NCBI RefSeq assembly: GCF_004216695.1
Contig: NZ_SGXC01000001.1
Span: forward strand, 930,001-994,000
Length of the DNA stretch: 64,000 nt
Origin: Pigmentiphaga kullae
GTDB lineage: Bacteria > Pseudomonadota > Gammaproteobacteria > Burkholderiales > Burkholderiaceae_B
Direction: 5' to 3'
In this document: piece by piece, positions 1-64,000 of the stretch
Position numbering within the stretch: position 1 is the stretch's first letter
How the letters are laid out: every line of letters begins with the position of its first letter
Program-made: the position numbers and the translations under genes
The notes under the pieces: model-generated
What the model was told of the DNA's origin: nothing
Seen by the model: only the letters and a program-made list of their open reading frames with translations
Databases searched by the model: none

Positions 1-1200
1 GACATGGTGCGCCGAAGGATGCGTTCCCGGAGGCGCCGCGCCTTCCTCGGCCAGCGCCTTGACGGCCTTCATCAGCGCGCGGCGCATCTTGACGATGCCG
101 TTGTCGGTGGAGGTCAGGTGCTCCTTGGTGCGATCCTGGATCGGGCCCATGCTTTCCTGCAGCGACGCATCCTGCATGCCGATGCCTTCGATGCCGCTGA
201 AGGTCCTGCCCGACTTCTGCGCCTCGCGGTCCATGAGGTAGTCGTTCTCCTTGTTCTGCAGGGGGCGGAACGTGCCCGGCACGTAGCGCACATGGATACC
301 CTTGCCGTCTTCCATCGCCTGGACCTCGCCTTCGGTCAGCGCACGGCCGGCGTGGTAGTCGAAGCTCCACGCCCAGCAGTTCTCGTCGTCGATGGGCACC
401 CAGAAATGGCCGTGCACCGGGTGGTCGCCGCGCGGCGGCACCATGGTGAAGCAGGGCATCAGCCACGGCGTGATGCGCCAGTAGTAGGAATCGTCGTCGG
501 CGTTGCGGCGCACACCCACCAGCAGTCCGGTGTCGGTGTCGACCACTTCGAACACCGGACGCAGATCCTTGAGGTTGTACTGGTTGCCGGCCGCGCCCTT
601 GAACAGGGGATCGGACTTCAGGCTGTCGCGGTGCAGCCACGAAACGTGGCTGGAATCGATGCCCCCTTCGAGCGCCTGCAACCAGTTGTTTTCCTGGATG
701 CGCTTGGACACGAAGCGCTGCGCGTCGGGCACCATCGCGAACTCGTACTCGGGCAGCGGCGGCTGGTGCTCGGGCGGACCCATGTAGGTCCACAGGATGC
801 CGCCACGCTCGACCAGCGGATACGAGGTGAGCTTGATGCGGCTGCGAAAGCCGCTGTCTTCCGCCTCGGACGGCACGTCCAGGCACTGGCCGTCGGCGGC
901 GTATTTCCAGCCGTGATAGGGGCAGCGGATGCCGCCGCCCTGGCCCTTCTCGTCGTAGCGGCCGAACCACAGCGACACGCCGCGATGCGCACAGAACTCG
1001 TCGATCAGGCCGATGTTGTCTTCCTCGTCGCGTATCGCCAGCAGCCGCTCGGACAGCAGCTTGACGCGCACCGGTTCACAGCCGGGAGCGGGCAGTTCGC
1101 GGCTCAGCATCACCGGCAGCCAGTAGCGGCGGAACAGCTCGCCCAGGGGCGTTCCCGGCCCCGTCTGGGTAAGCAGGTCGTTCTGTTCCTTCTTCAACAT
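1..1200 (-). CDS. Rieske non-heme iron aromatic ring-hydroxylating oxygenase, alpha subunit (C-terminus cut by window edge)
   Basis: The protein hydroxylates an aromatic or related substrate using electrons passed to a Rieske [2Fe-2S] centre and a mononuclear iron. The 400 visible residues carry the Rieske pair CAHR (near residue 69) and CPYHGW (near 92), and the mononuclear iron motif D-x-x-H-x4-H (IDSSHVSWLH). The start is a well-conserved MLKKEQNDLL N-terminus preceded by GAGGGGA. It resembles phthalate 4,5-dioxygenase-type oxygenases; the substrate cannot be told from sequence. The reading frame runs off base 1, so roughly the last few dozen residues are missing. It is divergent from a Bug receptor, with a palindrome-rich promoter between them and an IclR regulator nearby. 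Confidence 0.93.
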   Translation of the reverse strand, partial: MLKKEQNDLLTQTGPGTPLGELFRRYWLPVMLSRELPAPGCEPVRVKLLSERLLAIRDEEDNIGLIDEFCAHRGVSLWFGRYDEKGQGGGIRCPYHGWKYAADGQCLDVPSEAEDSGFRSRIKLTSYPLVERGGILWTYMGPPEHQPPLPEYEFAMVPDAQRFVSKRIQENNWLQALEGGIDSSHVSWLHRDSLKSDPLFKGAAGNQYNLKDLRPVFEVVDTDTGLLVGVRRNADDDSYYWRITPWLMPCFTMVPPRGDHPVHGHFWVPIDDENCWAWSFDYHAGRALTEGEVQAMEDGKGIHVRYVPGTFRPLQNKENDYLMDREAQKSGRTFSGIEGIGMQDASLQESMGPIQDRTKEHLTSTDNGIVKMRRALMKAVKALAEEGAAPPGTHPSAHHV

Positions 1201-1223
1201 CTTGAGTCCCCTCGCTTGAAATC

Positions 1224-1260
1224 GTTCCGTATATAGGAACACTGTTCCTTGATAGGAAAC
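1224..1260. promoter_or_regulatory. GTTCC/GGAAC inverted-repeat array, candidate IclR operator
   Basis: The 143-bp divergent promoter region between the oxygenase and the Bug receptor has GTTCC at 1224, GGAAC at 1236, GTTCC at 1244 and GGAAA at 1255. These form a perfect 13-bp palindrome GGAACACTGTTCC (1236-1248) and two wider inverted repeats each enclosing ATAGGAA. IclR-family proteins bind palindromes of this general kind. The IclR gene about 1.25 kb away is the natural candidate, which is inference. Confidence 0.55.
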
Positions 1261-1343
1261 AAAGTTATCATTCGCTCGATCCCGATGTCAATGCGGTCCG
1301 AGCCGCGGCGGGACATCAGAACCTGAAGAAAGGAGACAAGCCG

Positions 1344-2321
1344 ATGGCCATTCAACGCCATTTCCTCGCGCGCCTGCTGTGCGCGAGCCTTGCAGCCGGC
1401 GCGCTCGCGGCGCCCGCCTGTGCGCAGGATCCGTGGCCCACCCGCCCGGTGAAGATCGTGGTGCCCTACGCGCCCGGCGGCAGCGCCGACACGCTGGGCC
1501 GGCTGATCGCGCGCCATCTTGCCGAGACGTTCAAGCAAAGCTTCGTGGTGGACAACCGCGGCGGCGCGGGCGGCGTGATCGGTTCGCAGATGGTGGCGCG
1601 CGCCGAACCCGACGGCTATACGCTGGTGGTGTCGGGCATCGGCTCGCACGTGGTCGCCCCGTTGACCAACGCGACCAGCTTCGACCCGATCAAGGACTTC
1701 ACCCACATCGCCCTGCTGGGCGGACCGCCCACCGTGCTGGCGGTCAACGTCGCGCAGCCCATCAAGGACGTGCCCGGCTTCATCAAGCAGGTCAAGTCCA
1801 TGCCCGAGGGCCTGAGCTGGGCCTCGCCCGGACAGGGCACGCACGGCGCGCTGATCGGCGAAGCCTTCCGCCAGATCACCAAGCTGAACCTGGTACACAT
1901 CAGCTATAAGGGCGCGGGTCCCGCCGTGGCCGACGTGGCCGCCAACCAGGTGCCGGCCGCCTTCATCACGCTCAGCACCGCCGCCGGCAACATCAAGGCG
2001 GGCAAGCTGCGTCCGCTGGCCGTGACCTCGGCGCAGCGCGTGGCCGACTTCCCCGACATCCCGACCTTCAAGGAACTGGGCTATCCGCAGCTGACCGGCA
2101 CCACCTGGTTCTCGCTGTCGGGCCCCGCCGGCATGTCGCCCGAACTGGTCACCAGGCTCAACCTGGCAGTGCGCAAGGCCTTGCAGTCGCCGGAAGGCCA
2201 GACCGAACTGCGGGCCCAGAACATGGAGACCTTCGACTGGGACGCGCCCACGTTCAACGATTTCGTGAAAAAGGAAATCGTGCACTGGAAACAATACATA
2301 GAGCCCCCCCCTACGCGCTGA
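1344..2321 (+). CDS. Bug-family tripartite tricarboxylate transporter substrate-binding protein
   Basis: A periplasmic solute receptor of the TctC/Bug family, 325 residues, the usual length. The N-terminus is a clear signal peptide ending near AACAQD. The family hallmarks follow: WPTRPVKIVVPYAPGG at about 30-45, GxLIARHL, and PDGYTL near 90. The start has GAAAGGAG six to eight bases upstream. No membrane components (TctA/TctB) are adjacent, so it is a solitary receptor. Its position divergent to the Rieske oxygenase suggests that it binds the oxygenase substrate or a related carboxylate; this is inferred from context. Confidence 0.93.
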   Translation: MAIQRHFLARLLCASLAAGALAAPACAQDPWPTRPVKIVVPYAPGGSADTLGRLIARHLAETFKQSFVVDNRGGAGGVIGSQMVARAEPDGYTLVVSGIGSHVVAPLTNATSFDPIKDFTHIALLGGPPTVLAVNVAQPIKDVPGFIKQVKSMPEGLSWASPGQGTHGALIGEAFRQITKLNLVHISYKGAGPAVADVAANQVPAAFITLSTAAGNIKAGKLRPLAVTSAQRVADFPDIPTFKELGYPQLTGTTWFSLSGPAGMSPELVTRLNLAVRKALQSPEGQTELRAQNMETFDWDAPTFNDFVKKEIVHWKQYIEPPPTR

Positions 2322-2336
2322 CGCGCGCAAGGAAAG

Positions 2337-2430
2337 CCCCACCCCCTACGCCCTTCGGGCGCCCCCTCAAGGGGGCGAAACCGGCGGACTGGCAAAGCCA
2401 GATCCGCGGTTTCCTGGGCCTGGTGGGACT
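2337..2430 (+). repeat. Hairpin-rich intergenic repeat, copy A
   Basis: Three consecutive hairpins fill most of the gap between the Bug gene and the IclR gene. Hairpin 1 is GCCC/GGGC at 2350-2360, hairpin 2 GCCCCC/GGGGGC at 2361-2376, and hairpin 3 is a compound stem 2377-2413. Hairpin 3 has outer pairing GAAACC/GGTTTC, middle GCGGA/TCCGC, inner CTGGC/GCCAG, an AAA loop and one unpaired base on each side. Copies B and C near 14 kb keep this architecture with compensating base changes. It may act as a terminator or a REP-like element. Confidence 0.7.
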
Positions 2431-2511
2431 TTCCTGGTTTGCCGCTTCCGTGCTTCGCTGGGTGCCAGCACTTGGTATAAAGGTGGGTTGACGCAAACAT
2501 TGTCCATCATC

Positions 2512-3291
2512 ATGCAAGACACTCAGGACGGGGGCGAGGGGCGGCTTTCATCGGTTGCTTCGGCCATCCGTGTGCTCAAGGCGTTTTCCGAGACGGAAGT
2601 CGAGATCGGGATCAGTACGCTTGCCAAGCGGCTGGGGCTGGCCAAGAGCACGGTGCACCGGCTGGCCAGCACGCTGACGGCCGAGGGGCTGTTGGAGCAG
2701 AATCCGGAGAACGGCCGCTACCGGCTGGGGCTGGGGCTGTTCGCGCTGGGCGCGCTGGTGCGGCGGCGCATGGATATTTCGACGCAGGCCCTGCCCTATC
2801 TGCACGAGCTGCGCGAGATCACCGGCGAAACCGTGCACCTGGCCACGCTGGAGCAGAGCAACATCATCTATCTGTTCAACCTCGAAAGCCATCAGGCCAT
2901 ACGCATGCGTTCGTACGTGGGTGCGCGCAAGCCCGCCTTCTGCACCAGCGAGGGCCGCGCGCTGCTGGCCTTCCAGAGCGCGGACGTGCTGGCGCGCGTG
3001 CTCAAGGACGGCCTCGCGCCGCGCACGCCGAACACTCCGACCGATCCGGCCCTGCTGCGCGGCACGCTGGAACAGGTGCGCCGCGAAGGCTATGCGCAGG
3101 ACGACGAGGAAAGCGAGGTCGGCATGCGGGGCCTCGCGGCGCCGGTGCGCGACCATACCGGACAGGTCATCGCCGCGATCGGCGTGGCGGGCCCCATCCA
3201 GCGGCTGACCAAGAAAGCAGTGCGCGGCTTCGTCGCGCCCGTGCTCCAGGCCGCGGACGGCGTGTCGGCGCGGCTGGGCTACCAGTCCTGA
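2512..3291 (+). CDS. IclR-family transcriptional regulator
   Basis: A 259-residue regulator with an N-terminal winged helix-turn-helix (about 10-75; LAKRLGLAKSTVHRLASTL is the recognition region) and a C-terminal effector-binding domain. Length and domain order are normal for IclR proteins. I used ATG at 2512; an in-frame TTG at 2488 would add eight residues and sits directly against AGGTGGG, which is too close for a normal ribosome site. It probably controls the oxygenase/Bug divergent promoter, which holds GTTCC/GGAAC palindromes. It is followed 18 bp later by a cobW-type gene. Confidence 0.93.
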   Translation: MQDTQDGGEGRLSSVASAIRVLKAFSETEVEIGISTLAKRLGLAKSTVHRLASTLTAEGLLEQNPENGRYRLGLGLFALGALVRRRMDISTQALPYLHELREITGETVHLATLEQSNIIYLFNLESHQAIRMRSYVGARKPAFCTSEGRALLAFQSADVLARVLKDGLAPRTPNTPTDPALLRGTLEQVRREGYAQDDEESEVGMRGLAAPVRDHTGQVIAAIGVAGPIQRLTKKAVRGFVAPVLQAADGVSARLGYQS

Positions 3292-3309
3292 ACGGACGCG
3301 CGATCATCC

Positions 3310-4338
3310 ATGGCCGCCTCGTCTCCCATCCCCGTCTATCTGCTGGCCGGCTTCCTGGGCAGCGGCAAGACGACCCTGCTGTCCGCCTGGCTGGAGCAGC
3401 CGGGGCTGCGGGGCGCGGCGGTGATCGTCAACGAACTGGGCGAGGTCGGGCTGGACGGCGCCTTGCTGGGCGTGACCGAACAGGCGTCGCTGGTGTCGGG
3501 TTCGTGCGTGTGCTGCACCGGCCTGCCGGGCCTGGAGCAAGCCCTGGAGGACTTGTTCTGGGCGCGGCTGCAACGCCGCATGCCGGCGTTTCCCGCCGTG
3601 GCCATCGAGACCACGGGCATGGCCGATCCGGCTCCCATCATCCAGGCCTTCCAGGATCATCCGCTATTGCGTGAACGCTACCGCCTGCGGGCCGTCGTCA
3701 CGGTGGCGGGCGCGCCGGCCGGCACGGCAGTGCTCGATCGCCATCCGGAAGCGCAGGCGCAGGTGCGCGCGGCGCATGCGCTGATCATGACCAAGACACG
3801 GGAGACGCCTGGCGAGACGACCCGGGCCCTGGCGGGACGACTGGCCGCCTTGAACCCCGAGGCGCCCATGCTGGTCTCCAACCAGGCCGACCTGCCGTGG
3901 GACCGCGTGTGGCAAGCCATCGCGCCGCAAGCTTCGCAAGAAAGCGATGCCGTGCCCAGGCTGGCGGCAATCGACGTGGATCACGGCAATAATGAACATG
4001 CTCATTTTCACGAGAATGATGAGCACGTTCATCACCATGACGCCCAGGCGCATTTCCTTGCCCTGCCCGATGCCGTCGCGCGCGATGCGCTGCTGATCCG
4101 TTTGCATGCGCTGGCAGATACATTGGGGGACGACCTGCTGCGGCTCAAGGGCACCGCGGTGCTGGCCGATGGCCAGCGCCGGATGGTGCAGTTTGCGCCC
4201 GACGACAGGCGCTTCGATGTGCGCCCCCTGTCCGCTGCGGCCGGTGCCGCCATGCCCCCGGCCGGTTTGACCGTGATTGCCATGCATGCGAGCGTCGAGC
4301 GGATCGCGGCGGCCTTCTTCGGAAATACGGCGGCATAG
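3310..4338 (+). CDS. CobW/COG0523-family GTPase (metallochaperone-like)
   Basis: A 342-residue G3E GTPase of the CobW/ZNG/YjiA group, which delivers or handles transition metals. Visible are the P-loop GFLGSGKTT (about 14-22), the metal-binding CxCC motif (CVCC near 71-74), the ETTGMADP switch region, and a histidine-rich loop around residues 219-243 with seven His in a short acidic stretch. The C-terminal CobW domain follows. It starts only 18 bp after the IclR stop and has no obvious strong ribosome site. The metal, probably zinc from the His-rich loop, is inference. Confidence 0.9.
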   Translation: MAASSPIPVYLLAGFLGSGKTTLLSAWLEQPGLRGAAVIVNELGEVGLDGALLGVTEQASLVSGSCVCCTGLPGLEQALEDLFWARLQRRMPAFPAVAIETTGMADPAPIIQAFQDHPLLRERYRLRAVVTVAGAPAGTAVLDRHPEAQAQVRAAHALIMTKTRETPGETTRALAGRLAALNPEAPMLVSNQADLPWDRVWQAIAPQASQESDAVPRLAAIDVDHGNNEHAHFHENDEHVHHHDAQAHFLALPDAVARDALLIRLHALADTLGDDLLRLKGTAVLADGQRRMVQFAPDDRRFDVRPLSAAAGAAMPPAGLTVIAMHASVERIAAAFFGNTAA

Positions 4339-4371
4339 CGGCATACTCGTCCCGCGCGCCGCCGACAGCGA

Positions 4372-5313
4372 TCAGCTGTTTTCCAGCACGTCCGCCAGGC
4401 CCTGCTTTTCCAGCAGCGACGACAGGTGTTCCCAACCGTGGAAGTCGATGATGATCTGGCCGCGTTCCTTCGCGCCGATCTTGAAGGCTACCTGCGTGCC
4501 CAGCCGATCGGACAGCGCCTCTTCCAACCGCAGCACGTCGCGCGACTTGGCCGCGGGCCTGCGGCTGGATTTCTGCGCGGCTTCCTGCAGTGTCTGCGCG
4601 ACGAGCTTCTCGGCTTCGCGCACCGATAGCCGCTTGGCCACGATCTGCGTGGCGAGCTGGATCTGCGTGGCGGCATCCACCGCCAGCAGCGCGCGTGCGT
4701 GGCCCATGTCGAGATCGCCGGCCAGCAGCATGGTCTGCACCGGCGCGGCCAGGTTCAGCAGGCGCAGCAGGTTGCTCGTGGCCGAACGCGAGCGGCCGAT
4801 GGCCTGGGCCGCCTGCTCGTGCGTCATGCCGAATTCGCCGATCAATCGCTGCACGCCCTGTGCTTCTTCCAGCGGATTCAAGTCCTCGCGCTGGATGTTC
4901 TCGATCAGCGCCATGACCGCGGCGTTCTCGTCGCTGACCTCGCGCACCAGCACCGGCACCTCGGTCAGGCCGGCCAGCTGCGCGGCGCGAAAGCGCCGTT
5001 CGCCCGCGATGATCTCGTAGCGGCCGCCCTCGATCGCGCGAACCAGGATGGGTTGCATCACGCCCTGGGTGCGTATCGATTCGGCCAGTTCGCCCAGCGC
5101 GCCTTCGTCCATGCGCGAGCGCGGCTGGTAGCGGCCGGCCTGCATGCTGGCCACCGGCAGCGCGTTGGGCGGACCTTCCTTCGGTTCGGGCTGCGCCGTG
5201 GACTTGGTTCCCAGCGTGCTGACCGCCGGCATGTCGGCGCCCAGCAGCGCGTCCAGTCCGCGTCCGAGTCCTTTGGGTTTCTTCACACCCTTAGATCCTG
5301 CTTTCATTTCCAT
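4372..5313 (-). CDS. parB: Chromosome partitioning protein ParB
   Basis: Binds parS and spreads to form the partition complex that ParA moves. The 313-residue protein opens with the conserved KGLGRGLDALLG segment, then the CTPase/ParB box with GERRFRAAQLAGL, then a helix-turn-helix (HEQAAQAIGRSRSATSNLLRLL), and ends with the dimerisation domain. ATG at 5313 is chosen because GGGGAAG lies about seven bases upstream; the second ATG at 5307 is possible. The open frame continues upstream into parA, but that part is not ParB. parB follows parA by 17 bp, and matching parS sites lie upstream of mnmG. Confidence 0.97.
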   Translation of the reverse strand: MEMKAGSKGVKKPKGLGRGLDALLGADMPAVSTLGTKSTAQPEPKEGPPNALPVASMQAGRYQPRSRMDEGALGELAESIRTQGVMQPILVRAIEGGRYEIIAGERRFRAAQLAGLTEVPVLVREVSDENAAVMALIENIQREDLNPLEEAQGVQRLIGEFGMTHEQAAQAIGRSRSATSNLLRLLNLAAPVQTMLLAGDLDMGHARALLAVDAATQIQLATQIVAKRLSVREAEKLVAQTLQEAAQKSSRRPAAKSRDVLRLEEALSDRLGTQVAFKIGAKERGQIIIDFHGWEHLSSLLEKQGLADVLENS

Positions 5314-5330
5314 GATGTGCTTCCCCAAAG

Positions 5331-6200
5331 CTATAGCGTTTTCATACGCTCTATCATTTCCGCCCCGAAGGCCACGTAGGCCTGCGCCCCCTTGGACGCG
5401 GGGTCGAACACCACGCCCGGCAGGCCATAGCTGGGCGCCTCGGCCAGCCTGACGTTGCGCGGGATGATGCTCTTGAATACCTTGTCGCCGAAGTGGCTCT
5501 CGAGTTGCGCCGAGACCTGCTGCTGCAAGGTCACGCGCGGATCGAACATCACGCGCAAGAGCCCGATCACGCGCAGGTCGGGATTCAGGTTGGCGTGGAC
5601 CCGCTTGATGGTGTTGACCAGGTCCGACAGCCCTTCCAGCGCGAAGTACTCGCACTGCATCGGAATGATCACGCCATGCGCGGCGGCCAGGCCGTTGAGC
5701 GTCAGCAGCGACAAGGTGGGCGGGCAGTCGATCAGTACGAAGTCGTAGCGGTCGGCCACGGCGGCGATGGCATGCTTGAGCTGGCGCTCGCGTTCCTCGA
5801 GCTCCACCAGGTCGATCTCGGCGCCCGCCAGTTCGCGGTTGGAGGGCAGGACGTCATAGCCGCTCTCCGATGCCTTGGCGGCCTCGGCAATGCTGGCCTC
5901 GCCGATCAGCACCTGGTAGAGCGTGGCCTGCAGCTCGCGCTTGTCGATGCCGCTGCCCATGGTGGCGTTGCCCTGCGGATCGAGATCGACCAGCAGCACG
6001 CGCTGCTCCTGGGCCACGAGGGCCGCCGCCAGATTGACCGCGGTGGTGGTCTTGCCGACACCGCCCTTCTGGTTCGCGATGCAGAAGATGCGGGCGGTGC
6101 GCTTGGCGGCCAGCGGCTCGGCGCCGCTGATCGCCTCCAGCTCGCCGGCTTCTTCTCCGGACGGTGCCGCCTCGTTGACCATGCTGGAATTGGAAGACAT
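5331..6200 (-). CDS. parA: Chromosome partitioning ATPase ParA
   Basis: A Soj/ParA-type deviant Walker ATPase that segregates origin regions. The sequence shows KGGVGKTT in the P-loop (about residues 44-51), the switch DLDPQGNA, and the Walker-B-like DFVLIDCPP. ATG at 6200 gives 289 residues with an N-terminal tail of about 36 residues before the ATPase fold; the internal ATG at 6182 would shorten it by six. It lies between rsmG and parB in the classic mnmG-rsmG-parA-parB order, all transcribed in one direction. Confidence 0.97.
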   Translation of the reverse strand: MSSNSSMVNEAAPSGEEAGELEAISGAEPLAAKRTARIFCIANQKGGVGKTTTAVNLAAALVAQEQRVLLVDLDPQGNATMGSGIDKRELQATLYQVLIGEASIAEAAKASESGYDVLPSNRELAGAEIDLVELEERERQLKHAIAAVADRYDFVLIDCPPTLSLLTLNGLAAAHGVIIPMQCEYFALEGLSDLVNTIKRVHANLNPDLRVIGLLRVMFDPRVTLQQQVSAQLESHFGDKVFKSIIPRNVRLAEAPSYGLPGVVFDPASKGAQAYVAFGAEMIERMKTL

Positions 6201-6294
6201 CGAATACAACCTGATTATTGGGTGAATCTGACGCGCCGATGGCCGGCGCCGCGTTCTGCTAACCCTCGTTTGCCCCGCCCTCGACGCGGTCCAT

Positions 6295-6972
6295 TCAGAC
6301 CAGGCAGCGGCGGGCGGACAATCTTGGCACATAAAGCGTCGTGACGCCTTCCACCTGCCATGCCCCCTGGTCCTTCAACGCCTGCATCTCGTCTTCCGGC
6401 GGATGGCCCTTCATGGCGGCCAGCCGCCCCCCGGGCTTGACGTGGCGTCCGGCCAGCGCGGCAAAGTCGTGCAGCGACGCGAACGCGCGCGAGACGACGA
6501 TGTCGCACTCGGCGGGTTCGAGCTCCTCGACCCGCGCGTGCGTCGCCTCCAGGTTGGGCAGCCGCAGCACTCCCGCCACGTGCTTGATGAACGCGGTCTT
6601 CTTTTCCACCGCGTCCACGCAGCGCACCTGCCACTCCGGCCGGCAGATGGCCAGGACCACGCCGGGCAGCCCCCCGCCCGATCCCACGTCCAGGATGCTG
6701 GCGGGCTGGCCGGCAAGACGCTGGGCCAGTTCCGGCACCACCGACAAGCTGTCTGTTATGTGGTGCAAAAGCATCTGCTCAGGCTCGCGTATGGCCGTGA
6801 GGTTGTAGGTGCGGTTCCAGCGCAGCATCTGCGCCAGGTAATTCAGCAGCAGATCGATGCGCGCATGATCGAGCGGCAGGCGCAACACCGCGCAGTCCGA
6901 CTCGAGCTGGGCGGCGAATACCGCGCCATTGAAAGGTTCCTGCATCGGGATCGGTTTCCGGGACATGTTCAT
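6295..6972 (-). CDS. rsmG: 16S rRNA (guanine527-N7)-methyltransferase RsmG
   Basis: Methylates G527 of 16S rRNA with S-adenosylmethionine. The 225-residue protein carries the NLTAIREP motif and the SAM-binding DVGSGGGLPG motif, followed by the VSRAFASLHDF region typical of RsmG (GidB). I place the start at ATG 6972 because GGAGG lies eight bases upstream; ATG at 6966 and 6948 are in-frame alternatives. Frame remains open further upstream, but through hairpin-rich non-coding DNA. It is downstream of mnmG and upstream of parA. Confidence 0.95.
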   Translation of the reverse strand: MNMSRKPIPMQEPFNGAVFAAQLESDCAVLRLPLDHARIDLLLNYLAQMLRWNRTYNLTAIREPEQMLLHHITDSLSVVPELAQRLAGQPASILDVGSGGGLPGVVLAICRPEWQVRCVDAVEKKTAFIKHVAGVLRLPNLEATHARVEELEPAECDIVVSRAFASLHDFAALAGRHVKPGGRLAAMKGHPPEDEMQALKDQGAWQVEGVTTLYVPRLSARRCLV

Positions 6973-7008
6973 GGGACGGCCCTCCGGCGGCCGGGAGCTC
7001 CCCTTGCC

Positions 7009-7096
7009 GGGGAAGCGGGCGCGCTTCCCCGCATACCACGCATCGATACCGACGAGCCTCCTGTCTCGTCGTGGCGCGGCTTTTCTCCCAGGAGAA
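7009..7096. other. Hairpin-dense mnmG-rsmG intergenic segment
   Basis: The 157-bp gap between mnmG and rsmG contains three separate stem-loops: GGGGAAGCG/CGCTTCCCC (7009-7030, 4-base loop), GACGAG/CTCGTC (7051-7070) and TTCTCC/GGAGAA (7083-7096). None has a convincing T-tract on the minus strand, so they may tune mRNA processing or attenuation rather than end transcription. Function is unknown. Confidence 0.45.
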
Positions 7097-7129
7097 GGCG
7101 TGTGGTTGTCGAACGGCCGTGGGACACGC

Positions 7130-9070
7130 TCATGCCGCCCGGTTCGCATCGGCGGCGGAATCGGCATCCAGCCTTCCGTATTGCCGGCGCTTCAGGTGTA
7201 TCAGCAGGAGCGAGATGGCGGCAGGCGTGATGCCCGAGATACGGGCGGCCTGGCCGATGGTTTGCGGCCGATGGGTCTTGAGCTTCTGACGGACTTCGAA
7301 GGACAGGCTGCGCACCGAGTCGTAGTCGATGTCTTCGGGTATGCGCTGGTTCTCGTGCCCGGCCTGCTTGTCGATCTCGTTTTGCTGGCGCGCGATGTAA
7401 CCCGCGTACTTGACCTGGATCTCGACCTGTTCGGCAACGATCTGGTCGCTTACGCCCGGACCCGCCAGCAATTCTTCGTCCGCGTTCTTCGCTTGCATAA
7501 GAGCATCATAGGAAACGTTGGGGCGCTTGAGCAAGTCGAATAGTGTGTACTCACGCTCGATCGCCTTGCCCAATAGCGGCTCGGCGGCATGGGCCGGGAA
7601 AATCCGGGGATTGATCCACGTGGAACGCAGGCGCTCGACCTCGCTCGCCACGGCATCCCGCTTGCGGTTGAAGGCATCCCAGCGCGTGTCGTCCACCAGC
7701 CCGAGCTGGCGGCCGGTTTCCGTCAGGCGCCAGTCGGCATTGTCTTCGCGCAGGCTCAGGCGATACTCGGCCCGCGATGTGAACATGCGATAAGGCTCGG
7801 TCACGCCACGCGTGACCAGATCGTCGGCCAGCACACCCAGGTAAGCCTGGTCGCGACGCGGCACCCAGGCTTCCTCGCCCTTCACCTTCAGGGCGGCGTT
7901 GATGCCGGCCAGCAGTCCTTGCGCGGCGGCTTCTTCGTAGCCCGTCGTACCGTTGATCTGTCCGGCGAAGAACAGCCCAGAAATGGCACGGGTCTCCAGC
8001 GAGGTCTTCAGTCCACGTGGATCGAAATAGTCGTATTCGATGGCATAGCCCGGCCGCAGGATATGAGCGTTCTCCAGTCCGGGCAACGAATGGATCAGGT
8101 CGAGCTGCACATCGAAAGGCAGGCTGGTCGATACCCCGTTCGGGTAGAACTCGTGGGTGGTCAGACCTTCCGGTTCCAGGAAAACCTGATGGGATGTCTT
8201 GTCCGCGAAGCGGTGGATCTTGTCTTCGATGGACGGGCAATAACGCGGCCCCACCCCTTCGATGACCCCGGTGTACATGGGCGAGCGGTCCAGACCGCCA
8301 CGTATGATCTCGTGCGTCCGCGCATTCGTGTGCGTGATCCAGCACGGAAGCTGGCGCGGATGCATGGCGGCATCGCCCAGGTAGGAGAACACCGGTACCG
8401 GATCCAGGTCTCCGGGCTGTTCTTCCAGCACGCTGAAGTCGATGGATCGCCCGTCGATACGGGGCGGCGTACCGGTTTTCAGGCGGCCCTGGCCCAGCTT
8501 GAGTTCCTGCAGGCGCTTGCCCAGCGAGATGGCCGGCGGATCGCCCGCCCGGCCGGCCGAGTAGTTCTGCAGTCCCACGTGAACCAGTCCATTCAGGAAG
8601 GTACCGGCAGTCAACACCACCGCCCTCGCACGGAAACGAAGGCCGATCTGGGTGACCGCTCCTACGACCTTGTCCCCTTCCAGCATCAGGTCGTCCACCG
8701 CTTGCTGGAACAACCAGAGATTGGGCTGGTTCTCCAGGCGATGACGAATGGCCTTGCGGTAGAGCACTCGGTCGGCCTGGGCTCGGGTAGCCCGAACCGC
8801 CGGCCCTTTGGACGCATTCAGGATACGGAACTGGATCCCCGCTTCGTCGGTGGCCAGCGCCATCGCCCCACCCAGCGCATCGACTTCCTTTACCAGATGG
8901 CCCTTGCCTATTCCGCCTATGGAGGGATTGCAGGACATCTGCCCCAGGGTCTCGATGTTATGCGTGAGCAGCAGCGTCTTGCAGCCAGCGCGCGCGGCCG
9001 CCAATGCGGCCTCGGTACCGGCGTGGCCGCCGCCTACAACAATCACATCAAATTCGGTTGGATACAGCAT
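7130..9070 (-). CDS. mnmG: tRNA uridine-5-carboxymethylaminomethyl modification enzyme MnmG (GidA)
   Basis: With MnmE it installs the cmnm5 group on wobble uridine 34 of tRNAs, using FAD and methylene-tetrahydrofolate. The 646-residue length is normal. The N-terminal FAD dinucleotide fold [16 protein letters not shown] spans about residues 11-26, followed by the GidA signatures [12 protein letters not shown] and [20 protein letters not shown]. The helical C-terminal MnmE/tRNA-binding domain is complete. It heads the mnmG-rsmG-parA-parB block, and the region upstream of its start holds the parS sites. Confidence 0.98.
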
Positions 9071-9227
9071 GGTGGGATCCGCAAAAGGCCAGGTTAGCCT
9101 GGCGACCTGGCAGCCTTCGTGGCCAGGGAGATGTCCGGGTCTGGAGAGAAAAACGCCACGGTAACTTGGGATTATAGGATTCCCGCCTTTCCAACGCGAG
9201 CACTACCCTGGGCAAGCTGCTCCATAG

Positions 9228-9243
9228 TGTTTCACGTGGAACA
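9228..9243. promoter_or_regulatory. parS-like ParB site (one mismatch)
   Basis: TGTTTCACGTGGAACA differs from the universal parS sequence at one base (A to G at position 12) and sits within a near-palindrome 9226-9245. It is 158 bp upstream of the mnmG start and 116 bp from the perfect site. The rest of 9071-9343 shows no gene. Confidence 0.85.
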
Positions 9244-9343
9244 CTGGGGTGTGCACCAATCATCAAATGATGAACTGTGAGCGTGAATCGCACACTGGCC
9301 AGCAGCCCTGGTCCAGCCAATCGGCAGGGCCAGAGAGTATCGA

Positions 9344-9359
9344 TGTTTCACGTGAAACA
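9344..9359. promoter_or_regulatory. parS centromere site (perfect)
   Basis: TGTTTCACGTGAAACA is an exact match to the conserved chromosomal parS sequence. It is the core of a perfect 26-bp palindrome at 9339-9364, because ATCGA/TCGAT extends it on both sides. ParB encoded at 4372-5313 should load here. parS sites cluster near oriC in most bacteria. Confidence 0.96.
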
Positions 9360-9367
9360 TCGATGGG

Positions 9368-9550
9368 CTACTCGGACTCAATCGGCTGCTCGAGCACCGC
9401 GCCAGCCAGATGCGTCATTGGCACGTGAAAGGCGAGCAAAGGACGGGTATCGGCATTTGCGACAATATCCGCCTTGGCAGCACTGGCCATGGGTGCTCCC
9501 ACTTCGCCCGGCAGGATTTCACGTCCAACCTCTTCCTTACGCGTCCCCAT
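9368..9550 (-). CDS. Possible small protein overlapping the end of the MarR gene
   Basis: A 60-codon frame begins at ATG 9550, inside the last codons of the upstream MarR gene, and ends nine bases from the perfect parS site. AAGG lies about nine bases upstream of the ATG, so translational coupling is possible. I do not recognise the sequence; it is mixed in composition with no membrane segment or known motif. It could equally be non-coding or a remnant. Confidence 0.28.
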   Translation of the reverse strand: MGTRKEEVGREILPGEVGAPMASAAKADIVANADTRPLLAFHVPMTHLAGAVLEQPIESE

Positions 9551-10064
9551 CAGGATGCCCTTCGGCAGTGTCCATCTCTTCACGCATGGCTCGGGCGGTC
9601 AGTACATCCAGCATCTCGAACAGGCCGGCGATCCGTTCCTGTGAATAGCCATCCAGCAGCCGGCTATTGAACTGCCAGGATAACTGCCGCAAGCCAGCGG
9701 CAACCTCTCTCCCCCGGGGACTCAAGCTCAATTCAGCTCGCCGGCCATCCTGTGCCGAGGTCCCCCTTTCAACCAATCCTTTCCTCGACAGAATCCCGAC
9801 GGCCCTGCTGATCTGCGCAGGGTCGACCACGGCAATGCGGGCCAACTTGCTTATCGAGACAGACTGGAAACCGGCAAGCAGCGTAACGACCTGCCACTCG
9901 ACTTGAGAAAACCCGAACTGCACGCGAGCCTGCAGTTGGGAGGCACGTGCCAATGCCTTGCCAAGGGTGGCCACCTTCGGTGCCAGCAAGCCGTCCTGCC
10001 CGCGAGCCTCCGTCGTTTCGAAAGGGACAGTGGACTCTTCCTCGGGCGGGGAATGGGTTGTCAT
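9537..10064 (-). CDS. MarR-family transcriptional regulator
   Basis: A 175-residue regulator with a MarR winged helix-turn-helix. FSQVEWQVVTLLAG, the recognition segment ISKLARIAVVDPAQISRAVGIL and the wing KGLVERGTSAQDGRRAELSLSPRG occupy about residues 50-125. It has a longer N-terminal tail (about 35 residues) than typical members. No catabolic operon is adjacent, so its targets are unknown. The AT-rich 179 bp upstream (10065-10243) presumably holds its promoter. Confidence 0.88.
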   Translation of the reverse strand: MTTHSPPEEESTVPFETTEARGQDGLLAPKVATLGKALARASQLQARVQFGFSQVEWQVVTLLAGFQSVSISKLARIAVVDPAQISRAVGILSRKGLVERGTSAQDGRRAELSLSPRGREVAAGLRQLSWQFNSRLLDGYSQERIAGLFEMLDVLTARAMREEMDTAEGHPDGDA

Positions 10065-10209
10065 AGGTAGCCGCCTCGCTCGAGGCTTTCGTGCAGACGT
10101 GAGCTGTCATTATCTTCGCTCTGATCGTATCCGTGCAATTCCGTGAGAAATCATGCTATTTTTTCTCTACTTATGAAAATACAAGATCCAATCATGCATT
10201 TAAATAAGG

Positions 10210-10222
10210 CGGGATCATCCCG
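10210..10222 (-). terminator. Weak candidate terminator of the fasciclin gene
   Basis: CGGGAT/ATCCCG forms a short perfect hairpin just past the fasciclin stop, followed on the minus strand by CCTTATTT. The stem is short and the T-tract interrupted. Confidence 0.35.
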
Positions 10223-10243
10223 ACAAGCGGGTAGCAGGCAGGA

Positions 10244-10714
10244 TCAGGGAAACAGGACCGTATCCAGCACGTTGATGTAGCCGTTGTCGACCTCGACATC
10301 GGGCTCCAGCACCTCGGCGTCCGACAGCAGCAGGCGGCGGTCCTTGCGATGAACCGTCAGCGTCTTGCCGCCCTCGGTCCTGATCTGCGTGCCTTCCTTG
10401 GCATCCTTCAGGCGGACCTTGCCGGCCACCATGTGCAGCTTGACCACCTGCACCAGCGTATCCTTGTTCCGCAGCGCCTCGCGCCGGGCCGAGGGCAGCT
10501 TGGCGAAGGCTTCGTCGGACGGCGCGAATACGGTGTAGGGCTGGCCTTTCAGCGTCTGCTCCATGCCCGCCTCGCGTACCGCGTTGACCCATGAGCTGAA
10601 CATTCCGGCCGTCTGGGCCGTGTCGATGATGTTGCGCGCCAGGACGCCGGCAGGGCTCATCAGGCCCAGCGCCAGTGCCATGGCGATCAATCCGAGGGTA
10701 TGTCTGACATGCAT
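10244..10714 (-). CDS. Secreted fasciclin (FAS1)-domain protein
   Basis: A 156-residue exported protein with one FAS1 domain, a fold used in adhesion and surface or periplasmic interactions. ATG at 10714 is preceded by GGGAGAAG and gives a good signal peptide (residues 1-25, ending ...GVLA). The FAS1 H1 motif YTVFAPSDEAFAKLP is at about 58-72, and the H2-like segment with NGYINVLDTVL is at the end. Frame stays open upstream but without family similarity. Bacterial proteins of this size are often small secreted FAS1 proteins of unknown ligand. Confidence 0.88.
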   Translation of the reverse strand: MHVRHTLGLIAMALALGLMSPAGVLARNIIDTAQTAGMFSSWVNAVREAGMEQTLKGQPYTVFAPSDEAFAKLPSARREALRNKDTLVQVVKLHMVAGKVRLKDAKEGTQIRTEGGKTLTVHRKDRRLLLSDAEVLEPDVEVDNGYINVLDTVLFP

Positions 10715-10851
10715 GCGCTTCTCCCGAGCGACAAGTTTCTCCTTGGAACATGACCGGCTTGCGGCCCGTCTTTCATGGTCGCTCACCACGCTGTAACCAG
10801 GGCCATCGCTTCGCAAGGGAGCGCAACACGGCGCCCGTCCAGGCGGGGAAT

Positions 10852-10888
10852 AAAAAAACCCCGACGCCCAGGGCGGGCATCGGGGCCG
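10852..10888 (-). terminator. Rho-independent terminator of pckG
   Basis: On the minus strand, CCCCGATGCCC pairs with GGGCGTCGGGG (one G-T pair) around a short loop and is followed by seven T. It lies about 50 bp past the pckG stop. Confidence 0.9.
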
Positions 10889-10934
10889 TGCATCGCGAGC
10901 CGGAGCGGTACGCCGTCCGGCTTGCGAGCGAGAC

Positions 10935-12794
10935 TCAGCCTTGCAGGCGCTTGGACAGGCGCTGCTTGACCTCCACCAATTCGTTCGGAAGTCCCTGCCT
11001 GAGCAGGTCGAACAGTTCGTCGTGCAGGCGCAGTTCTTCCTTCCAGGCTTGCGTATCGATGGCCGTGATGCGATCGAACTGCTCGCGGGTGAAGTTCAGG
11101 CCTTCCCAGCTCAGGTCCTCGTAGGAAGGCGTGACGCCGAAGACGTGGTCCACGCCCTGGGCCTTGCCGTCGATGCGTTCGAGCATCCACTTCAGCACGC
11201 GCATGTTTTCGCCGAAGCCGGGCCACACGAACTTGCCGTTCTCGTCCGTGCGGAACCAGTTCACGCAGAAGATGGCGGGCAGGCGCACGCCGGCCGATTC
11301 GAGCTTGGCGCCCAACTGCAGCCAGTGGCTGAAATAGTCGCTCATGTTGTAGCCGCAGAACGGCAGCATGGCGAAGGGATCACGGCGCACGACGCCCTGC
11401 TTGCCGGTGGCGGCGGCGGTGGTTTCCGAACCCATGGTGGCCGCCATGTAGACGCCCTCGACCCAGTTGCGGGCCTCGGTCACCAGCGGCACCGTGGTGG
11501 AGCGGCGGCCGCCGAATACGAAGGCATCGATGGTCACGCCCGCGGGGTTGTCCCACTCGGCGTCGATGGCCGGATTCTGGTCGGCGGCGACGGTGAAGCG
11601 GGCATTCGGATGCGCCGCCTTGCGGCCGGTGGCCTTGCCGATTTCCGGCGTCCAGTCCTGGCCCTGCCAGTCGATGCAGTGGGCGGGCGGCTCGCTCATG
11701 CCTTCCCACCAGATGTCGCCGTCGTCGGTCAGCGCGACGTTGGTGAAGATGACGTTTTCGCGCAGCGTCGCCATGCAGTTGAAGTTGGTCTTCTCGTTGG
11801 TGCCGGGCGCGACGCCGAAGTAGCCGGCCTCGGGGTTGATGGCGCGCAGCTTGCCGTCGGGACCGGGCTTGATCCAGGCGATGTCGTCGCCGATGGTGGT
11901 GACCTTCCAGCCCGGCAGCGACGGAATCAGCATCGCGAAGTTGGTCTTGCCGCAGGCCGAGGGGAAGGCCGCGCCGACGTGCATCTTCTTGCCCTCGGGC
12001 GAGGTCACGCCCAGGATGAGCATGTGCTCGGCCAGCCAGCCCTGGTCGCGGCCCATCTTGGAGGCAATGCGCAGCGCCAGGCACTTCTTGCCCAGCAGCG
12101 CGTTGCCGCCGTAGCCCGAACCGAAAGACCAGATCTCGCGGGTTTCGGGATAGTGGACGATGTACTTGGTGTCGTTGCAGGGCCACGCGACGTCGGCCTC
12201 GCCCTGGGCGAGCGGCTTGCCCACGGTGTGGACGCAGGGAACGAACACGCCGTCGGCGCCCAGCACGTCGTAGACCTTGCGGCCCATGCGGGTCATGATG
12301 CGCATATTGGCCACGACGTAGGGCGAGTCGGACAGCTCGACGCCGATCTGCGCGATGGGCGAGCCCAGCGGCCCCATCGAGAACGGAATCACGTACATGG
12401 TACGGCCGCGCATGGAACCGGCGAACAGCCCGTTCAGCGTCGTACGCATTTCCGCCGGGTCCACCCAGTTGTTCGTCGGGCCCGCGTCTTCCTTGCGTTC
12501 GGAACAGATGAAGGTACGGTCTTCGACACGCGCGACGTCGGACGGATCGGACCAGGCCAGATAGGAATTGGGACGCTTGGCGGGATTCAGGCGGCGCAGC
12601 GTACCGGCCTGGACCATCAGTTCGCACAGGCGGTCATATTCTTCCTGGGAACCGTCGCACCACTCGATGCGATCAGGCTGCGCCAGCGCCGCGACCTCGG
12701 CCACCCAGGCCTTCAATCGTTCATGCCGTACCCAGTCAGGAGCGTCGACCGCCGAAAGTTGTTTGGGAACCGATGTTTTGGGCACGGCGTTCAT
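10935..12794 (-). CDS. pckG: Phosphoenolpyruvate carboxykinase (GTP)
   Basis: Converts oxaloacetate plus GTP to phosphoenolpyruvate, the entry step of gluconeogenesis. The 619 residues match the GTP-dependent family rather than the shorter ATP family. The P-loop [13 protein letters not shown] carries the reactive cysteine of the GTP enzymes, the metal site GDDIAWI follows, and the substrate segment [14 protein letters not shown] lies before them. It is monocistronic, with its own terminator, and divergent from a 2-hydroxyacid dehydrogenase. Gluconeogenesis would fit an organism living on organic acids, as the many carboxylate uptake genes here suggest. Confidence 0.98.
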
Positions 12795-12996
12795 TGGTCA
12801 CTTTCTCCTCGACGCTGGGGCGCCTGATCATGATGTAAATAATGAGCCGGGCATCGATTGGCCCGGCCGGACTTTAACTTAATATACCCCACCCCCTTCC
12901 TGCAAAAGTTTCCAGGAAGAAAGGGTCCGTTACCGTTGGCAGCTACCACTCACAATACCAATTGGACTACCATCGCCGCTGTTTGAAGGAAAGCCC

Positions 12997-13983
12997 ATGC
13001 GCATAACGATTCTGGACGACTATCAAGACGCGGTACGCAAGCTGGACTGCTTCAGCCTGCTCGATGGCCACGACGTCAAGGTCTACAACAACACGGTCAA
13101 GGGGCTGGGCCAATTGGCCGTCCGGCTGCGCGACACGGAAACGCTGGTACTGATCCGTGAGCGTACGCCCATCACCCGCGCCCTGCTGGACAAATTGCCT
13201 CAGCTGAAGCTGATTTCCCAGACGGGGCGCGTCGGGTCGCACATCGACGTGGAGGCCTGTACCGAGCGCGGGATCGCCGTCGCTCAGGGGGTCGGCTCGC
13301 CTGTCGCGCCGGCAGAACTGACGTGGGCGCTCATTATGAGCGCGATGAGGCGAATTCCTCAATATGCGGCAAACCTCAAGCATGGGGCCTGGCAGCAATC
13401 GGGCATGAAAGCATCGTCGATGCCGCCCAATTTCGGCCTGGGCCGGACCTTGCACGGGAGCCAATTGGGCCTCTTCGGCTATGGCAAGATCGGCAAGCTC
13501 GTCGCGGGCTACGGCAAGGCCTTCGGCATGAAGGTCACCGTCTGGGGCCGGGAATCGACCCTGGAACGGGCGCGGGCCGACGGCCTGGATACGGCGGCCA
13601 GCAAAGAGGCGCTGTTCTCGAACAGCGACGTGCTGTGCATGCTGCTGAAGCTGAGCGAGGAAACCCGCGGCATCGTCACCCTGGCAGACCTGCAGCGCAT
13701 GGGGCCCGAGGCGCTGTTCGTGAACACCTCGCGAGCGGAGCTGGTGGAGCCGGACGCGCTGGTGCTGGCGCTGAACCGGGGCCGGCCGGGGCTGGCGGCG
13801 ATCGACGTATTCGAAAGCGAGCCCATCCTGCAAGGCCACCCGCTGCTGCGGATGGAGAATGTCATCTGCACGCCGCACATCGGTTTCGTGGAGAGCAACA
13901 GCTACAACCTTTATTTCAAGGTTGCGTTCGAGAACATATTGGCGTGGGCGGCGGGGAAACCCAATAATTTAGTCACCCCGTGA
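12997..13983 (+). CDS. D-2-hydroxyacid dehydrogenase family protein
   Basis: NAD(P)-dependent oxidoreductase of the D-isomer 2-hydroxyacid dehydrogenase family, 328 residues. The nucleotide-binding motif GYGKIG sits near residues 161-166. The catalytic triad is visible as Arg in NTSRAELV, Glu in DVFESEP and His in CTPHIGF. The start ATG is preceded by GAAGGAAAG. It resembles 3-phosphoglycerate dehydrogenase-like members without an ACT domain; the substrate is not determined. It stands alone, with a hairpin-rich repeat directly downstream. Confidence 0.92.
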   Translation: MRITILDDYQDAVRKLDCFSLLDGHDVKVYNNTVKGLGQLAVRLRDTETLVLIRERTPITRALLDKLPQLKLISQTGRVGSHIDVEACTERGIAVAQGVGSPVAPAELTWALIMSAMRRIPQYAANLKHGAWQQSGMKASSMPPNFGLGRTLHGSQLGLFGYGKIGKLVAGYGKAFGMKVTVWGRESTLERARADGLDTAASKEALFSNSDVLCMLLKLSEETRGIVTLADLQRMGPEALFVNTSRAELVEPDALVLALNRGRPGLAAIDVFESEPILQGHPLLRMENVICTPHIGFVESNSYNLYFKVAFENILAWAAGKPNNLVTP

Positions 13984-13986
13984 GGG

Positions 13987-14070
13987 AAGCCCACCCCCTA
14001 CCCGCTAACGCGGGCCCCCTCAAGGGGGCGGCGCTGGCGGACCGGCAAAGCCGGATCCGCGGCGCCCAGG
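13987..14070 (+). repeat. Hairpin-rich intergenic repeat, copy B
   Basis: Same three-hairpin plan as copy A, immediately after the 2-hydroxyacid dehydrogenase stop. Hairpin 1 is CCCGC/GCGGG (14001-14014), hairpin 2 GCCCCC/GGGGGC, and hairpin 3 spans 14030-14066 with outer GGCGCT/GGCGCC, middle GCGGA/TCCGC, inner CCGGC/GCCGG and an AAA loop. The unpaired bases are in the same places as in copy A. Bases differ from copy A while pairing is kept. Confidence 0.7.
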
Positions 14071-14107
14071 ATCAAAGCAAGCATGCGGTGCTCCGCACCG
14101 AGACAAC

Positions 14108-14192
14108 CCAACCAGGCCCAGGATGCGGTGGATCCGGCTCCGCCGGTCCACCCGCATCGCCCCCTGGGGGGGGCGCCCGAAGGGCGCAGGGG
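14108..14192 (-). repeat. Hairpin-rich intergenic repeat, copy C (inverted)
   Basis: A third copy in the opposite orientation, downstream of the cold-shock gene. Its compound stem (14122-14158) pairs GATGCG/CGCATC, GTGGA/TCCAC and CCGGC/GCCGG with the same bulge positions. Hairpin 1 is GCGCCC/GGGCGC near 14173-14187. On the minus strand it is followed by CTGGGCCTGGT, also found after copy A. Copies B and C together fill most of the 302-bp gap 13984-14285. Confidence 0.7.
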
Positions 14193-14207
14193 GGGTCAAA
14201 TACTTTA

Positions 14208-14245
14208 GAAAAAAACGAGCCCATCCCGCTGGGGAGCGGGATGGG
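14208..14245 (-). terminator. Rho-independent terminator of the cold-shock gene
   Basis: CCCATCCCGCT pairs with AGCGGGATGGG around a short CCCC-type loop (14220-14245) and is followed on the minus strand by a run of T (A-run at 14209-14215 on the plus strand). It lies about 40 bp past the csp stop. Confidence 0.9.
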
Positions 14246-14285
14246 TAAGCGGGGCGGCGTGGCCGTCCCGCGCATGAGCGGCTAT

Positions 14286-14492
14286 TTACAGCGGCTTGAT
14301 ATCGGAAGCCTGGGGACCCTTGGGGCCGTCCTTGACTTCGTACTCGACTTCCTGCCCTTCGGCCAGGCTGCGGTAGCCGCGGCCGACGATGGCGGAAAAG
14401 TGAGCGAACACATCCGGACCACCGGCGTCCGGCGTGATGAAGCCGAATCCCTTGTCCGCGTTAAACCATTTGACCTTGCCCTTCTGTGCCAT
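14286..14492 (-). CDS. Cold-shock domain protein (CspA family)
   Basis: A 68-residue single-stranded nucleic-acid-binding protein that melts mRNA structure. The RNP1 motif KGFGFITP and RNP2-like DVFAHFSAI are intact, after the canonical [10 protein letters not shown] start. The length is the family norm. It has its own terminator. The 240 bp between its start and the next gene (14493-14734) is non-coding and leaves room for the long 5' leader typical of csp genes, but I cannot identify a cold box with confidence. Confidence 0.96.
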
Positions 14493-14734
14493 GTTCGGCG
14501 TCCTCTAATCAATCTAAACAATGCAATGGAACCAAGAACGCCGACACGAACTGAAATGCGGTAATGGCGGACATCCGCAAATGGCAGACGGGACTTGCGT
14601 GCTGCTTGAATTCAACTGCGAATCGCAGCATACCCGCGTGTACTTTGCGAATCAATAACATTTAGCAGGCGTATCGCAAATGCTATGTCCACGCCACGCA
14701 ACAGGCCGAAATCCCCTGTGCCGGGCCTCCGAAA

Positions 14735-15772
14735 TCAGTCGCGCAACGCCGGAAAACGCATAAGCAAACCACGGTAGAGCGGCGGGGTGATCAGCAGCAC
14801 GAAGGCCAGCCGGAACACCTGAAAAGCCGTTACCAGCGGCACGCCCAGTTGCAGCACCTTGGCGGTGATGCACATCTCGGCGATGCCGCCGGGCGCCAGC
14901 CCGAGCATCAGGGTGGGCAGCGCGATACCGCTGGGCTGCGCCAGGAGCAGGCTCAGGCCCGCCGAAAGCATGATCACGACCAGGGTATAGACCAGGATCA
15001 ATCCCATGAAGCGCGGGGCCGTCCGGAAGAAATCGGGGGTGTAGCGGTCGCCCAGCGACCAGCCTATGAGCAATTGCGCGGCGTTCAGCATGAAGGTCGG
15101 CATCGCCGACAAGGCCATGTCGTTGGAAGTCAGCAGGATGGTGACGGCCATGGGCCCCAGCACCCAGGCGTTGGGGATGCGCAGCCGCGACGCCAGCAGC
15201 GCGCCGCCGGCGCCCAGCGCGAACATCGCCGCCAGTCCGGCGGGATCGACCTTGGTCATGGCGGGCGCGAACAGCCCGCTGCCGGTCACGCCGGACATCC
15301 GGAAAGCCAGCGGCACCAGCACGACGACGAGCAGGATGCGCAGGCTGTGGGCCGAGGCGACCAGCGCCACCTTGCCGCCGTAGCGGTCGGACAGGTTGGC
15401 CATTTCCGCCGCGCCGCCTATGGTGGACGAAAAATAGGCGGTGCTGAATTCCACGCCGCCGGCGCGCTGAAGGAACCAGGCGCCGGCCAGCCCCGCGGCC
15501 ACCGAGAATATGGCCCCCAGCAGCAAGGGCAGCAGATTGCCCGCGATCTCGTCGACCACCATGGGCGTGAAATACAGGCCCAGGCCCACGCCTATCACCC
15601 ACTGCCCCGCGTAGCGCAGCTCGGTCCGGCTGCGGGACTGCACGCCGGCGATCTTGGTCGCCGCCGTGGCGATCAGCGCGCCCAGCATCCAGGGCAGCGG
15701 GGTGTGAAGCGCGACCGCTATCAGCGAGCCGCAAAGCGCGATGGCAAAACCTAGCAGCAGACGGACGAACAT
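14735..15772 (-). CDS. AbrB-family membrane protein
   Basis: A 345-residue integral membrane protein with about ten hydrophobic segments arranged as two similar halves; GxPxPWMLGALI in the first half and PNAWVLGPMAVTILL in the second are the duplicated AbrB signature. The family (sometimes annotated as an ammonia monooxygenase regulator) is probably a transporter, with no firm substrate. ATG at 15772 starts at the first hydrophobic helix; the frame continues upstream for 29 codons of arginine-rich sequence unlike the family. It is divergent from an aminotransferase. Confidence 0.88.
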   Translation of the reverse strand: MFVRLLLGFAIALCGSLIAVALHTPLPWMLGALIATAATKIAGVQSRSRTELRYAGQWVIGVGLGLYFTPMVVDEIAGNLLPLLLGAIFSVAAGLAGAWFLQRAGGVEFSTAYFSSTIGGAAEMANLSDRYGGKVALVASAHSLRILLVVVLVPLAFRMSGVTGSGLFAPAMTKVDPAGLAAMFALGAGGALLASRLRIPNAWVLGPMAVTILLTSNDMALSAMPTFMLNAAQLLIGWSLGDRYTPDFFRTAPRFMGLILVYTLVVIMLSAGLSLLLAQPSGIALPTLMLGLAPGGIAEMCITAKVLQLGVPLVTAFQVFRLAFVLLITPPLYRGLLMRFPALRD

Positions 15773-15867
15773 GGGGAACGAAGCGGGCGGGCGTGGCCGC
15801 CGGTGGACGCGTGGAGGTAGACTGATCCGATGAAGACGAATGGTACATCCAAGGCCCAAGCAAGCTG

Positions 15868-17034
15868 ATGATTAATTCCAAACTGCCGGACGTCGGCGTC
15901 ACCATCTTTACCGTCATGAGCCGGCTGGCCACGGAAACCCGCGCCATCAACCTGGGCCAGGGCTTCCCCGATTTCGATCCCGACGCCGGCCTGCTGGCGC
16001 AGGTCGACGCCGCCATGGCCGCGGGCCATAACCAGTACGCTCCCATGCCTGGAATCCCGGCGCTGCGGGCCGCCATCGCGACCAAGACGCAGGCGCTGTA
16101 CGGCGCGGCCTACGATCCCGAAACGGAGATCACCGTGACCAGCGGCGCCACCCAGGCCCTGATGACCGCCATCCTGGCGGTGGCCGGCACCGGCGACGAG
16201 GTCATCGTGCTGGAGCCCAACTACGACTCCTACGTGCCGGCCATACGCCTGGCGGGCGCCGCGCCGGTGGCGGTGCAACTGCTCCCCCCCACGCCCGAGG
16301 CGCCCGGCTACCGGCCCGACTGGGACGCGGTCCGGCGCGCCATCACGCCGCGCACCCGCGCCCTCGTGATCAATTTCCCGCACAATCCCACCGGGGCGGT
16401 CCTGGACGACGGCGACCTGGACGAACTCGAGCGCATCCTGGAAGGCACGGGCGTGGTGCTGATCTCGGACGAGGTCTATGAGCACATCGTGTTCGACGGC
16501 CGCCGGCATGCGTCCATCGCGCGCCGGCCGGCGCTGGCGGCCCGCAGCTTCCTGATATCGTCGTTCGGCAAGACGTTCCACACCACGGGCTGGAAGATCG
16601 GCTATTGCTGCGCGCCCGCCGCCCTGTCCGTGGAATTCCGCAAGATCCACCAGTTCATGGTGTTCGCGGTATCGACCCCGATGCAGTACGCACTGGCCGC
16701 GTTCCTGAAAGATCCCCGCCATTACCTGGAACTGCCCGCCTTCTACCAGGCCAAGCGCGACCGTCTGGAAGCGGGGCTGCAGCAGACGCGCTTTCGCACC
16801 CTGCCCTGCCCGGGCACCTACTTCCTGCTGGCTGACTACAGCGCGATATCGGATGCGCCCGAAAGCGAGTTCGCGCGCTGGCTGACCACCGAGCACGGCG
16901 TGGCGGTCATTCCCATCGCGGCCTTCCATGCCGATCCGGACGCGCCGGCCTCGAACCGGCAACTGGTGCGCTTCTGCTTCGCCAAGAAGGACAGCACGCT
17001 GGACGCGGCGCTGGAGCGCCTGCAGCGGGTCTGA
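15868..17034 (+). CDS. Pyridoxal-phosphate aminotransferase, methionine aminotransferase (YbdL) type
   Basis: A class I/II aminotransferase of 388 residues. Present are the substrate loop INLGQGFPDFDPD, the PLP-phosphate and ring contacts NFPHNPTGAV and SDEVYEHIVFDG, the Schiff-base lysine in SSFGKTFHTTGWKIGY (about Lys235), and the C-terminal arginine in LVRFCFAKK. The pattern IGYCCAP and the overall length best match the E. coli YbdL/kynurenine-aminotransferase-like methionine aminotransferases. It is divergent from the AbrB permease and converges on tctA across a strong terminator. Confidence 0.9.
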   Translation: MINSKLPDVGVTIFTVMSRLATETRAINLGQGFPDFDPDAGLLAQVDAAMAAGHNQYAPMPGIPALRAAIATKTQALYGAAYDPETEITVTSGATQALMTAILAVAGTGDEVIVLEPNYDSYVPAIRLAGAAPVAVQLLPPTPEAPGYRPDWDAVRRAITPRTRALVINFPHNPTGAVLDDGDLDELERILEGTGVVLISDEVYEHIVFDGRRHASIARRPALAARSFLISSFGKTFHTTGWKIGYCCAPAALSVEFRKIHQFMVFAVSTPMQYALAAFLKDPRHYLELPAFYQAKRDRLEAGLQQTRFRTLPCPGTYFLLADYSAISDAPESEFARWLTTEHGVAVIPIAAFHADPDAPASNRQLVRFCFAKKDSTLDAALERLQRV

Positions 17035-17037
17035 AAG

Positions 17038-17067
17038 GGGCATGCGGGCCCGATTGCCCGCATGCCC
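17038..17067. terminator. Bidirectional stem-loop between converging genes
   Basis: A perfect 12-bp stem GGGCATGCGGGC/GCCCGCATGCCC with a six-base loop lies in the 46 bp between the aminotransferase stop and the tctA stop. It lacks a T-tract on either strand, so efficiency is uncertain. Confidence 0.65.
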
Positions 17068-17080
17068 TCGCCTGCGTCGC

Positions 17081-18616
17081 CTAGGCCGACGCAGCGGGTC
17101 CGGAAGCCCCCGCCCTGCGCCGCGCCAGCATGCGCATCGTGACCGGCACGACCAGTACGGCCGCCGCGCACAGCCACAAGCCGATGCTGACGGGGCTTTC
17201 CCACAGGATGGCCGTATCGCCGTTGGTGATGGACAGGGCCCGGCGCAGGTTCTGCTCCATCATGTTGCCCAGCACCAGCCCCAGGATGAGCGGCGCCATG
17301 GGCACCGACATCTTGCGCAGCAGGTAGCCCACCACGCCCAGCGCCACCATCATCACGAGATCGAAGGTGGTCGCGTGTACCGAATACACGCCGATCGCGC
17401 TCACGGTCACGATGAACGGCACCAGCGCCCAGGTCGGCACCGACAGCATGCGCGCGAACACGCCCACCATGGGGATGTTCATCGCCAGCAGCATGACGTT
17501 GCCGATGAACAGCGACGCGATCAGGCCCCAGACGATCTCGGGACGCTGCTCGAACAGCGCGGGCCCGGGCGTGATGTTGTAGAGCGCCAGCACGCCCATC
17601 ATCACCGCCGTGGTGCCCGATCCCGGCACGCCCAGCGTCAGCATGGGCACGAACGAACCCGTGGCCGATGCGTTGTTGGCCGCCTCGGGCGACGCCAGGC
17701 CGCGGATATCGCCCTTGCCGAAGTGGGCGCCTTCCGGGTCGGACTGCTCGACCAGGCGCTTCTCGGTCGAGTAGGCCATGGCCGAAGCCACGGTGGCGCC
17801 CGCACCCGGCAGCACCCCCACCACGAAACCGATCAGCGACCCGCGCACCGTGCCCCACCAGGTCATCGCCACTTCACGCATGTTGAACAGAGTGCGCCCC
17901 GTCGGCTTGACCGCCGCGCTGCCCGTGACCGACTGTTCCAGCAACAGCAGCATCTCGCTGACGGAGAACAGGCCGATCACCACCACGACGAACTGGATGC
18001 CGTCGCTCAGGTGCAGCGAATCGAAGGTATAGCGGTAGATGCCGGAGTTTTCGTCTATGCCCACGGTGGACAAGGCCAGGCCCACGGCGGCGGCCAGCAG
18101 CGCCTTGACAGGCTGCTCGCCCATCAGCCCGGCCAGGCAGCAGAAGGCGAACACCATCAGCGCGAAGTACTCCGCCGGCCCGAAAGCCAGCGCCCACCGG
18201 GCCAGGAGGGGCGCGGCGATGGCGATGCCGACGGTGGCCACGGCCGAGCCCACGAAGGAACTCCAGGCCGAGATGGACAAGGCCACGCCGGCCTTGCCCT
18301 GGCGCGCCATGGGATAGCCGTCCAGCGCGGTCATGATGGCCGAGGCCTCGCCCGGCACGTTGATCAGGATGGAACTGATGCGCCCGCCGTATTCGCAGCC
18401 GATGTAGACGGCGGCCAGCAGGATGAGCGAGCTTTCCGGCGGCAGTTGCATCGCGAAGGCCAGCGGCATCAGGATGGCCACGCCGTTGATGGGCCCGAGG
18501 CCGGGCAGCACGCCCACGATGGTACCGATGAAGGAGCCGATGGCCGCGATCAGCAGGTTCAGCGGCGTCAACGCGACCGAGAAACCCGTGGCCAGATGGC
18601 CGAAGATGTCGTTCAA
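17081..18616 (-). CDS. tctA: Tripartite tricarboxylate transporter large membrane subunit TctA
   Basis: The 511-residue permease subunit, with about a dozen hydrophobic helices, moves the carboxylate delivered by TctC. The family signatures [21 protein letters not shown] near the N-terminus and the duplicated [20 protein letters not shown] mid-protein are present. The start is TTG at 18616, which overlaps the tctB stop as TTGA and has GGAGG seven bases upstream; the family N-terminus ([11 protein letters not shown]) begins exactly there. The frame runs on through tctB without coding meaning. Last gene of the tctD-E-C-B-A operon. Confidence 0.95.
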
Positions 18617-19071
18617 AGCAGGCCTCCCAGCAGGCCGGTGGGCAGCACCACGTCCAGCACCTTGTCGAACAGCAGGAACACGGCCACGCCCAGGACCAGC
18701 CCGGCGATGCCCGTCTTGAGCCACGATCCGCCGAACGCGCGGCCCACCGGCAGGCTCATCAGGAAGGTGGCCAGGACAATGCCCAGCCACTGGAACAGGA
18801 AGGCGTAGGCGGCCAGCGCCACCGACACGGCCACGACGCGTCCCTTGACGCCCGCCGCCACGGCTTCGACCGGATTGCCGCCCTTGGCGGCCAGCCACAG
18901 GCCGCACAGGCCGATGACCAGCGACAGCAGCATGGGAAAGGCGCGCGGGCCCACCGGCTCGTAGGCAAAAGGCGCCTCGAGCCCGTAGCCCTGCCACACC
19001 ATCACGGCGGCGAAAACCAGCGCCGCCGTGCCCAGCAGCCGGTCGTTCAACACGACACGGCCGCCGCTCAT
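18613..19071 (-). CDS. tctB: Tripartite tricarboxylate transporter small membrane subunit TctB
   Basis: 152 residues with four predicted hydrophobic helices, the normal TctB form. The GPRAFPMLLSLVIGLCGLWL segment is characteristic. It overlaps tctC by four bases (ATGA) and tctA by four (TTGA), so the three transport genes are translationally coupled. Confidence 0.93.
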   Translation of the reverse strand: MSGGRVVLNDRLLGTAALVFAAVMVWQGYGLEAPFAYEPVGPRAFPMLLSLVIGLCGLWLAAKGGNPVEAVAAGVKGRVVAVSVALAAYAFLFQWLGIVLATFLMSLPVGRAFGGSWLKTGIAGLVLGVAVFLLFDKVLDVVLPTGLLGGLL

Positions 19072-20063
19072 TTACGCACCAGCCCGAATTCGTCGGCCAG
19101 CTTGCGGTACTCGGCAACCTGCTGCTTGATGTAGCCGTCCAGGTCCTTGCCGGTCTTATTGAACGGGAACAGACCGCGTTCTTCACGCAACTTCGCGAAT
19201 TCGGGCGTGGCCATCATCTTGTCGAAGGTGACTACCCACCACTGGTAGTCGGCATCGGCGACCTTCGGTCCCACGTAGAAACCGCGGATGATGGGCCACT
19301 GGATGTCGAAGCCCTGCTCCTTGGCGGTAGGTACGTCGGCCAGCCGGCCCGGCAGGCGCTGTTCCGAGAACACGGCCAGGATGCGGATGGGCACGCCGGC
19401 GTCCAGTACGGACGCGACCTCGCCCGCGTCGCCCGAATACACCTGCACGTGGCCGCCCTGCAAGGCCGTCAGGGTCTCGCCGCCCCCCTCGAAGGCCACG
19501 AAGCGCATGGTCTTGTAGTCGATGCCGGCGGCGCGCGCAGTCAGCGCCGCCTTCATCCAGTCCTGGCTGCCGATGGTGCCGCCGGCGCCGAACACCACCT
19601 TGGTGGGATCGGCCTTGATGGCGGCCATCAGGCCCTTCAGGTCCTTCCAGGGGGCGTCCTTGCGCACCACGACCGCGCCGTAGTCGGTGCCGATGCCCGA
19701 CACCCAGCGCACGTCCGACTCGGTGTAGCGGCCGAATTTGCCCTGGGCGATGTTCAACAGCGAGCCGCCCGAGAAGGCCACGATGGTGCCGGCCTCGGCG
19801 GGCCGCTGGGCGATGATGGTGTTGTAGGCCACGGCGCCGATGCCTCCCGGCATGTACACGGTACGCATGGCGCCGTTCAGATACTTGCCTTCCTGCAAAC
19901 CGCCTTGCGCGATCTTGCAGGTCAGGTCGAAACCGCCGCCGGGCTTGGCGGGCGCGATGCATTCGGGCCGTTCGGGCGCGGCAGCGGCCGGTTGCGCGGC
20001 CAGTCCCGCGAAGATCATCGCCGCGGCATAGGTCGCCGCCCGCAGTCGAACTGTGGGTTTCAT
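19068..20063 (-). CDS. tctC: Tripartite tricarboxylate transporter periplasmic receptor TctC
   Basis: A 331-residue secreted solute receptor: signal peptide to about residue 28, then PERPECIAPAKPGGGFDLTC, which is the TctC (citrate/tricarballylate) form of the family rather than the PxRPVxxIVP form of solitary Bug proteins. GGRGRAG-type loops are replaced by PGGIGAVAYN. GGGAGGTGA precedes the ATG. In Bordetella pertussis the homologous BctC binds citrate and also signals to the sensor BctE; the same arrangement with tctDE here supports a citrate-like ligand. Confidence 0.94.
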   Translation of the reverse strand: MKPTVRLRAATYAAAMIFAGLAAQPAAAAPERPECIAPAKPGGGFDLTCKIAQGGLQEGKYLNGAMRTVYMPGGIGAVAYNTIIAQRPAEAGTIVAFSGGSLLNIAQGKFGRYTESDVRWVSGIGTDYGAVVVRKDAPWKDLKGLMAAIKADPTKVVFGAGGTIGSQDWMKAALTARAAGIDYKTMRFVAFEGGGETLTALQGGHVQVYSGDAGEVASVLDAGVPIRILAVFSEQRLPGRLADVPTAKEQGFDIQWPIIRGFYVGPKVADADYQWWVVTFDKMMATPEFAKLREERGLFPFNKTGKDLDGYIKQQVAEYRKLADEFGLVRK

Positions 20064-20185
20064 CAGTCACCTCCCTGTCTTTGTTGTCGATGTCGCGGCT
20101 GCCAGGCCGCACCGAGGCGACTGTACGAACGCGGCGCTTTCAACCGGCTTTCAATTTCCCGTGTTTTCGTGCTGCAAAGCAGCAT

Positions 20186-21628
20186 TCAGGACCTGGGGAA
20201 AACGAGGGCCGCGCGCAGGCCGGGCCCCGGTTCCCGGTTTTCCAGCACCAGCCTGCCCTTGTGCAGACCCGCGATCCGCTGCGCGATGGCCAGCCCCAGC
20301 CCGGCGCCCGGCTTGCCCTTGCCGGACTCGCCGCGGCGGAAACGCACGCCGGCCCGCTCGATGTCGGATACCGGCATGCCCGGTCCGCTGTCCTCCACCC
20401 GCAGCACGATCCGTCCGGGCTCGCGCAGCAGCATCAGCGTGACCATGCCTCCCTCCGGGCTGTAGCGAATGGCGTTGTCCAGCAGGTTGAGCACGGCCTC
20501 GCGCAGCAGCACGGGCAGCCCCGGCATCCACAACGCTTCCCCGAGCGCCTCGATGCCGTAATCCAGCTGCTTGGCGCGTGCGGCCGGCAGCAGGCTGCGC
20601 ACGCATTCCCCAGCCAGTTCGGCCAGGTCGATCCGCACGAAAGGCAGGCCACCCTCGGCCAGCGAGGCATCATGGACACGGGCCAGCGCCAGCATCTGGT
20701 TGGCCATCCGTATGGACCGGTCCACGCCGGCATGCATGGCCTGCAAGACCTGGCGGACCGCTTGCGGGTCGGTCTCGCGCAGCGCGAAATCCACCTGGGT
20801 CTTGAGCACGGTCAGCGGCGTGCGCAACTGGTGGGACGCATCGTCCAGGAACTGGCGCTGCGCGCGGGCCTGGGCGTCGTGCCGCGCGATGTGCCGATTG
20901 ATGGCGGACACCAGCGGCTGGACCTCGGCCGGGACCTGGCTGTCGTCCACCGGCCGCAGGTCGTCCGGGTCGCGCGCGTCGATTTCCTCGCTCAGGCGCA
21001 CCAGCGGCCGCAGCGCGATGATCACCCCACCCGTCAGCAGGATCGCGCTCAGCAGGATCTGCAGCGTATCTCGCTCGATCGCGCGCATCAGCACGGCCCG
21101 GGTGAAGCCCGCCCGCGACTCGATGCTTTCCGCGACCTGGATGACCACCCGCTGGCGTTCCTGCGCGCCATACAGGGGAGGATCGAGCCGGCGCGCCAGC
21201 ACGCCCACACGGACCGGTTCGCCGAAATACTCGGCGTCGAAGAATTCCGCCCGTCCCGACACCAGCGGATGCGCCGGCATGGGCAGCGCCGGGTTGCCGA
21301 TCTCGGTCAGGTTGTCTTCGGTGGAGACCCGGAAATACACGTTGCCGCTGGCGGTCAGTTCGAAAAATTGCAGCAGCCTGTAGGGCAGTTCCACCGCCAA
21401 CCCACCGCTTTCCGTCGATATGTTCAGGTCTATGGCGCGCAGGGCGCCTGCCAGCGACCGGTCGTAGGCTGCATTGGTCAGGTCGTCCAGCAGCCTGACC
21501 GACAGCCACAGGCCACCCCCGGCTACCACGGCCAGGACCGGAAGCAGCCACCACAGCAGGGTCGTTTTCAGGCTGCGCCGCCGTGGCCGGGCCGGCAAGG
21601 GAGAAGTTGCTGGCGAGGAAGCCGTCAC
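20186..21628 (-). CDS. tctE: Sensor histidine kinase TctE
   Basis: A 480-residue membrane kinase that senses extracellular tricarboxylate, probably via liganded TctC. An N-terminal helix (about 20-45), a periplasmic 2CSK_N-type domain, a second helix (about 185-205), the phospho-acceptor motif DDASHQLRTPL with His near 266, and a complete ATP-binding domain (N box LLDNAIRYSP, G boxes DSGPGMP and GAGLGLAIAQ) are all visible. Its ATG overlaps the tctD stop by four bases. The 122-bp gap before tctC may carry a separate promoter. Confidence 0.95.
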   Translation of the reverse strand: MTASSPATSPLPARPRRRSLKTTLLWWLLPVLAVVAGGGLWLSVRLLDDLTNAAYDRSLAGALRAIDLNISTESGGLAVELPYRLLQFFELTASGNVYFRVSTEDNLTEIGNPALPMPAHPLVSGRAEFFDAEYFGEPVRVGVLARRLDPPLYGAQERQRVVIQVAESIESRAGFTRAVLMRAIERDTLQILLSAILLTGGVIIALRPLVRLSEEIDARDPDDLRPVDDSQVPAEVQPLVSAINRHIARHDAQARAQRQFLDDASHQLRTPLTVLKTQVDFALRETDPQAVRQVLQAMHAGVDRSIRMANQMLALARVHDASLAEGGLPFVRIDLAELAGECVRSLLPAARAKQLDYGIEALGEALWMPGLPVLLREAVLNLLDNAIRYSPEGGMVTLMLLREPGRIVLRVEDSGPGMPVSDIERAGVRFRRGESGKGKPGAGLGLAIAQRIAGLHKGRLVLENREPGPGLRAALVFPRS

Positions 21629-22293
21629 GCAGGCTCCAGGCTGTATCCCAGTCCGCGCAGGGTCACGATATGGACGCCGGTGTCGCCCAGGCGCTTGCGC
21701 AGCCGGTGGACGATGACTTCGATGGCGTCCAGCCCGACGTCGCGGTCGTCGTCGAATACCCGATCCAGGATCTGCTGCTTGGTCATGGGTTCGCCGCTGC
21801 GCTGGATCAGGGCCCGCAATACCGAGTGTTCCCGTGGCGAGAGGGCCAGGGGTTGGTTGTCGAGCAGGAATTTCTGAGCGGCCAGGTCGAAAACCAGCGG
21901 CCCGCAGGCCAGACGCGGATGTTCCCTGCCCCGGCTGCGCCGTATCAGCGCCGCCAGTCTGGCTTCCAGTTCGGTCACGTTGAAGGGCTTGGGCAGGAAA
22001 TCGTCTGCGCCTTCGTGCAGGGTGGTGACGCGTTCCGTCAGTGAATCACGTGCGGTCAATATCAAGACGGGCGTACGGTCATCACGGGCGCGCAGTCTGG
22101 CCAGCAGCGTCCGCCCGTCCAGTCCGGGCAGTCCCAGATCCAGGACGACGGCATCGAAATCCTCGACCTGCAGGCGTTTTTCCGCGACTACGCCATCGTC
22201 GGCCCATTCCACGACGAAACCGGCGTGCCGGGCCAGCGTGCCTGACAGCCATCGAGCCAATTCGGGTTCGTCCTCGACCAACAGGATACGCAT
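21625..22293 (-). CDS. tctD: OmpR-family response regulator TctD
   Basis: A 222-residue regulator: receiver domain with phosphorylatable Asp near 52 (VLDLGLPG) and conserved Lys in LPKPF, then an OmpR/PhoB winged helix with VIVHRLRKRLG. It is first in the tctD-E-C-B-A operon and should switch on tctCBA when the substrate is present. A TATAAG hexamer at 22318-22323 on the minus strand is a possible -10 element just upstream. It borders the DnaA-box region. Confidence 0.95.
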   Translation of the reverse strand: MRILLVEDEPELARWLSGTLARHAGFVVEWADDGVVAEKRLQVEDFDAVVLDLGLPGLDGRTLLARLRARDDRTPVLILTARDSLTERVTTLHEGADDFLPKPFNVTELEARLAALIRRSRGREHPRLACGPLVFDLAAQKFLLDNQPLALSPREHSVLRALIQRSGEPMTKQQILDRVFDDDRDVGLDAIEVIVHRLRKRLGDTGVHIVTLRGLGYSLEPA

Positions 22294-22439
22294 GGCGGAT
22301 CGGGTGCTCCGTACTTACTTATAGAGGAATGAGACGCCTGGATGCTAGGTGTTCGATCCGGCCGGGTCAACCGGCGTCCGCGCAGCGGCGCCCAGGGCCG
22401 CTTGCGGCCCTCGTAGCGGTAGGAAGAAAAGATGTTTGA

Positions 22440-22680
22440 GCTTTATCCTAAAACTATCTATCCAATTCGTAGTAGGTAATAGGAGCCTGTGGATAACTTC
22501 GCCCGATCAAAAAAACCTTTTCGATTCAAAGAGTTGCCTAATTTTTAGGCATGTGGATAAGCTTGTCCACAGGGTGTACCCGGAAATTGAACAACTTTTT
22601 GGGTTGGGAACGAAAACAAAGTTATCCACAAAGGCTCAACACCGTATGCACACCCCGCTTCCCAGAGCTTATCCACAGGC
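22440..22680. other. Candidate replication origin (oriC): DnaA-box cluster in AT-rich DNA
   Basis: Perfect DnaA boxes (TTATCCACA or its complement) are at 22488-22496, 22552-22560, 22622-22630 and 22669-22677. TTGTCCACA, one base off, is at 22563-22571 and faces the box beside it. The surrounding 240 bp is far richer in A and T than the rest of the window; 22507-22548 (with A7 and T5 runs) could be the unwinding element. It occupies most of the 435-bp gap 22294-22728. dnaA, dnaN and gyrB are not nearby, but parS, parAB and mnmG are within 18 kb. Confidence 0.82.
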
Positions 22681-22728
22681 CTGAAAATGTCCGCATCGGG
22701 TATTCTGGTCGCCTGCCTGGAGCCGTTC

Positions 22729-23565
22729 ATGGATGTATCCGCCTCTTTCTCCGCCCTGGCCGCGTTCGTGGGCCGGTACGAACGCCTGTTCGTCCTGACC
22801 GGCGCCGGGTGCAGCACGGATTCGGGCATCCCGGACTATCGCGACGCCGATGGCCAGTGGAAACGTACGCCGCCCATCGACTTTCAGTTATTCATGGGCG
22901 ACGGCCTGGCCCGGGCGCGCTACTGGGCGCGCAGCATGATCGGGTGGCGGCGCTTCGGGAAGGCCGGGCCCAACGACACCCATCGCGCGCTGGCACAGCT
23001 GGAGGCCAGCGGAAGAATGCGGATGCTGGTGACCCAGAACGTCGATGGCCTGCATCAGGCGGCGGGCAGCCGCGCAGTGGTGGATCTGCATGGCCGGCTG
23101 GACGAGGTCCGTTGCATGCATTGCGCGCACCGCGAACCGCGGGCCGTATTCCAGCAGCGGCTGCAAGCCGTGAACCCGGCATGGATCGCGCTGGACGCGG
23201 CCGATGCACCCGATGGCGACGCCGACCTGGAAGCGGTGGATTTCTCCCGTTTCGCCGTGCCGTCCTGTCCTGCCTGCGGCGGGATCCTGAAGCCGGACGT
23301 CGTTTTCTTCGGCGAACAGGTGCCCGCGCCGCGCGTGGCGACGGTGCTGCGCGCGCTGGACGAAGCCGATGCCATCCTGGTGGTGGGCTCGTCGCTGATG
23401 GTGCATTCTGGCTACCGCTATGTACGCGCCGGTGCATCGGCCGGACTGCCGGTCGCGGCGGTCAACCTGGGGCGCACGCGCGCCGACGACCTGCTTACCC
23501 TGAAGGTGGAGCAGTCCTGTGCCGAGGCGCTGGCCTTCATGCTGGAGGACCGCGCGGCGGCGTAA
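22729..23565 (+). CDS. NAD-dependent protein deacylase, sirtuin (CobB/Sir2) family
   Basis: A 278-residue sirtuin that removes acyl groups from lysines with NAD consumption. NAD-binding GAGCSTDSGIPDYR (about 25-38), TQNVDGLH (about 102-109), the catalytic His in VDLHGR (about 121) and a four-Cys zinc site (CMHC at 129-132, CPAC at 180-183) are intact; the class II form. ATG at 22729 is favoured because CTGGAG lies just upstream; an in-frame ATG at 22687 would add 14 residues. It converges with the following LysR gene. Confidence 0.94.
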   Translation: MDVSASFSALAAFVGRYERLFVLTGAGCSTDSGIPDYRDADGQWKRTPPIDFQLFMGDGLARARYWARSMIGWRRFGKAGPNDTHRALAQLEASGRMRMLVTQNVDGLHQAAGSRAVVDLHGRLDEVRCMHCAHREPRAVFQQRLQAVNPAWIALDAADAPDGDADLEAVDFSRFAVPSCPACGGILKPDVVFFGEQVPAPRVATVLRALDEADAILVVGSSLMVHSGYRYVRAGASAGLPVAAVNLGRTRADDLLTLKVEQSCAEALAFMLEDRAAA

Positions 23566-23595
23566 GGCCGCCGTGAAGATACCGCTGGCGTTCCG

Positions 23596-24528
23596 CTATT
23601 CCGGCAGGGGGAAGCCCTGCGCCATCGACTCGCGCAGGTATTCGACGAAGCATTGCACCGCGCGCGGCACGCGCGGGGCCCACGGGCGCAGCGCATACAG
23701 ATGGTTGCCGAAGAAGCCCTGCACGCGCCAGTCCGGCAGCACCGGCCGCAGCCGGCGCATGGCCGGCGCCGCGCTGAAGTCGGGCAGCAGGCCGATGCCC
23801 AGTCCGTCCAGTACCGCGTCGCGCAGCACCTCGCTGTTGTTGGCCTTCAAGGGGCCTTGCACGGGCACCGACAGCGTTTCGGCCTGCTCGTCGCTGGCCG
23901 GAACGAAGGTCCAGGTATCGGCGCCCGGCCCCAGGTACAGCACGCAGTCGTGTCCCGCCAGGTCGCGCGGATGCCGGGGCACGCCGTGCCGGCGCAGATA
24001 GGCGGGGCTGGCCACCAGCAGCGAACGCGTTTCGCACAAGGGCCAGGCGACATAGCTTTCGGGCGCCGCCGCCGTGTGGCGGATGGCCAGGTCGTAGCCT
24101 TCCTGCGCCAGGTTGACGAAGCGGTCGGTCAGGTCGAGGTGGATGCGCACCTCGGGATAGCCGCGGAAGAATGCCGCCAGCCTCGGTGCGATGTGCTGCC
24201 GGCCCAGCGCCACGGGGGCGGTGACGCGCACGATGCCGCGCGGCGTGCCGGACAGATCCTTTACCGCGGTGAAGCCGGCGTCGATGCGTTCGAACGCCGG
24301 CGTGGCGTCGGCCACCAGTTCGCGGCCGGCGTCGGTCAGCACCACCGAGCGCGTCGTGCGCTGGACCAGCGGCACGCCGGCCGCGCGCTCCAGCGCGCCT
24401 ATGCGCATGCTGACCGAGGCCTTGGACAGGCCCAGGCGCCGCGCCGCCTGGGTGAAGCTGCGGGTCTCGGCCAGCACGGTCAGCAGGTGGATATCGGCCA
24501 CCCAGGGCCCGATGATGTCGGCAGCCAT
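23596..24528 (-). CDS. LysR-family transcriptional regulator
   Basis: 310 residues with an N-terminal LysR helix-turn-helix ([24 protein letters not shown], about 24-47) and a periplasmic-binding-protein-like effector domain, close to the CrgA/AaeR-like subgroup ([20 protein letters not shown]). It is divergent from mmsA, with a perfect palindrome at 24545-24562 in the 110-bp gap, so it is the likely regulator of mmsA and of itself. Confidence 0.92.
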
Positions 24529-24544
24529 TTTTTTCCGCTCGGAT

Positions 24545-24562
24545 TGTTCAAGATATTGAACA
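24545..24562. promoter_or_regulatory. LysR-type operator palindrome
   Basis: TGTTCAA and TTGAACA are perfect 7-base arms around GATA, a T-N11-A LysR-box pattern. It starts 17 bases upstream of the LysR start codon and 77 bases before mmsA, where an autoregulatory activator site would be expected. Confidence 0.65.
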
Positions 24563-24638
24563 CTTTAATCGGCTTCGGCCGGCTTATCCAATCGACCGAG
24601 CGGCCCTAGACTGGGGGCCTCGATTTCTTCCTATCAGG

Positions 24639-26156
<1,518 letters not shown>

Positions 26157-26160
26157 CTCT

Positions 26161-27060
26161 TTAGCGGCTCATCAAGAAGTCGACTAATGCGGCGGCGGGG
26201 GCCGAGAGGCCTTCGCGTTGCCGGAAGACCACGAAGAGTTCGCGCGCGGCCCAGGGTTCCTCGATGGGGACGAGCGCGAGGTCCAGCGTGCCTACGTAGA
26301 GTTCGCCGCTGTGCTGCGGCACCACCGCCACGCCCAGGCCGACGTGGACCATGCGGCACAGCGCGTCCAGGCTGCTGACGCTGATCTTGACGTGCAGCGT
26401 CGCGCCCAGCCGTCCCGCTTCCTTGACCAGCAATTGCGTCAGCGACGTTCCCTGCCCCATGCCGACGATGTTCTCGTCCATGAAGTCGCGCAGGCGCACC
26501 ACGGGCGCCTTGGCCAGGCGATGGCGGCGCGGCACGGCCAGGACCAGGCGGTCGCTGCGGTAGGGCAGGTGTTCGAGCCGCTCGATACCCGGCACCTTGT
26601 TGGAGAAGCCCAGGTCGAAATCGCTTTCGGTCAGGCTGCGCAGCACCTCGCTGCTGGTCTGTTCGTCGATCTGGATGTCGACGTCGGGAAACACACGCTT
26701 GAAGGCGGCGATGTCCTCGGGCAGGAACTGCACGATGGACGACATGTTGCCGACGATGCGTATCGTGCCCTTGGCGCCGCTGGCGTACTGGGACAGCTCG
26801 GCTTCCATGCGTTCGATGTCGGCCAGGACTTCCCGCGCGTGGCGGTATACGGCCTCGCCTATCGGGGTGACCGAGATGCCGCGCGATTCGCGGTGGATTA
26901 CCGGCTGCCCGATCACGCCTTCGATCTCGGCGATGCGGCGGCTGACGGCCGAGGGCGCGATGGCCTCGCGTTCGGCCGCGCGCGCGATGTTGCGTTCCTG
27001 GCAGACGGCGACGAACAGGCGCAGCGAGGTCAGGTCGAGTTTACGGACGAGATTGCTCAT
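26161..27060 (-). CDS. LysR-family transcriptional regulator
   Basis: A 299-residue LysR protein: helix-turn-helix in NIARAAEREAIAPSAVSRRIAEIE (about 24-47) and an effector domain. ATG at 27060 is preceded by AGGAAGG; the frame extends twelve codons further upstream without need. It lies 60 bp downstream of leuD in the same direction, so it is probably the third gene of a leuC-leuD-lysR unit, and may respond to that pathway's substrate. Confidence 0.91.
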   Translation of the reverse strand: MSNLVRKLDLTSLRLFVAVCQERNIARAAEREAIAPSAVSRRIAEIEGVIGQPVIHRESRGISVTPIGEAVYRHAREVLADIERMEAELSQYASGAKGTIRIVGNMSSIVQFLPEDIAAFKRVFPDVDIQIDEQTSSEVLRSLTESDFDLGFSNKVPGIERLEHLPYRSDRLVLAVPRRHRLAKAPVVRLRDFMDENIVGMGQGTSLTQLLVKEAGRLGATLHVKISVSSLDALCRMVHVGLGVAVVPQHSGELYVGTLDLALVPIEEPWAARELFVVFRQREGLSAPAAALVDFLMSR

Positions 27061-27120
27061 GATCTTGCCTTCCTGTCGCTGCGCCGATTGTGGCACGGCG
27101 GGCGACAGGGGGCAATGCGA

Positions 27121-27777
27121 TCAGGCGCTCCGGCGCGCGGACGACAGCCAGGGGTACGCCCGCAGGTGCGCATCCTCGAAGGCGCGGATCTGGTCGGCCT
27201 TGCGCAGCGTCAGACCGATGTCGTCCAGGCCGTTCAGCAGGCAGTACTTGCGGAAGGGCGCGATGTCGAAGCCGAACGACGGCGCGCCGTCCGGACCGGA
27301 CACGGTCTGCGCCTCGAGGTCGACCAAGAGTCGTACCGGCTCTTCCTGCGTGGCCAGCTCGAACAGCGCATCCACTTCGTCCTCCCGCAGCACTACCGGC
27401 AGGAGGCCGTTCTGCATCGCGTTGTTGTAGAAGATGTCGCCGAAGCTGGGCGCGATCACCGCGCGAAAGCCGTATTGCTGCAAGGCCCAGGGCGCGTGTT
27501 CGCGCGACGAGCCGCAGCCGAAGTTGGCGCGGGCCAGCAGGATGGTCGCGCCCTGGTAGCGCGCTTCGTTCAGCACGAAGTCCGGATTCAGCGGCCGGCC
27601 GCTGCAATCCTGGCCGGGTTCGCCCTGGTCCAGGTAGCGCCATTCGTCGAACAGGTTGGGGCCGAAGCCGGTGCGGCGGATGGATTTGAGGAACTGCTTG
27701 GGGATGATGGCGTCGGTGTCGACGTTGCCGCGGTCCAGCGGCGCGACCAGGCCTTGCAGGCGATCGAATTTTTCCAT
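27121..27777 (-). CDS. leuD: 3-isopropylmalate dehydratase small subunit (LeuD) paralogue
   Basis: 218 residues forming the swivel domain that completes the active site of the LeuC partner. [13 protein letters not shown] near the start and the substrate loop [14 protein letters not shown] (about 86-99) are intact. It follows leuC by ten bases. No leuA, leuB or other leucine gene is here, and a LysR gene follows, so the pair may serve a different hydroxy-dicarboxylate isomerisation rather than leucine synthesis; this is inference. Confidence 0.93.
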
Positions 27778-27787
27778 GATGGACTCC

Positions 27788-29188
27788 TTACAGGGCGCGC
27801 ACGTCGACGAAGCGGCCGGCGATGGCCGCGGCCGCCGCCATCGCGGGGCTGACGAGGTGCGTGCGTCCGCCGGCGCCCTGCCGGCCTTCGAAATTGCGGT
27901 TGGAGGTCGAGGCGCAGCGTTCTCCCGGCGCGAGCCGGTCGGCGTTCATCGCCATGCACATGGAACAGCCGGACTCGCGCCACTCGAAACCGGCGTCGAT
28001 GAAGACGCGGTCCAGGCCTTCCTGTTCCGCCTGCGCCTTCACCAGCCCGGAGCCGGGCACCACCATCGCGAGCCGGATGTTGGGCGCCTTGCTGCGGCCC
28101 TTGACCACGGCGGCGGCGGCGCGCAGGTCCTCGATGCGCGAGTTGGTGCACGAGCCGATGAACACCTTGTCCAGCGCAATGTCGGCGATGGGCGTATTGG
28201 CCGCCAGCCCCATGTAGGCCAGTGCCTTGCGCATGCCTTCGCGGCGGACCGGATCGGCTTCGGCGTCGGGATCCGGTACCTTGCCGTCCACGGCCACAAC
28301 CATCTCGGGCGAGGTGCCCCAGGTGACCTGCGGCAGGATGGACGCCGCATCGATCTCCACCACCGTGTCGAACGCCGCCCCCTCGTCCGATTGCAGCGTG
28401 CGCCACCAGGCCACGGCCTGGTCCCACTGTTCGCCCTTGGGCGAGAACGGCCGGCCGCGCAGGTAGTCGATGGTGGTGTCGTCCACCGCGATCATGCCGG
28501 CCCGCGCGCCGGCCTCGATGGACATGTTGCAGATGGTCATGCGGCCTTCCATCGACAGCGCGCGTATCGTCGAGCCGGCGTATTCGATGGCGTGGCCGGT
28601 GGCGCCGGCCGCACCTATCCGGCCGATCAGCGCCAGCACGATGTCCTTGGCCACCACGCCGGGCTGCAGCGCGCCTTCCACGCGCACCAGCATGGATTTC
28701 ATCTTGCGCGCGATCAGCGTCTGCGTGGCCAGCACGTGCTCGACTTCCGAGGTGCCGATACCGTGCGCCAGACAGGCGAAGGCGCCGTGCGTGCTGGTAT
28801 GGGAGTCTCCGCACACCACCGTCATGCCGGGCAGCGTCGCGCCCTGTTCGGGGCCGACCACGTGCTCGATGCCCTGGCGCCGGTCCTGCATGCCGAAGAA
28901 GGTCAGGCCGAACGTGCGGGCGTTGTCCTCCAGCGCGCCCACCTGCGCGCGCGAGAACGGATCGTCGATACCCTGGCTGCGGTCGGTGGTGGGAACGTTG
29001 TGGTCGGCGATCGCCAGACAGGAATCGGCGCGCCACGGCGCGCGGCCGGCCAGCCGCAGGCCCTCGAAGGCCTGCGGGCTCGATACCTCGTTGATCAGGT
29101 GCCGGTCGATGTACAGCAGGCTCGTGCCGTCGGCTTCGGCGGCGAAGGCGTGCGTGTCCCAGAGTTTGTCGTAGAGCGTGCGCGGCAT
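27788..29188 (-). CDS. leuC: 3-isopropylmalate dehydratase large subunit (LeuC) paralogue
   Basis: The 466-residue [4Fe-4S] subunit of isopropylmalate isomerase-type enzymes. The three cluster cysteines are in GSCTNSR and [29 protein letters not shown] is the substrate/cluster signature. The length is normal. First gene of the leuC-leuD-lysR unit. The 115-bp gap upstream to the AraC gene should carry its promoter; no clear element is visible there. Confidence 0.94.
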
Positions 29189-29303
29189 GCTTGGTCATCC
29201 ATCATCGCGGGCCGGCGCAGGGCCGGCGGGCTTTCATGATAGGAGCGCCGGATACGGCGTGGGATGACGATTGGAGAGGGCTGCCGTCGCCGATGGCGGG
29301 GGG

Positions 29304-30323
29304 TCACTGCGTCATGCGTATGGCGTCGGTGCGCGCCATGCGCGGCGGATAGCCGTACCGCGCCCGGAACTGGCGGCTGAAATGCGGAATGTCGTTGAAG
29401 CCCTGGCGCAGCGCGATTTCGGTGATGGAGATGTGGTCGAAGCGCGGGTCCACCAGCATCGCGTTGGCTCGCGTCAGCCGTTCTTCCCGGACCCAGGTGC
29501 CGAAGGTCGTGTCGGCGGTCGAGAACAGCTTGTGCAGGTAGCGCTTGGAGATGTTCATGGCCTTGGCGACCGTGGCCGGATCCATGTCGGGATCGTCCAG
29601 GTGGCAGCGCAGGTAGGCCTTGGCGCGCGACAACAGGAGGGCGGCGCTTTGTGGCGGCGCGCCGGCCTCGAGATCGGGGGCGGTCTCTCCGCCCTGGAAC
29701 GCCAGTCCAACCAGATCCAGCGCCATGTCGATGGCCTGGATGCGCGTATTGTTGTTCAGCAGCAGGCCTTCCTGCGCCAGCAGGCCCAGGTGGTGGGCCG
29801 CCAGCCGGCCGATACCGTTGCGGATGCTGGGCGTGACAGACAGGAAATGGCTGGGGTCGGGCAGCCGGCTCTCGAGCAGGCGGCGCGGGACGGACACCAG
29901 CAGGCGCGCGGTGGCGTCGTCGTGCGTGGACCGGTAGGGAATGGCCTTGTCCAGCAGGAACAGGCTTTCGGCGTCCACCACCGTCCGCTGGTGCGGATGG
30001 CTGACGACGGCGTTGCCCACCAGGTTGATCCCGACCAGGTATTCGTTCTGGTTGTCGCGCTCTATGCACCGGGCCGTGCGATGGATCTCCAGCGGATCGG
30101 AGCGGATGTAGATGAAGTTGAGCGGGCCGACGCTGGTGCGCGCGATCTGGTGCTGGAAGCGGTTGCGGCTGGCGGTGCCGATCTCGACCCGGGCGATCTG
30201 GCTGCTGACCAGCCGGGTGTACTGCTCGACGTTGTCCGAACTGACGAGGTCCTGGCTACCGAACGGCCCGCCCGGCATGGCGCCCCACATGTCCTGCGGC
30301 GGGTGTCCGATATGCATACCCAT
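29304..30323 (-). CDS. AraC-family transcriptional regulator
   Basis: A 339-residue activator with an AraC-binding-like N-terminal domain (about 50-220) and a C-terminal double helix-turn-helix (DPATVAKAMNISKRYLHKLF, then ITEIALRQGFNDIPHFSRQFRARYGYPP). ATG at 30323 follows GGAGG by eleven bases; the frame extends 41 codons upstream into intergenic sequence. It lies downstream of the liv-type ABC genes in the same direction and probably controls that operon. Confidence 0.9.
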   Translation of the reverse strand: MGMHIGHPPQDMWGAMPGGPFGSQDLVSSDNVEQYTRLVSSQIARVEIGTASRNRFQHQIARTSVGPLNFIYIRSDPLEIHRTARCIERDNQNEYLVGINLVGNAVVSHPHQRTVVDAESLFLLDKAIPYRSTHDDATARLLVSVPRRLLESRLPDPSHFLSVTPSIRNGIGRLAAHHLGLLAQEGLLLNNNTRIQAIDMALDLVGLAFQGGETAPDLEAGAPPQSAALLLSRAKAYLRCHLDDPDMDPATVAKAMNISKRYLHKLFSTADTTFGTWVREERLTRANAMLVDPRFDHISITEIALRQGFNDIPHFSRQFRARYGYPPRMARTDAIRMTQ

Positions 30324-30454
30324 TGAATGGCGTTCCTCCAGGTTCCCGCCCGGCTGCGGCGCGCGCATCGGACCATGCTCGTCCAACGTAACACAGACTG
30401 GACGCCGGTGGCCGCCGGGCGGGGCCTCGTATTCCCGGGTTGCCAAGCGGGGGA

Positions 30455-31183
30455 TCAGACACCGAGGTAGCGGTCCCGGACCTCCTCGGCGGCCTGCAGG
30501 GCCTCGGGCGTGGACTCGAACACGATGCGCCCCTTGTTCACCAGCAGCACGCGGTCGGCCAGCGCCATCGCGAACTTCAGGCGCTGCTCGATCAGCAGCA
30601 GCGTCGAGCCGCGCCGCTTGACCTCGACCAGCACCGCGTGGAGTTCCTTGACCAGCAGCGGCGACAGTCCCTCGGTCGGTTCGTCCAGCAGCACGACGCG
30701 AGGATAGCCGACCAGGGCGCGGCCTACCGCCAGCATCTGCTGCTCCCCGCCGGACAGGCCACCCGCCCGGTTGTTACGTCGCTCGGCCAGGCGGGGGAAG
30801 GCGGCATAGACCTCGTCCTTGCTCCACGACAAGCCTTCGCGGTCGTAGCGGCGCAGGTTGCTGCCCAGCTCCAGGGTCTCGTGCACCGTCAGCGAACGGA
30901 AGATGCGCCGCCCCTGCGGGACCAGTGCGATGCCCTGCCGGCTGATGCGTTCCGGGGTCGTGCCCGTGATGTCTATTCCGCCAATGCTTATCTTCCCCTG
31001 CCGTGGCGGTACGAAACCCGCCAGCGTGCTGACCAGGGTGGTCTTGCCGACGCCGTTGCGCCCCAGGATGGCGACCACCTCACCCCGGGCGGCGCCCAGG
31101 GTCACGCCCTGGAGGATGTAGCTCGGGCCGTAGTAGGTATGGACGTCCGCGACGTCGAGCAAGCGGGGATGCGTCGTGGTCAT
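30455..31183 (-). CDS. Branched-chain amino acid-type ABC transporter ATPase LivF
   Basis: A 242-residue ATPase with Walker A GRNGVGKTT (about 37-45), the ABC signature LSGGEQQM and Walker B VVLLDEPTEG. It overlaps the LivG-type gene by four bases (ATGA on the minus strand). It energises import together with LivG. The HAAT-family substrates include amino acids, amides, urea and aromatic acids; the specificity here is unknown. Confidence 0.93.
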   Translation of the reverse strand: MTTTHPRLLDVADVHTYYGPSYILQGVTLGAARGEVVAILGRNGVGKTTLVSTLAGFVPPRQGKISIGGIDITGTTPERISRQGIALVPQGRRIFRSLTVHETLELGSNLRRYDREGLSWSKDEVYAAFPRLAERRNNRAGGLSGGEQQMLAVGRALVGYPRVVLLDEPTEGLSPLLVKELHAVLVEVKRRGSTLLLIEQRLKFAMALADRVLLVNKGRIVFESTPEALQAAEEVRDRYLGV

Positions 31184-31929
31184 TCGCCTTCACCGAAATA
31201 GATGCGCCGGATCTCGGCGTTGTTGCGCACTTCTTCGGCCGTGCCGGTCAGGACCATCTGGCCGTTCTGCAGGATGGTGAAGCGGTCGGCCACCTCGAAC
31301 GCCACGTCCATGTCGTGTTCGACCACGATCACGGTGACGTCGGACGGCAGTTCCTTGATCAGCGTCACGACGCTTTCGGTCTCCATCGCGGACAGGCCCG
31401 AGGTCGGCTCGTCCAGCAGCAGTACCCGGGGTTCGCCGGCCACCGCCATGGCCAGCTCGAGCTTGCGCTGATCGCCGTAGGACAGGTCGCAGACACGCGT
31501 GCGGCGATCGGAGGTGAAGCGCCAGTCGTCCAGCAGCGCCCGCACGCGCTCCCATACCGGCCCGGGCGCCGCCGCGCCACGCATCATTCCGTAGCGGGTG
31601 GACGACAGGGCCCGCACCGCCAGGTGGACGTTTTCTTCCACGCTGGCGTCCTGAAACAGCGAGGTGATCTGGAAGGTGCGCGCCAGGCCCTTGTGCGCGC
31701 GCCGGTGCGGCGGCAGCGCGGTCACGTCCTCGCCGAACAGCCGCACCTTGCCATGGGTCGGCGTCAGTTGCCCGCCTATCATGTTGAACAGGGTGGTCTT
31801 GCCCGCGCCGTTCGGTCCCAGCAGCACGCGGCGCTCGCCCACCGCGATGTCGATCGAGACGTCGGACACGGCGCGCAGGCCGCCGAACGAAATGCCTATG
31901 CCTTCGAGCTGTATGGCCGCGGATCTCAT
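31180..31929 (-). CDS. Branched-chain amino acid-type ABC transporter ATPase LivG
   Basis: The second ATPase, 249 residues, with Walker A GPNGAGKTT, signature LSYGDQRKLELAMA and Walker B VLLLDEPTSGL. ATG at 31929 overlaps the LivM-type stop by four bases, which fixes the start although the frame is open far upstream. Signature LSYGDQ is the usual LivG variant of LSGGQ. Confidence 0.93.
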   Translation of the reverse strand: MRSAAIQLEGIGISFGGLRAVSDVSIDIAVGERRVLLGPNGAGKTTLFNMIGGQLTPTHGKVRLFGEDVTALPPHRRAHKGLARTFQITSLFQDASVEENVHLAVRALSSTRYGMMRGAAAPGPVWERVRALLDDWRFTSDRRTRVCDLSYGDQRKLELAMAVAGEPRVLLLDEPTSGLSAMETESVVTLIKELPSDVTVIVVEHDMDVAFEVADRFTILQNGQMVLTGTAEEVRNNAEIRRIYFGEGE

Positions 31930-32894
31930 GAGGCCCTCCGGGCGCGCACGAGGTCGTGGGCCAGGGCGACGATGCCGCGCGGCGCGAACAGCACGGCCGC
32001 CACGTACAGCAGGCCCAGCCACGTGATCCAGCGGTCGGTGAAGCCGCTGACCAGGTGGCTGAGCAGCATCACGATGAAGGCGCCCAGCACCGGACCGGCC
32101 AGCGTGCCGGCGCCGCCTATGATGACCATCAGCGTGATTTCGGCCGAGATCACGATGCCGACCGACTCGGGACTGACGAAGCCCTTGTAGAAGACGAACA
32201 GCACGCCCGCGTAGCCGGCGAAGCCCGCCGAGATGATGAAGGCCAGGTACTTGTACAGCCAGACGTTGTAGCCCAGCGCCGCCATGCGCGGACCGTTCTG
32301 CTGGATGCCCCGCAGCGCGTGGCCGAAGGGCGATCGCGCCAGGACCGCCATCAGGCAGACCGCCGCGGCCGTGGCCAGGACGACCAGCAGGTAGTAGCCG
32401 CCGGTGTCGGCGATGGACAGGCCGGGCAGGCCCAGGTCCGGCCGGCCGATGCCGCGCAGCCCGTCGTCGCCGCCCGTGACCGAACGCCACGAGAAGGCCG
32501 CGGCCCAGGTGATCTGGCCCAGCGCGAGCGTGATGATCAGGAAGTAGACGCCCGTGGTCCGCAGCGCCAGCAGCGCGTACACCGCGGCCACGGCCATGGC
32601 GGCCAGGATCGCGGCGGCCGCCGCCAGCCAGAAGTTGGTGGACACGTGCAGGTACACGAGCCCGGCGGTGTAGGCCCCCACGCCGAAGTAGGCGGCATGC
32701 CCCAGCGACGGCAGCCCCGCGTAGCCCAGCAGCAGGTTCAGGCCCAGCGCCAGGATGGCGAACACCAGGCAGTCGATGACGAGGCCGGCGCCGTACGACG
32801 ACAGCCCCTGCCCGAGCACGACCAGCGCGGCTGTGCCCAGCGCCGTGGCAAGCCAGGGGGAAGAGAATCGGGAAGCGGTCATGGCTTGCCTCAT
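31926..32894 (-). CDS. Branched-chain amino acid-type ABC transporter permease LivM
   Basis: A 322-residue permease with about nine hydrophobic helices and the LivM signature LGYAGLPSLGHAAYFGVGAYTAGL. I start it at ATG 32894 because this overlaps the LivH-type stop as ATGA; ATG at 32882 is possible. Only this last part of a much longer open frame is a gene. Confidence 0.92.
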   Translation of the reverse strand: MRQAMTASRFSSPWLATALGTAALVVLGQGLSSYGAGLVIDCLVFAILALGLNLLLGYAGLPSLGHAAYFGVGAYTAGLVYLHVSTNFWLAAAAAILAAMAVAAVYALLALRTTGVYFLIITLALGQITWAAAFSWRSVTGGDDGLRGIGRPDLGLPGLSIADTGGYYLLVVLATAAAVCLMAVLARSPFGHALRGIQQNGPRMAALGYNVWLYKYLAFIISAGFAGYAGVLFVFYKGFVSPESVGIVISAEITLMVIIGGAGTLAGPVLGAFIVMLLSHLVSGFTDRWITWLGLLYVAAVLFAPRGIVALAHDLVRARRAS

Positions 32895-33745
32895 GCGCGG
32901 CCGAACAGGCCGTTGGGCCGGATGACCAGCATGGCCACCATGGGAACGAACATCGTGAACATGGCCAGCTCGGGAATGAAGGCCTTGCCCAGCGTGTCGG
33001 CGAAGCCGATCAGCAGGCTGCCGTACAGCGCGCCCTTCAGGCTGCCCAGGCCGCCGATCACGACCACGGCGAAGGCCTGCAGCATGACCTCGAAGTCGGC
33101 GCCGGGATAGATGCCCAGCATGGCGCCGCCCAGCACGCCCGCGACCCCGGCCAGGGCCGCGCCGGCGGCGAACACCAGCGTGAACACCAGCCGGATGTCG
33201 ATGCCCTGGGCGCGCACCATGCCCGGGTCGTCCACGCCGGCGCGGATGATGGCGCCGATGCGGGTCTTCTCGATCAGCAGCCACAGGGCCAGCGCGACGG
33301 CGGCGCCGCAGGCGATCAGCGCCACGCGGTACTTGGGGAACACCATGCCGCCGTAGCGCAGCGCGCCGTCCAGGAATTCCGGCCGCTCCAGGGTCTGCGG
33401 CAGTCCGCCCCAGAACCACAGGGCGAAGTCCGAGATCACCAGCAGCACGCCGAAGCTCATCAGTACCTGGCCCAGCTCGTTGTGCTGCACGCGTTGCAGC
33501 AACATTCGCTGCAGGACGACGCCGACCAGGCCCACCACGGCGGCGGCGGCCAGCAGCGCCAGCCAGAAGCTGCCGGTGCGCGCCAGCACGCTCAGCCCGC
33601 AGTAGCCGCCCAGCAGGTAGAACGAGCCGTGGGCCAGGTTGATGATGCGCATCAGGCCGAAGATGATGGACAGGCCCGCGGCGATCAGGAACAGCAGCAT
33701 CGCCAGCGACAGCGCGTTCAGTATCTGGATCGAGTAGAAAGACAT
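32891..33745 (-). CDS. Branched-chain amino acid-type ABC transporter permease LivH
   Basis: A 284-residue membrane protein with about eight helices. GLMRIINLAHGSFYLLGGY near residue 30 and the cytoplasmic-loop motif MVRAQGIDIRLVF are LivH features. It pairs with LivM to form the channel. It starts 15 bp after the binding-protein gene. Confidence 0.92.
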   Translation of the reverse strand: MSFYSIQILNALSLAMLLFLIAAGLSIIFGLMRIINLAHGSFYLLGGYCGLSVLARTGSFWLALLAAAAVVGLVGVVLQRMLLQRVQHNELGQVLMSFGVLLVISDFALWFWGGLPQTLERPEFLDGALRYGGMVFPKYRVALIACGAAVALALWLLIEKTRIGAIIRAGVDDPGMVRAQGIDIRLVFTLVFAAGAALAGVAGVLGGAMLGIYPGADFEVMLQAFAVVVIGGLGSLKGALYGSLLIGFADTLGKAFIPELAMFTMFVPMVAMLVIRPNGLFGRA

Positions 33746-33760
33746 GGAACGGCCCGCTCG

Positions 33761-34996
33761 CTACTTCGCCCACTCGTTGGCGATGTCCCGGTAGGGCTTC
33801 ATCTCCAGGAATGCCTTGGGCTCCCAGGTGTAGAACTGGGAGATGGCCGGCACCTTGGTGACGGGTTCGTTGACCAGCTTGCCGTCCACCCGCTTGACTT
33901 CGAACACGTAGATGTCGTGCACGGGGCTGCGGTAGTCGTCGAAGCGGAACGGTCCGCGCGGCGCGGCGAACTTCACGCCCGCCAGCGTCTTGTTCACCTT
34001 GGCCTTGTCCGAGACGTCGCCGCCCAGCGCCTTGATGGTCTCGCCGATGGCGCGCGCGGCCACGTACGAGCCTTCCGAATAGAAAGTGGGCGTGCGGCCG
34101 AAACGCTTCTGGTAGGCCTTGACGAAGGCCTCGTTCTCGGGCGTCTTCACGCGGGCCGAGTAGTGCGAGGACGACAGGATGCCCAGGGCCGACTTGCCCT
34201 GCGCCTCGAGGATCATGTCGTCGGTCAGCATGCTGGAGCTGACCAGGGGCAGCGTGCCCTTCAGGCCGTACTCGTCGTACTGCTTGACGAACTTGATGGC
34301 CTCCGAGCCGGCGAACACCGCGGCCACGGCGTCGGCGTCCTTGACTTTCATGCTGGACAGGAAGGGCGCGAAGTCGGCGGTGCCCAGCGGCGGATACAGC
34401 GTCTGCACGATCTTGCCGCCGGCCTGGGTGAAGGTGCGGGCGATGCCGCCGGTCTGCTCGAAGCCCGCGGCGTAGCCGGTGGCGACCAGGATCAGGCGGC
34501 GATAGCCTTTGTCGTACAGCCACTTGCCGAAGGGATGGCTGGCCTGGCTGCCGGAGCTGTTGGTGCGGAAGATGTTGGGCGCGGCCAGTTGCTGCGTCAG
34601 GCCGTCGGCGCTGGCCACCGAGACGACGTAGGGAATGTTCTTTTCCACCACGTAGTCGCGCAGGGCGTAGGCGACGCTGGACGACACCACGCCGCCCAGG
34701 AAGGCCACCTTGTCGCTTTCCACCAGCTTCCTGGCCTTGGTCAGGCCCACGTCGGGCTTGGCCTGGGAATCCTCGAAGACCAGTTCGAGCCGGGCGCCGC
34801 CCACCTTGGCCCCGACTTCGTCCAGGTAGAGCTGGAAGCCGTTGCGGACGTCCTCGCCGATGGCGGCGTAGGGACCGGTGTTCGGGCTCATCACGCCGAT
34901 CCGTATGGTGGGTTCGGCCGCGCCGGCACCGGTGCCGGTCAGTGCCAGGCCGGCGGCGAGCGTGGCCAGGGCGATTCGGGAATGGATGCGTTTCAT
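33761..34996 (-). CDS. ABC transporter substrate-binding protein (LivK/HAAT type)
   Basis: A 411-residue periplasmic receptor: signal peptide to about residue 26 (ALTGTGAGA), then IRIGVMSPNTGPYAAIGEDVRNGFQLYLDE, the type I periplasmic-binding fold start. The protein is complete. It sits between a hydrolase pair and the permease genes, so it probably imports either the ester/amide substrate or a hydrolysis product. The related aromatic-compound receptors cannot be told from amino-acid receptors by eye. Confidence 0.92.
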   Translation of the reverse strand: MKRIHSRIALATLAAGLALTGTGAGAAEPTIRIGVMSPNTGPYAAIGEDVRNGFQLYLDEVGAKVGGARLELVFEDSQAKPDVGLTKARKLVESDKVAFLGGVVSSSVAYALRDYVVEKNIPYVVSVASADGLTQQLAAPNIFRTNSSGSQASHPFGKWLYDKGYRRLILVATGYAAGFEQTGGIARTFTQAGGKIVQTLYPPLGTADFAPFLSSMKVKDADAVAAVFAGSEAIKFVKQYDEYGLKGTLPLVSSSMLTDDMILEAQGKSALGILSSSHYSARVKTPENEAFVKAYQKRFGRTPTFYSEGSYVAARAIGETIKALGGDVSDKAKVNKTLAGVKFAAPRGPFRFDDYRSPVHDIYVFEVKRVDGKLVNEPVTKVPAISQFYTWEPKAFLEMKPYRDIANEWAK

Positions 34997-35131
34997 GGGG
35001 TTCCCCAGGCGGGAGGTTATCGGAACGTCTTGGTGTTGTGCAGAGGCATAGTGGAAGGGTTCGCGGGCGGGCGCTTGCGCGTCAGCGCATGACCGGTTGA
35101 GTCCTGGCGCACGTCCGACCGGGGGTGTTCC

Positions 35132-36676
35132 CTAGCCCCGTGAGGCAAGCTCCGCGAAACGGCGCATGCCCAGCTTCACGCCCAGCGCCCGTTCGTGGGC
35201 CAGGCGCAGGTAGGGGTCCAGGCGCGCGGCGCGCGCCGCCGCGTCGCGGGCATCGCGCTCCAGCGCGGGCAGGCGGCCGGCCAGCTCCCGGCGGACGGCT
35301 TCGAGGTCGATGGAAGCCAGGCGGCCGTTCTCGACCAGCATGCGTCCGTCCACCATCACGGCGGCCACGCCTCGTCCGCTTTCGCCGAACACCACCTGGC
35401 GCGCGGCGTCGTTGAGCGGCAGGTAGACCGGATCGCGCAGGTCCAGGAAGGTGATGTCGGCCTTGCGGCCTTCCGCCAGCCGGCCGATGTCCCGTTCCAG
35501 GCCCAGGACCTGCGCGCCGCCCAGCGTGGCGGCGCGCAGCGCGTCGGCGGCCTGGGGCGGGCCTTCGTCGTGGTCGGTGACGGCTGCCTGCAGCACGGCC
35601 AGCTTCATGGCCTGGAACATGTTCTGCGCGTCCGAGCACGAGCAGTTGTCGCAGCCCAGCGCGACGCCCACGCCGTGGTCCAGGTAGCGGCGCAGCGGGG
35701 CGATGCCGTTCTTGGTCTTCAGGTTGCTCATGGGATTGAGCACCATGCGCGTACCCGACTTCGCCAGCATGGCCATGTCGCGGCGGTCCAGCCAGACGCC
35801 GTGCGCCAGCGTCAGCCGGGGGCCCAGCAGGTTCAGGCGCGCCAGGTAGCGGATGGGCGAGCCGCCGTCTGCCTTGAACAATTCGCGGGCCGCCACCGCC
35901 TCCATGCGCGAGATGGCTACGTGCGAGAACATGCGGCGGCCGTGCTCGCGGGCCAGGTCGCGCAGGGCCGTCAGCAGCGCCGGGCCGCAGCGCTCGGGGC
36001 TGGACGGGCAGACGGCCCAGCTCACCCGGTCATCGCCGCGCGCGGGATGGGCGGCCAGGATGTCCGCCATCTCGGCCACGGCGTCGCGCATGCCGGCTGG
36101 CGGCGGCGGACCGGCGGCCAGCGCCGCGGCCTCGGCCGGCAGGACGTCGCGCAGGAACGGCATGGTGTCGAGCGCGCCCACGTCGGCGACCTGCATGCCC
36201 AGCACGACGCGCAGGCCGGCGTCCTCGTAGGCGCGCCGCACGACCTCGATCTGGCGCCGGTCGAGAGGCCACAGGCTCAGCATGTCCTGCACCGTCGTGA
36301 TGCCGCCCAGCAGGCATTCGGCCGCGCCCACCAGCGTGCGCAGGCGCAGCTCGTCGTCCGAGCGCGGCGGAAAATAGCGCGGCAGCGCGCGGAAGGTCCA
36401 GCGCTCGAGCGACATGACGTCGAAGCAGCCCTTGAGCAGGACGTCGTGCGAATGGTAGTGCGCGTTGACCAGTCCCGGCACGGCCAGCCAGCGCGAGCCG
36501 TCGACGACGCGTGCCGCGGCGGGCAGCGGCATCGTGCCGTGCGGGACGATGCGTGCGATGTGCTTGCCCGCGATGGACAGGTCGGCCTGGAACGGCTGGC
36601 CGGCCGCTTCCGGATCGAGGATCGTTACCCCGCGTATCACGGTGGCCGGGGCGGCCAGGGGCGCATTCTCAGGCAC
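35132..36676 (-). CDS. Amidohydrolase-superfamily metal-dependent hydrolase (TrzA/ATZ-like)
   Basis: A 514-residue cyclic amidohydrolase/deaminase-type enzyme. Metal ligands are visible as NAHYHSH (about 75-81), the His of FSHVAISRME, the His of LTLAHGVWLD and the Asp of LGCDNCSCSD. The start is GTG at 36676, inside the end of the esterase gene (eight-base overlap) with GGGGAA upstream. GCDNCSCSD, rather than the commoner GTDGxxSNN, is unusual. Together with the esterase and the ABC importer this implies hydrolysis of an imported C-N or C-O bonded compound. Confidence 0.88.
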   Translation of the reverse strand: MPENAPLAAPATVIRGVTILDPEAAGQPFQADLSIAGKHIARIVPHGTMPLPAAARVVDGSRWLAVPGLVNAHYHSHDVLLKGCFDVMSLERWTFRALPRYFPPRSDDELRLRTLVGAAECLLGGITTVQDMLSLWPLDRRQIEVVRRAYEDAGLRVVLGMQVADVGALDTMPFLRDVLPAEAAALAAGPPPPAGMRDAVAEMADILAAHPARGDDRVSWAVCPSSPERCGPALLTALRDLAREHGRRMFSHVAISRMEAVAARELFKADGGSPIRYLARLNLLGPRLTLAHGVWLDRRDMAMLAKSGTRMVLNPMSNLKTKNGIAPLRRYLDHGVGVALGCDNCSCSDAQNMFQAMKLAVLQAAVTDHDEGPPQAADALRAATLGGAQVLGLERDIGRLAEGRKADITFLDLRDPVYLPLNDAARQVVFGESGRGVAAVMVDGRMLVENGRLASIDLEAVRRELAGRLPALERDARDAAARAARLDPYLRLAHERALGVKLGMRRFAELASRG

Positions 36677-38147
36677 GAGCGTTCCCCACGCGCGGCTGGT
36701 CGTCCAGATGCATGGCCAGTCGCGTGTCGCGCGCGTAGCGCGGCCATGCGGGCAGCGACGGCGCCGCCGGCACGCCGTTGCGCGCGAAGGCCAGCCAGGC
36801 CGCGCGCATCGTGGCCGACAGGCGTTCGATCGCCTGCGGGCCGCCCGGCCCAAGCATCGGCGAACCGTTCCAGGCGCGCTCGGTGCCCATCAGGAAGGGC
36901 AGCTCCAGACAGTGGCAACTGCCGAAGTCGGATGCGGGCGGCTGCCAGTCGAAGCGGTAGAAATACACGCCGGCGCCCGCCGCCGAGGCGCGGTCCGCGT
37001 AGCGCAGCGTTGGCGTATCGAAGACGAAATCCGAGATCCAGTCGCTGAACAGGTCGGCCGCGTGGATGTCGGGACGCGCCTGGTGGCGGCGGGCATAGTC
37101 GCCGGCCGCCGCGTCGCCGTACAGCGCCTGCAGGCGCGCCTGCGCGCCGTCGTGGTCCAGGCAGGCCATGCGCGGGTCCCGCGCGAAGAAGGCCTGGCAT
37201 TCGCGCGCTGTCACGCCCATCAGTATTTCGACGCCGGCCATGGCGTCGGCCGCCAGCGTGTCGAAGCGGAAGTCCGCCGGCAGGCCGGGCGGATGGGCCA
37301 GCAGGTGGAAGGGCGGCGCGGTTTCGCCCAGCTGCGCGGTCTCGCGCGCGACGGCGCCCTGCGCGGCCAGGATGGTGGCCACGGAAAGATCCCGCGCGCG
37401 GTCCGGCGCATCCGCCAGGCCCAGGTGATGCAGGAAGCGTTCGCCCATTTCGCCCGCGCGGTCCGTGTCCAGCGCCCCGATGCCGTAGGCGCCGCTTTGC
37501 AGGATGACCCGGCGTATGCCCGGTCCGGCATGTCCGCCCGCGAACAGCGCGGCGATCGCGTTGGCGCCGGCCGACTGGCCCATCAGCGTGATGGCGTCCG
37601 GGTCGCCGCCGAAATCGCGTGCGTGTTCGCGCACGAAGCGTATGGCCCGGGCCTGGTCCAGCAGCCCCAGGTTGCCGGGCGAGAGCCCGTTTGCGTACAG
37701 GTAGCCCAGCGCGCCCAGCCGGTAGTTCACGCCCACGACCACGGCGTCGCCCTCGCGCGCCAGCCGGCAGCCGTCGTACCAGTCCAGTCCGCCGCCGCCG
37801 CTGGAGAATCCGCCGCCATGCAGCCAGACGATCACGGGCCGGTGGCCGCCATCGACGCCCGGCGTGGCGATCGTCAGTTGCAGGCAGTCCTCGTCCTGCT
37901 GGCGCGAGAAGTCGCCCATGACCGCAGCCAGCCGCGAGGCAGCCTGTGGCGCGATGGGCATGGGGCGGGTCGCGTCGCGCGTTCCCGTCCACGGCCGCGG
38001 CGGCTCGGGTGGAGCGAAGCGCAAGGATTCCACGGGCGGCCGGGCATACGGCACGCCCGAGAACCACAGCACGCCGTCCCGGCGCGCGCCGCGCAATCGC
38101 CCTTCCTCCAGGCCGACTTCCACGAACCCGCTTGCATCAACGCCCAT
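36669..38147 (-). CDS. Type B carboxylesterase
   Basis: A 492-residue alpha/beta-hydrolase of the carboxylesterase/para-nitrobenzyl esterase family, without a signal peptide, so cytoplasmic. The oxyanion segment WLHGGGFSSGGG, the nucleophile elbow LMGQSAGANA and the later Glu/Asp and His regions (CHCLELPFL) are present. ATG at 38147 has GGAG six bases upstream; ATG at 38159 is an alternative. It is translationally coupled to the amidohydrolase and is probably the first gene of the hydrolase-liv operon. Confidence 0.9.
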   Translation of the reverse strand: MGVDASGFVEVGLEEGRLRGARRDGVLWFSGVPYARPPVESLRFAPPEPPRPWTGTRDATRPMPIAPQAASRLAAVMGDFSRQQDEDCLQLTIATPGVDGGHRPVIVWLHGGGFSSGGGGLDWYDGCRLAREGDAVVVGVNYRLGALGYLYANGLSPGNLGLLDQARAIRFVREHARDFGGDPDAITLMGQSAGANAIAALFAGGHAGPGIRRVILQSGAYGIGALDTDRAGEMGERFLHHLGLADAPDRARDLSVATILAAQGAVARETAQLGETAPPFHLLAHPPGLPADFRFDTLAADAMAGVEILMGVTARECQAFFARDPRMACLDHDGAQARLQALYGDAAAGDYARRHQARPDIHAADLFSDWISDFVFDTPTLRYADRASAAGAGVYFYRFDWQPPASDFGSCHCLELPFLMGTERAWNGSPMLGPGGPQAIERLSATMRAAWLAFARNGVPAAPSLPAWPRYARDTRLAMHLDDQPRVGNARA

Positions 38148-38185
38148 GTCGCACTCCATTGCCAGTTCGGAGCGAGTATGGCGTC

Positions 38186-38302
38186 CGCCGCCGCCGCGCT
38201 CTTGTCGTGGAGTGCAGTACCGCATGCGCAGGAATGTCCTGCGCTGTATTGCGCTGGGTGACAAGCGGCGTTGCACTCCGGCGCAAGACCGCGGCGGCGG
38301 CG
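38186..38302. promoter_or_regulatory. Long imperfect inverted repeat in the esterase/VOC divergent promoter
   Basis: Arms 38186-38216 and 38272-38302 are reverse complements over 31 positions with five mismatches, including GGAGTGCA/TGCACTCC. Between them lies a second perfect palindrome GCGCAGGA-ATG-TCCTGCGC (38226-38244). The whole structure fills the 195-bp gap between divergent genes and ends 40 bp before the VOC start. It looks like a multi-site operator or cruciform. Confidence 0.6.
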
Positions 38303-38342
38303 CGATGCCAGTATGGATGCCATTGCAACGAAGGAGGATCCA

Positions 38343-39215
38343 ATGAGCGGAGACATCGATTCGGTCAACCACCTGGGTATCGCCGTGCGCGACATGGACC
38401 AGGCCTGCGCCCTGTACGAGCGCCTGGGCTTCACGCTGAGCCCGCTGTCCGTGCATTCGGGCTCCAAGGCGCCGGGCGAGGCGCCCGTGCCCATGGCGAC
38501 CGGCAACCGCTGCGCGATCTTCCCGAAGAACTACATCGAGGTGCTGGGCATCGTGAACCCCGGCGCCATGGACTGGGGATGGGAGCGGTTCGTGGACAAG
38601 TTCCAGGGCGCCCACATCATCTGCTTCGGCTGCACCGATGCCGCGACCGTGCAGCGGCGCCTGGAGGACAGCAAGGTCGCCAATTCCGGCGTGATCGCCT
38701 TGCAGCGCGACATCGGCACCGAGGACGGCATGCGCACCGCGCGCTTCGACTGCGTTCACTTCGACAGCGCCGCCACGCCCGAGGGGCTGATCCAGGCGGC
38801 TCGCCACCGCAATCCCGAATACGTCCACCAACCCCGTTACCTGGGCCATGCCAACGGCGCGACCTCGCTGGCCGAGATCCTGCTGGTGTCCGAGCATCCC
38901 GAGCAGACCGCGGCACGCTACGCGGTGCTGAGCGGCCAGCCCAGCGTCAGGCAGGACGACGGTTCGTTCCTGATCCGGCTGCCGGTGGTCACCGCCCTGC
39001 GCTTCATGGGGCCCGAGCAGGCCGGCGTCGAATTGCCCGGCACGCTGATGGCGCCGGCGCCGGCCATCGTGGCCGCGACCTTCGGCGTGCGCGACCTGGC
39101 CGCGGCGCGGGCGTGGGTGGCGCAGGCGGGCTTCCCCATCGTGGACGGCCCGGGCCGCTTCATGGTGCCGGCCGAGAACGCGCTGGGCGTGGCTCACCTG
39201 TTTCGCCAGGAGTAA
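38343..39215 (+). CDS. VOC-superfamily (glyoxalase-like) protein
   Basis: A 290-residue protein with two vicinal-oxygen-chelate-like halves: SVNHLGIAVRDMDQACALYERLGF at the N-terminus (metal ligand His10) and AATFGVRDLAAARAWVAQAGF near the C-terminus. It resembles Glyoxalase_3-type proteins. The start ATG has AAGGAGG seven bases upstream; the open frame further upstream runs through the palindromic promoter. Reaction unknown. It is followed 97 bp later by an aconitase-like gene. Confidence 0.87.
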   Translation: MSGDIDSVNHLGIAVRDMDQACALYERLGFTLSPLSVHSGSKAPGEAPVPMATGNRCAIFPKNYIEVLGIVNPGAMDWGWERFVDKFQGAHIICFGCTDAATVQRRLEDSKVANSGVIALQRDIGTEDGMRTARFDCVHFDSAATPEGLIQAARHRNPEYVHQPRYLGHANGATSLAEILLVSEHPEQTAARYAVLSGQPSVRQDDGSFLIRLPVVTALRFMGPEQAGVELPGTLMAPAPAIVAATFGVRDLAAARAWVAQAGFPIVDGPGRFMVPAENALGVAHLFRQE

Positions 39216-39312
39216 GTCCGGCCAGCGATCTCGGAGCGAGATGGCTGGAGTGTCGAAACGAGGCTTTATGCATGGACGGCCCTTCCCCTACAGTGGGACA
39301 AAGGAGTCGTTC

Positions 39313-41241
39313 ATGCAAGACAGCATCCGTTTCGAGGGCCGCGTGCTTTACCTGTCGCGCGATCCGTCCTGTATCCGCCGCCAGCTGGCCGGCGAATCCG
39401 TTTCGCTCGCCCAGGCCGGGCCGCTGCGCGACGACGTGTCGACCGACGAGATCACGCCGGTCACGACCATGCTGGTCTACGACGAGCGCCTGGGCCGCTA
39501 TCCCTACGTCGGGTTCAAGGCCGGCGACGAGCTGCCCATAGGCGAGGACGCCGTGCGCCAGGGCGGTTTCGGCATCACGGTGGCGGGCAAGCGCTACGGC
39601 AAGGGTTCGTCGCGCGAGCACAGCCCGCTGGCCGAGCTGTCGGCCGGCATACGGCTGATCGTGGCCGAGAGCTTCGAGCGCATCTACCAGCAGAACTGCG
39701 ACAACATCGGCATCCTGACCACGACGGATTTCGGCGTGCTGCGCCGGATCGAGGCCGGCGAATCCATTCCCATCGAACTGTTCCTGAAGGGCCGCGACGC
39801 GCTGACGCAGGCCATCATCCGCAGCGGCGGGCTGATGGCCTACAGCCGGCAGGCGCTGCGCGCCGACACGGCTTCCACGCCGCGCGCCGGGGGCCAGGGG
39901 CTGACGCTGGTCGAGAAGATCATCCACCGGCACCTGCATCCCGACACCGTCGAGGCCGGGCGCGGCAGCGGTGTGTTCATCCGCGCCGACTGGCGCTTCA
40001 GCCACGACTACTTCACCGGCATGAGCGCGCACCTGATGCACCTGGCCTACGGCAAGCCGGCGCCGCTGCGCGACCCTGACCGCATCGTGGCCTTCCACGA
40101 CCACCTGGTCCTGGCGCCGCAAAGCGTGCCGCACATCAAGGGCGGACTGCTGCCGCGCGTGGCGACCCTGGTGCAGGGACACCATGATTTTATCGACGAC
40201 TATCCGGTGCGCCACTATGGCCAGCTGCCCGACGGCAGCGGATCCGAAGGCATCTGCCACGCGCTGATGGCCGAGCGCCACGCGCTGCCGGGCGAGGTCG
40301 TGGCCGGCACCGACTCGCACACGCCGCACGCGGGCGCGCTGGGCTGCCTGGCGTTCGGCGTGGGTTCGACCGACATGGCCAACAGCTGGGCCACCGGCTA
40401 CGTGCGCTGCAAGGTGCCCGAGACCCTGCGCGTGGAGGTCTCGGGCACGCTGGCGCCCGGCGTCACCGCCAAGGACATCGTGCTGGTGCTGCTGCGGTCC
40501 GAGGCCGTGCGCAACGGCGAGGCCATCGGCGCGGTGTTCGAATACGGCGGCGAGGCGGTGCGCGCCATGTCGGTGGACGAGCGCGCCACGCTGACCAACA
40601 TGGTGGCCGAGCTGGGCGGGTTCACCGGCATCGTCGAACCGGACGAACGCACCGTGGCCTTCCTGAAGGAACGGCGCGGCATCGACTTCGCACTGGAGGA
40701 CTGGATGGCCAGCGATGCGGACGCCATCTACCGCCGCGTGATCCGCATCGACGGAGCGGATGTGCGGCCCATGGCGGCGCGCCCGGGCGATCCGGGCAAC
40801 GGCGTGGCCATCGCCGAGCTGGATGGCGAGGTTGCCGTCGACATCGCCTACGGCGGTTCCTGTACCGGCGGCAAGCGCGCCGATTTCGACGCCTACCACG
40901 AGGTCCTGAAATGGGGCCTGGACCAGGGGCTGCGCATCGCGCCGCACACCCGCTTCTACCTGCAGTTCGGCACGATGGAGGTCAAGCGCTATTGCGAGCA
41001 GCGCGGCTATCTGGACGTTTTCGAGCGTGCCGGCGTGGAGCTGGTCATGCCGGGCTGCGGTTCGTGCGCCAATTGCGGGCCGGGCCAGTCGACCTCGGCC
41101 TCGCAGGTCACCATCAGCGCGATCAACCGCAATTTCCCGGGCCGCTCGGGGCCCGGGAGCGTGTGGCTGGCCAGCCCGTATTCGGTGGCCGCCAGCGCGC
41201 TGGCGGGCCGGATCGTGGACTACGGCCGGTTGCGGGGGTAG
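39313..41241 (+). CDS. Aconitase-superfamily hydro-lyase with swivel domain first (LeuD-LeuC order)
   Basis: A 642-residue fusion. Residues 1-190 are a LeuD-type swivel domain with the substrate loop GKGSSREHSPL (about 96-106). Residues 205-642 are a LeuC-type [4Fe-4S] domain with AGTDSHTPHAGALGCLAFGVG, cluster cysteines at about 517 (GGSCTGG), 582 and 585 (GCGSCANCG). This is the opposite order to mitochondrial-type aconitase and like AcnB, but without the AcnB N-terminal HEAT domain. ATG 39313 has AAAGGAG upstream. The substrate, a hydroxy-di- or tricarboxylate, is unknown. Confidence 0.9.
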   Translation: MQDSIRFEGRVLYLSRDPSCIRRQLAGESVSLAQAGPLRDDVSTDEITPVTTMLVYDERLGRYPYVGFKAGDELPIGEDAVRQGGFGITVAGKRYGKGSSREHSPLAELSAGIRLIVAESFERIYQQNCDNIGILTTTDFGVLRRIEAGESIPIELFLKGRDALTQAIIRSGGLMAYSRQALRADTASTPRAGGQGLTLVEKIIHRHLHPDTVEAGRGSGVFIRADWRFSHDYFTGMSAHLMHLAYGKPAPLRDPDRIVAFHDHLVLAPQSVPHIKGGLLPRVATLVQGHHDFIDDYPVRHYGQLPDGSGSEGICHALMAERHALPGEVVAGTDSHTPHAGALGCLAFGVGSTDMANSWATGYVRCKVPETLRVEVSGTLAPGVTAKDIVLVLLRSEAVRNGEAIGAVFEYGGEAVRAMSVDERATLTNMVAELGGFTGIVEPDERTVAFLKERRGIDFALEDWMASDADAIYRRVIRIDGADVRPMAARPGDPGNGVAIAELDGEVAVDIAYGGSCTGGKRADFDAYHEVLKWGLDQGLRIAPHTRFYLQFGTMEVKRYCEQRGYLDVFERAGVELVMPGCGSCANCGPGQSTSASQVTISAINRNFPGRSGPGSVWLASPYSVAASALAGRIVDYGRLRG

Positions 41242-41250
41242 GCGGACGGG

Positions 41251-41529
41251 CTATTTCTTCATGCCATCGCCCATGCCGCCCTTCGACATGGAGTCCTTGG
41301 CCATTCCGTCCTTCTTCATGCCGTCGTGCTTCATCTTGTCGCCGGCCATGGCATCTTTCTTCATGTCGTCCTTCTTCATCGCGTCCTTGGCGGGCGCGGT
41401 CCTGGACATGGCGTCCTTGCCCATGCCGTCCTTGGCCATGTTGTCCTTGCCCATGGTGTCGGCGGCGTGGGCCGTGACGGCGGCCAGGGCCATGCCCAGG
41501 GAAAGAACGAGAGGGGTCAGTTTCTTCAT
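41251..41529 (-). CDS. Secreted pentapeptide MxKDx repeat protein
   Basis: A 92-residue protein with a signal peptide (to AAVTAHA, about residue 22) followed by about a dozen tandem five-residue units of the form M-x-K-D-x, for example MAKDG, MGKDA, MKKDD. Such Met/Lys/Asp repeat proteins are a known family of unknown function in Burkholderiales. The repeats end with MGDGMKK. It lies 65 bp downstream of the molybdoenzyme gene in the same direction and may be co-transcribed with it. A periplasmic metal- or methionine-related role is speculation. Confidence 0.88.
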   Translation of the reverse strand: MKKLTPLVLSLGMALAAVTAHAADTMGKDNMAKDGMGKDAMSRTAPAKDAMKKDDMKKDAMAGDKMKHDGMKKDGMAKDSMSKGGMGDGMKK

Positions 41530-41594
41530 GCGTCGCTCCTTGAAGCGTGGGTCGAAAGAGGGCGCGGGGAATCCGCGCCGTATGGAACCTCGGC

Positions 41595-42380
41595 TCAGCT
41601 GCCGCCGAACCAGTTGTATCCCTGGTCTTCCCAGTACCCGCCCGGGTAGGCATTGGTGACGAAGATCGCCCGGACGTGCTTGGGATTCTTGTAGCCAAGC
41701 TTGGTCGGCATGCGCAGCTTCATGGGAAAGCCGTATTCGCGCGGCAGCGTGCGTCCGTCGTAGCTCAGCGTGAGCAGCGTCTGCGGATGCAGGGCCGTCG
41801 CCATGTCGATGCTGGTGTAGTAGTCGTCCGCGCACTTGAAGCCCACGTATCGGGCGCTGGTGTCGGCGCCGATGCGGGCCAGGAAGTCCGGGAAGCGCAC
41901 GCCGCCCCAGCGGCCGATGGCGCTCCAACCCTCCACGCAGATGTGCCGGGTGATCTGCTCGGCCTGGGGCAGGGCCCGCAGGTCGGCCAGGCGCCATGGC
42001 CGGCGGTCGGCCACTCGGCCGGCGATCTCGAGCCGGTAGTCCGCCTCGTCCACCGTGGGGGCCTCGTCCACGCCGTAGTAGGCGTTGAAGGGAAAGGGGC
42101 GGGTGATCATGGACGCGGGATAGGTCGGCGCCAGGGCATTCGGATCGAAAAGCCATCCCTGCACCCGGTCATTGAAGCGGGAGACGGCCGACAGCGCCTG
42201 CTCGACGCCGGACTGGCTGGTGACTTCGCAGCCCGTCAGCAGGGCCAGTCCGCCCAGGGACAGCGTGCGGGTCAGGAAGGCCCGCCGCTCGGGCAGTTCG
42301 ATCCGGGGGGCCAGCAGTTGCCGGGCTTCGCGCAGCGCCAGTTCGGCATCGGCAGTGGACAGGCGGGAGCGTTTTTCCAT
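41595..42380 (-). CDS. Periplasmic molybdopterin-dependent oxidoreductase (sulfite oxidase fold, MsrP-like)
   Basis: A 261-residue molybdenum-cofactor enzyme of the sulfite-oxidase fold. The Moco-ligating Cys is in RHICVEGWSAIGRWGG (about residue 148). The N-terminus has a twin-arginine-like ERRAFLTRTLSLGG motif (31-44) and a lipobox-like LLTGC (Cys51), so it is exported folded and perhaps anchored. It is followed in the operon direction by a MxKDx protein and preceded by a cytochrome b561-type partner. MsrP reduces methionine sulfoxide; whether this relative does is not known. Confidence 0.88.
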   Translation of the reverse strand: MEKRSRLSTADAELALREARQLLAPRIELPERRAFLTRTLSLGGLALLTGCEVTSQSGVEQALSAVSRFNDRVQGWLFDPNALAPTYPASMITRPFPFNAYYGVDEAPTVDEADYRLEIAGRVADRRPWRLADLRALPQAEQITRHICVEGWSAIGRWGGVRFPDFLARIGADTSARYVGFKCADDYYTSIDMATALHPQTLLTLSYDGRTLPREYGFPMKLRMPTKLGYKNPKHVRAIFVTNAYPGGYWEDQGYNWFGGS

Positions 42381-42389
42381 GGCCGCCTC

Positions 42390-43019
42390 CTATTTTTTCA
42401 GGATCATGGTGCGCAGGGTGCGGGGTACCAGCGCCACCATGGCCAGGTGCAGGACCACGAATCCCACCAGCGCGGCCATCGCCGCGAAGTGCACGCGGCG
42501 CGCCGTCTCGTAGCCGTCCAGCAGCTCGCGCAGCATGCCGAATTGCACCGGTTTCCACAGCACCAGTCCCGATACGACCAGCAGCGCGATGTCGAGCATG
42601 ACGAACAGGTAGGCCAGGCGCTGCACCTGGTTGTAGCGGCGCGCGTCGTCGTGGACCAGGCGGCCGCGCAGCGCCGCCGCCATGTCGCGCAGCACGCCGC
42701 GTGGCGAAAGCGGCAGGAAGCGGCGGAACAGCCGGCCGGTCGCCAGGTTCAGCGCGAGATAGGCCAGGCCGTTGGCCGCCAGCAGCCACATGGCCGCGAA
42801 GTGCCATTGCAGCGCGCCGCCCAGCCATCCGCCCAGGGTGATCGCCTCCGGGAACGTGAAGCCGAACAGCGGCGAGGCGTTGTAGATGCGCCATCCGCTT
42901 GCCACCATGACCAGCACGGCCACCGCGTTCAGGCCATGCGCGATGCGCACCCAGGCGGGGTGGATGGGGGGCGGGCTGGAGGCGGGGGCGTGCATCGCCG
43001 GGTCGGCCGTCAGGGACAT
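42390..43019 (-). CDS. Cytochrome b561-type membrane heme protein
   Basis: A 209-residue protein with four to five hydrophobic helices and histidines placed for b-type heme (HPAWVRIAHGLNA, WHFAAMWLLAANG, RRVHFAAMAALVG, VVLHLAMVAL). It would pass quinol electrons to the adjacent molybdoenzyme, like MsrQ or the thiosulfate-reductase cytochrome b. ATG at 43019 has GGAGAG upstream. It precedes the molybdoenzyme by nine bases and is divergent from a two-component system. Confidence 0.88.
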   Translation of the reverse strand: MSLTADPAMHAPASSPPPIHPAWVRIAHGLNAVAVLVMVASGWRIYNASPLFGFTFPEAITLGGWLGGALQWHFAAMWLLAANGLAYLALNLATGRLFRRFLPLSPRGVLRDMAAALRGRLVHDDARRYNQVQRLAYLFVMLDIALLVVSGLVLWKPVQFGMLRELLDGYETARRVHFAAMAALVGFVVLHLAMVALVPRTLRTMILKK

Positions 43020-43158
43020 GCGGGCTCTCCGTTCAGGGTTTGCCGCATTGTTGGCCCCCCGCCATACCGGAGTCCTCACGCAAACTTAAAATAAATGTGA
43101 TGAATTCCCGCGCCAGGATTGGCGAGAATGTGGTCTACGGTTTTTCACAGGCAGACTC

Positions 43159-43887
43159 ATGGAACGGGCCAAGCGCGTCCTGATCGTCGAGGACGATGCC
43201 CATATCGCCGAACTGTTGCGCATGCACCTGCGCGACGAGGGCTATGCCGTCGAGCATGCGGCCGACGGCGCGCAAGGCATGCACATGCTCGAGAGCGGCG
43301 CCTGGGACGCCCTGGTCCTGGACCTGATGCTGCCCGGCGTGGACGGGCTGGAAATCTGCCGCCGGGCCCGCGCCATGGCGCGCTACACCCCGATCATCAT
43401 CACCAGCGCGCGTTCCAGCGAAGTCCACCGCATCGTCGGGCTGGAACTGGGCGCCGACGACTATCTGGCCAAGCCCTTCTCCATGCTGGAACTGGTGGCG
43501 CGCGTCAAGGCGCTGCTGCGCCGCGTGGACGCCCTGGCGCGCCATGCGCGCATCGAGGCCGGGCTGTTGTCGCTGCACGGCCTGGACCTGGATCCGCTGG
43601 CCCGCACGGCCCTGCTGAACGGCCGGGCCATCGACCTGACGCCGCGCGAGTTCGACCTGCTGGCCTTCTTCGTGCGGCATCCCGACAAGGTGTACTCGCG
43701 CATGGACCTGTTGAACGAGGTGTGGGGCTACCAGCACGACGGCTACGAGCATACGGTCAATACGCACATCAACCGCCTGCGCACCAAGATCGAGGACGAC
43801 CCGTCCGAACCCCGGCGCATCCTGACGGTATGGGGCCGGGGCTACAAGTTCACATCCGGCGCGCAGGACGAGGCCGCCGCGCCATGA
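43159..43887 (+). CDS. OmpR-family response regulator
   Basis: A 242-residue regulator with a receiver domain (Asp55 in VLDLMLPG, Lys in LAKPFSM) and a winged helix ending HTVNTHINRLRTKIE. It overlaps the kinase gene by four bases. It is divergent from the cytochrome/molybdoenzyme operon across 139 bp, which suggests it controls that operon. Confidence 0.94.
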   Translation: MERAKRVLIVEDDAHIAELLRMHLRDEGYAVEHAADGAQGMHMLESGAWDALVLDLMLPGVDGLEICRRARAMARYTPIIITSARSSEVHRIVGLELGADDYLAKPFSMLELVARVKALLRRVDALARHARIEAGLLSLHGLDLDPLARTALLNGRAIDLTPREFDLLAFFVRHPDKVYSRMDLLNEVWGYQHDGYEHTVNTHINRLRTKIEDDPSEPRRILTVWGRGYKFTSGAQDEAAAP

Positions 43888-45347
43888 AACGCCTGTCGCT
43901 CACGCAGCGCCTGTCCCTGGTGTTCGCCGTGCTGCTGCTGGCCTGCAGCGGGATCTCGCTGCTGTTCCAGATCCGGGCCGCGGCGCGCCACGAACAGGAG
44001 GTCGTGCAGCAATTGTCCAGCGGGCTGGCCGCGCACATCGCCGGCACGGCGCAACTGATGGACGCCAGCGGCTGGAAGCCGGATGCCGTGCGCGATCTGT
44101 TCGACAAGCTGATGGCGGTCAATCCCGCGGTGGAACTCTACCTGCTCGATCCCGACGGGCGCATCGTCGGCCATGCGGCCCCGCCCGGCCGCCTCGTGCG
44201 CGATCGCGTCGACCTGGCGCCGGTGCGCCGCCTGATGGCCGGCGCCGAACTGCCCATACTCGGCGACGACCCGCGGGGCGCGGATGCGCACAAGGTGTTC
44301 AACGCCGCCCCGGTGCGCGTCGACGGCAAGGAAGCCGGCTACGTCTACGTCATCCTGCAAGGCGAGACGCACGATGCGCTGGCCGCCGGACTCGCCCGCC
44401 ATTCGGTGTGGCGCATGACGGGCCTGGCCATGGGGCTGGTCGCGCTGCTGGGATTGATCATGGGCCTGGTTGCCTTCCGCCTGATCACCCGCCCCCTGCG
44501 CGCGCTGGCCGATACCGTGCGCAGTTTCGATGCCGCCGGCGATGCGCCCGTGGCGCCGCTGGAGCCGCCGCCCGACGACGGCCGGCGCGACGAGATCGCC
44601 ACGCTGCGCGCCGCCTTCGCGCAGATGAGCCGGCGCATCGCCGAGCAGTGGCGCGAGCTGACCCGCCAGGACCAGCAGCGGCGGGAACTGGTGGCCAACA
44701 TCTCGCACGACCTGCGCACGCCCCTGACCTCGCTGCACGGCTACCTGGAAACCCTGCGCGTCAAGGACGGCCTGCTGACCCAGGCCGAGCGCCACCGCTA
44801 CCTGGACATCGCGCTGGACCAGAGCCGCAAGGTCGGCGTGCTGGCGCAGGCGCTGTTCGAGCTGGCGCGCCTGGAGTCGGGCCTGGTCCAGCCCGAGCGG
44901 GAGACCTTCGCCCTGCCCGACCTGGTGCAGGACGTGGTGCAGAAGTTCGAACTGGCGGCCGAGGCGCGCGGCCAGCGCTTGCAGACCGAGATCCCGCCGG
45001 CACTGCCGCAGGTCCATGCCGACATCGCCATGATCGAGCGCGTGCTGACCAACCTGCTGGACAACGCCATTCGCCACAATCCACCCGGCACCCGGATCAC
45101 GGTGGGGCTGGCGGCGGCCGGGAACGGCGTGCGGATCGACGTCCGCGATACCGGCGCGGGCATTCCCGAGGCGCTGCGGCCCCGCCTGTTCAAGCGGATT
45201 CCCGCCTGGGGCCGCAAGGCGCAGGACAGCGGCGGACTGGGCCTGATGATCGTGCAGCGCATGCTGGCGCTGCATGGCAGCGACATCCGCCTGGTCGACG
45301 AGGGCGGACCCGGGACGGTATTCCGGTTCAGGCTGGGCACGGACTGA
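43884..45347 (+). CDS. Sensor histidine kinase
   Basis: A 487-residue membrane kinase: N-terminal helix (about 8-28), periplasmic sensor segment, second helix (about 178-198), HAMP domain, phospho-acceptor NISHDLRTPL (His about 275) and ATPase boxes LLDNAIRHNP, DTGAGIP and GGLGLMIVQ. The ATG overlaps the response regulator stop as ATGA. The signal is unknown; by position it could be oxidative stress at the envelope or molybdate-related. Confidence 0.94.
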   Translation: MKRLSLTQRLSLVFAVLLLACSGISLLFQIRAAARHEQEVVQQLSSGLAAHIAGTAQLMDASGWKPDAVRDLFDKLMAVNPAVELYLLDPDGRIVGHAAPPGRLVRDRVDLAPVRRLMAGAELPILGDDPRGADAHKVFNAAPVRVDGKEAGYVYVILQGETHDALAAGLARHSVWRMTGLAMGLVALLGLIMGLVAFRLITRPLRALADTVRSFDAAGDAPVAPLEPPPDDGRRDEIATLRAAFAQMSRRIAEQWRELTRQDQQRRELVANISHDLRTPLTSLHGYLETLRVKDGLLTQAERHRYLDIALDQSRKVGVLAQALFELARLESGLVQPERETFALPDLVQDVVQKFELAAEARGQRLQTEIPPALPQVHADIAMIERVLTNLLDNAIRHNPPGTRITVGLAAAGNGVRIDVRDTGAGIPEALRPRLFKRIPAWGRKAQDSGGLGLMIVQRMLALHGSDIRLVDEGGPGTVFRFRLGTD

Positions 45348-45428
45348 ACGAGCGCCCTGGCGAGGCGTCCCGCGCGCCCGCCTATGCGCCTACAATCGGC
45401 GGCATCACCGATGCTTTCTCCTCGTGCC

Positions 45429-45788
45429 ATGGATACCTCCACCAAGCCCCGCTTCCAGTTCCGGCTGCGGGTCTACCGCGACAGCACCATCGCGATCGGA
45501 CCGGGCAAGATCGCGCTGCTGGAAGCGATCCTGGATGCGGGCTCCATCACCGCCGCCGCCCAGCGGATGGGCATGTCGTATCGCCGCGCCTGGCTGCTGG
45601 TGGACGAGCTGAACCGGTCCCTGCGCGAACCCGCGGTCGAAAGCGCCGCCGGCGGCGCGCGCGGCGGCGGCACCGTCGTGACCGACGTGGGCCGCGAACT
45701 GATACGGCGCTACCGCTCCATCGAGGCCACCGCCCGGGCGGCGGCGGCCGAGGACATCGCTGCCATGGCCGGCATGCTGGCCGACTGA
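45429..45788 (+). CDS. ModE-type winged-helix molybdate regulator (single DNA-binding domain)
   Basis: A 119-residue protein equal to the N-terminal helix-turn-helix half of ModE (IGPGKIALLEAILDAGSITAAAQRMGMSYRRAWLLVDELN). The C-terminal molybdate-binding TOBE domains are absent, as in many short ModE-like (LysR-type HTH) proteins. It lies 66 bp before modB in the same direction and should regulate the modBAC genes, though without an obvious molybdate sensor. Confidence 0.88.
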   Translation: MDTSTKPRFQFRLRVYRDSTIAIGPGKIALLEAILDAGSITAAAQRMGMSYRRAWLLVDELNRSLREPAVESAAGGARGGGTVVTDVGRELIRRYRSIEATARAAAAEDIAAMAGMLAD

Positions 45789-45854
45789 CCGGCACTGGGC
45801 CGGGCGGCCTTTTCGCGCTACCGTCCAGCCAGGATTCGCTGTATTCTTCGGGAT

Positions 45855-46532
45855 ATGACGAATGCGCTGCTGGATTCCTTCGACGCCTTTCCGCTGATCC
45901 TGTCCCTGAAGGTCGCGGCCCTGGCCACCGTGCTGGCCCTGGTCGCGGGCGTGGGCCTGGGCTGGCTGTTCGCGCGCAAGCCGTTTCCGGGCAGTTCGAT
46001 GGCCGAGGCCGTGTTCATGCTGCCGCTGGTGCTGCCTCCCACGGTAATCGGCTACGCCATCCTGCTGGCGGCCGGCCGGCGCAGTCCGCTGGGCAGCTGG
46101 ATATACGAGCACTTCGACTACACCATCATCTTCAGCTGGCACGGCGCGGTCGTGGCCTCGGCCATCGTCGCCCTGCCGCTGGTCCTGAAGTCGGCCAGCG
46201 CCGCGTTCGCCGGCATCGACCGCACCCTGGAATCGGCCGCCAGCACGCTGGGCCAGTCGCGCTGGTCGGTTTTCGTGCGCGTGACCCTGCCGCTGGCCTG
46301 GCCGGGCATCCTGGCCGGCACCCTGCTGGCTTTCGCGCGCGCCATGGGCGAATTCGGCGCCTCGCTGATGGTGGCGGGCTCGATCCCCCACCGCACGCAG
46401 ACGCTTTCCATGGCCATCTACGACGCCACGCAGGCGGGGCAGGACGACCTGGCCCTGCTGCTGGTGGTCATCACCTCGGCCATTTCCATCGCCATCCTGG
46501 TGGCCTGCAACCGCTACCTGTCGCTACGCTGA
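45855..46532 (+). CDS. modB: Molybdate ABC transporter permease ModB
   Basis: A 225-residue inner-membrane permease with five to six helices and the ModB motif FARAMGEFGASLMVAGSIP, the EAA-like loop contacting ModC. MLPLVLPPTVIGYAILLA near residue 55 is also typical. It comes first in the unusual order modB-modA-modC. Confidence 0.95.
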   Translation: MTNALLDSFDAFPLILSLKVAALATVLALVAGVGLGWLFARKPFPGSSMAEAVFMLPLVLPPTVIGYAILLAAGRRSPLGSWIYEHFDYTIIFSWHGAVVASAIVALPLVLKSASAAFAGIDRTLESAASTLGQSRWSVFVRVTLPLAWPGILAGTLLAFARAMGEFGASLMVAGSIPHRTQTLSMAIYDATQAGQDDLALLLVVITSAISIAILVACNRYLSLR

Positions 46533-46541
46533 AGGAGTCCC

Positions 46542-47291
46542 ATGTCCCGCACCCGCCATGCCGCCCTGCTGCTTGCCCTGGCCCTGCCGTTTTCGGCCGG
46601 TGCCCAGGAGATCACCGTATCGGCCGCGGCCAGCCTGACCAATGCTTTCAAGGACCTTGGCAAGCAATTCGAACAACGGCATCCCGGCACCACCGTGCGG
46701 CTGAACTTCGCCGCCTCGGGCACGCTGCTCCAGCAAATGAGCCAGGGCGCGCCGGTGGACGTGTTCGCCAGCGCCGACCAGGCCACGATGGACAAGGCCG
46801 TGGCGCAAAAGCTGATCGACGGGCCGACGCGGCGCGATTTCGCCGCCAACAGCCTGGTGCTGGTCACGCCCGCCCAGGGCGGCCCGGCCATCGCCTCGCT
46901 GCAGGACCTGGCCGGCGCGCCGGTCAAGCGCATCGCCATCGGCAAGCTCGCCACCGTGCCGGTGGGCAACTACACCAAGCAGGCGCTGGACAGCGCCGGC
47001 CTGTGGACCTCGCTCGAACCCAAGTTCATCCAGGCCGACAGCGTGCGCCAGGTGCTGGACTACGTGAGCCGGGGCGAGGTGGACGCCGGCTTCGTCTACC
47101 GCACCGACGCGGCCATCATGCAGGACAAGGTCAGGATCACGCTGACCGCCGGCGGCCATACCCCGGTCACCTATCCCGTGGCCGTGCTGTCCGGCAGCAG
47201 GCATCAGACGCAGGCCAAGGCCTTCATCGACTTCCTGCTGTCCGCCCCCGGCCAGCAGGTGCTGGACCGCTACGGATTCGGCAAACCGTGA
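46542..47291 (+). CDS. modA: Molybdate-binding periplasmic protein ModA
   Basis: A 249-residue receptor with a signal peptide (to SAGAQ, about residue 22), then EITVSAAASLTNAF with the Ser contacts for the oxyanion, and FAASGTLLQQMSQGAPVDVFASAD. Length and motifs match ModA. It starts nine bases after modB (AAGGAG upstream) and overlaps modC by GTGA. Confidence 0.95.
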   Translation: MSRTRHAALLLALALPFSAGAQEITVSAAASLTNAFKDLGKQFEQRHPGTTVRLNFAASGTLLQQMSQGAPVDVFASADQATMDKAVAQKLIDGPTRRDFAANSLVLVTPAQGGPAIASLQDLAGAPVKRIAIGKLATVPVGNYTKQALDSAGLWTSLEPKFIQADSVRQVLDYVSRGEVDAGFVYRTDAAIMQDKVRITLTAGGHTPVTYPVAVLSGSRHQTQAKAFIDFLLSAPGQQVLDRYGFGKP

Positions 47292-48070
47292 TCGATGTCG
47301 ACATCGCGCTGACGGTGCGCGACGGCAGCCGTCGCTTCGACCTGGCGGCTCGCTTCGCCTCCGATGCGCCCTTCGTCGCGCTGTACGGACCGTCGGGCTC
47401 GGGCAAGTCGCTGACCCTGCAGGCGGTGGCCGGGCTGCTGCGGCCCGGCGCCGGCCACATCCGGCTGGACGGCCGGACCCTGTTCGATGCCGCGCGCGGC
47501 ATCGACGTCGCGCCGCCGGCGCGCGGCATCGGCTACCTGTTCCAGCACTACGCGCTGTTCCCGCATCTGTCGGTGCGCCAGAACATCGCCTTCGGCCTGA
47601 CCTCGTGGCGCCGGCGGCGCCTGTCGCCCGAGGACGGGCGGCGCGTGCAGGACCTGATCGACCGCTTCGGCCTGGCCGCCATGGCCGACAGCCGGCCCGG
47701 CGTGCTGTCGGGCGGCCAGCAGCAGCGGGTGGCCCTGGCGCGGGCCCTGGCCCGCGAGCCGCGCGCCCTGTTGCTGGACGAGCCCTTCGCCGCGCTCAAT
47801 CCCATGCTGCGCGGCGAACTGCGCAGGGAATTGGCCGAGGTGGCGCGGCAATGGGGCATCCCCGTGCTGATGATCACGCACGACATCGACGACGTGCTGG
47901 AACTGGCCGACGTCGCCTTCCTCTACCAGGACGGGCAGGTCGCGCGCGAAGTGAACCTGCGCAGCGGGCAGAGCCGCGATTTCATCCGCCGCGCGCTGGG
48001 GGACGATGCGCCGGCCGAGACGCCCATGCGCCAGCGCCTGCGCACGCTGCTCAATCCGGGGTCTTCCTGA
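47288..48070 (+). CDS. modC: Molybdate ABC transporter ATPase ModC
   Basis: A 260-residue ATPase with Walker A GPSGSGKS (about 34-41), signature LSGGQQQRVALARAL and Walker B LLLDEPFAAL. It starts at GTG 47288, overlapping the modA stop by four bases. It is shorter than E. coli ModC (about 350) because the C-terminal TOBE molybdate-binding domain is missing. The long frame upstream of this GTG is not coding. Confidence 0.94.
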   Translation: MIDVDIALTVRDGSRRFDLAARFASDAPFVALYGPSGSGKSLTLQAVAGLLRPGAGHIRLDGRTLFDAARGIDVAPPARGIGYLFQHYALFPHLSVRQNIAFGLTSWRRRRLSPEDGRRVQDLIDRFGLAAMADSRPGVLSGGQQQRVALARALAREPRALLLDEPFAALNPMLRGELRRELAEVARQWGIPVLMITHDIDDVLELADVAFLYQDGQVAREVNLRSGQSRDFIRRALGDDAPAETPMRQRLRTLLNPGSS

Positions 48071-48138
48071 ACGCGCGGCGGTAGAATCGTCGGTCACACG
48101 ACTCTGCGGCGGCACGCTGCGCGTAGCCGCCCCCTCCC

Positions 48139-49086
48139 ATGCCATCTTTCGACCGTTCCGCCGCCGTGGGTTTCGGCCTCAATCCGCTCGACCGCATGTC
48201 CGAGGCGCGCGCCGACGCCGAGTTCATCCGGGCGCGCCGGCAAGATGCGGCGGCCCGATTCATGGTGTTCGTCGGCGACGTGCCCTTGCTGGACGCGGGC
48301 GCGGGCGAGCCTTCCCCCTTGTTCGCCGCCGAGGCCTGGATAGGCCTGGGGCCCGCGCGCCAGGAGATCTTCCTGGGCCAGGACGAGCAGGGTCGCGCGC
48401 TGTTCGCCGTGGCGTTGGACGCGGGGCTGGCCGAGGCGGCCGCCGCGCGGCCCGGGCTGGAACTGCTGGACCTGCGCAGCATCGCCATGCGCGGTCTGTT
48501 CCCGCCCGACCTGCTGGGCGAGCTGGGCGGCGCCAAGGCCATCCTGAGCTGGCATGACCGGCACCGCTATTGCGCCAACTGCGGCGCGCCCAGCCGCGTG
48601 TCCTGCGCCGGCTGGCGCCGCGACTGTCCGGCCTGCGGCGCGCAGCATTTCCCGCGCGTCGATCCGGTGGTGATCATGCTGGCGGTGGACGGCGACCGCT
48701 GCCTGTTGGGCCGCCAGCCGCGCTTCGCGGCTGGCATGTATTCGGCCCTGGCCGGTTTCCTGGAACCGGGCGAAACCATCGAGGACGCCGTGCGGCGCGA
48801 GATCCGCGAGGAAGCGGGCATCGCCTGCGCCGAGGTAGCCTACTTCGCGTCGCAGCCCTGGCCCTTCCCGTCGTCGCTGATGATAGGCTGCTTCGCCCGC
48901 GCGCAAGGCACCGGCATCGTGATCGACCGCAACGAGCTGGAAGACGCGCGCTGGTTCACCCGCGAGGAAGTCCGCCAGATGCTGGACGGCACGCATCCCG
49001 AGGGCCTGTCCGCGCCCCGGCCCTACGCCATCGCCCATCACCTGGTGCGCGCCTTCGTGGACCGGACCGGTCCCGCGCTGGATTGA
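48139..49086 (+). CDS. nudC: NAD(+) diphosphatase / mRNA de-NADding hydrolase NudC
   Basis: A 315-residue Nudix enzyme that hydrolyses NAD(H) and removes NAD caps from RNA. It has an N-terminal NudC domain, a zinc ribbon (CANC and CPAC around 145-165) and the Nudix box GFLEPGETIEDAVRREIREEAG (about 212-233), followed by the SQPWPFPSSLM motif that defines NudC. Length is somewhat above E. coli's 257 owing to a longer N-terminus. A TAGAAT hexamer at 48081-48086 may be its -10 element. Confidence 0.95.
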   Translation: MPSFDRSAAVGFGLNPLDRMSEARADAEFIRARRQDAAARFMVFVGDVPLLDAGAGEPSPLFAAEAWIGLGPARQEIFLGQDEQGRALFAVALDAGLAEAAAARPGLELLDLRSIAMRGLFPPDLLGELGGAKAILSWHDRHRYCANCGAPSRVSCAGWRRDCPACGAQHFPRVDPVVIMLAVDGDRCLLGRQPRFAAGMYSALAGFLEPGETIEDAVRREIREEAGIACAEVAYFASQPWPFPSSLMIGCFARAQGTGIVIDRNELEDARWFTREEVRQMLDGTHPEGLSAPRPYAIAHHLVRAFVDRTGPALD

Positions 49087-49101
49087 GCACCGGCCGGGCG
49101 G

Positions 49102-51285
49102 TCAGGCGGTCATCGTCCTGATCGCCTTGTCGTACACCGCCCAGGGCAGGAGAGCGTTCAACTGCTCCAGCGTTACGGTGGCCACGGGGAAGAAGTACAG
49201 CGGCGGTCCCGAATATTTGTCCTTGCCCCGCTTGTCGATGGTCTGCTTGCGGGCCGACAGGTCCTGGAACGCGAACACGTCGCCCTCGAAGTGGCGCACG
49301 TAGTAGCCACGGGCGATCTTCACGCGTATGGATTTCAGGCCCGAGCTGAGCAGGGCCTCGGCCGGCGTGTCCGAATCCGGCAGGAAGAAGCTGACCGAGC
49401 GCGACAACTGGAAGTCGTAGGCGAAGGTCTTCAGGTTGAACTTCTTGCCGTACTTCTGCTTGATGGGCTCGGCGAAGGAGTCCTCCAGGTTCTTCCTGGT
49501 GGGCAGCCGCCACGGGTAAGCGGCGATCAGGTCCGGTCCCAGGCTGGCGTTGCCGGTCGGCACGCCCCTGGATTCGCACGGATCGGTCTGCTCGTGGCGC
49601 ATCATCTTTGCCAGGTCCAGGCGCCCCGGGTTCCATCCGGGCGTGGTCTTGACGTCCGCCGGAATGAGGTCCAGGAAGGATTCCGCCTTGTTGCACCGGC
49701 CTACCCAGGTCAGCCGGTTGCCGACGTCGATGAACTGCTTCTGGCTGTACAGGTACTTGGGCCGCAGCTTCTCCACGTTTGCCGTCTGGCGCTCCAGGCG
49801 CTCCTTCAACTGCTGGATGCGCGAGGTGTTGACGGCGCCGCCGGTCAGCTTGGCGTAGGCATCGTAGGCGTCGATCAGGTAGCCGTAGGCCAGCGCGTTG
49901 CGGGCCTGGTACCAGTCCAGCAGGTCGATGTACTGCTGCTGGATGGCCGCCGTGTAGAACTTCTCCCCCTGCCCCACAGGCATCCAGCGATTCAGCACGC
50001 CGGCGCTGGCGAACGAGCCCAGGCCGACGAACTGGTTGTGGGCCTCGATCAGCGCCGATTCGCGCAGGAACAGCGCCAGGCACTGCGTGGTCATCGTCAA
50101 CCGGTAGTTGTCGTCGATCGGGATCCCGGTCTTCGTGTAGAACGCGTTGGTTTCGTCGATCAGCGTCTTGGTGCCGTCGAAGGTGTTGAACGCGGACCGT
50201 ACCGCGTCGAAGGTCCGGTTGAACTCGGCCTGCGCCTGGCGCCGCAGCAGTTCCTCGATCGAGCGGGCCAGGCCCTTGATCTGCGAATCCAGCGCGGCCA
50301 CGGCGTCCATCACGGGATTCCTGGCGGGGAAGAGCGCGTCCAGGATCAGGTTGCCGACGTCGCCGATGATGGGAAAGCCCGACGCGCTGGCCGCTTTCTT
50401 GAATGCGAAGGCGATCAGGGCCTTGGCGGCCGTGGACCAGTGTTCGCGGATCAGCCTGGCCAGGTCCGAGGGGATGTTCTCGTCCACGCCGTCGTCGTAC
50501 TCCGGGACGTCGTCGCACGAGGCGTCCTGATCGTGGGCGGCGGCCAGGAACGACGTCTTGCGCACCGGCAGGGGCGCGGTATCGATGGCCGGCGGGAAGC
50601 CCTGGTCGATGGCCCGCACGATTTTCTCTACCGTGGCATCCAGGTAGCCTTGCAGCCCCAGTCCGGAGGCCGCCGCTTCCTGGCGCAGCCGGTCCTGGTC
50701 GATGGCCGCGCCGCGGGCTTCCAGGTCGGACAGCAGCACCGAATAATCCAGGCCCAGGAACTCCTTGACGACGAAGTCGATGGCGTTGGGGGACGACAGC
50801 TTCAGCCGCTCGGACAGCCGGAAGGCCAGCGTGGGCACCAGATTGACGTCGACCACGGGGTCGGTCTTGGTCTCGTGGTTGTATTCGAAGCCGTAAAGCT
50901 CGCCCTGCGGCGTCTGGGCGACGGCCATCAGGAAGCGCCGGCCGATCCGTGCCGACCGGAAGAAACCCTGGGCGTCGGCCGTGCCTTCGTCCACCAGCGC
51001 GCCGCGCACGTCCAGGACCTGGATGCGCACGCCGGCCTGGGGCAGGCCGCCCAGCATGACGCGCACGCCGAAGGTCTGCCCTTCGGTGGGCAGGGCCAGG
51101 GCGTCCAGGTCGAGGGGCCGCGAAGCGGGCAGCGTGTCGATACCGGTGGCATGCCGGTAGTCCCCGGCGTCGCCGTCGGGCTGGCCGGAAGGGTCCGTGC
51201 CGCCGGATCCGCCGCAGGCGGCCAGCAGGGCCAGCAGCGTGCCCGCCATGCCGCCGTTGAGGATCATGCGCCGGTTCGGATTCAT
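49102..51285 (-). CDS. Large lipoprotein of unknown function with toxin-like helical region
   Basis: A 727-residue lipoprotein (lipobox LLAAC, Cys24). Residues 65-150 look like a small beta-sandwich of the carboxypeptidase-regulatory kind (GVRVMLGGLPQAGVRIQVLD, FFRSARIGRRFLMAV). Residues 275-425 are alpha-helical with a hydrophobic segment (SGFPIIGDVGNLILDALFP, 302-320) followed by amphipathic helices, reminiscent of the helical domain of Cry-type insecticidal toxins. Later helices (470-540) and a beta-rich end follow. I do not recognise a family; the Cry resemblance is by pattern only. It is divergent from a Bug/monooxygenase operon. Confidence 0.8.
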   Translation of the reverse strand: MNPNRRMILNGGMAGTLLALLAACGGSGGTDPSGQPDGDAGDYRHATGIDTLPASRPLDLDALALPTEGQTFGVRVMLGGLPQAGVRIQVLDVRGALVDEGTADAQGFFRSARIGRRFLMAVAQTPQGELYGFEYNHETKTDPVVDVNLVPTLAFRLSERLKLSSPNAIDFVVKEFLGLDYSVLLSDLEARGAAIDQDRLRQEAAASGLGLQGYLDATVEKIVRAIDQGFPPAIDTAPLPVRKTSFLAAAHDQDASCDDVPEYDDGVDENIPSDLARLIREHWSTAAKALIAFAFKKAASASGFPIIGDVGNLILDALFPARNPVMDAVAALDSQIKGLARSIEELLRRQAQAEFNRTFDAVRSAFNTFDGTKTLIDETNAFYTKTGIPIDDNYRLTMTTQCLALFLRESALIEAHNQFVGLGSFASAGVLNRWMPVGQGEKFYTAAIQQQYIDLLDWYQARNALAYGYLIDAYDAYAKLTGGAVNTSRIQQLKERLERQTANVEKLRPKYLYSQKQFIDVGNRLTWVGRCNKAESFLDLIPADVKTTPGWNPGRLDLAKMMRHEQTDPCESRGVPTGNASLGPDLIAAYPWRLPTRKNLEDSFAEPIKQKYGKKFNLKTFAYDFQLSRSVSFFLPDSDTPAEALLSSGLKSIRVKIARGYYVRHFEGDVFAFQDLSARKQTIDKRGKDKYSGPPLYFFPVATVTLEQLNALLPWAVYDKAIRTMTA

Positions 51286-51431
51286 TGCAAGGTTTCCTTC
51301 GTGATGACTGGGTCGTCCTGGGCCGGACGGCTTGGGAGCTTGGCATGCACGGCGATGCGGGACGATCCCCAGAACTGGGGGTTTTGGGGTCGGACCCGGG
51401 GGATGGGACTTCTATGTATATAGTTTCAAAA

Positions 51432-51463
51432 TTGTTTACATCGGAACAAGTTTATGGAAATAT
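51432..51463 (+). promoter_or_regulatory. Candidate promoter and operator of the Bug/monooxygenase operon
   Basis: An unusually AT-rich patch (about 51415-51465) lies 70-120 bp upstream of the Bug gene. TTTACA (51435) and AAATAT (51458) are spaced by 17 bp. TTGTT/AACAA arms at 51432-51449 form an inverted repeat over the -35 region, a possible repressor site. Confidence 0.45.
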
Positions 51464-51533
51464 GGCCGTCACTGGCTGTCCGATGGTTGTCTTTCCCCGC
51501 CCTGTCCGAACTCCATCCGAAAAGGGATCCGAG

Positions 51534-52532
51534 ATGCAGACTCTCCTATCCAAAGCGGCGCCCATCTGCTGTCTGGGCGCCGGCCTGCTGCTTGCCGGTC
51601 CGGCAGCCCAGGCCAATGACGGCGCCTATCCCACCCATCCCATCCGGCTCATCGTCCCGTTCGCGGTCGGCGGCGGGTCCGACATCCTGGCGCGCATCCT
51701 GGCGCCGGCCATGTCAGAGCGGCTGGGCCAGCAGATCGTGGTCGAGAACCGTCCGGGCGCATCGACCAACATCGCCGCCGAACTGGTGGCCAAGGCGCGG
51801 CCCGACGGCTACACGCTCATGCTGGGCAACACCAACACCTTCGTGGTCAACGGGCTGCTGTTCAAGTCGCTGAACTACGACCCGGTGAAGGACTTCTCGG
51901 TGCTCGGCATGGCCGGCGCCTTCCCGATGATCCTGGCGGTCTCGCCCTCGGTTCCCGCCAGGTCGGTGGCCGAGTTCGTCAGCCTGGCCAAGGAAAAGGC
52001 GGGCACGCTCAGCTATGCCTCGCCGGGGGTGGGCACGCCCCACCATCTGGCGATGGAAATGCTCAAGTTCCAGAGCGGCATCCAGGCGACCCACGTGTCC
52101 TACAAGGGCGTGGCGCCCGCGCTGCCCGACCTGATGGTCGGACGGGTGCAGGCCATCTTCATCGACTACGCTGCCGGCGGCCAGCAACTGAAGGCCGGCA
52201 AGCTCAGGGGCCTGGCCGTGGGCAGCCAGAAGCCGACGGAATTCATGCCCGAACTGCCGACCATGGCGGCCTCGGGTTTTCCGACCTTCGACGTGACCGG
52301 CTGGCAGGGCATGGTCGTGCCCAAGGGTACGCCCGACGAGATCGTGCGCAAGCTGACCGACGCGCTGCGCGCCACCATGGCCTCGGCCGAGGTGAAGGAA
52401 AGCCTGCGCAATGCCGGCATCGAACCCGCCTACATGGCGCCGCCCGAGTTCGGGCGCTACATCGATCAGGAACGCGGCAAGATGACGGCGCTGATCAAGG
52501 CCGCCAACATCCAGCTCGATACTTCCCCCTGA
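51534..52532 (+). CDS. Bug-family tripartite tricarboxylate transporter substrate-binding protein
   Basis: A 332-residue secreted receptor: signal peptide to about residue 26 (GPAAQA), YPTHPIRLIVPFAVGGGSDILAR, and PDGYTLMLG. ATG at 51534 has AAGGG nine bases upstream; the frame is open further left without a signal peptide. It starts an operon with an FAD monooxygenase 18 bp later, so its ligand is probably the monooxygenase substrate, for instance a (hydroxy)benzoate or pyridine carboxylate. Confidence 0.93.
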   Translation: MQTLLSKAAPICCLGAGLLLAGPAAQANDGAYPTHPIRLIVPFAVGGGSDILARILAPAMSERLGQQIVVENRPGASTNIAAELVAKARPDGYTLMLGNTNTFVVNGLLFKSLNYDPVKDFSVLGMAGAFPMILAVSPSVPARSVAEFVSLAKEKAGTLSYASPGVGTPHHLAMEMLKFQSGIQATHVSYKGVAPALPDLMVGRVQAIFIDYAAGGQQLKAGKLRGLAVGSQKPTEFMPELPTMAASGFPTFDVTGWQGMVVPKGTPDEIVRKLTDALRATMASAEVKESLRNAGIEPAYMAPPEFGRYIDQERGKMTALIKAANIQLDTSP

Positions 52533-52550
52533 TATCAGGAGCATTCATTC

Positions 52551-53756
52551 ATGACGCAGCATGTGGCAATCATCGGCGCCGGCATCGGTGGCCTCGCGGC
52601 GGCGCTGGCGCTGCTGAGACGGGGCATCGACGTCGATGTCTACGAACAGGCCACCGACCTGAAAGAGGTCGGCGCCGGCATCCAGACCACGCCCAACGGC
52701 TCGCGGGTCCTGCTGGAGCTGGGGCTGGGAGATGAACTCCAGCGCCATGCCACCTTCAGCAAGGGCAAGGACACCTATCTCTGGAACACCGGGCAGAAGC
52801 GGCCGTTCATGCCGCTGGGCGAACAGTCGGTCGACAGCTACGGCGCGCCCTACGTCACCTTCCACCGGGCCGACCTGCATGGCATGCTGCTGCGCGCGGT
52901 GCTGCAGGCCAAGCCTGGCGCGGTGCACCTGGGCAGACAGCTCGATGCCCTGTCGCAGGACGGCCATGGCGTGCGCATGCGCTTCGTCGACGGCACCGAG
53001 GCCACTGCGCCGCTGATGGTGGGCGCCGACGGCATCCATTCGCGCGTGCGCCAGATCCTGCTCGGGCCCGACAAGCCGGAATTCACCGGCTGCATGGCCT
53101 GGCGCGGCCTGATCCCGGCCGAAGCCATCCAGGGCGCGATAGACCTGGTCGGCGGCAGCATGTGGCTGGGCCCGACGGCGCACATCGTGACCTATCCGGT
53201 GCGGCAGGGAAAGCTGCTGAACTTCATCGGCATGGTGGACCAGGACAACTGGCTGATCGAGTCCTGGAACGCCGCCGGCACCACCGAGGAATGCCTGGCC
53301 GACTTCGCCGGCTGGCATCCCCACGTGCAGTTGATGGTCCGCAACATCACCATCCCCTACAAGTGGGCGCTGATGGTGCGCGCGCCGCTCGAGCGCTGGA
53401 CCGAAGGGCGCATCACCCTGCTGGGCGACGCCTGCCATTCCACGCTGCCCTTCCTCAGCCAGGGCGCCAACATGGCGCTGGAAGACGGGCTCATCCTGGC
53501 GCGCTGCCTGCAAGCCTACGGCGACGATCCCGGCCATGCCCTGCGCAACTATGAATCGCTGCGCCGGCCGCGCACGGCCAACATCACGCGCAGCTCGGCC
53601 GAACAGGTGCGGCGCGTGCACAATCCCGAGCTTGCCGATCCGGCCGGGGCGCAGCGCTACATCGAGCGCGAATGGGGCCAGCAGCAAGTGGAGGAACGCT
53701 ATCGCTGGATCTATGGCTACGACGCCCGTACAGTGGAGCTCGAGAGCGCGGCCTGA
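52551..53756 (+). CDS. FAD-dependent aromatic monooxygenase (salicylate hydroxylase / NicC-like)
   Basis: A 401-residue class A flavoprotein hydroxylase. The FAD fold IIGAGIGGLAAALALLRRG (about 6-24), the DG motif MVGADGIHSRVR (about 158-169) and the GD motif LLGDACHSTLPFLSQGAN (about 290-307) are intact. By overall pattern it belongs with salicylate 1-hydroxylase, 3-hydroxybenzoate 6-hydroxylase and 6-hydroxynicotinate 3-monooxygenase; which substrate applies is unclear. A strong terminator follows. Confidence 0.91.
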   Translation: MTQHVAIIGAGIGGLAAALALLRRGIDVDVYEQATDLKEVGAGIQTTPNGSRVLLELGLGDELQRHATFSKGKDTYLWNTGQKRPFMPLGEQSVDSYGAPYVTFHRADLHGMLLRAVLQAKPGAVHLGRQLDALSQDGHGVRMRFVDGTEATAPLMVGADGIHSRVRQILLGPDKPEFTGCMAWRGLIPAEAIQGAIDLVGGSMWLGPTAHIVTYPVRQGKLLNFIGMVDQDNWLIESWNAAGTTEECLADFAGWHPHVQLMVRNITIPYKWALMVRAPLERWTEGRITLLGDACHSTLPFLSQGANMALEDGLILARCLQAYGDDPGHALRNYESLRRPRTANITRSSAEQVRRVHNPELADPAGAQRYIEREWGQQQVEERYRWIYGYDARTVELESAA

Positions 53757-53784
53757 GCGGCGCGCACCCGACCCGTCCGCCTCG

Positions 53785-53823
53785 ACGGCACGCGGCGCCA
53801 GCCCCGGCGCCGCGTGCCGTTTC
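53785..53823 (+). terminator. Terminator after the FAD monooxygenase
   Basis: A perfect 15-bp stem (arms 53785-53799 and 53806-53820) with a six-base loop AGCCCC, then TT. It is the strongest stem-loop in the window, although the T-tract is short. Confidence 0.75.
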
Positions 53824-53838
53824 GATATAGCGTTCCGT

Positions 53839-53844
53839 TATAAT
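53839..53844 (+). promoter_or_regulatory. -10 element of the MarR gene
   Basis: TATAAT is a perfect -10 hexamer 59 bp before the MarR start, inside GATATAGCGTTCCGTTATAATC, an imperfect inverted repeat that could be the autoregulatory site. No good -35 is visible. Confidence 0.5.
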
Positions 53845-53902
53845 CCGCCGGATCAGGTGCCGCGAGTCCGAGGCGCCAGGATCATGTGCAAGTCCTCCAC
53901 AC

Positions 53903-54403
53903 ATGAAGAAAGCCTCGACACTAGAACTCCAACACTTCCTTCCGTACAAGCTCTCCCGCTTGCTCAACGACGTCAGTATCGGACTGCAGCGTACCTATAC
54001 GCCCAGCTTCGGGCTGAACGTCTCGCAATGGCGAATGCTGGCGGCCGCCGCGCAGCTCGAACCCACCTCCGTCACCGAACTGACCGATTATTCCGGCATG
54101 GACAAGGTCACGGTCAGCCGGGCGCTGCGCGAGATGGTGGACAAGAAGCTGATGACGCGCACGCTGGACGAGAACGACCGGCGCCGTTCCACCATCGAGC
54201 TGACGGAAGAAGGGCGCCGCATCTACGACGAGATCTCGCCCGGCGCGGTCGAGTACGAGCGCGATCTGCTCAAGCCGCTCAGCGCCGACGAGCGCAAGGT
54301 GCTGGAAGCCCTGGTGGATCGCCTGCTCAGCCAGGCCGCCATCCTGCGGCAGGCCTCGTCCCGCACCTTCCCCTCGCGCCGGCGCACGGCTTCGTCGGAA
54401 TAA
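53903..54403 (+). CDS. MarR-family transcriptional regulator
   Basis: A 166-residue MarR protein; the winged helix spans about residues 45-110 (VSQWRMLAAAAQLEPTSVTELTDYSGMDKVTVSRALREMV, then RTLDENDRRRSTIELTEEG). It has an HpaR/HpcR-like look. It lies between the FAD monooxygenase and the MaoC-thiolase operon and could control either; palindromes are present in both promoter regions. Confidence 0.91.
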   Translation: MKKASTLELQHFLPYKLSRLLNDVSIGLQRTYTPSFGLNVSQWRMLAAAAQLEPTSVTELTDYSGMDKVTVSRALREMVDKKLMTRTLDENDRRRSTIELTEEGRRIYDEISPGAVEYERDLLKPLSADERKVLEALVDRLLSQAAILRQASSRTFPSRRRTASSE

Positions 54404-54407
54404 GCCT

Positions 54408-54803
54408 TCAGTCCAGCATGGCCGTGGCCTCGACCTCCAGCATCAGGGCGGGCTTGGCCAGCGCCTGGACGCCGATCATGGTGCTGGCCGGCAAGCGGTC
54501 GGGCGTCAGGTAGCGCGCGCGCACCTGGCGGATGACGGCGATCTTCTCGGGCGTCATGTCCTTCACGAACAGGGTGGTCTTGACCACGTCCGCGAAGGTC
54601 GCGCCGCAGGCGGCCAGCGCGCGTTCGAGGTTGCGGTAGACCTGGTCCACCTGCGTGGCCAGGTCGTTCTCGCCGACGATGTTGCCCTGTTCGTCGTAGG
54701 CCACCTGGCCGGCGACGAGGATGGTGGTGGCCGCGCGCGAGCGCACCACGTGGCAGAAGCCGCTCGGCGCCGCCAGCCCCTCGGGGTTCAGATGTTCGTT
54801 CAT
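54408..54803 (-). CDS. RidA-family protein
   Basis: A 131-residue Rid/YjgF-type protein that hydrolyses reactive enamines/imines or works as a catabolic-pathway hydrolase. LVAGQVAYDEQGNIVG, QVYRNLERALAACGATFADVVKTTLFV and the conserved Arg in IRQVRARYL are visible, and the ending PALMLEVEATAML is typical. GGAG lies just upstream of its ATG, which is one base past the stop of the preceding fragment, so the two are coupled. Confidence 0.9.
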   Translation of the reverse strand: MNEHLNPEGLAAPSGFCHVVRSRAATTILVAGQVAYDEQGNIVGENDLATQVDQVYRNLERALAACGATFADVVKTTLFVKDMTPEKIAVIRQVRARYLTPDRLPASTMIGVQALAKPALMLEVEATAMLD

Positions 54804-54804
54804 G

Positions 54805-55167
54805 TCATGTCTCCTGGCCGGCCAGCCGCAAGGGCTCGGCGCATACCCATTCCTGGACGTCGAAGTCGTGCTGGATGAATCCGTGTTCGAGCAGGAAATC
54901 CTTCTGGCTCGAGACGGCCGCGATCAGTTCCGGATCGAGTCCGACGCGCAGCGACCGGAAGTCGGTCTCGCGGTAGGACGGCGCGATCCATTCCTCGGGC
55001 GCGCCCACTTCCCTGGCGTAGATGCGCAGGGCGTCGCCGGGATGCTGGCGGGCCCAGGCTATGGACCGGTTCAGCGCCGACAGGTAGGCCGCGACGACCT
55101 CGGGCCGGTTGCGGGCCAGGCCGCGGGCAAAGGTGCGGACGAACGATTCGCTTTCTGGGGTCGCCAT
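54805..55167 (-). pseudogene. C-terminal fragment of an ABC-type (SsuA/NMT1-like) substrate-binding protein
   Basis: The 120 codons match only the last third of sulfonate/nitrate/thiamine-precursor-type periplasmic receptors: NRPEVVAAYLSALNRSIAWARQHPGDALRIYAREVG is the usual C-terminal helical region. The signal peptide and the first lobe are absent. Yet ATG 55167 has a perfect GGAGG five bases upstream, so the remnant may still be translated, perhaps only to couple translation into ridA. It is most likely a deletion remnant. Confidence 0.65.
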
Positions 55168-55219
55168 GGGTCCTCCACGGCCTTGACAGCGCAGGCCGGA
55201 ATCCAAATAATGGTCATAG

Positions 55220-55239
55220 AGCGGTTATTTATATCCGCT
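55220..55239. promoter_or_regulatory. Operator-like palindrome upstream of the MaoC operon
   Basis: AGCGGTTAT and ATATCCGCT form a 20-bp inverted repeat with one mismatch in the AT-rich 127-bp gap between divergent genes. Flanking GGTCAT (55212) and GCGGTCATT (55242) add further half-site-like repeats. A MarR dimer is a reasonable binder. Confidence 0.55.
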
Positions 55240-55294
55240 AAGCGGTCATTCTAGCAGATCCAGGCCGCAGGTCAACACCTCTCAATGGACTTCC

Positions 55295-55771
55295 ATGACA
55301 ACCGAGACAAGCTTCGAGACCGATTTCTGGAAAGACGAGCAATTGCGCAAGACCTGGGATGACATCGTTCCCGGCGAACCGCGCAAGACGCTGCCCTACA
55401 CGCTGACGCTGGAGGCGATCCAGAAGTACTGCCGCGTGGTCGGCGACATGCATCCGCTCTACTTCGACGAGGAGTATGCGCGCAAGAGCCCCTACAAGGG
55501 CCTGATCGCCCCGCCGGCCATCCACATCCTGCTGATGTTCGCGTGCACCCCCACCGACGACTGGATGCGCAGCCCCGGCACGGTCAACGCCGGCCAGTCG
55601 TGGAGCTACAACCTGCCGGCCCGGCCGGGCGACGTCATCCGCCTCGAGGCGCGCGCGCTGGACAAGGTCATCAAGAAGAACCGCCTGTTCGTGGTGCACG
55701 ACAACGTGTTCTTCAACCAGCGCGACGAAGTCATCTGCTCCGGCCGCGGCTGGACCATCCGCCCGTTCTGA
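55295..55771 (+). CDS. MaoC-like (FAS1-dehydratase type) enoyl-CoA hydratase subunit
   Basis: A 158-residue hot-dog-fold protein of the N-terminal MaoC/FAS1-like dehydratase kind, with YCRVVGDMHPLYFDEEYARKSPYKGLIAPP (about 48-77). Its neighbour encodes a second hot-dog protein; such pairs form heteromeric hydratases in which one subunit holds the Asp/His catalytic dyad. First gene of the plus-strand CoA operon. Confidence 0.88.
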   Translation: MTTETSFETDFWKDEQLRKTWDDIVPGEPRKTLPYTLTLEAIQKYCRVVGDMHPLYFDEEYARKSPYKGLIAPPAIHILLMFACTPTDDWMRSPGTVNAGQSWSYNLPARPGDVIRLEARALDKVIKKNRLFVVHDNVFFNQRDEVICSGRGWTIRPF

Positions 55772-55779
55772 GGTCAATC

Positions 55780-56229
55780 ATGAGCAACGCATTCGACACC
55801 CTGAAGCCCGGCCTGACGATCGAGGGCACGCCTTTCTCCCCCACCCGCGAAACCATCCGCGATTTCTGCGAGGCTTCGCTGGACTACAACCCCCTGCACT
55901 GGGACGACGAATACATGAAGGGCGATTTCGGCCGGACCAACTTCGGCGGGATCATCATGCACGGCATGAACAACTTCGGCGTCATCACGAAGATGCTGAC
56001 CGACTGGCTCTATCCGCTGGGCGGCATGCAGCGCCGGCTCGAGACGCGCTGGAAGATCCCGGTCAAGCCGGGCGACACCATCACGCCCACCGCCACGGTA
56101 TCGGCCGTGCAGGCCACGAAGAAGAGCCGCTGGGCCACGCTGACGGTGCAGGTGGCGAACCAGCGCGGCGAGATCGTCGCGGCGGGCGAGGCCATGGTCG
56201 AGTTCCCGCACGAACTGGGCGCGGCCTGA
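55780..56229 (+). CDS. MaoC-like dehydratase/hydratase
   Basis: A 149-residue hot-dog protein with the catalytic hydratase-2-like motif SLDYNPLHWDDEYMKGDFGRTNFGGIIMHGM (about 29-59), where Asp and His of YNPLHWDD-type positions act on enoyl-CoA. It starts nine bases after the previous MaoC gene. Together they probably hydrate an enoyl-CoA intermediate. Confidence 0.88.
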   Translation: MSNAFDTLKPGLTIEGTPFSPTRETIRDFCEASLDYNPLHWDDEYMKGDFGRTNFGGIIMHGMNNFGVITKMLTDWLYPLGGMQRRLETRWKIPVKPGDTITPTATVSAVQATKKSRWATLTVQVANQRGEIVAAGEAMVEFPHELGAA

Positions 56230-56265
56230 GCACGCGCGCACGATAGACAAAGGAAAGGAGACGAC

Positions 56266-57243
56266 ATGACGATGCGCATCCAGCGTGCCCTGGCCGTGCT
56301 GGCCGGCGCGGCGGGCCTGGCCCTGCCCGCCCTGGCCCACGCCCAGAATTTTCCCTCCCAGCCGGTCAGGCTCGTCGTGCCGTTTCCCCCGGGCGGCACC
56401 ACCGACATCCTGGCCCGCCAGTTGGCGGCCGAACTGCAGAAGAACTGGGGCCAGCCGGTCGTGGTGGAGAACCGCGCCGGCGCCAGCGGCACCATCTTCT
56501 CGGAACAACTGGCGGCCATGCCGCCCGACGGCTACACGCTGATGCTGACGGCCACGCACCACGTCATCAACCCCGGCCTGTACAAGAACCTGCGCTACAA
56601 CACGCGCACCGACTTCACCCCCATCGCCCAGGTCGCGGCCGTGCCCAACGTGCTGGTGGTGAACCATGCCTTTCCGGCGCGCACGGTGCAGGAACTGATC
56701 GCCTACGCCAGGCAGCATCCCGGCAAGGTGGACTTCGGTTCGGCCGGCACCGGCGGCGCCAACCACCTGTCGGGCGAACTGTTCAAGTCCATGACCGGCA
56801 TCCAGATGACGCACATCCCCTACAAGGGCGCGGCGCCGGCGCTGAATGACCTCCTGGGCGGCCAGATCCCGGTGATGTTCGATTCGGTGCCGGGCGTGCT
56901 ACAGCACATCAAGTCGGGTCGCCTGCGGGCACTGGGCGTGACTTCGCTCAAGCGTTCGCCCGCGCTGCCGGACGTGCCCACCCTCGACGAGGCGGGCGTG
57001 AAGGGCTTCGAGGCCACCGCCTGGTTCGGCCTGTACGGCCCGGGCCGCATGTCGCCCGAGCTGGCCAACCGGCTGTCGGCCGACGTGCGCAAGGCCTTGT
57101 CCAGCCCCACCGTGCGCAAGGAGTTCGCGGCGCAGGGCGCCGAGCCCGGCACCATGACCCAGCCCGAGTTCGCCGCGTTCGTCGACGCCGAGCTGAACAA
57201 GTGGTCCAAGGTCATCACCGACGCCAACATCAAGATCGACTGA
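56266..57243 (+). CDS. Bug-family tripartite tricarboxylate transporter substrate-binding protein
   Basis: A 325-residue secreted receptor: signal peptide to about residue 26 (PALAHAQ), FPSQPVRLVVPFPPGGTTDILAR and PPDGYTLMLT. AAAGGAG precedes the ATG. It sits inside the catabolic operon between the hydratases and the CoA-transferase, so it most likely captures the substrate of this pathway. Confidence 0.93.
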   Translation: MTMRIQRALAVLAGAAGLALPALAHAQNFPSQPVRLVVPFPPGGTTDILARQLAAELQKNWGQPVVVENRAGASGTIFSEQLAAMPPDGYTLMLTATHHVINPGLYKNLRYNTRTDFTPIAQVAAVPNVLVVNHAFPARTVQELIAYARQHPGKVDFGSAGTGGANHLSGELFKSMTGIQMTHIPYKGAAPALNDLLGGQIPVMFDSVPGVLQHIKSGRLRALGVTSLKRSPALPDVPTLDEAGVKGFEATAWFGLYGPGRMSPELANRLSADVRKALSSPTVRKEFAAQGAEPGTMTQPEFAAFVDAELNKWSKVITDANIKID

Positions 57244-57250
57244 TTCCGAC

Positions 57251-58510
57251 ATGTCTTCCGAAAACACACAGGCCGCCGCGGGCGGCCAGGCCGGCGCGCT
57301 GTCGCACATCCGCGTCCTGGACCTGTCGCGCATCCTGGCCGGCCCCTGGTGCACGCAGAACCTGGCCGACATGGGCGCCGAGGTCATCAAGGTGGAACGC
57401 CCCGGCAGCGGCGACGACACCCGCGCCTGGGGGCCGCCATGGGTGCGCGACGCCCACGGCGGCGACACCGGCGACTCCACCTACTACGCGGCCGCCAACC
57501 GCGGCAAGAAATCCATCACCGTGGACATCGCCCGGCCCGAGGGCCAGGCGCTGGTGCGCCGGCTGGCGGCGCGGTCCGACGTGGTGGTCGAGAACTACAA
57601 GATCGGCGACCTGAAACGCTACGGGCTGGACTACGACAGCCTGTCGCGCATCAACCCGCGCCTGGTGTACTGCTCCATCACCGGCTACGGGCAGGACGGC
57701 CCCAGCGCCCACAAGCCGGGCTACGACTTCGTGTTCCAGGCGCAGGGCGGCCTGATGAGCATCACCGGCGAGCATGACCAGTTGCCGGGCGGCGGCCCGC
57801 AGAAGGTCGGCGTCGCCATCGCCGACGTGATGACCGGCATGTACGCCACCATCGCCATCCTGTCCGCCCTGCAGCACCGCACCGTGTCGGATCGCGGCCA
57901 GTACATCGACATGGCGCTGCTGGACTGCATCGTGGCGCTGGGCGGCAACCAGGTCACCGGCTACTTCGCCAACGGCAAGGTGCCGCACCGCTACGGCAAC
58001 GCGCACGCCAGCCTCGTGCCCTACCAGGTGTTCGCGGTGGCCGACGGCGAGATCGTGGTGGCCGTGGGCAACGACAAGCAGTGGCAGCAATACTGCGTCG
58101 CCATCGAACGGCCCGACCTGGCCGGCAGCGAACGCTGGAAGAAAGTCACGGGCCGCATCGTCGGCCGGCAGGAACTGGTGCCCGAGCTGGCCCGCACCAT
58201 GCTGACCCGCCCGCGCGACGAATGGATCGCGCGGCTGGAGGCCCACGGCGTGCCTTGTGGCCCGATCAACGACTACGCCCAGGTGTTCGAGGACGCCCAG
58301 GTGCGGCATCGCGGGCTGCGCGTGGACATGCCCAAGGCCGACGGCGGCATCGTGTCGACCATCGCCAGCCCGCTGCGGCTGCGCGGCACCCCGCCGGCCT
58401 ACGATCGGCCGCCGCCCGTGCTGGGCGACTCCACCGACGCCGTGCTGCGCGACCTGGCCGATTGCAGCGACCAGGAGATCGCGGCCTTGCGCCGCGACGG
58501 CATCGTCTGA
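57251..58510 (+). CDS. Class III (CaiB/BaiF) CoA-transferase
   Basis: A 419-residue family III CoA-transferase that moves CoA from a donor such as succinyl-CoA to a carboxylic acid. RVLDLSRILAGPWCTQNLADMGAEVIKVERPGSGDDTR at the start, KKSITVDIARPEGQAL and CSITGYGQDGP are family signatures. It starts seven bases after the Bug gene. It would activate the imported acid to its CoA ester for the hydratase and thiolase steps. Confidence 0.93.
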   Translation: MSSENTQAAAGGQAGALSHIRVLDLSRILAGPWCTQNLADMGAEVIKVERPGSGDDTRAWGPPWVRDAHGGDTGDSTYYAAANRGKKSITVDIARPEGQALVRRLAARSDVVVENYKIGDLKRYGLDYDSLSRINPRLVYCSITGYGQDGPSAHKPGYDFVFQAQGGLMSITGEHDQLPGGGPQKVGVAIADVMTGMYATIAILSALQHRTVSDRGQYIDMALLDCIVALGGNQVTGYFANGKVPHRYGNAHASLVPYQVFAVADGEIVVAVGNDKQWQQYCVAIERPDLAGSERWKKVTGRIVGRQELVPELARTMLTRPRDEWIARLEAHGVPCGPINDYAQVFEDAQVRHRGLRVDMPKADGGIVSTIASPLRLRGTPPAYDRPPPVLGDSTDAVLRDLADCSDQEIAALRRDGIV

Positions 58511-58536
58511 AGCGGCAACCAACCCTCACGGAAACC

Positions 58537-58923
58537 ATGGACCAAGAACGCCTTTCCCTGTCGCCGCTGGCGGCCTTCCGCGACCACCTCGCCCGCGGCG
58601 AGCTGGCCTATCAGTACGATCCGGCCAGCGGCCGCGCGGTTTTTCCGCCACGAGTCATCGGGCCCGGCACCGGCAATCCCGACCTGGCCTGGCGCGCCAG
58701 CGCGGGCCTGGGCACCGTGTACGCCGTCACCGTCATCAGCCCGCGCGACCAGGCGCCCTACAACGTCGTGCTGGTCGACATGGACGAGGGCTTTCGGCTG
58801 ATGAGCCGGGTCGAGGGCGTTCCGGCCGACGACGTGCGCATCGGCCTGCGCGTGCGCGCCCAGGTGCACACGCCGCCGGACGGCCAGCCGCCTTATCCTG
58901 TCTTCCTTCCGGAGGCCGCATGA
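58537..58923 (+). CDS. Small DUF35-like OB-fold protein lacking zinc-ribbon cysteines
   Basis: A 128-residue protein with the DUF35 layout: short N-terminal helix, a region where a rubredoxin-like zinc ribbon normally lies (LAYQYDPASGRAVFPPRV), and an OB-fold (GLGTVYAVTVI, YNVVLVDMDEGFRLMSRV, IGLRVRAQV). There is not one cysteine, so no zinc can bind in the usual way. It overlaps the thiolase gene by ATGA. Such proteins (for example ChsH2 C-terminal domains) bind SCP2-type thiolases or aldolases. Confidence 0.82.
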   Translation: MDQERLSLSPLAAFRDHLARGELAYQYDPASGRAVFPPRVIGPGTGNPDLAWRASAGLGTVYAVTVISPRDQAPYNVVLVDMDEGFRLMSRVEGVPADDVRIGLRVRAQVHTPPDGQPPYPVFLPEAA

Positions 58924-60074
58924 ACGCCCTGCAACGCGGCGCCTGCGCCATCGTCGGCGTGGCCGAATCGGACCTGGGGCAGGTGGCCGAAGGCCTGTCG
59001 CCGCTGGACCTGATGGGCCAGGCCACGCACCGCGCGCTATTGGACTGCGGCCTGTCGCTGCGCGACGTCGACGGCGTGTTCGCCACTACCTCGCAAAGCC
59101 GCATGCCCACGCTGGCGCTGTGCGAATACCTGGGCATCGCGCCGCGCTACCACGACGGCACCAATATAGGCGGATGCAGCTTCATGTCCATGGTGGCGCA
59201 CGCGCAGCTGGCGATCCAGGCAGGCCTGTGCGAGGTCGCGCTGATCGCCTATGGCAGCACCCAGCGCAGCGCCGGCCGCAGCAACGTGGCCGTGCCCGAC
59301 GTCAATCCCTACGAAGCGCCCTACCGGCCCATCTACACCGCCAGCTCGTACGCGCTGGCAGCCTCGCTTCACATGCACCAGTACGGCACCACGCGCGAAC
59401 AGCTCGCGCAGGTCGCGGTGGCCGCGCGGCAATGGGCCTTGCTCAACCCCGTCGCGTGGGAAAAGAACCCGCTGACCGTGGACGAGGTCCTGGGCGCGCG
59501 CATGCTCAGCCATCCCCTGACCGTGCGCGACTGCTGCCTCGTCACCGACGGCGGCGGCGCGCTCATCGTGACCTCGGCCGAACGCGCGGCCACGCTGCGC
59601 AAGCCGCCCGCCTACGTGCTGGGCGTGGGCGAACACCTCAGCCACTACCACATCACCAGCATGCCCGACCTCACGGTCACCGGCGCCGCGCGCTCGGGCG
59701 CGGCAGCCTACGCCATGGCCGGCCTCGGGCCGAGCGACATCGACGCGGTCCAGGTGTACGACGCCTTCACCATCACCACCCTGCTGTTCCTGGAAGACCT
59801 GGGCTTCTGCCCCAAGGGCGAGGGCGGCCGCTTCGTGGCGGACGGCGCCATCGCCCCGGGCGGCAGCCTGCCGGTCAACACCAACGGCGGCGGCCTGTCG
59901 TACTGCCATCCGGGCATGTACGGGGTGTTCGTGTTGATGGAGGCCGTGCGCCAGGTGCGCGGCGAGGCGGGCCGGCGGCAGGTGGCGCACTGCGAGACGG
60001 CCATCGCGCATGGCAACGGTGGGACCTTGTCCAGCCAGAGCACGGTGATATTGGGCAGCGCGGCGACGCTCTGA
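58920..60074 (+). CDS. Thiolase-superfamily protein (SCP2/lipid-transfer type)
   Basis: A 384-residue thiolase-fold protein of the SCP-x/Ltp group, with GVAESDLGQ at the N-terminus, DAFTITTLLFLEDLGFCPKGEGG (about 278-300), NTNGGGLSYCHPGMYGV (about 320-336) and a C-terminal HGNGGTLSSQSTVIL. Paired with a DUF35 protein it may work as a retro-aldolase or thiolase that shortens an acyl-CoA. ATG at 58920 overlaps the preceding stop by four bases with GGAGG upstream. Last gene of the operon. Confidence 0.9.
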   Translation: MNALQRGACAIVGVAESDLGQVAEGLSPLDLMGQATHRALLDCGLSLRDVDGVFATTSQSRMPTLALCEYLGIAPRYHDGTNIGGCSFMSMVAHAQLAIQAGLCEVALIAYGSTQRSAGRSNVAVPDVNPYEAPYRPIYTASSYALAASLHMHQYGTTREQLAQVAVAARQWALLNPVAWEKNPLTVDEVLGARMLSHPLTVRDCCLVTDGGGALIVTSAERAATLRKPPAYVLGVGEHLSHYHITSMPDLTVTGAARSGAAAYAMAGLGPSDIDAVQVYDAFTITTLLFLEDLGFCPKGEGGRFVADGAIAPGGSLPVNTNGGGLSYCHPGMYGVFVLMEAVRQVRGEAGRRQVAHCETAIAHGNGGTLSSQSTVILGSAATL

Positions 60075-60132
60075 GCGCCGGAACTGGGTGGCTATCCGGG
60101 CAGCCCGAGGTGGGCGATGCCGAATGGCGTTG

Positions 60133-61122
60133 CTATGCCGTGGCGGCGGCCAGGCAGCGAACGGCGCCCCGCAAGGCGTCGAACCGCTCGCCCGCCTGCC
60201 GGTACTCCCGCTCCAGCCGATCCACCAGTTCCGCCACGTCCGGCACGTCCCCTATCACCCCCAGCCCCTGCCCTGCGGCCCACACGTCCAGCCAGCGTTT
60301 CTTCGCGAAGGGCGTGTTGCTGTCGTAGTGCCGGGTGCTGCTGGCGGCCAGCGTATCGGGCTCGATGCCGTTGGCGGCCAGCGACGGCTTGAGCCAGCTC
60401 GCCGGCGTGCCGGTGATGCCGCTGCTGACGATCAACTGCTCGGTGTCGCACTCGACCACCATCTGCTTGTAGGCTTCGGGCGCCCGGCTTTCCCGGGTCG
60501 CCAGGAAGCGGGTGCCCATGTAGACCAGGTCCGCCCCGGCGGCGATCGCGCCGGCCGCGCCCCAGCCATCGGCGATGCCGCCACCCACGGCAATGATGCC
60601 GTCGAAGAACTGCCGCACCGCGCTGATGAACGCGAAGGGCGACAGGCTGCCGGTATGGCCGCCGGCTCCGGCGCTGACGCAGGCCAGTCCGTCGGCGCCG
60701 GCGGCGATGGCCTTGCGGGCCAGCCGCAGGTCGATCACGTCGGCCAGCACGATGCCGCCGTAGCCGTGCACGATGTCGATGGCGGGCCGCGGACTGCCGA
60801 GCGCGGTGATGACGATGGGCGGCCGGTAGCGGGCGACCAGGCCCAGGTCTTCCGGCAGCCGCGAGTTCGAGGAATGGGTGACCAGGTTCGCCGCCCAGGG
60901 ACCGAGCCGCGCATCCGGATCGGCGGCGCGTGCCGCCTCCAGTCCCTCGGAGATGGTGCGCATCCACTGGTCCAGCACGTCGATGGGGCGGGCGTTGGGC
61001 GTGGGGAAGGCGCCCACGATGCCGGCCTTGCACGCGGCAAGCACGAGTTCCGGGCCCGACAGCAGGAACATGGGGGCCGAGACGATGGGCAGGCGCAGGC
61101 CGCGCAGGAGTTCACGAGACAT
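60133..61122 (-). CDS. Nitronate monooxygenase / 2-nitropropane dioxygenase-family flavoprotein
   Basis: A 329-residue FMN TIM-barrel enzyme. IVSAPMFLLSGPELVLAACKAGIVGAFP at the N-terminus and the FMN-phosphate region SAGAGGHTGSLS, IAVGGGIADG and YMGTRFLAT are family signatures. Members oxidise nitronates, or act as FMN-dependent reductases such as FabK. ATG at 61122 overlaps the CoA-transferase end by eleven bases. Last gene of the minus-strand operon; its role with the CoA pathway is uncertain. Confidence 0.9.
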   Translation of the reverse strand: MSRELLRGLRLPIVSAPMFLLSGPELVLAACKAGIVGAFPTPNARPIDVLDQWMRTISEGLEAARAADPDARLGPWAANLVTHSSNSRLPEDLGLVARYRPPIVITALGSPRPAIDIVHGYGGIVLADVIDLRLARKAIAAGADGLACVSAGAGGHTGSLSPFAFISAVRQFFDGIIAVGGGIADGWGAAGAIAAGADLVYMGTRFLATRESRAPEAYKQMVVECDTEQLIVSSGITGTPASWLKPSLAANGIEPDTLAASSTRHYDSNTPFAKKRWLDVWAAGQGLGVIGDVPDVAELVDRLEREYRQAGERFDALRGAVRCLAAATA

Positions 61123-62326
61123 GGGAGGGCATTTCTTCCGTGGAGGGCAGGCGCACGCACCGGGCGGCGGCCAGTTGCCGGATGTCGCGCTCGGCCAGGC
61201 CGGCTTCGCGCAGGATGTCGCCGCCGTGCTGCCCGATCGCGGGCACGGCGGGCGCCTGGGCTCGTGCCGACCAGGCGGGCGCACCGGGCAGCCGGACGAG
61301 CGGACACTCGCCCACGCCGCCCACGTCCACCGTTTCGACCAGCCCGGCGACGCGCATCTGTTCCGAGTCCATGAACTGGCCGACGCTGCGCACCACGCTG
61401 GCCATGACGCCGCGTTCGTTCAGCAGGGTCTCCCATTCATCGGCGCCGTGCGTGGACAGGCTGGCGGCGATCTCGCGGTCCAGTTCGGCGGCGTTGCGGT
61501 TGCGCGCTTCCTGCGTGGCATAGCGCTCGTCCGTGTACAGGTCGGGACGGCCGATGGCCTCGCAGAAGCGCTGGTACTCCGCGGGCTTGCGGGCGGCCAG
61601 CATCAGCGTGCCGGCGCGCGTGGGGTATTCGCCGGTGGGCGCGGCGAAATAGACCTGCCCGGCCTCGCCACCCCCGGTGCCGGCGGCCACCAGCCGCGGC
61701 GCGAGGAAGGCCGCCATGGCCCCCATCAGCGAAATGTCCAGGCGCGCGCCGGTGCCGTGCCGCAGCTTACCGATCAGGGCGCCGCTGACGGCCTGGTAGG
61801 CGTAGAGTCCGGTGACCTGGTCGGCCAGCACGACGTTGCGCGTGCGCTGGGGCTGCCCCGTCGCGTCGGCGTTCAGGGTCATCCAGCCGCAGAACGCCTG
61901 CATGATCTGGTCCACCACGCCGCGACGGCTCAGCGGCCCGTCCTGGCCGAAGCCCGAGACCGAGGCGTAGATCAGGTCCGGCCGGCCGGCGCGCAGCGCG
62001 GCGTCGTCCAGGCCCAGCCGTGCGGCCACGCCGGGACGGAAGCTCTCGATCACGATGTCGCAGCCGGCAGCGATGCGGCGCGCGGTCCGGGGTCCGTCCG
62101 GATGTTTCAGATCGAGCGCGATGCTGCGCTTGCCCAGGTTGACCGTGATGGAGGCCGGCGTGTGTCCGCGATGCTGGTTGCGCCCTGACCGTATCCAGTC
62201 GCCCTCGAAGGGTTCGACCTTCACCACGTCGGCGCCTTGCGCGGCCAGCAGCATGGTGCAGTAGGGGCCGGCCACGCCCTGGCTCAGGTCGAAGACCCGC
62301 AGCCCTTGCAGGGGAAGCGGCGTCAC
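61112..62326 (-). CDS. Class III (CaiB/BaiF) CoA-transferase
   Basis: A 404-residue family III CoA-transferase: LRVFDLSQGVAGPYCTMLLAAQGADVVKVEPFEGDW, RSIALDLKHPDG and YASVSGFGQDGP. Start is GTG at 62326, overlapping the hydrolase stop as GTGA; the much longer open frame to the right is not coding. It is distinct from the transferase at 57.3 kb, so two different acids may be activated, or one by each operon. Confidence 0.91.
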   Translation of the reverse strand: MTPLPLQGLRVFDLSQGVAGPYCTMLLAAQGADVVKVEPFEGDWIRSGRNQHRGHTPASITVNLGKRSIALDLKHPDGPRTARRIAAGCDIVIESFRPGVAARLGLDDAALRAGRPDLIYASVSGFGQDGPLSRRGVVDQIMQAFCGWMTLNADATGQPQRTRNVVLADQVTGLYAYQAVSGALIGKLRHGTGARLDISLMGAMAAFLAPRLVAAGTGGGEAGQVYFAAPTGEYPTRAGTLMLAARKPAEYQRFCEAIGRPDLYTDERYATQEARNRNAAELDREIAASLSTHGADEWETLLNERGVMASVVRSVGQFMDSEQMRVAGLVETVDVGGVGECPLVRLPGAPAWSARAQAPAVPAIGQHGGDILREAGLAERDIRQLAAARCVRLPSTEEMPSHVS

Positions 62327-63027
62327 GGCGCGGCTCCGTCCGCGATCCACGCGGCAAGAACCGCGGCCAGCGCGGCGGGCTGCTCCAGCGGCAGCAGGTG
62401 GCCGGCGGCCGCCACCGTCTCCAGCCGGCTGCCCGGCACGTCGGCCGCCAGCCGCTTCAGGTTCTCCGGCGCCACGACCCGGTCGTGGGTGGTGGTGACC
62501 AGCAGGGTCGGATGGCGGCCATCCAGCAGCCCGGTGCGATCCGGCCTGGCGATGCAGGCCAGGCAATGCGCGATGTAGCGTTGCACGCCGTAGGCCTGCA
62601 CGATGGCCCGGCGCCGCGAAATCAACTCGGGACGCGCCAGGCTGCCGGGGTGGAACGGCGCGGTGGACGCGGTGGCCGTCTCCAGGTAGCCGCCCTGGCG
62701 GGCGCCGGCGATGGCTTCCTGCCGCTTGGCGGCCTGGGCGGGCGTATCGGCCGCCGGACCCGAGCAGATCAGCGCGATGCCCTGGATCCGTTCGGGCGCC
62801 CGGTCCAGCACCGCCATCGCGACGTAGCCGCCGAACGAGAAGCCGCCCAGCCAGAAGTGCGGCGGTGCCTCGCGTAGCACGTGGTCTGCCAGTTCCTCCA
62901 CCGTCTCCAGGGCGGGCAGGTCCGGGCAATGGGCGCGCACGGCGTCCGGCAGGGCCGCCTTCACGTCGTCGAACACGGCCGCCGTATTGTTCAGTCCCGG
63001 CAGCAGGACCAGGTCGGCCGGCGTCAT
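62323..63027 (-). CDS. Alpha/beta-fold hydrolase
   Basis: A 234-residue serine hydrolase with LVLLPGLNNTAAVFDDV, the nucleophile elbow WLGGFSFGGYVA (Ser near 67), an Asp in TTHDRVVAPEN and the catalytic His in AAAGHLLPLEQP. ATG at 63027 overlaps the oxygenase stop by four bases. It may hydrolyse an ester or a ring-cleavage product in this operon. Confidence 0.9.
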   Translation of the reverse strand: MTPADLVLLPGLNNTAAVFDDVKAALPDAVRAHCPDLPALETVEELADHVLREAPPHFWLGGFSFGGYVAMAVLDRAPERIQGIALICSGPAADTPAQAAKRQEAIAGARQGGYLETATASTAPFHPGSLARPELISRRRAIVQAYGVQRYIAHCLACIARPDRTGLLDGRHPTLLVTTTHDRVVAPENLKRLAADVPGSRLETVAAAGHLLPLEQPAALAAVLAAWIADGAAP

Positions 63028-64000
63028 GCCCAGGCCGCCGGATCGCGGTGTTCGCCGGGAATGCGGTCGCCTTCCACCCAGCAGGCGTGGGTGCCGACGG
63101 GGATGCGTTCCGGCAGCACGATGGTGGCCAGCGGCCCGCGCGAGATGTCGCGGGCGTCCAGCACCAGGCATTCGGAGCGGTCCTGGTTCATGTCGGTGAC
63201 GAAGACGGTGACGTAGCCGTCGTCCTCGTCGCGCGCGCCCAGGCGCCGCGCCACCTGGGGTTCGCTGCCGTAGCGGCCGGGGCCATACTCGTAGCGCTGC
63301 ACGGCGCCGCTGTGCAGGTCGAAGCGTTTCAGGCCGCGGAACAGCCACTCGCCCGGCTGGTAGAGCACGTTGTAGCTGTAGCGGTAGGGCCGGCCCACGT
63401 AGTCGTTGCTGACGACCGGGAACTCGGTGATCTCGTCGTCCAGGTATTGTTCGGTGGTCGCGCCGGTGCGCAGGTTGAAGCGCCAGCGGTGCATCATGGT
63501 CGGGTTGTTGTGCTTGTCCAGCCGCGCCTTGATCCGGGCGTAGATGTCCTTGCCGTCGGCCGCGCCCACCGGGTGCAGCTTGGGCTCGGGCATGATGCAG
63601 CCGTCCATCACGATCTCGTCGCCGTCCTCGTAGCAGTTGGCCAGGTGCAGGATGTGGCAGGCCTTGGCCTCGAACCACCGCACCTGCGAGCCGTCTCCAT
63701 GGCGCGGGATCACGCCGAAGCGGGCGGGCATCTCGGGATGGAAGGTCATCTTGTGCTGCCCGCGCTTGAGCAGTTCGGGATCGAAGAAATGCGGCGTGTC
63801 GTGCAGGATGGAATAGTTCCTGGTGATGCCCAGGTCATGCGGCCAGCGGGCGCCCGGCAGTTCCACCGGCACGTAGTGCACCAGCCGGTTGTTCCGGTCG
63901 ATGACGCCGTAGTGCATGTACGGCCAGTGCTCGGGATAGTTGAAGAACATCATCTCTCCCGTTTCCGGATCGACCTTGTAGTGCGAGCTGATGCCGTCCG
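63024..64000 (-). CDS. Carotenoid-cleavage-oxygenase-family (RPE65/lignostilbene dioxygenase-like) protein, N-terminus cut by window edge
   Basis: The visible 325 residues are the C-terminal part of a seven-bladed, iron-binding dioxygenase that cleaves C=C bonds of carotenoids, stilbenes or isoeugenol-like compounds. Iron-ligand histidines lie in WPHDLGITRNYSILHD, FEAKACHILHLANCYED and the near-C-terminal VGTHACWVEG. The family start lies beyond base 64000. It heads (so far as visible) a four-gene overlapping operon with a hydrolase, a CoA-transferase and a flavoprotein. A phenylpropenoid-type substrate is plausible but not shown. Confidence 0.9.
   Translation of the reverse strand, partial: DGISSHYKVDPETGEMMFFNYPEHWPYMHYGVIDRNNRLVHYVPVELPGARWPHDLGITRNYSILHDTPHFFDPELLKRGQHKMTFHPEMPARFGVIPRHGDGSQVRWFEAKACHILHLANCYEDGDEIVMDGCIMPEPKLHPVGAADGKDIYARIKARLDKHNNPTMMHRWRFNLRTGATTEQYLDDEITEFPVVSNDYVGRPYRYSYNVLYQPGEWLFRGLKRFDLHSGAVQRYEYGPGRYGSEPQVARRLGARDEDDGYVTVFVTDMNQDRSECLVLDARDISRGPLATIVLPERIPVGTHACWVEGDRIPGEHRDPAAWA

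Follow-up and report, generated by a model that had tools for sequence, protein, structure and literature searches.

Genes and Sequence Features at the Locus

The DNA analysed, in the following termed the window, comprises 64,000 nucleotides of the Pigmentiphaga kullae genome, corresponding to bases 930001–994000 of contig 1 (C1; the genome is labelled G000). It carries an mnmG-rsmG-parA-parB cluster with two parS sites on the left and, further to the right, a group of DnaA boxes between a response-regulator gene and a Sir2-family gene (Table 1). PEPCK and a TctC receptor are also encoded in the window, as judged by Pfam. In a preceding reading of the sequence alone, the box cluster had been proposed to represent a chromosomal oriC not adjacent to dnaA, lying between tct-type genes and a sirtuin gene in the vicinity of parAB and parS. 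This setting is confirmed by the Pfam assignments, which put the cluster between the Sir2 gene and the genes of the response regulator and TctC, and by the par genes and sites found. Likewise, dnaA is indeed absent from the window, as had been stated. The sole DnaA match in the genome is located at C1:1011283, with the gene start 58.1 kb to the right of the cluster on the same contig and dnaN following (Pfam). At that locus, one perfect DnaA box is present upstream of dnaA and one box with a single mismatch in the dnaA-dnaN spacer, while rpmH was recognized there by eye. The Sir2 gene might start at an ATG near position 22729 instead of 22687 (window 22687–22731), because the alignment to two relatives (L086 and L087) does not begin until residue 15.

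Table 1. Features of the candidate origin and its surroundings, in window coordinates.
Feature	Position	Strand	Basis
mnmG, rsmG, parA, parB cluster	4372..9070	-	Pfam; mnmG positions in 20 genomes
parS site	9228..9243	.	motif search
parS site	9344..9359	.	motif search
Response-regulator gene, flanking	21625..22293	-	Pfam
Candidate oriC unit as modelled, from putative unwinding element to right outer DnaA box	22433..22685	+	unit-model match, alignment A1
Putative unwinding element, AT-rich, with DnaA-trio-like triplets TAG TAG g TAA TAG GAG beside the first box	22436..22487	+	stability calculation, A1 consensus, triplets by eye
DnaA box R1, perfect	22488..22496	-	motif search; aligns with R1 of E. 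coli K-12
IHF-like site ATTCAAAGAGTTG, one mismatch versus WATCAANNNNTTR, +36 from R1	22524..22536	+	motif search
Inner DnaA box, perfect	22552..22560	-	motif search
Inner DnaA box, one mismatch	22563..22571	+	motif search
Inner DnaA box, perfect	22622..22630	+	motif search
Right outer DnaA box R4, perfect, 181 bp from R1	22669..22677	+	motif search, pair-spacing analysis
Sir2-family gene, flanking	22687..23565	+	Pfam SIR2

Box Cluster and Adjoining AT-Rich Element

The four perfect boxes and the single-mismatch box reported by the sequence-only reading were all recovered, spanning exactly 190 bp, and the boxes at 22552 and 22563 do face each other as an inverted pair, 2 bp separating their TTA ends. 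These five are the sole matches to TTATCCACA with at most one mismatch in the whole 64-kb window. Their number is ordinary when compared with shuffled sequences (mean 3.1, with 19 of 100 shuffles reaching five), hence it is the clustering that is unusual. Matches to TTWTNCACA are in excess, with five in the window versus a shuffle mean of 0.64 and none of 100 shuffles reaching that value. In the complete genome (6.22 Mb, five contigs), only 11 perfect DnaA boxes occur, four of which belong to the cluster, and under uniform placement the expected number of clusters of this kind is roughly 4e-11. Genome-wide, perfect boxes are rarer than the reversed control word (11 versus 19), as if stray strong boxes were avoided.

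With an AT fraction of 0.56 in the unit and 0.65 in its left 60 bp versus 0.32 in the whole window, the cluster lies in an AT-rich stretch of otherwise GC-rich DNA, as had been described. The unwinding segment was initially suspected between the first two boxes, where runs of A7 and T5 are found. These runs do exist, and the stretch contains the IHF-like site, but the least stable part lies to the left of box 1, where the 40-bp window starting at 22441 is the second least stable of the 64 kb by calculated stability. Judged by this minimum, the AT-rich unwinding element most likely sits left of R1, as in E. coli, whereas a location between boxes 1 and 2 is rejected on the basis of the stability calculation together with the family alignment. 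A DnaA-box cluster and an adjoining AT-rich element of low calculated stability, both characteristic of an oriC, are consequently found side by side. The triplets TAA TAG GAG at a distance of 2 bp from R1 are compatible with the DnaA-trio search rule of at least three NAN triplets beside a DnaA box at a spacer of up to 16 bp (PMC8287927), although the triplets were read by eye and the usual spacer given there is 10–13 bp. Across 22 units of the family, the best IHF match is placed at an offset of 35–36 bp from R1 in 21 and is perfect in eight. As an equally good match appears in 168 of 2,000 shuffles of the window unit, the evidence for the site is the fixed offset. Only one GATC, at 22505, was seen by eye within 22433–22685, in contrast to the many such sites associated with Dam/SeqA control.

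Replichore Switch

As a test of the proposed origin, it had been suggested to look for a GC-skew minimum at about 22.5 kb, as opposed to one next to dnaA. Computed over a contiguous 470 kb (C1:750001–1220000), the cumulative GC skew indeed reaches its minimum at C1:951554 (window 21554), 0.9 kb from the cluster; keto skew is lowest at 951558, and 951501 is the best position for a change of slope. By block bootstrap, the minimum has a 95% range extending from about -14 to about +17 kb, which excludes the dnaA-dnaN spacer some 60 kb further right. In the stretches of the genome that had been sampled first, skew is negative in eight of nine on the left (+0.002 in the ninth) and positive in all 11 on the right. 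On the other hand, GC skew reaches almost the same depth again at 989911 (-3629 versus -3749), T-A skew has its minimum 46 kb to the left of the GC minimum, at 905116, and weakly negative values occur in the three 8-kb pieces at the right end of the window (970–994 kb).

The same coincidence is observed in two relatives with one-contig genomes, taken as circular. In G007, the minimum at 5885363 is 0.9 kb from the homologous cluster (5886295) and about 108 kb from dnaA, with a bootstrap range of -34 to +20 kb; in G018, the respective positions are 151557 and 156038, hence 4.5 kb apart, with dnaA about 152 kb from the minimum and a range of -16 to +8 kb. In the latter genome, GC skew falls almost as low again at 128908, and the keto minimum, at 126129, is 30 kb away from the cluster. 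The skew between cluster and dnaA has the sign predicted for a start at the cluster, with an interval clear of zero in G007 and G018, while in G000 the slope between the two loci amounts to 9.9 with an interval of -1.8 to 19.4 that includes zero. The replichore switch is thus placed by the skew minima at or near the cluster in all three genomes (over 470 kb in the case of G000), and the neighborhood of dnaA is rejected as main origin because the skew minimum lies elsewhere. KOPS-like words (GGGNAGGG) were discarded as an additional strand marker, since a 20-kb stretch contains too few of them and they are mixed close to the origin. In another genome, G120 (L258–L277), hundreds of kb separate unit and dnaA, and neither is surrounded by coherent skew; this chromosome has perhaps been rearranged recently.

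A Conserved Unit in the Family

The family considered here is the family f1 of the search tool, which includes Bordetella sp. LUAb4 and Achromobacter sp. HZ34, as judged from coordinates and scores that agree exactly, and Advenella sp. S44, as judged from the score. Within the genus, G002, G004, and G008 agree in contig coordinates and scores with Pigmentiphaga sp. NML030171 (L086), P. humi (L089), and Pigmentiphaga sp. NML080357 (L087), respectively. NCBI places Pigmentiphaga in the Alcaligenaceae, the family to which Kerstersia gyiorum also belongs. In a set of 20 genomes contributing 21 loci, box pairs in (-,+) orientation are most often 178–182 bp apart (16 pairs versus a mean of 0.61 per 5-bp bin), while the highest counts per bin in the other orientations are 3, 6, and 6, both sixes at short spacings of about 20–36 bp. 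The outer boxes of the window unit correspond to this arrangement. Alignment of 23 units from 14 genomes and eight genera (A1) gives a majority consensus in which TAATnGG adjoins R1 on the left and TGTGCACA precedes R4; it also includes a TGnACAAC motif.

A sequence-only model built from these 23 units and applied at a threshold of E ≤ 0.001 yields 149.8 bits at C1:952437–952683, the window unit itself being one of the model members, and finds matches in 176 of 200 family genomes, leaving 24 without. Plain DNA similarity to the window unit detects 12 of 61 genomes, 11 of them of the same genus. Among the matches listed, 106 family genomes have one, 64 two, and six three (70 with two or three), although a second match is not always a copy, as G014 shows an overlapping partial match on the other strand with the stand-alone profile. 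Eleven of 20 listed misses are genomes of at most 2.5 Mb, and six are from a single genus (g59). At the mnmG side of 16 family genomes, two whole or nearly whole units are found upstream of mnmG in nine (G001, G006, G010, G011, G012, G015, G018, G019, and G028; loci L140, L141, L143, L144, L145, L147, L149, L150, and L153), one in five, and none in two. Tandem units are spaced by 643 bp in G001, 358 bp in G018, and, in genus g2, 1344–1347 bp in eight genomes and 478 bp in G077. The gap between them holds an open frame of at least 217 aa in four of nine cases and a shorter one in five. Bordetella sp. LUAb4 (G230) has two units (C14:2451 and 3231), as has Achromobacter sp. HZ34 (C15:10896 and 11696), while Advenella sp. 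S44 has one.

As the end of R4 and the earliest potential start codon of Sir2 are 9 bp apart, the boxes might be taken for a promoter element of the Sir2 gene, or of the response-regulator gene, or else for a chance assembly. With the Sir2 protein as query, five named origin loci were recovered (L084–L087 and L089), but the other Sir2 loci obtained in this way are without a unit. In particular, no unit was found within the DNA examined at the Sir2 loci of Achromobacter, Advenella, and Bordetella, whose units are placed elsewhere in the genome. Units with the 180-bp geometry in other genera as well as the skew argue against this explanation, too, and its probability is practically negligible.

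The Window Unit as Probable Main Chromosomal Origin

The closest parallel is the oriC of E. coli K-12, located between mnmG and mioC. There, the outer inverted perfect boxes R1 and R4 are 180 bp apart, compared with 181 bp here, an IHF site lies between R1 and the inner boxes, in the window unit at sequence level only, the least stable stretch is left of R1, and mnmG is on the same side and strand. The two origins differ in the offsets of their boxes (0, 64, 75, 134, and 181 in the window unit versus 0, 55, 106, 141, and 180 in K-12, the one at 55 with two mismatches), in the offset of the IHF site from R1 (36 versus 27), in the distance to mnmG (13 kb versus about 0.1 kb), and in the trio-like triplets beside R1 of the window unit. 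Because of the deviating inner box positions, the unit resembles the enterobacterial type without being a member of it in this respect. The family profile places the R1-IHF half of the E. coli origin correctly, albeit weakly (E 0.067; 0.003 in a smaller set).

Based on the skew minimum, the homology within the family and the E. coli-type geometry of the outer boxes, the proposal of an oriC away from dnaA is supported, and window 22433–22685 very probably represents the main chromosomal replication origin of this Pigmentiphaga genome, to which we assign a probability of about 0.92. By analogy with E. coli and B. subtilis, DnaA would bind the strong outer boxes R1 and R4 as well as the inner boxes, IHF would bend the DNA between R1 and the latter, and ATP-DnaA would unwind the AT-rich, trio-bearing stretch left of R1, where the helicase would then be loaded. 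The newly formed origins might be segregated by ParB bound to parS 13 kb away.

Origins distant from dnaA have already been reported in relatives. On chromosome 1 of Cupriavidus metallidurans CH34, the skew transition is about 90 kb from dnaA-dnaN-gyrB, beside a 213-nt stretch with three perfect DnaA boxes; in contrast to the present case, neither an R1-R4 geometry nor a second unit in the dnaA-dnaN spacer is described in the relevant portion of that account (PMC2864759). For Bordetella pertussis, gidA/mnmG has been named the first gene after the origin (PMC6321869), and its inversions deviate unidirectionally from symmetry around dnaA (PMC9584773). The relevant portions of both accounts are without sequence anatomy, whereas two tandem units can be given for Bordetella sp. 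LUAb4. The oriC of Kerstersia gyiorum, a 933-bp stretch, is an Ori-Finder prediction for which the pertinent text gives no anatomy (PMC6461280), and this paper is the only one found when searching open-licence PMC literature for the oriC of Pigmentiphaga. In B. cenocepacia, the exact origin is described as uncertain (PMC4948915), while for E. coli it has been remarked that oriC and dnaA were apparently parted by a major rearrangement (PMC8287927).

Origins are often assigned to dnaA by default, and estimates of copy number and growth rate depend on this placement. Here and in the closed genomes of the family looked at, the default would be wrong by roughly at least 20 kb.

A Second Unit in the dnaA-dnaN Spacer

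A second match of the unit model in G000, scoring 70 bits, is found at C1:1012329–1012518 on the minus strand (L010:12333–12514), about 60 kb from the first. It sits in the dnaA-dnaN spacer with its unwinding side towards dnaN. Such a match of 63–77 bits was obtained in 8 of 11 genomes of the genus searched (G000, G002–G005, and G007–G009), and it is flanked by DnaA and DnaN in the seven that were placed (all except G009). In G001 and G006, the spacer holds half a unit and two tandem units are present elsewhere, while for G010, also with two units, none was found in the spacer by profile and model search. No perfect boxes occur in the seven Pigmentiphaga spacers examined, which have an R1-like box with one or two mismatches and in which the match ends before the place of R4.

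Nevertheless, conservation of the spacer exceeds that of the main unit (98.8 versus 87.7% between G000 and G007; higher in all seven pairs compared) and also that of fourfold sites of dnaA and dnaN, the latter with p < 0.05 in five of six species pairs (p = 0.17 for G004), although all six pairs share G000 and fourfold sites of such genes may themselves be biased. Because of this, a decaying fossil as sole account of the spacer unit was dropped. The dnaN side stands out, with 87 of 100 columns invariant versus 85 of 147, so that the dnaN promoter may account for part of the conservation. Hence, the unit might be conserved only as promoter or leader of dnaN, its likeness to oriC being the remnant of an old origin. 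In line with this, G001 and G006 have retained just the dnaN-side half. However, the conserved part comprises trio-like triplets, a box and an IHF match (61 of 72 columns invariant), which is unexpected for a promoter. We consider this explanation a serious candidate, with a chance somewhat below even. It leaves the assignment of the main origin to the window unit untouched.

An order-wide search matched 77 of 200 genomes, seven of these in the family of the window, and left 123 unmatched. In 36 of the other 70 matching genomes, which are the best-scoring and not a random sample, dnaA was located. The match lies 519–818 bp after the DnaA domain on the opposite strand in 23 and elsewhere in 13. 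G312 has two matches, of which the one in the spacer scores lower and the stronger lies across dnaA at a distance of a few kb. By family, a spacer unit is present in 15 of the 19 outgroup families examined, with f31 showing both states. Inspection of 20 of these 23 outgroup loci revealed DnaA on one side and DnaN on the other in all cases, and the stand-alone profile recovered 18 of the 20 units in the expected orientation (G364 is partial and on the other strand, G349 was not recovered). Among the matches listed, none of the 18 one-contig genomes of the window's family has a unit directly after dnaA.

The prevalence of the spacer unit in the outgroup genomes examined, together with its conservation beyond most fourfold-site comparisons, could suggest that the true origin of Pigmentiphaga is located there as well and that the cluster at 22.5 kb is a site for titrating or resetting DnaA of the datA/DARS kind. 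This is very improbable, as the skew minima of G000 and G007 are at the cluster, with the spacer units about 60 and 108 kb away and outside the bootstrap ranges, and as the Pigmentiphaga spacers examined are devoid of perfect boxes and score about 70 bits in G000, compared with 150 for the cluster. Alternatively, both units might fire, in different cells or under different conditions, resulting in two starts about 60–108 kb apart. Skew between the units is in fact lower than to the right of both (9.9 versus 17.6 per kb in G000 and 10.1 versus 19.8 in G007), and in G018, where no spacer unit was found, the stretch from dnaA to the cluster is close to its arm (-16.5 versus -19.8). Moreover, in the spacers inspected the unit retains trio-like triplets, an R1-like box and a good IHF match. 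However, the bootstrap ranges of the slopes overlap in G000 and G007, placing this hint within the noise, and all spacer-unit boxes have at least one mismatch in a match that ends before the R4 position. A dual start therefore appears unlikely, though less so than a main origin in the spacer. With the window unit as main origin, our guess is that the spacer unit now serves to control dnaA and dnaN or provides a minor origin rather than the main start.

Two Proposed Sites for Homologous Units

From the counts above, we infer two alternative sites for homologous units, with one genus carrying both. Compared with dnaA-distant origins as such, these paired sites are the less expected part, and no description of paired origin units was found in the available text of open-licence PMC papers. 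In the bipartite origins of B. subtilis and H. pylori, a spacer gene, in most cases dnaA, lies between two DnaA-box regions, one of them with the unwinding element, all within about 2 kb (PMC4285127). The Pigmentiphaga pair, in contrast, consists of two homologous units, each with a trio-like side, that are about 60 kb (G000) or 108 kb (G007) apart and accordingly do not flank a single gene within 2 kb.

The mnmG-side unit as a recent copy of the spacer unit is unsupported, since the former shares its 180-bp geometry with E. coli while none was seen in spacer units. Possible, though rather doubtful, is that the ancestor of the Burkholderiales, perhaps already that of beta- and gammaproteobacteria, had two homologous units, one of E. 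coli type with the 180-bp geometry on the mnmG side and one in the dnaA-dnaN spacer, and that lineages came to differ in their main start, with the window's family using the mnmG-side unit, often in tandem, and the 15 outgroup families having the spacer unit. Pigmentiphaga would then have kept both, the strong one firing and the weak one being under selection as a regulatory or secondary start. If this were true, the genus would be a living intermediate of an origin switch. With one genus having both sites, neighbors having either and several having tandem units, origin movement would become testable in non-model bacteria.

Besides the dnaA-dnaN match, the outgroup genome G279 shows a second, weak match at C1:1904092–1904240, at the end of a contig of 1,904,269 bases. 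If this contig were circular, the match would be placed just before dnaA, possibly forming a pair that flanks the gene.
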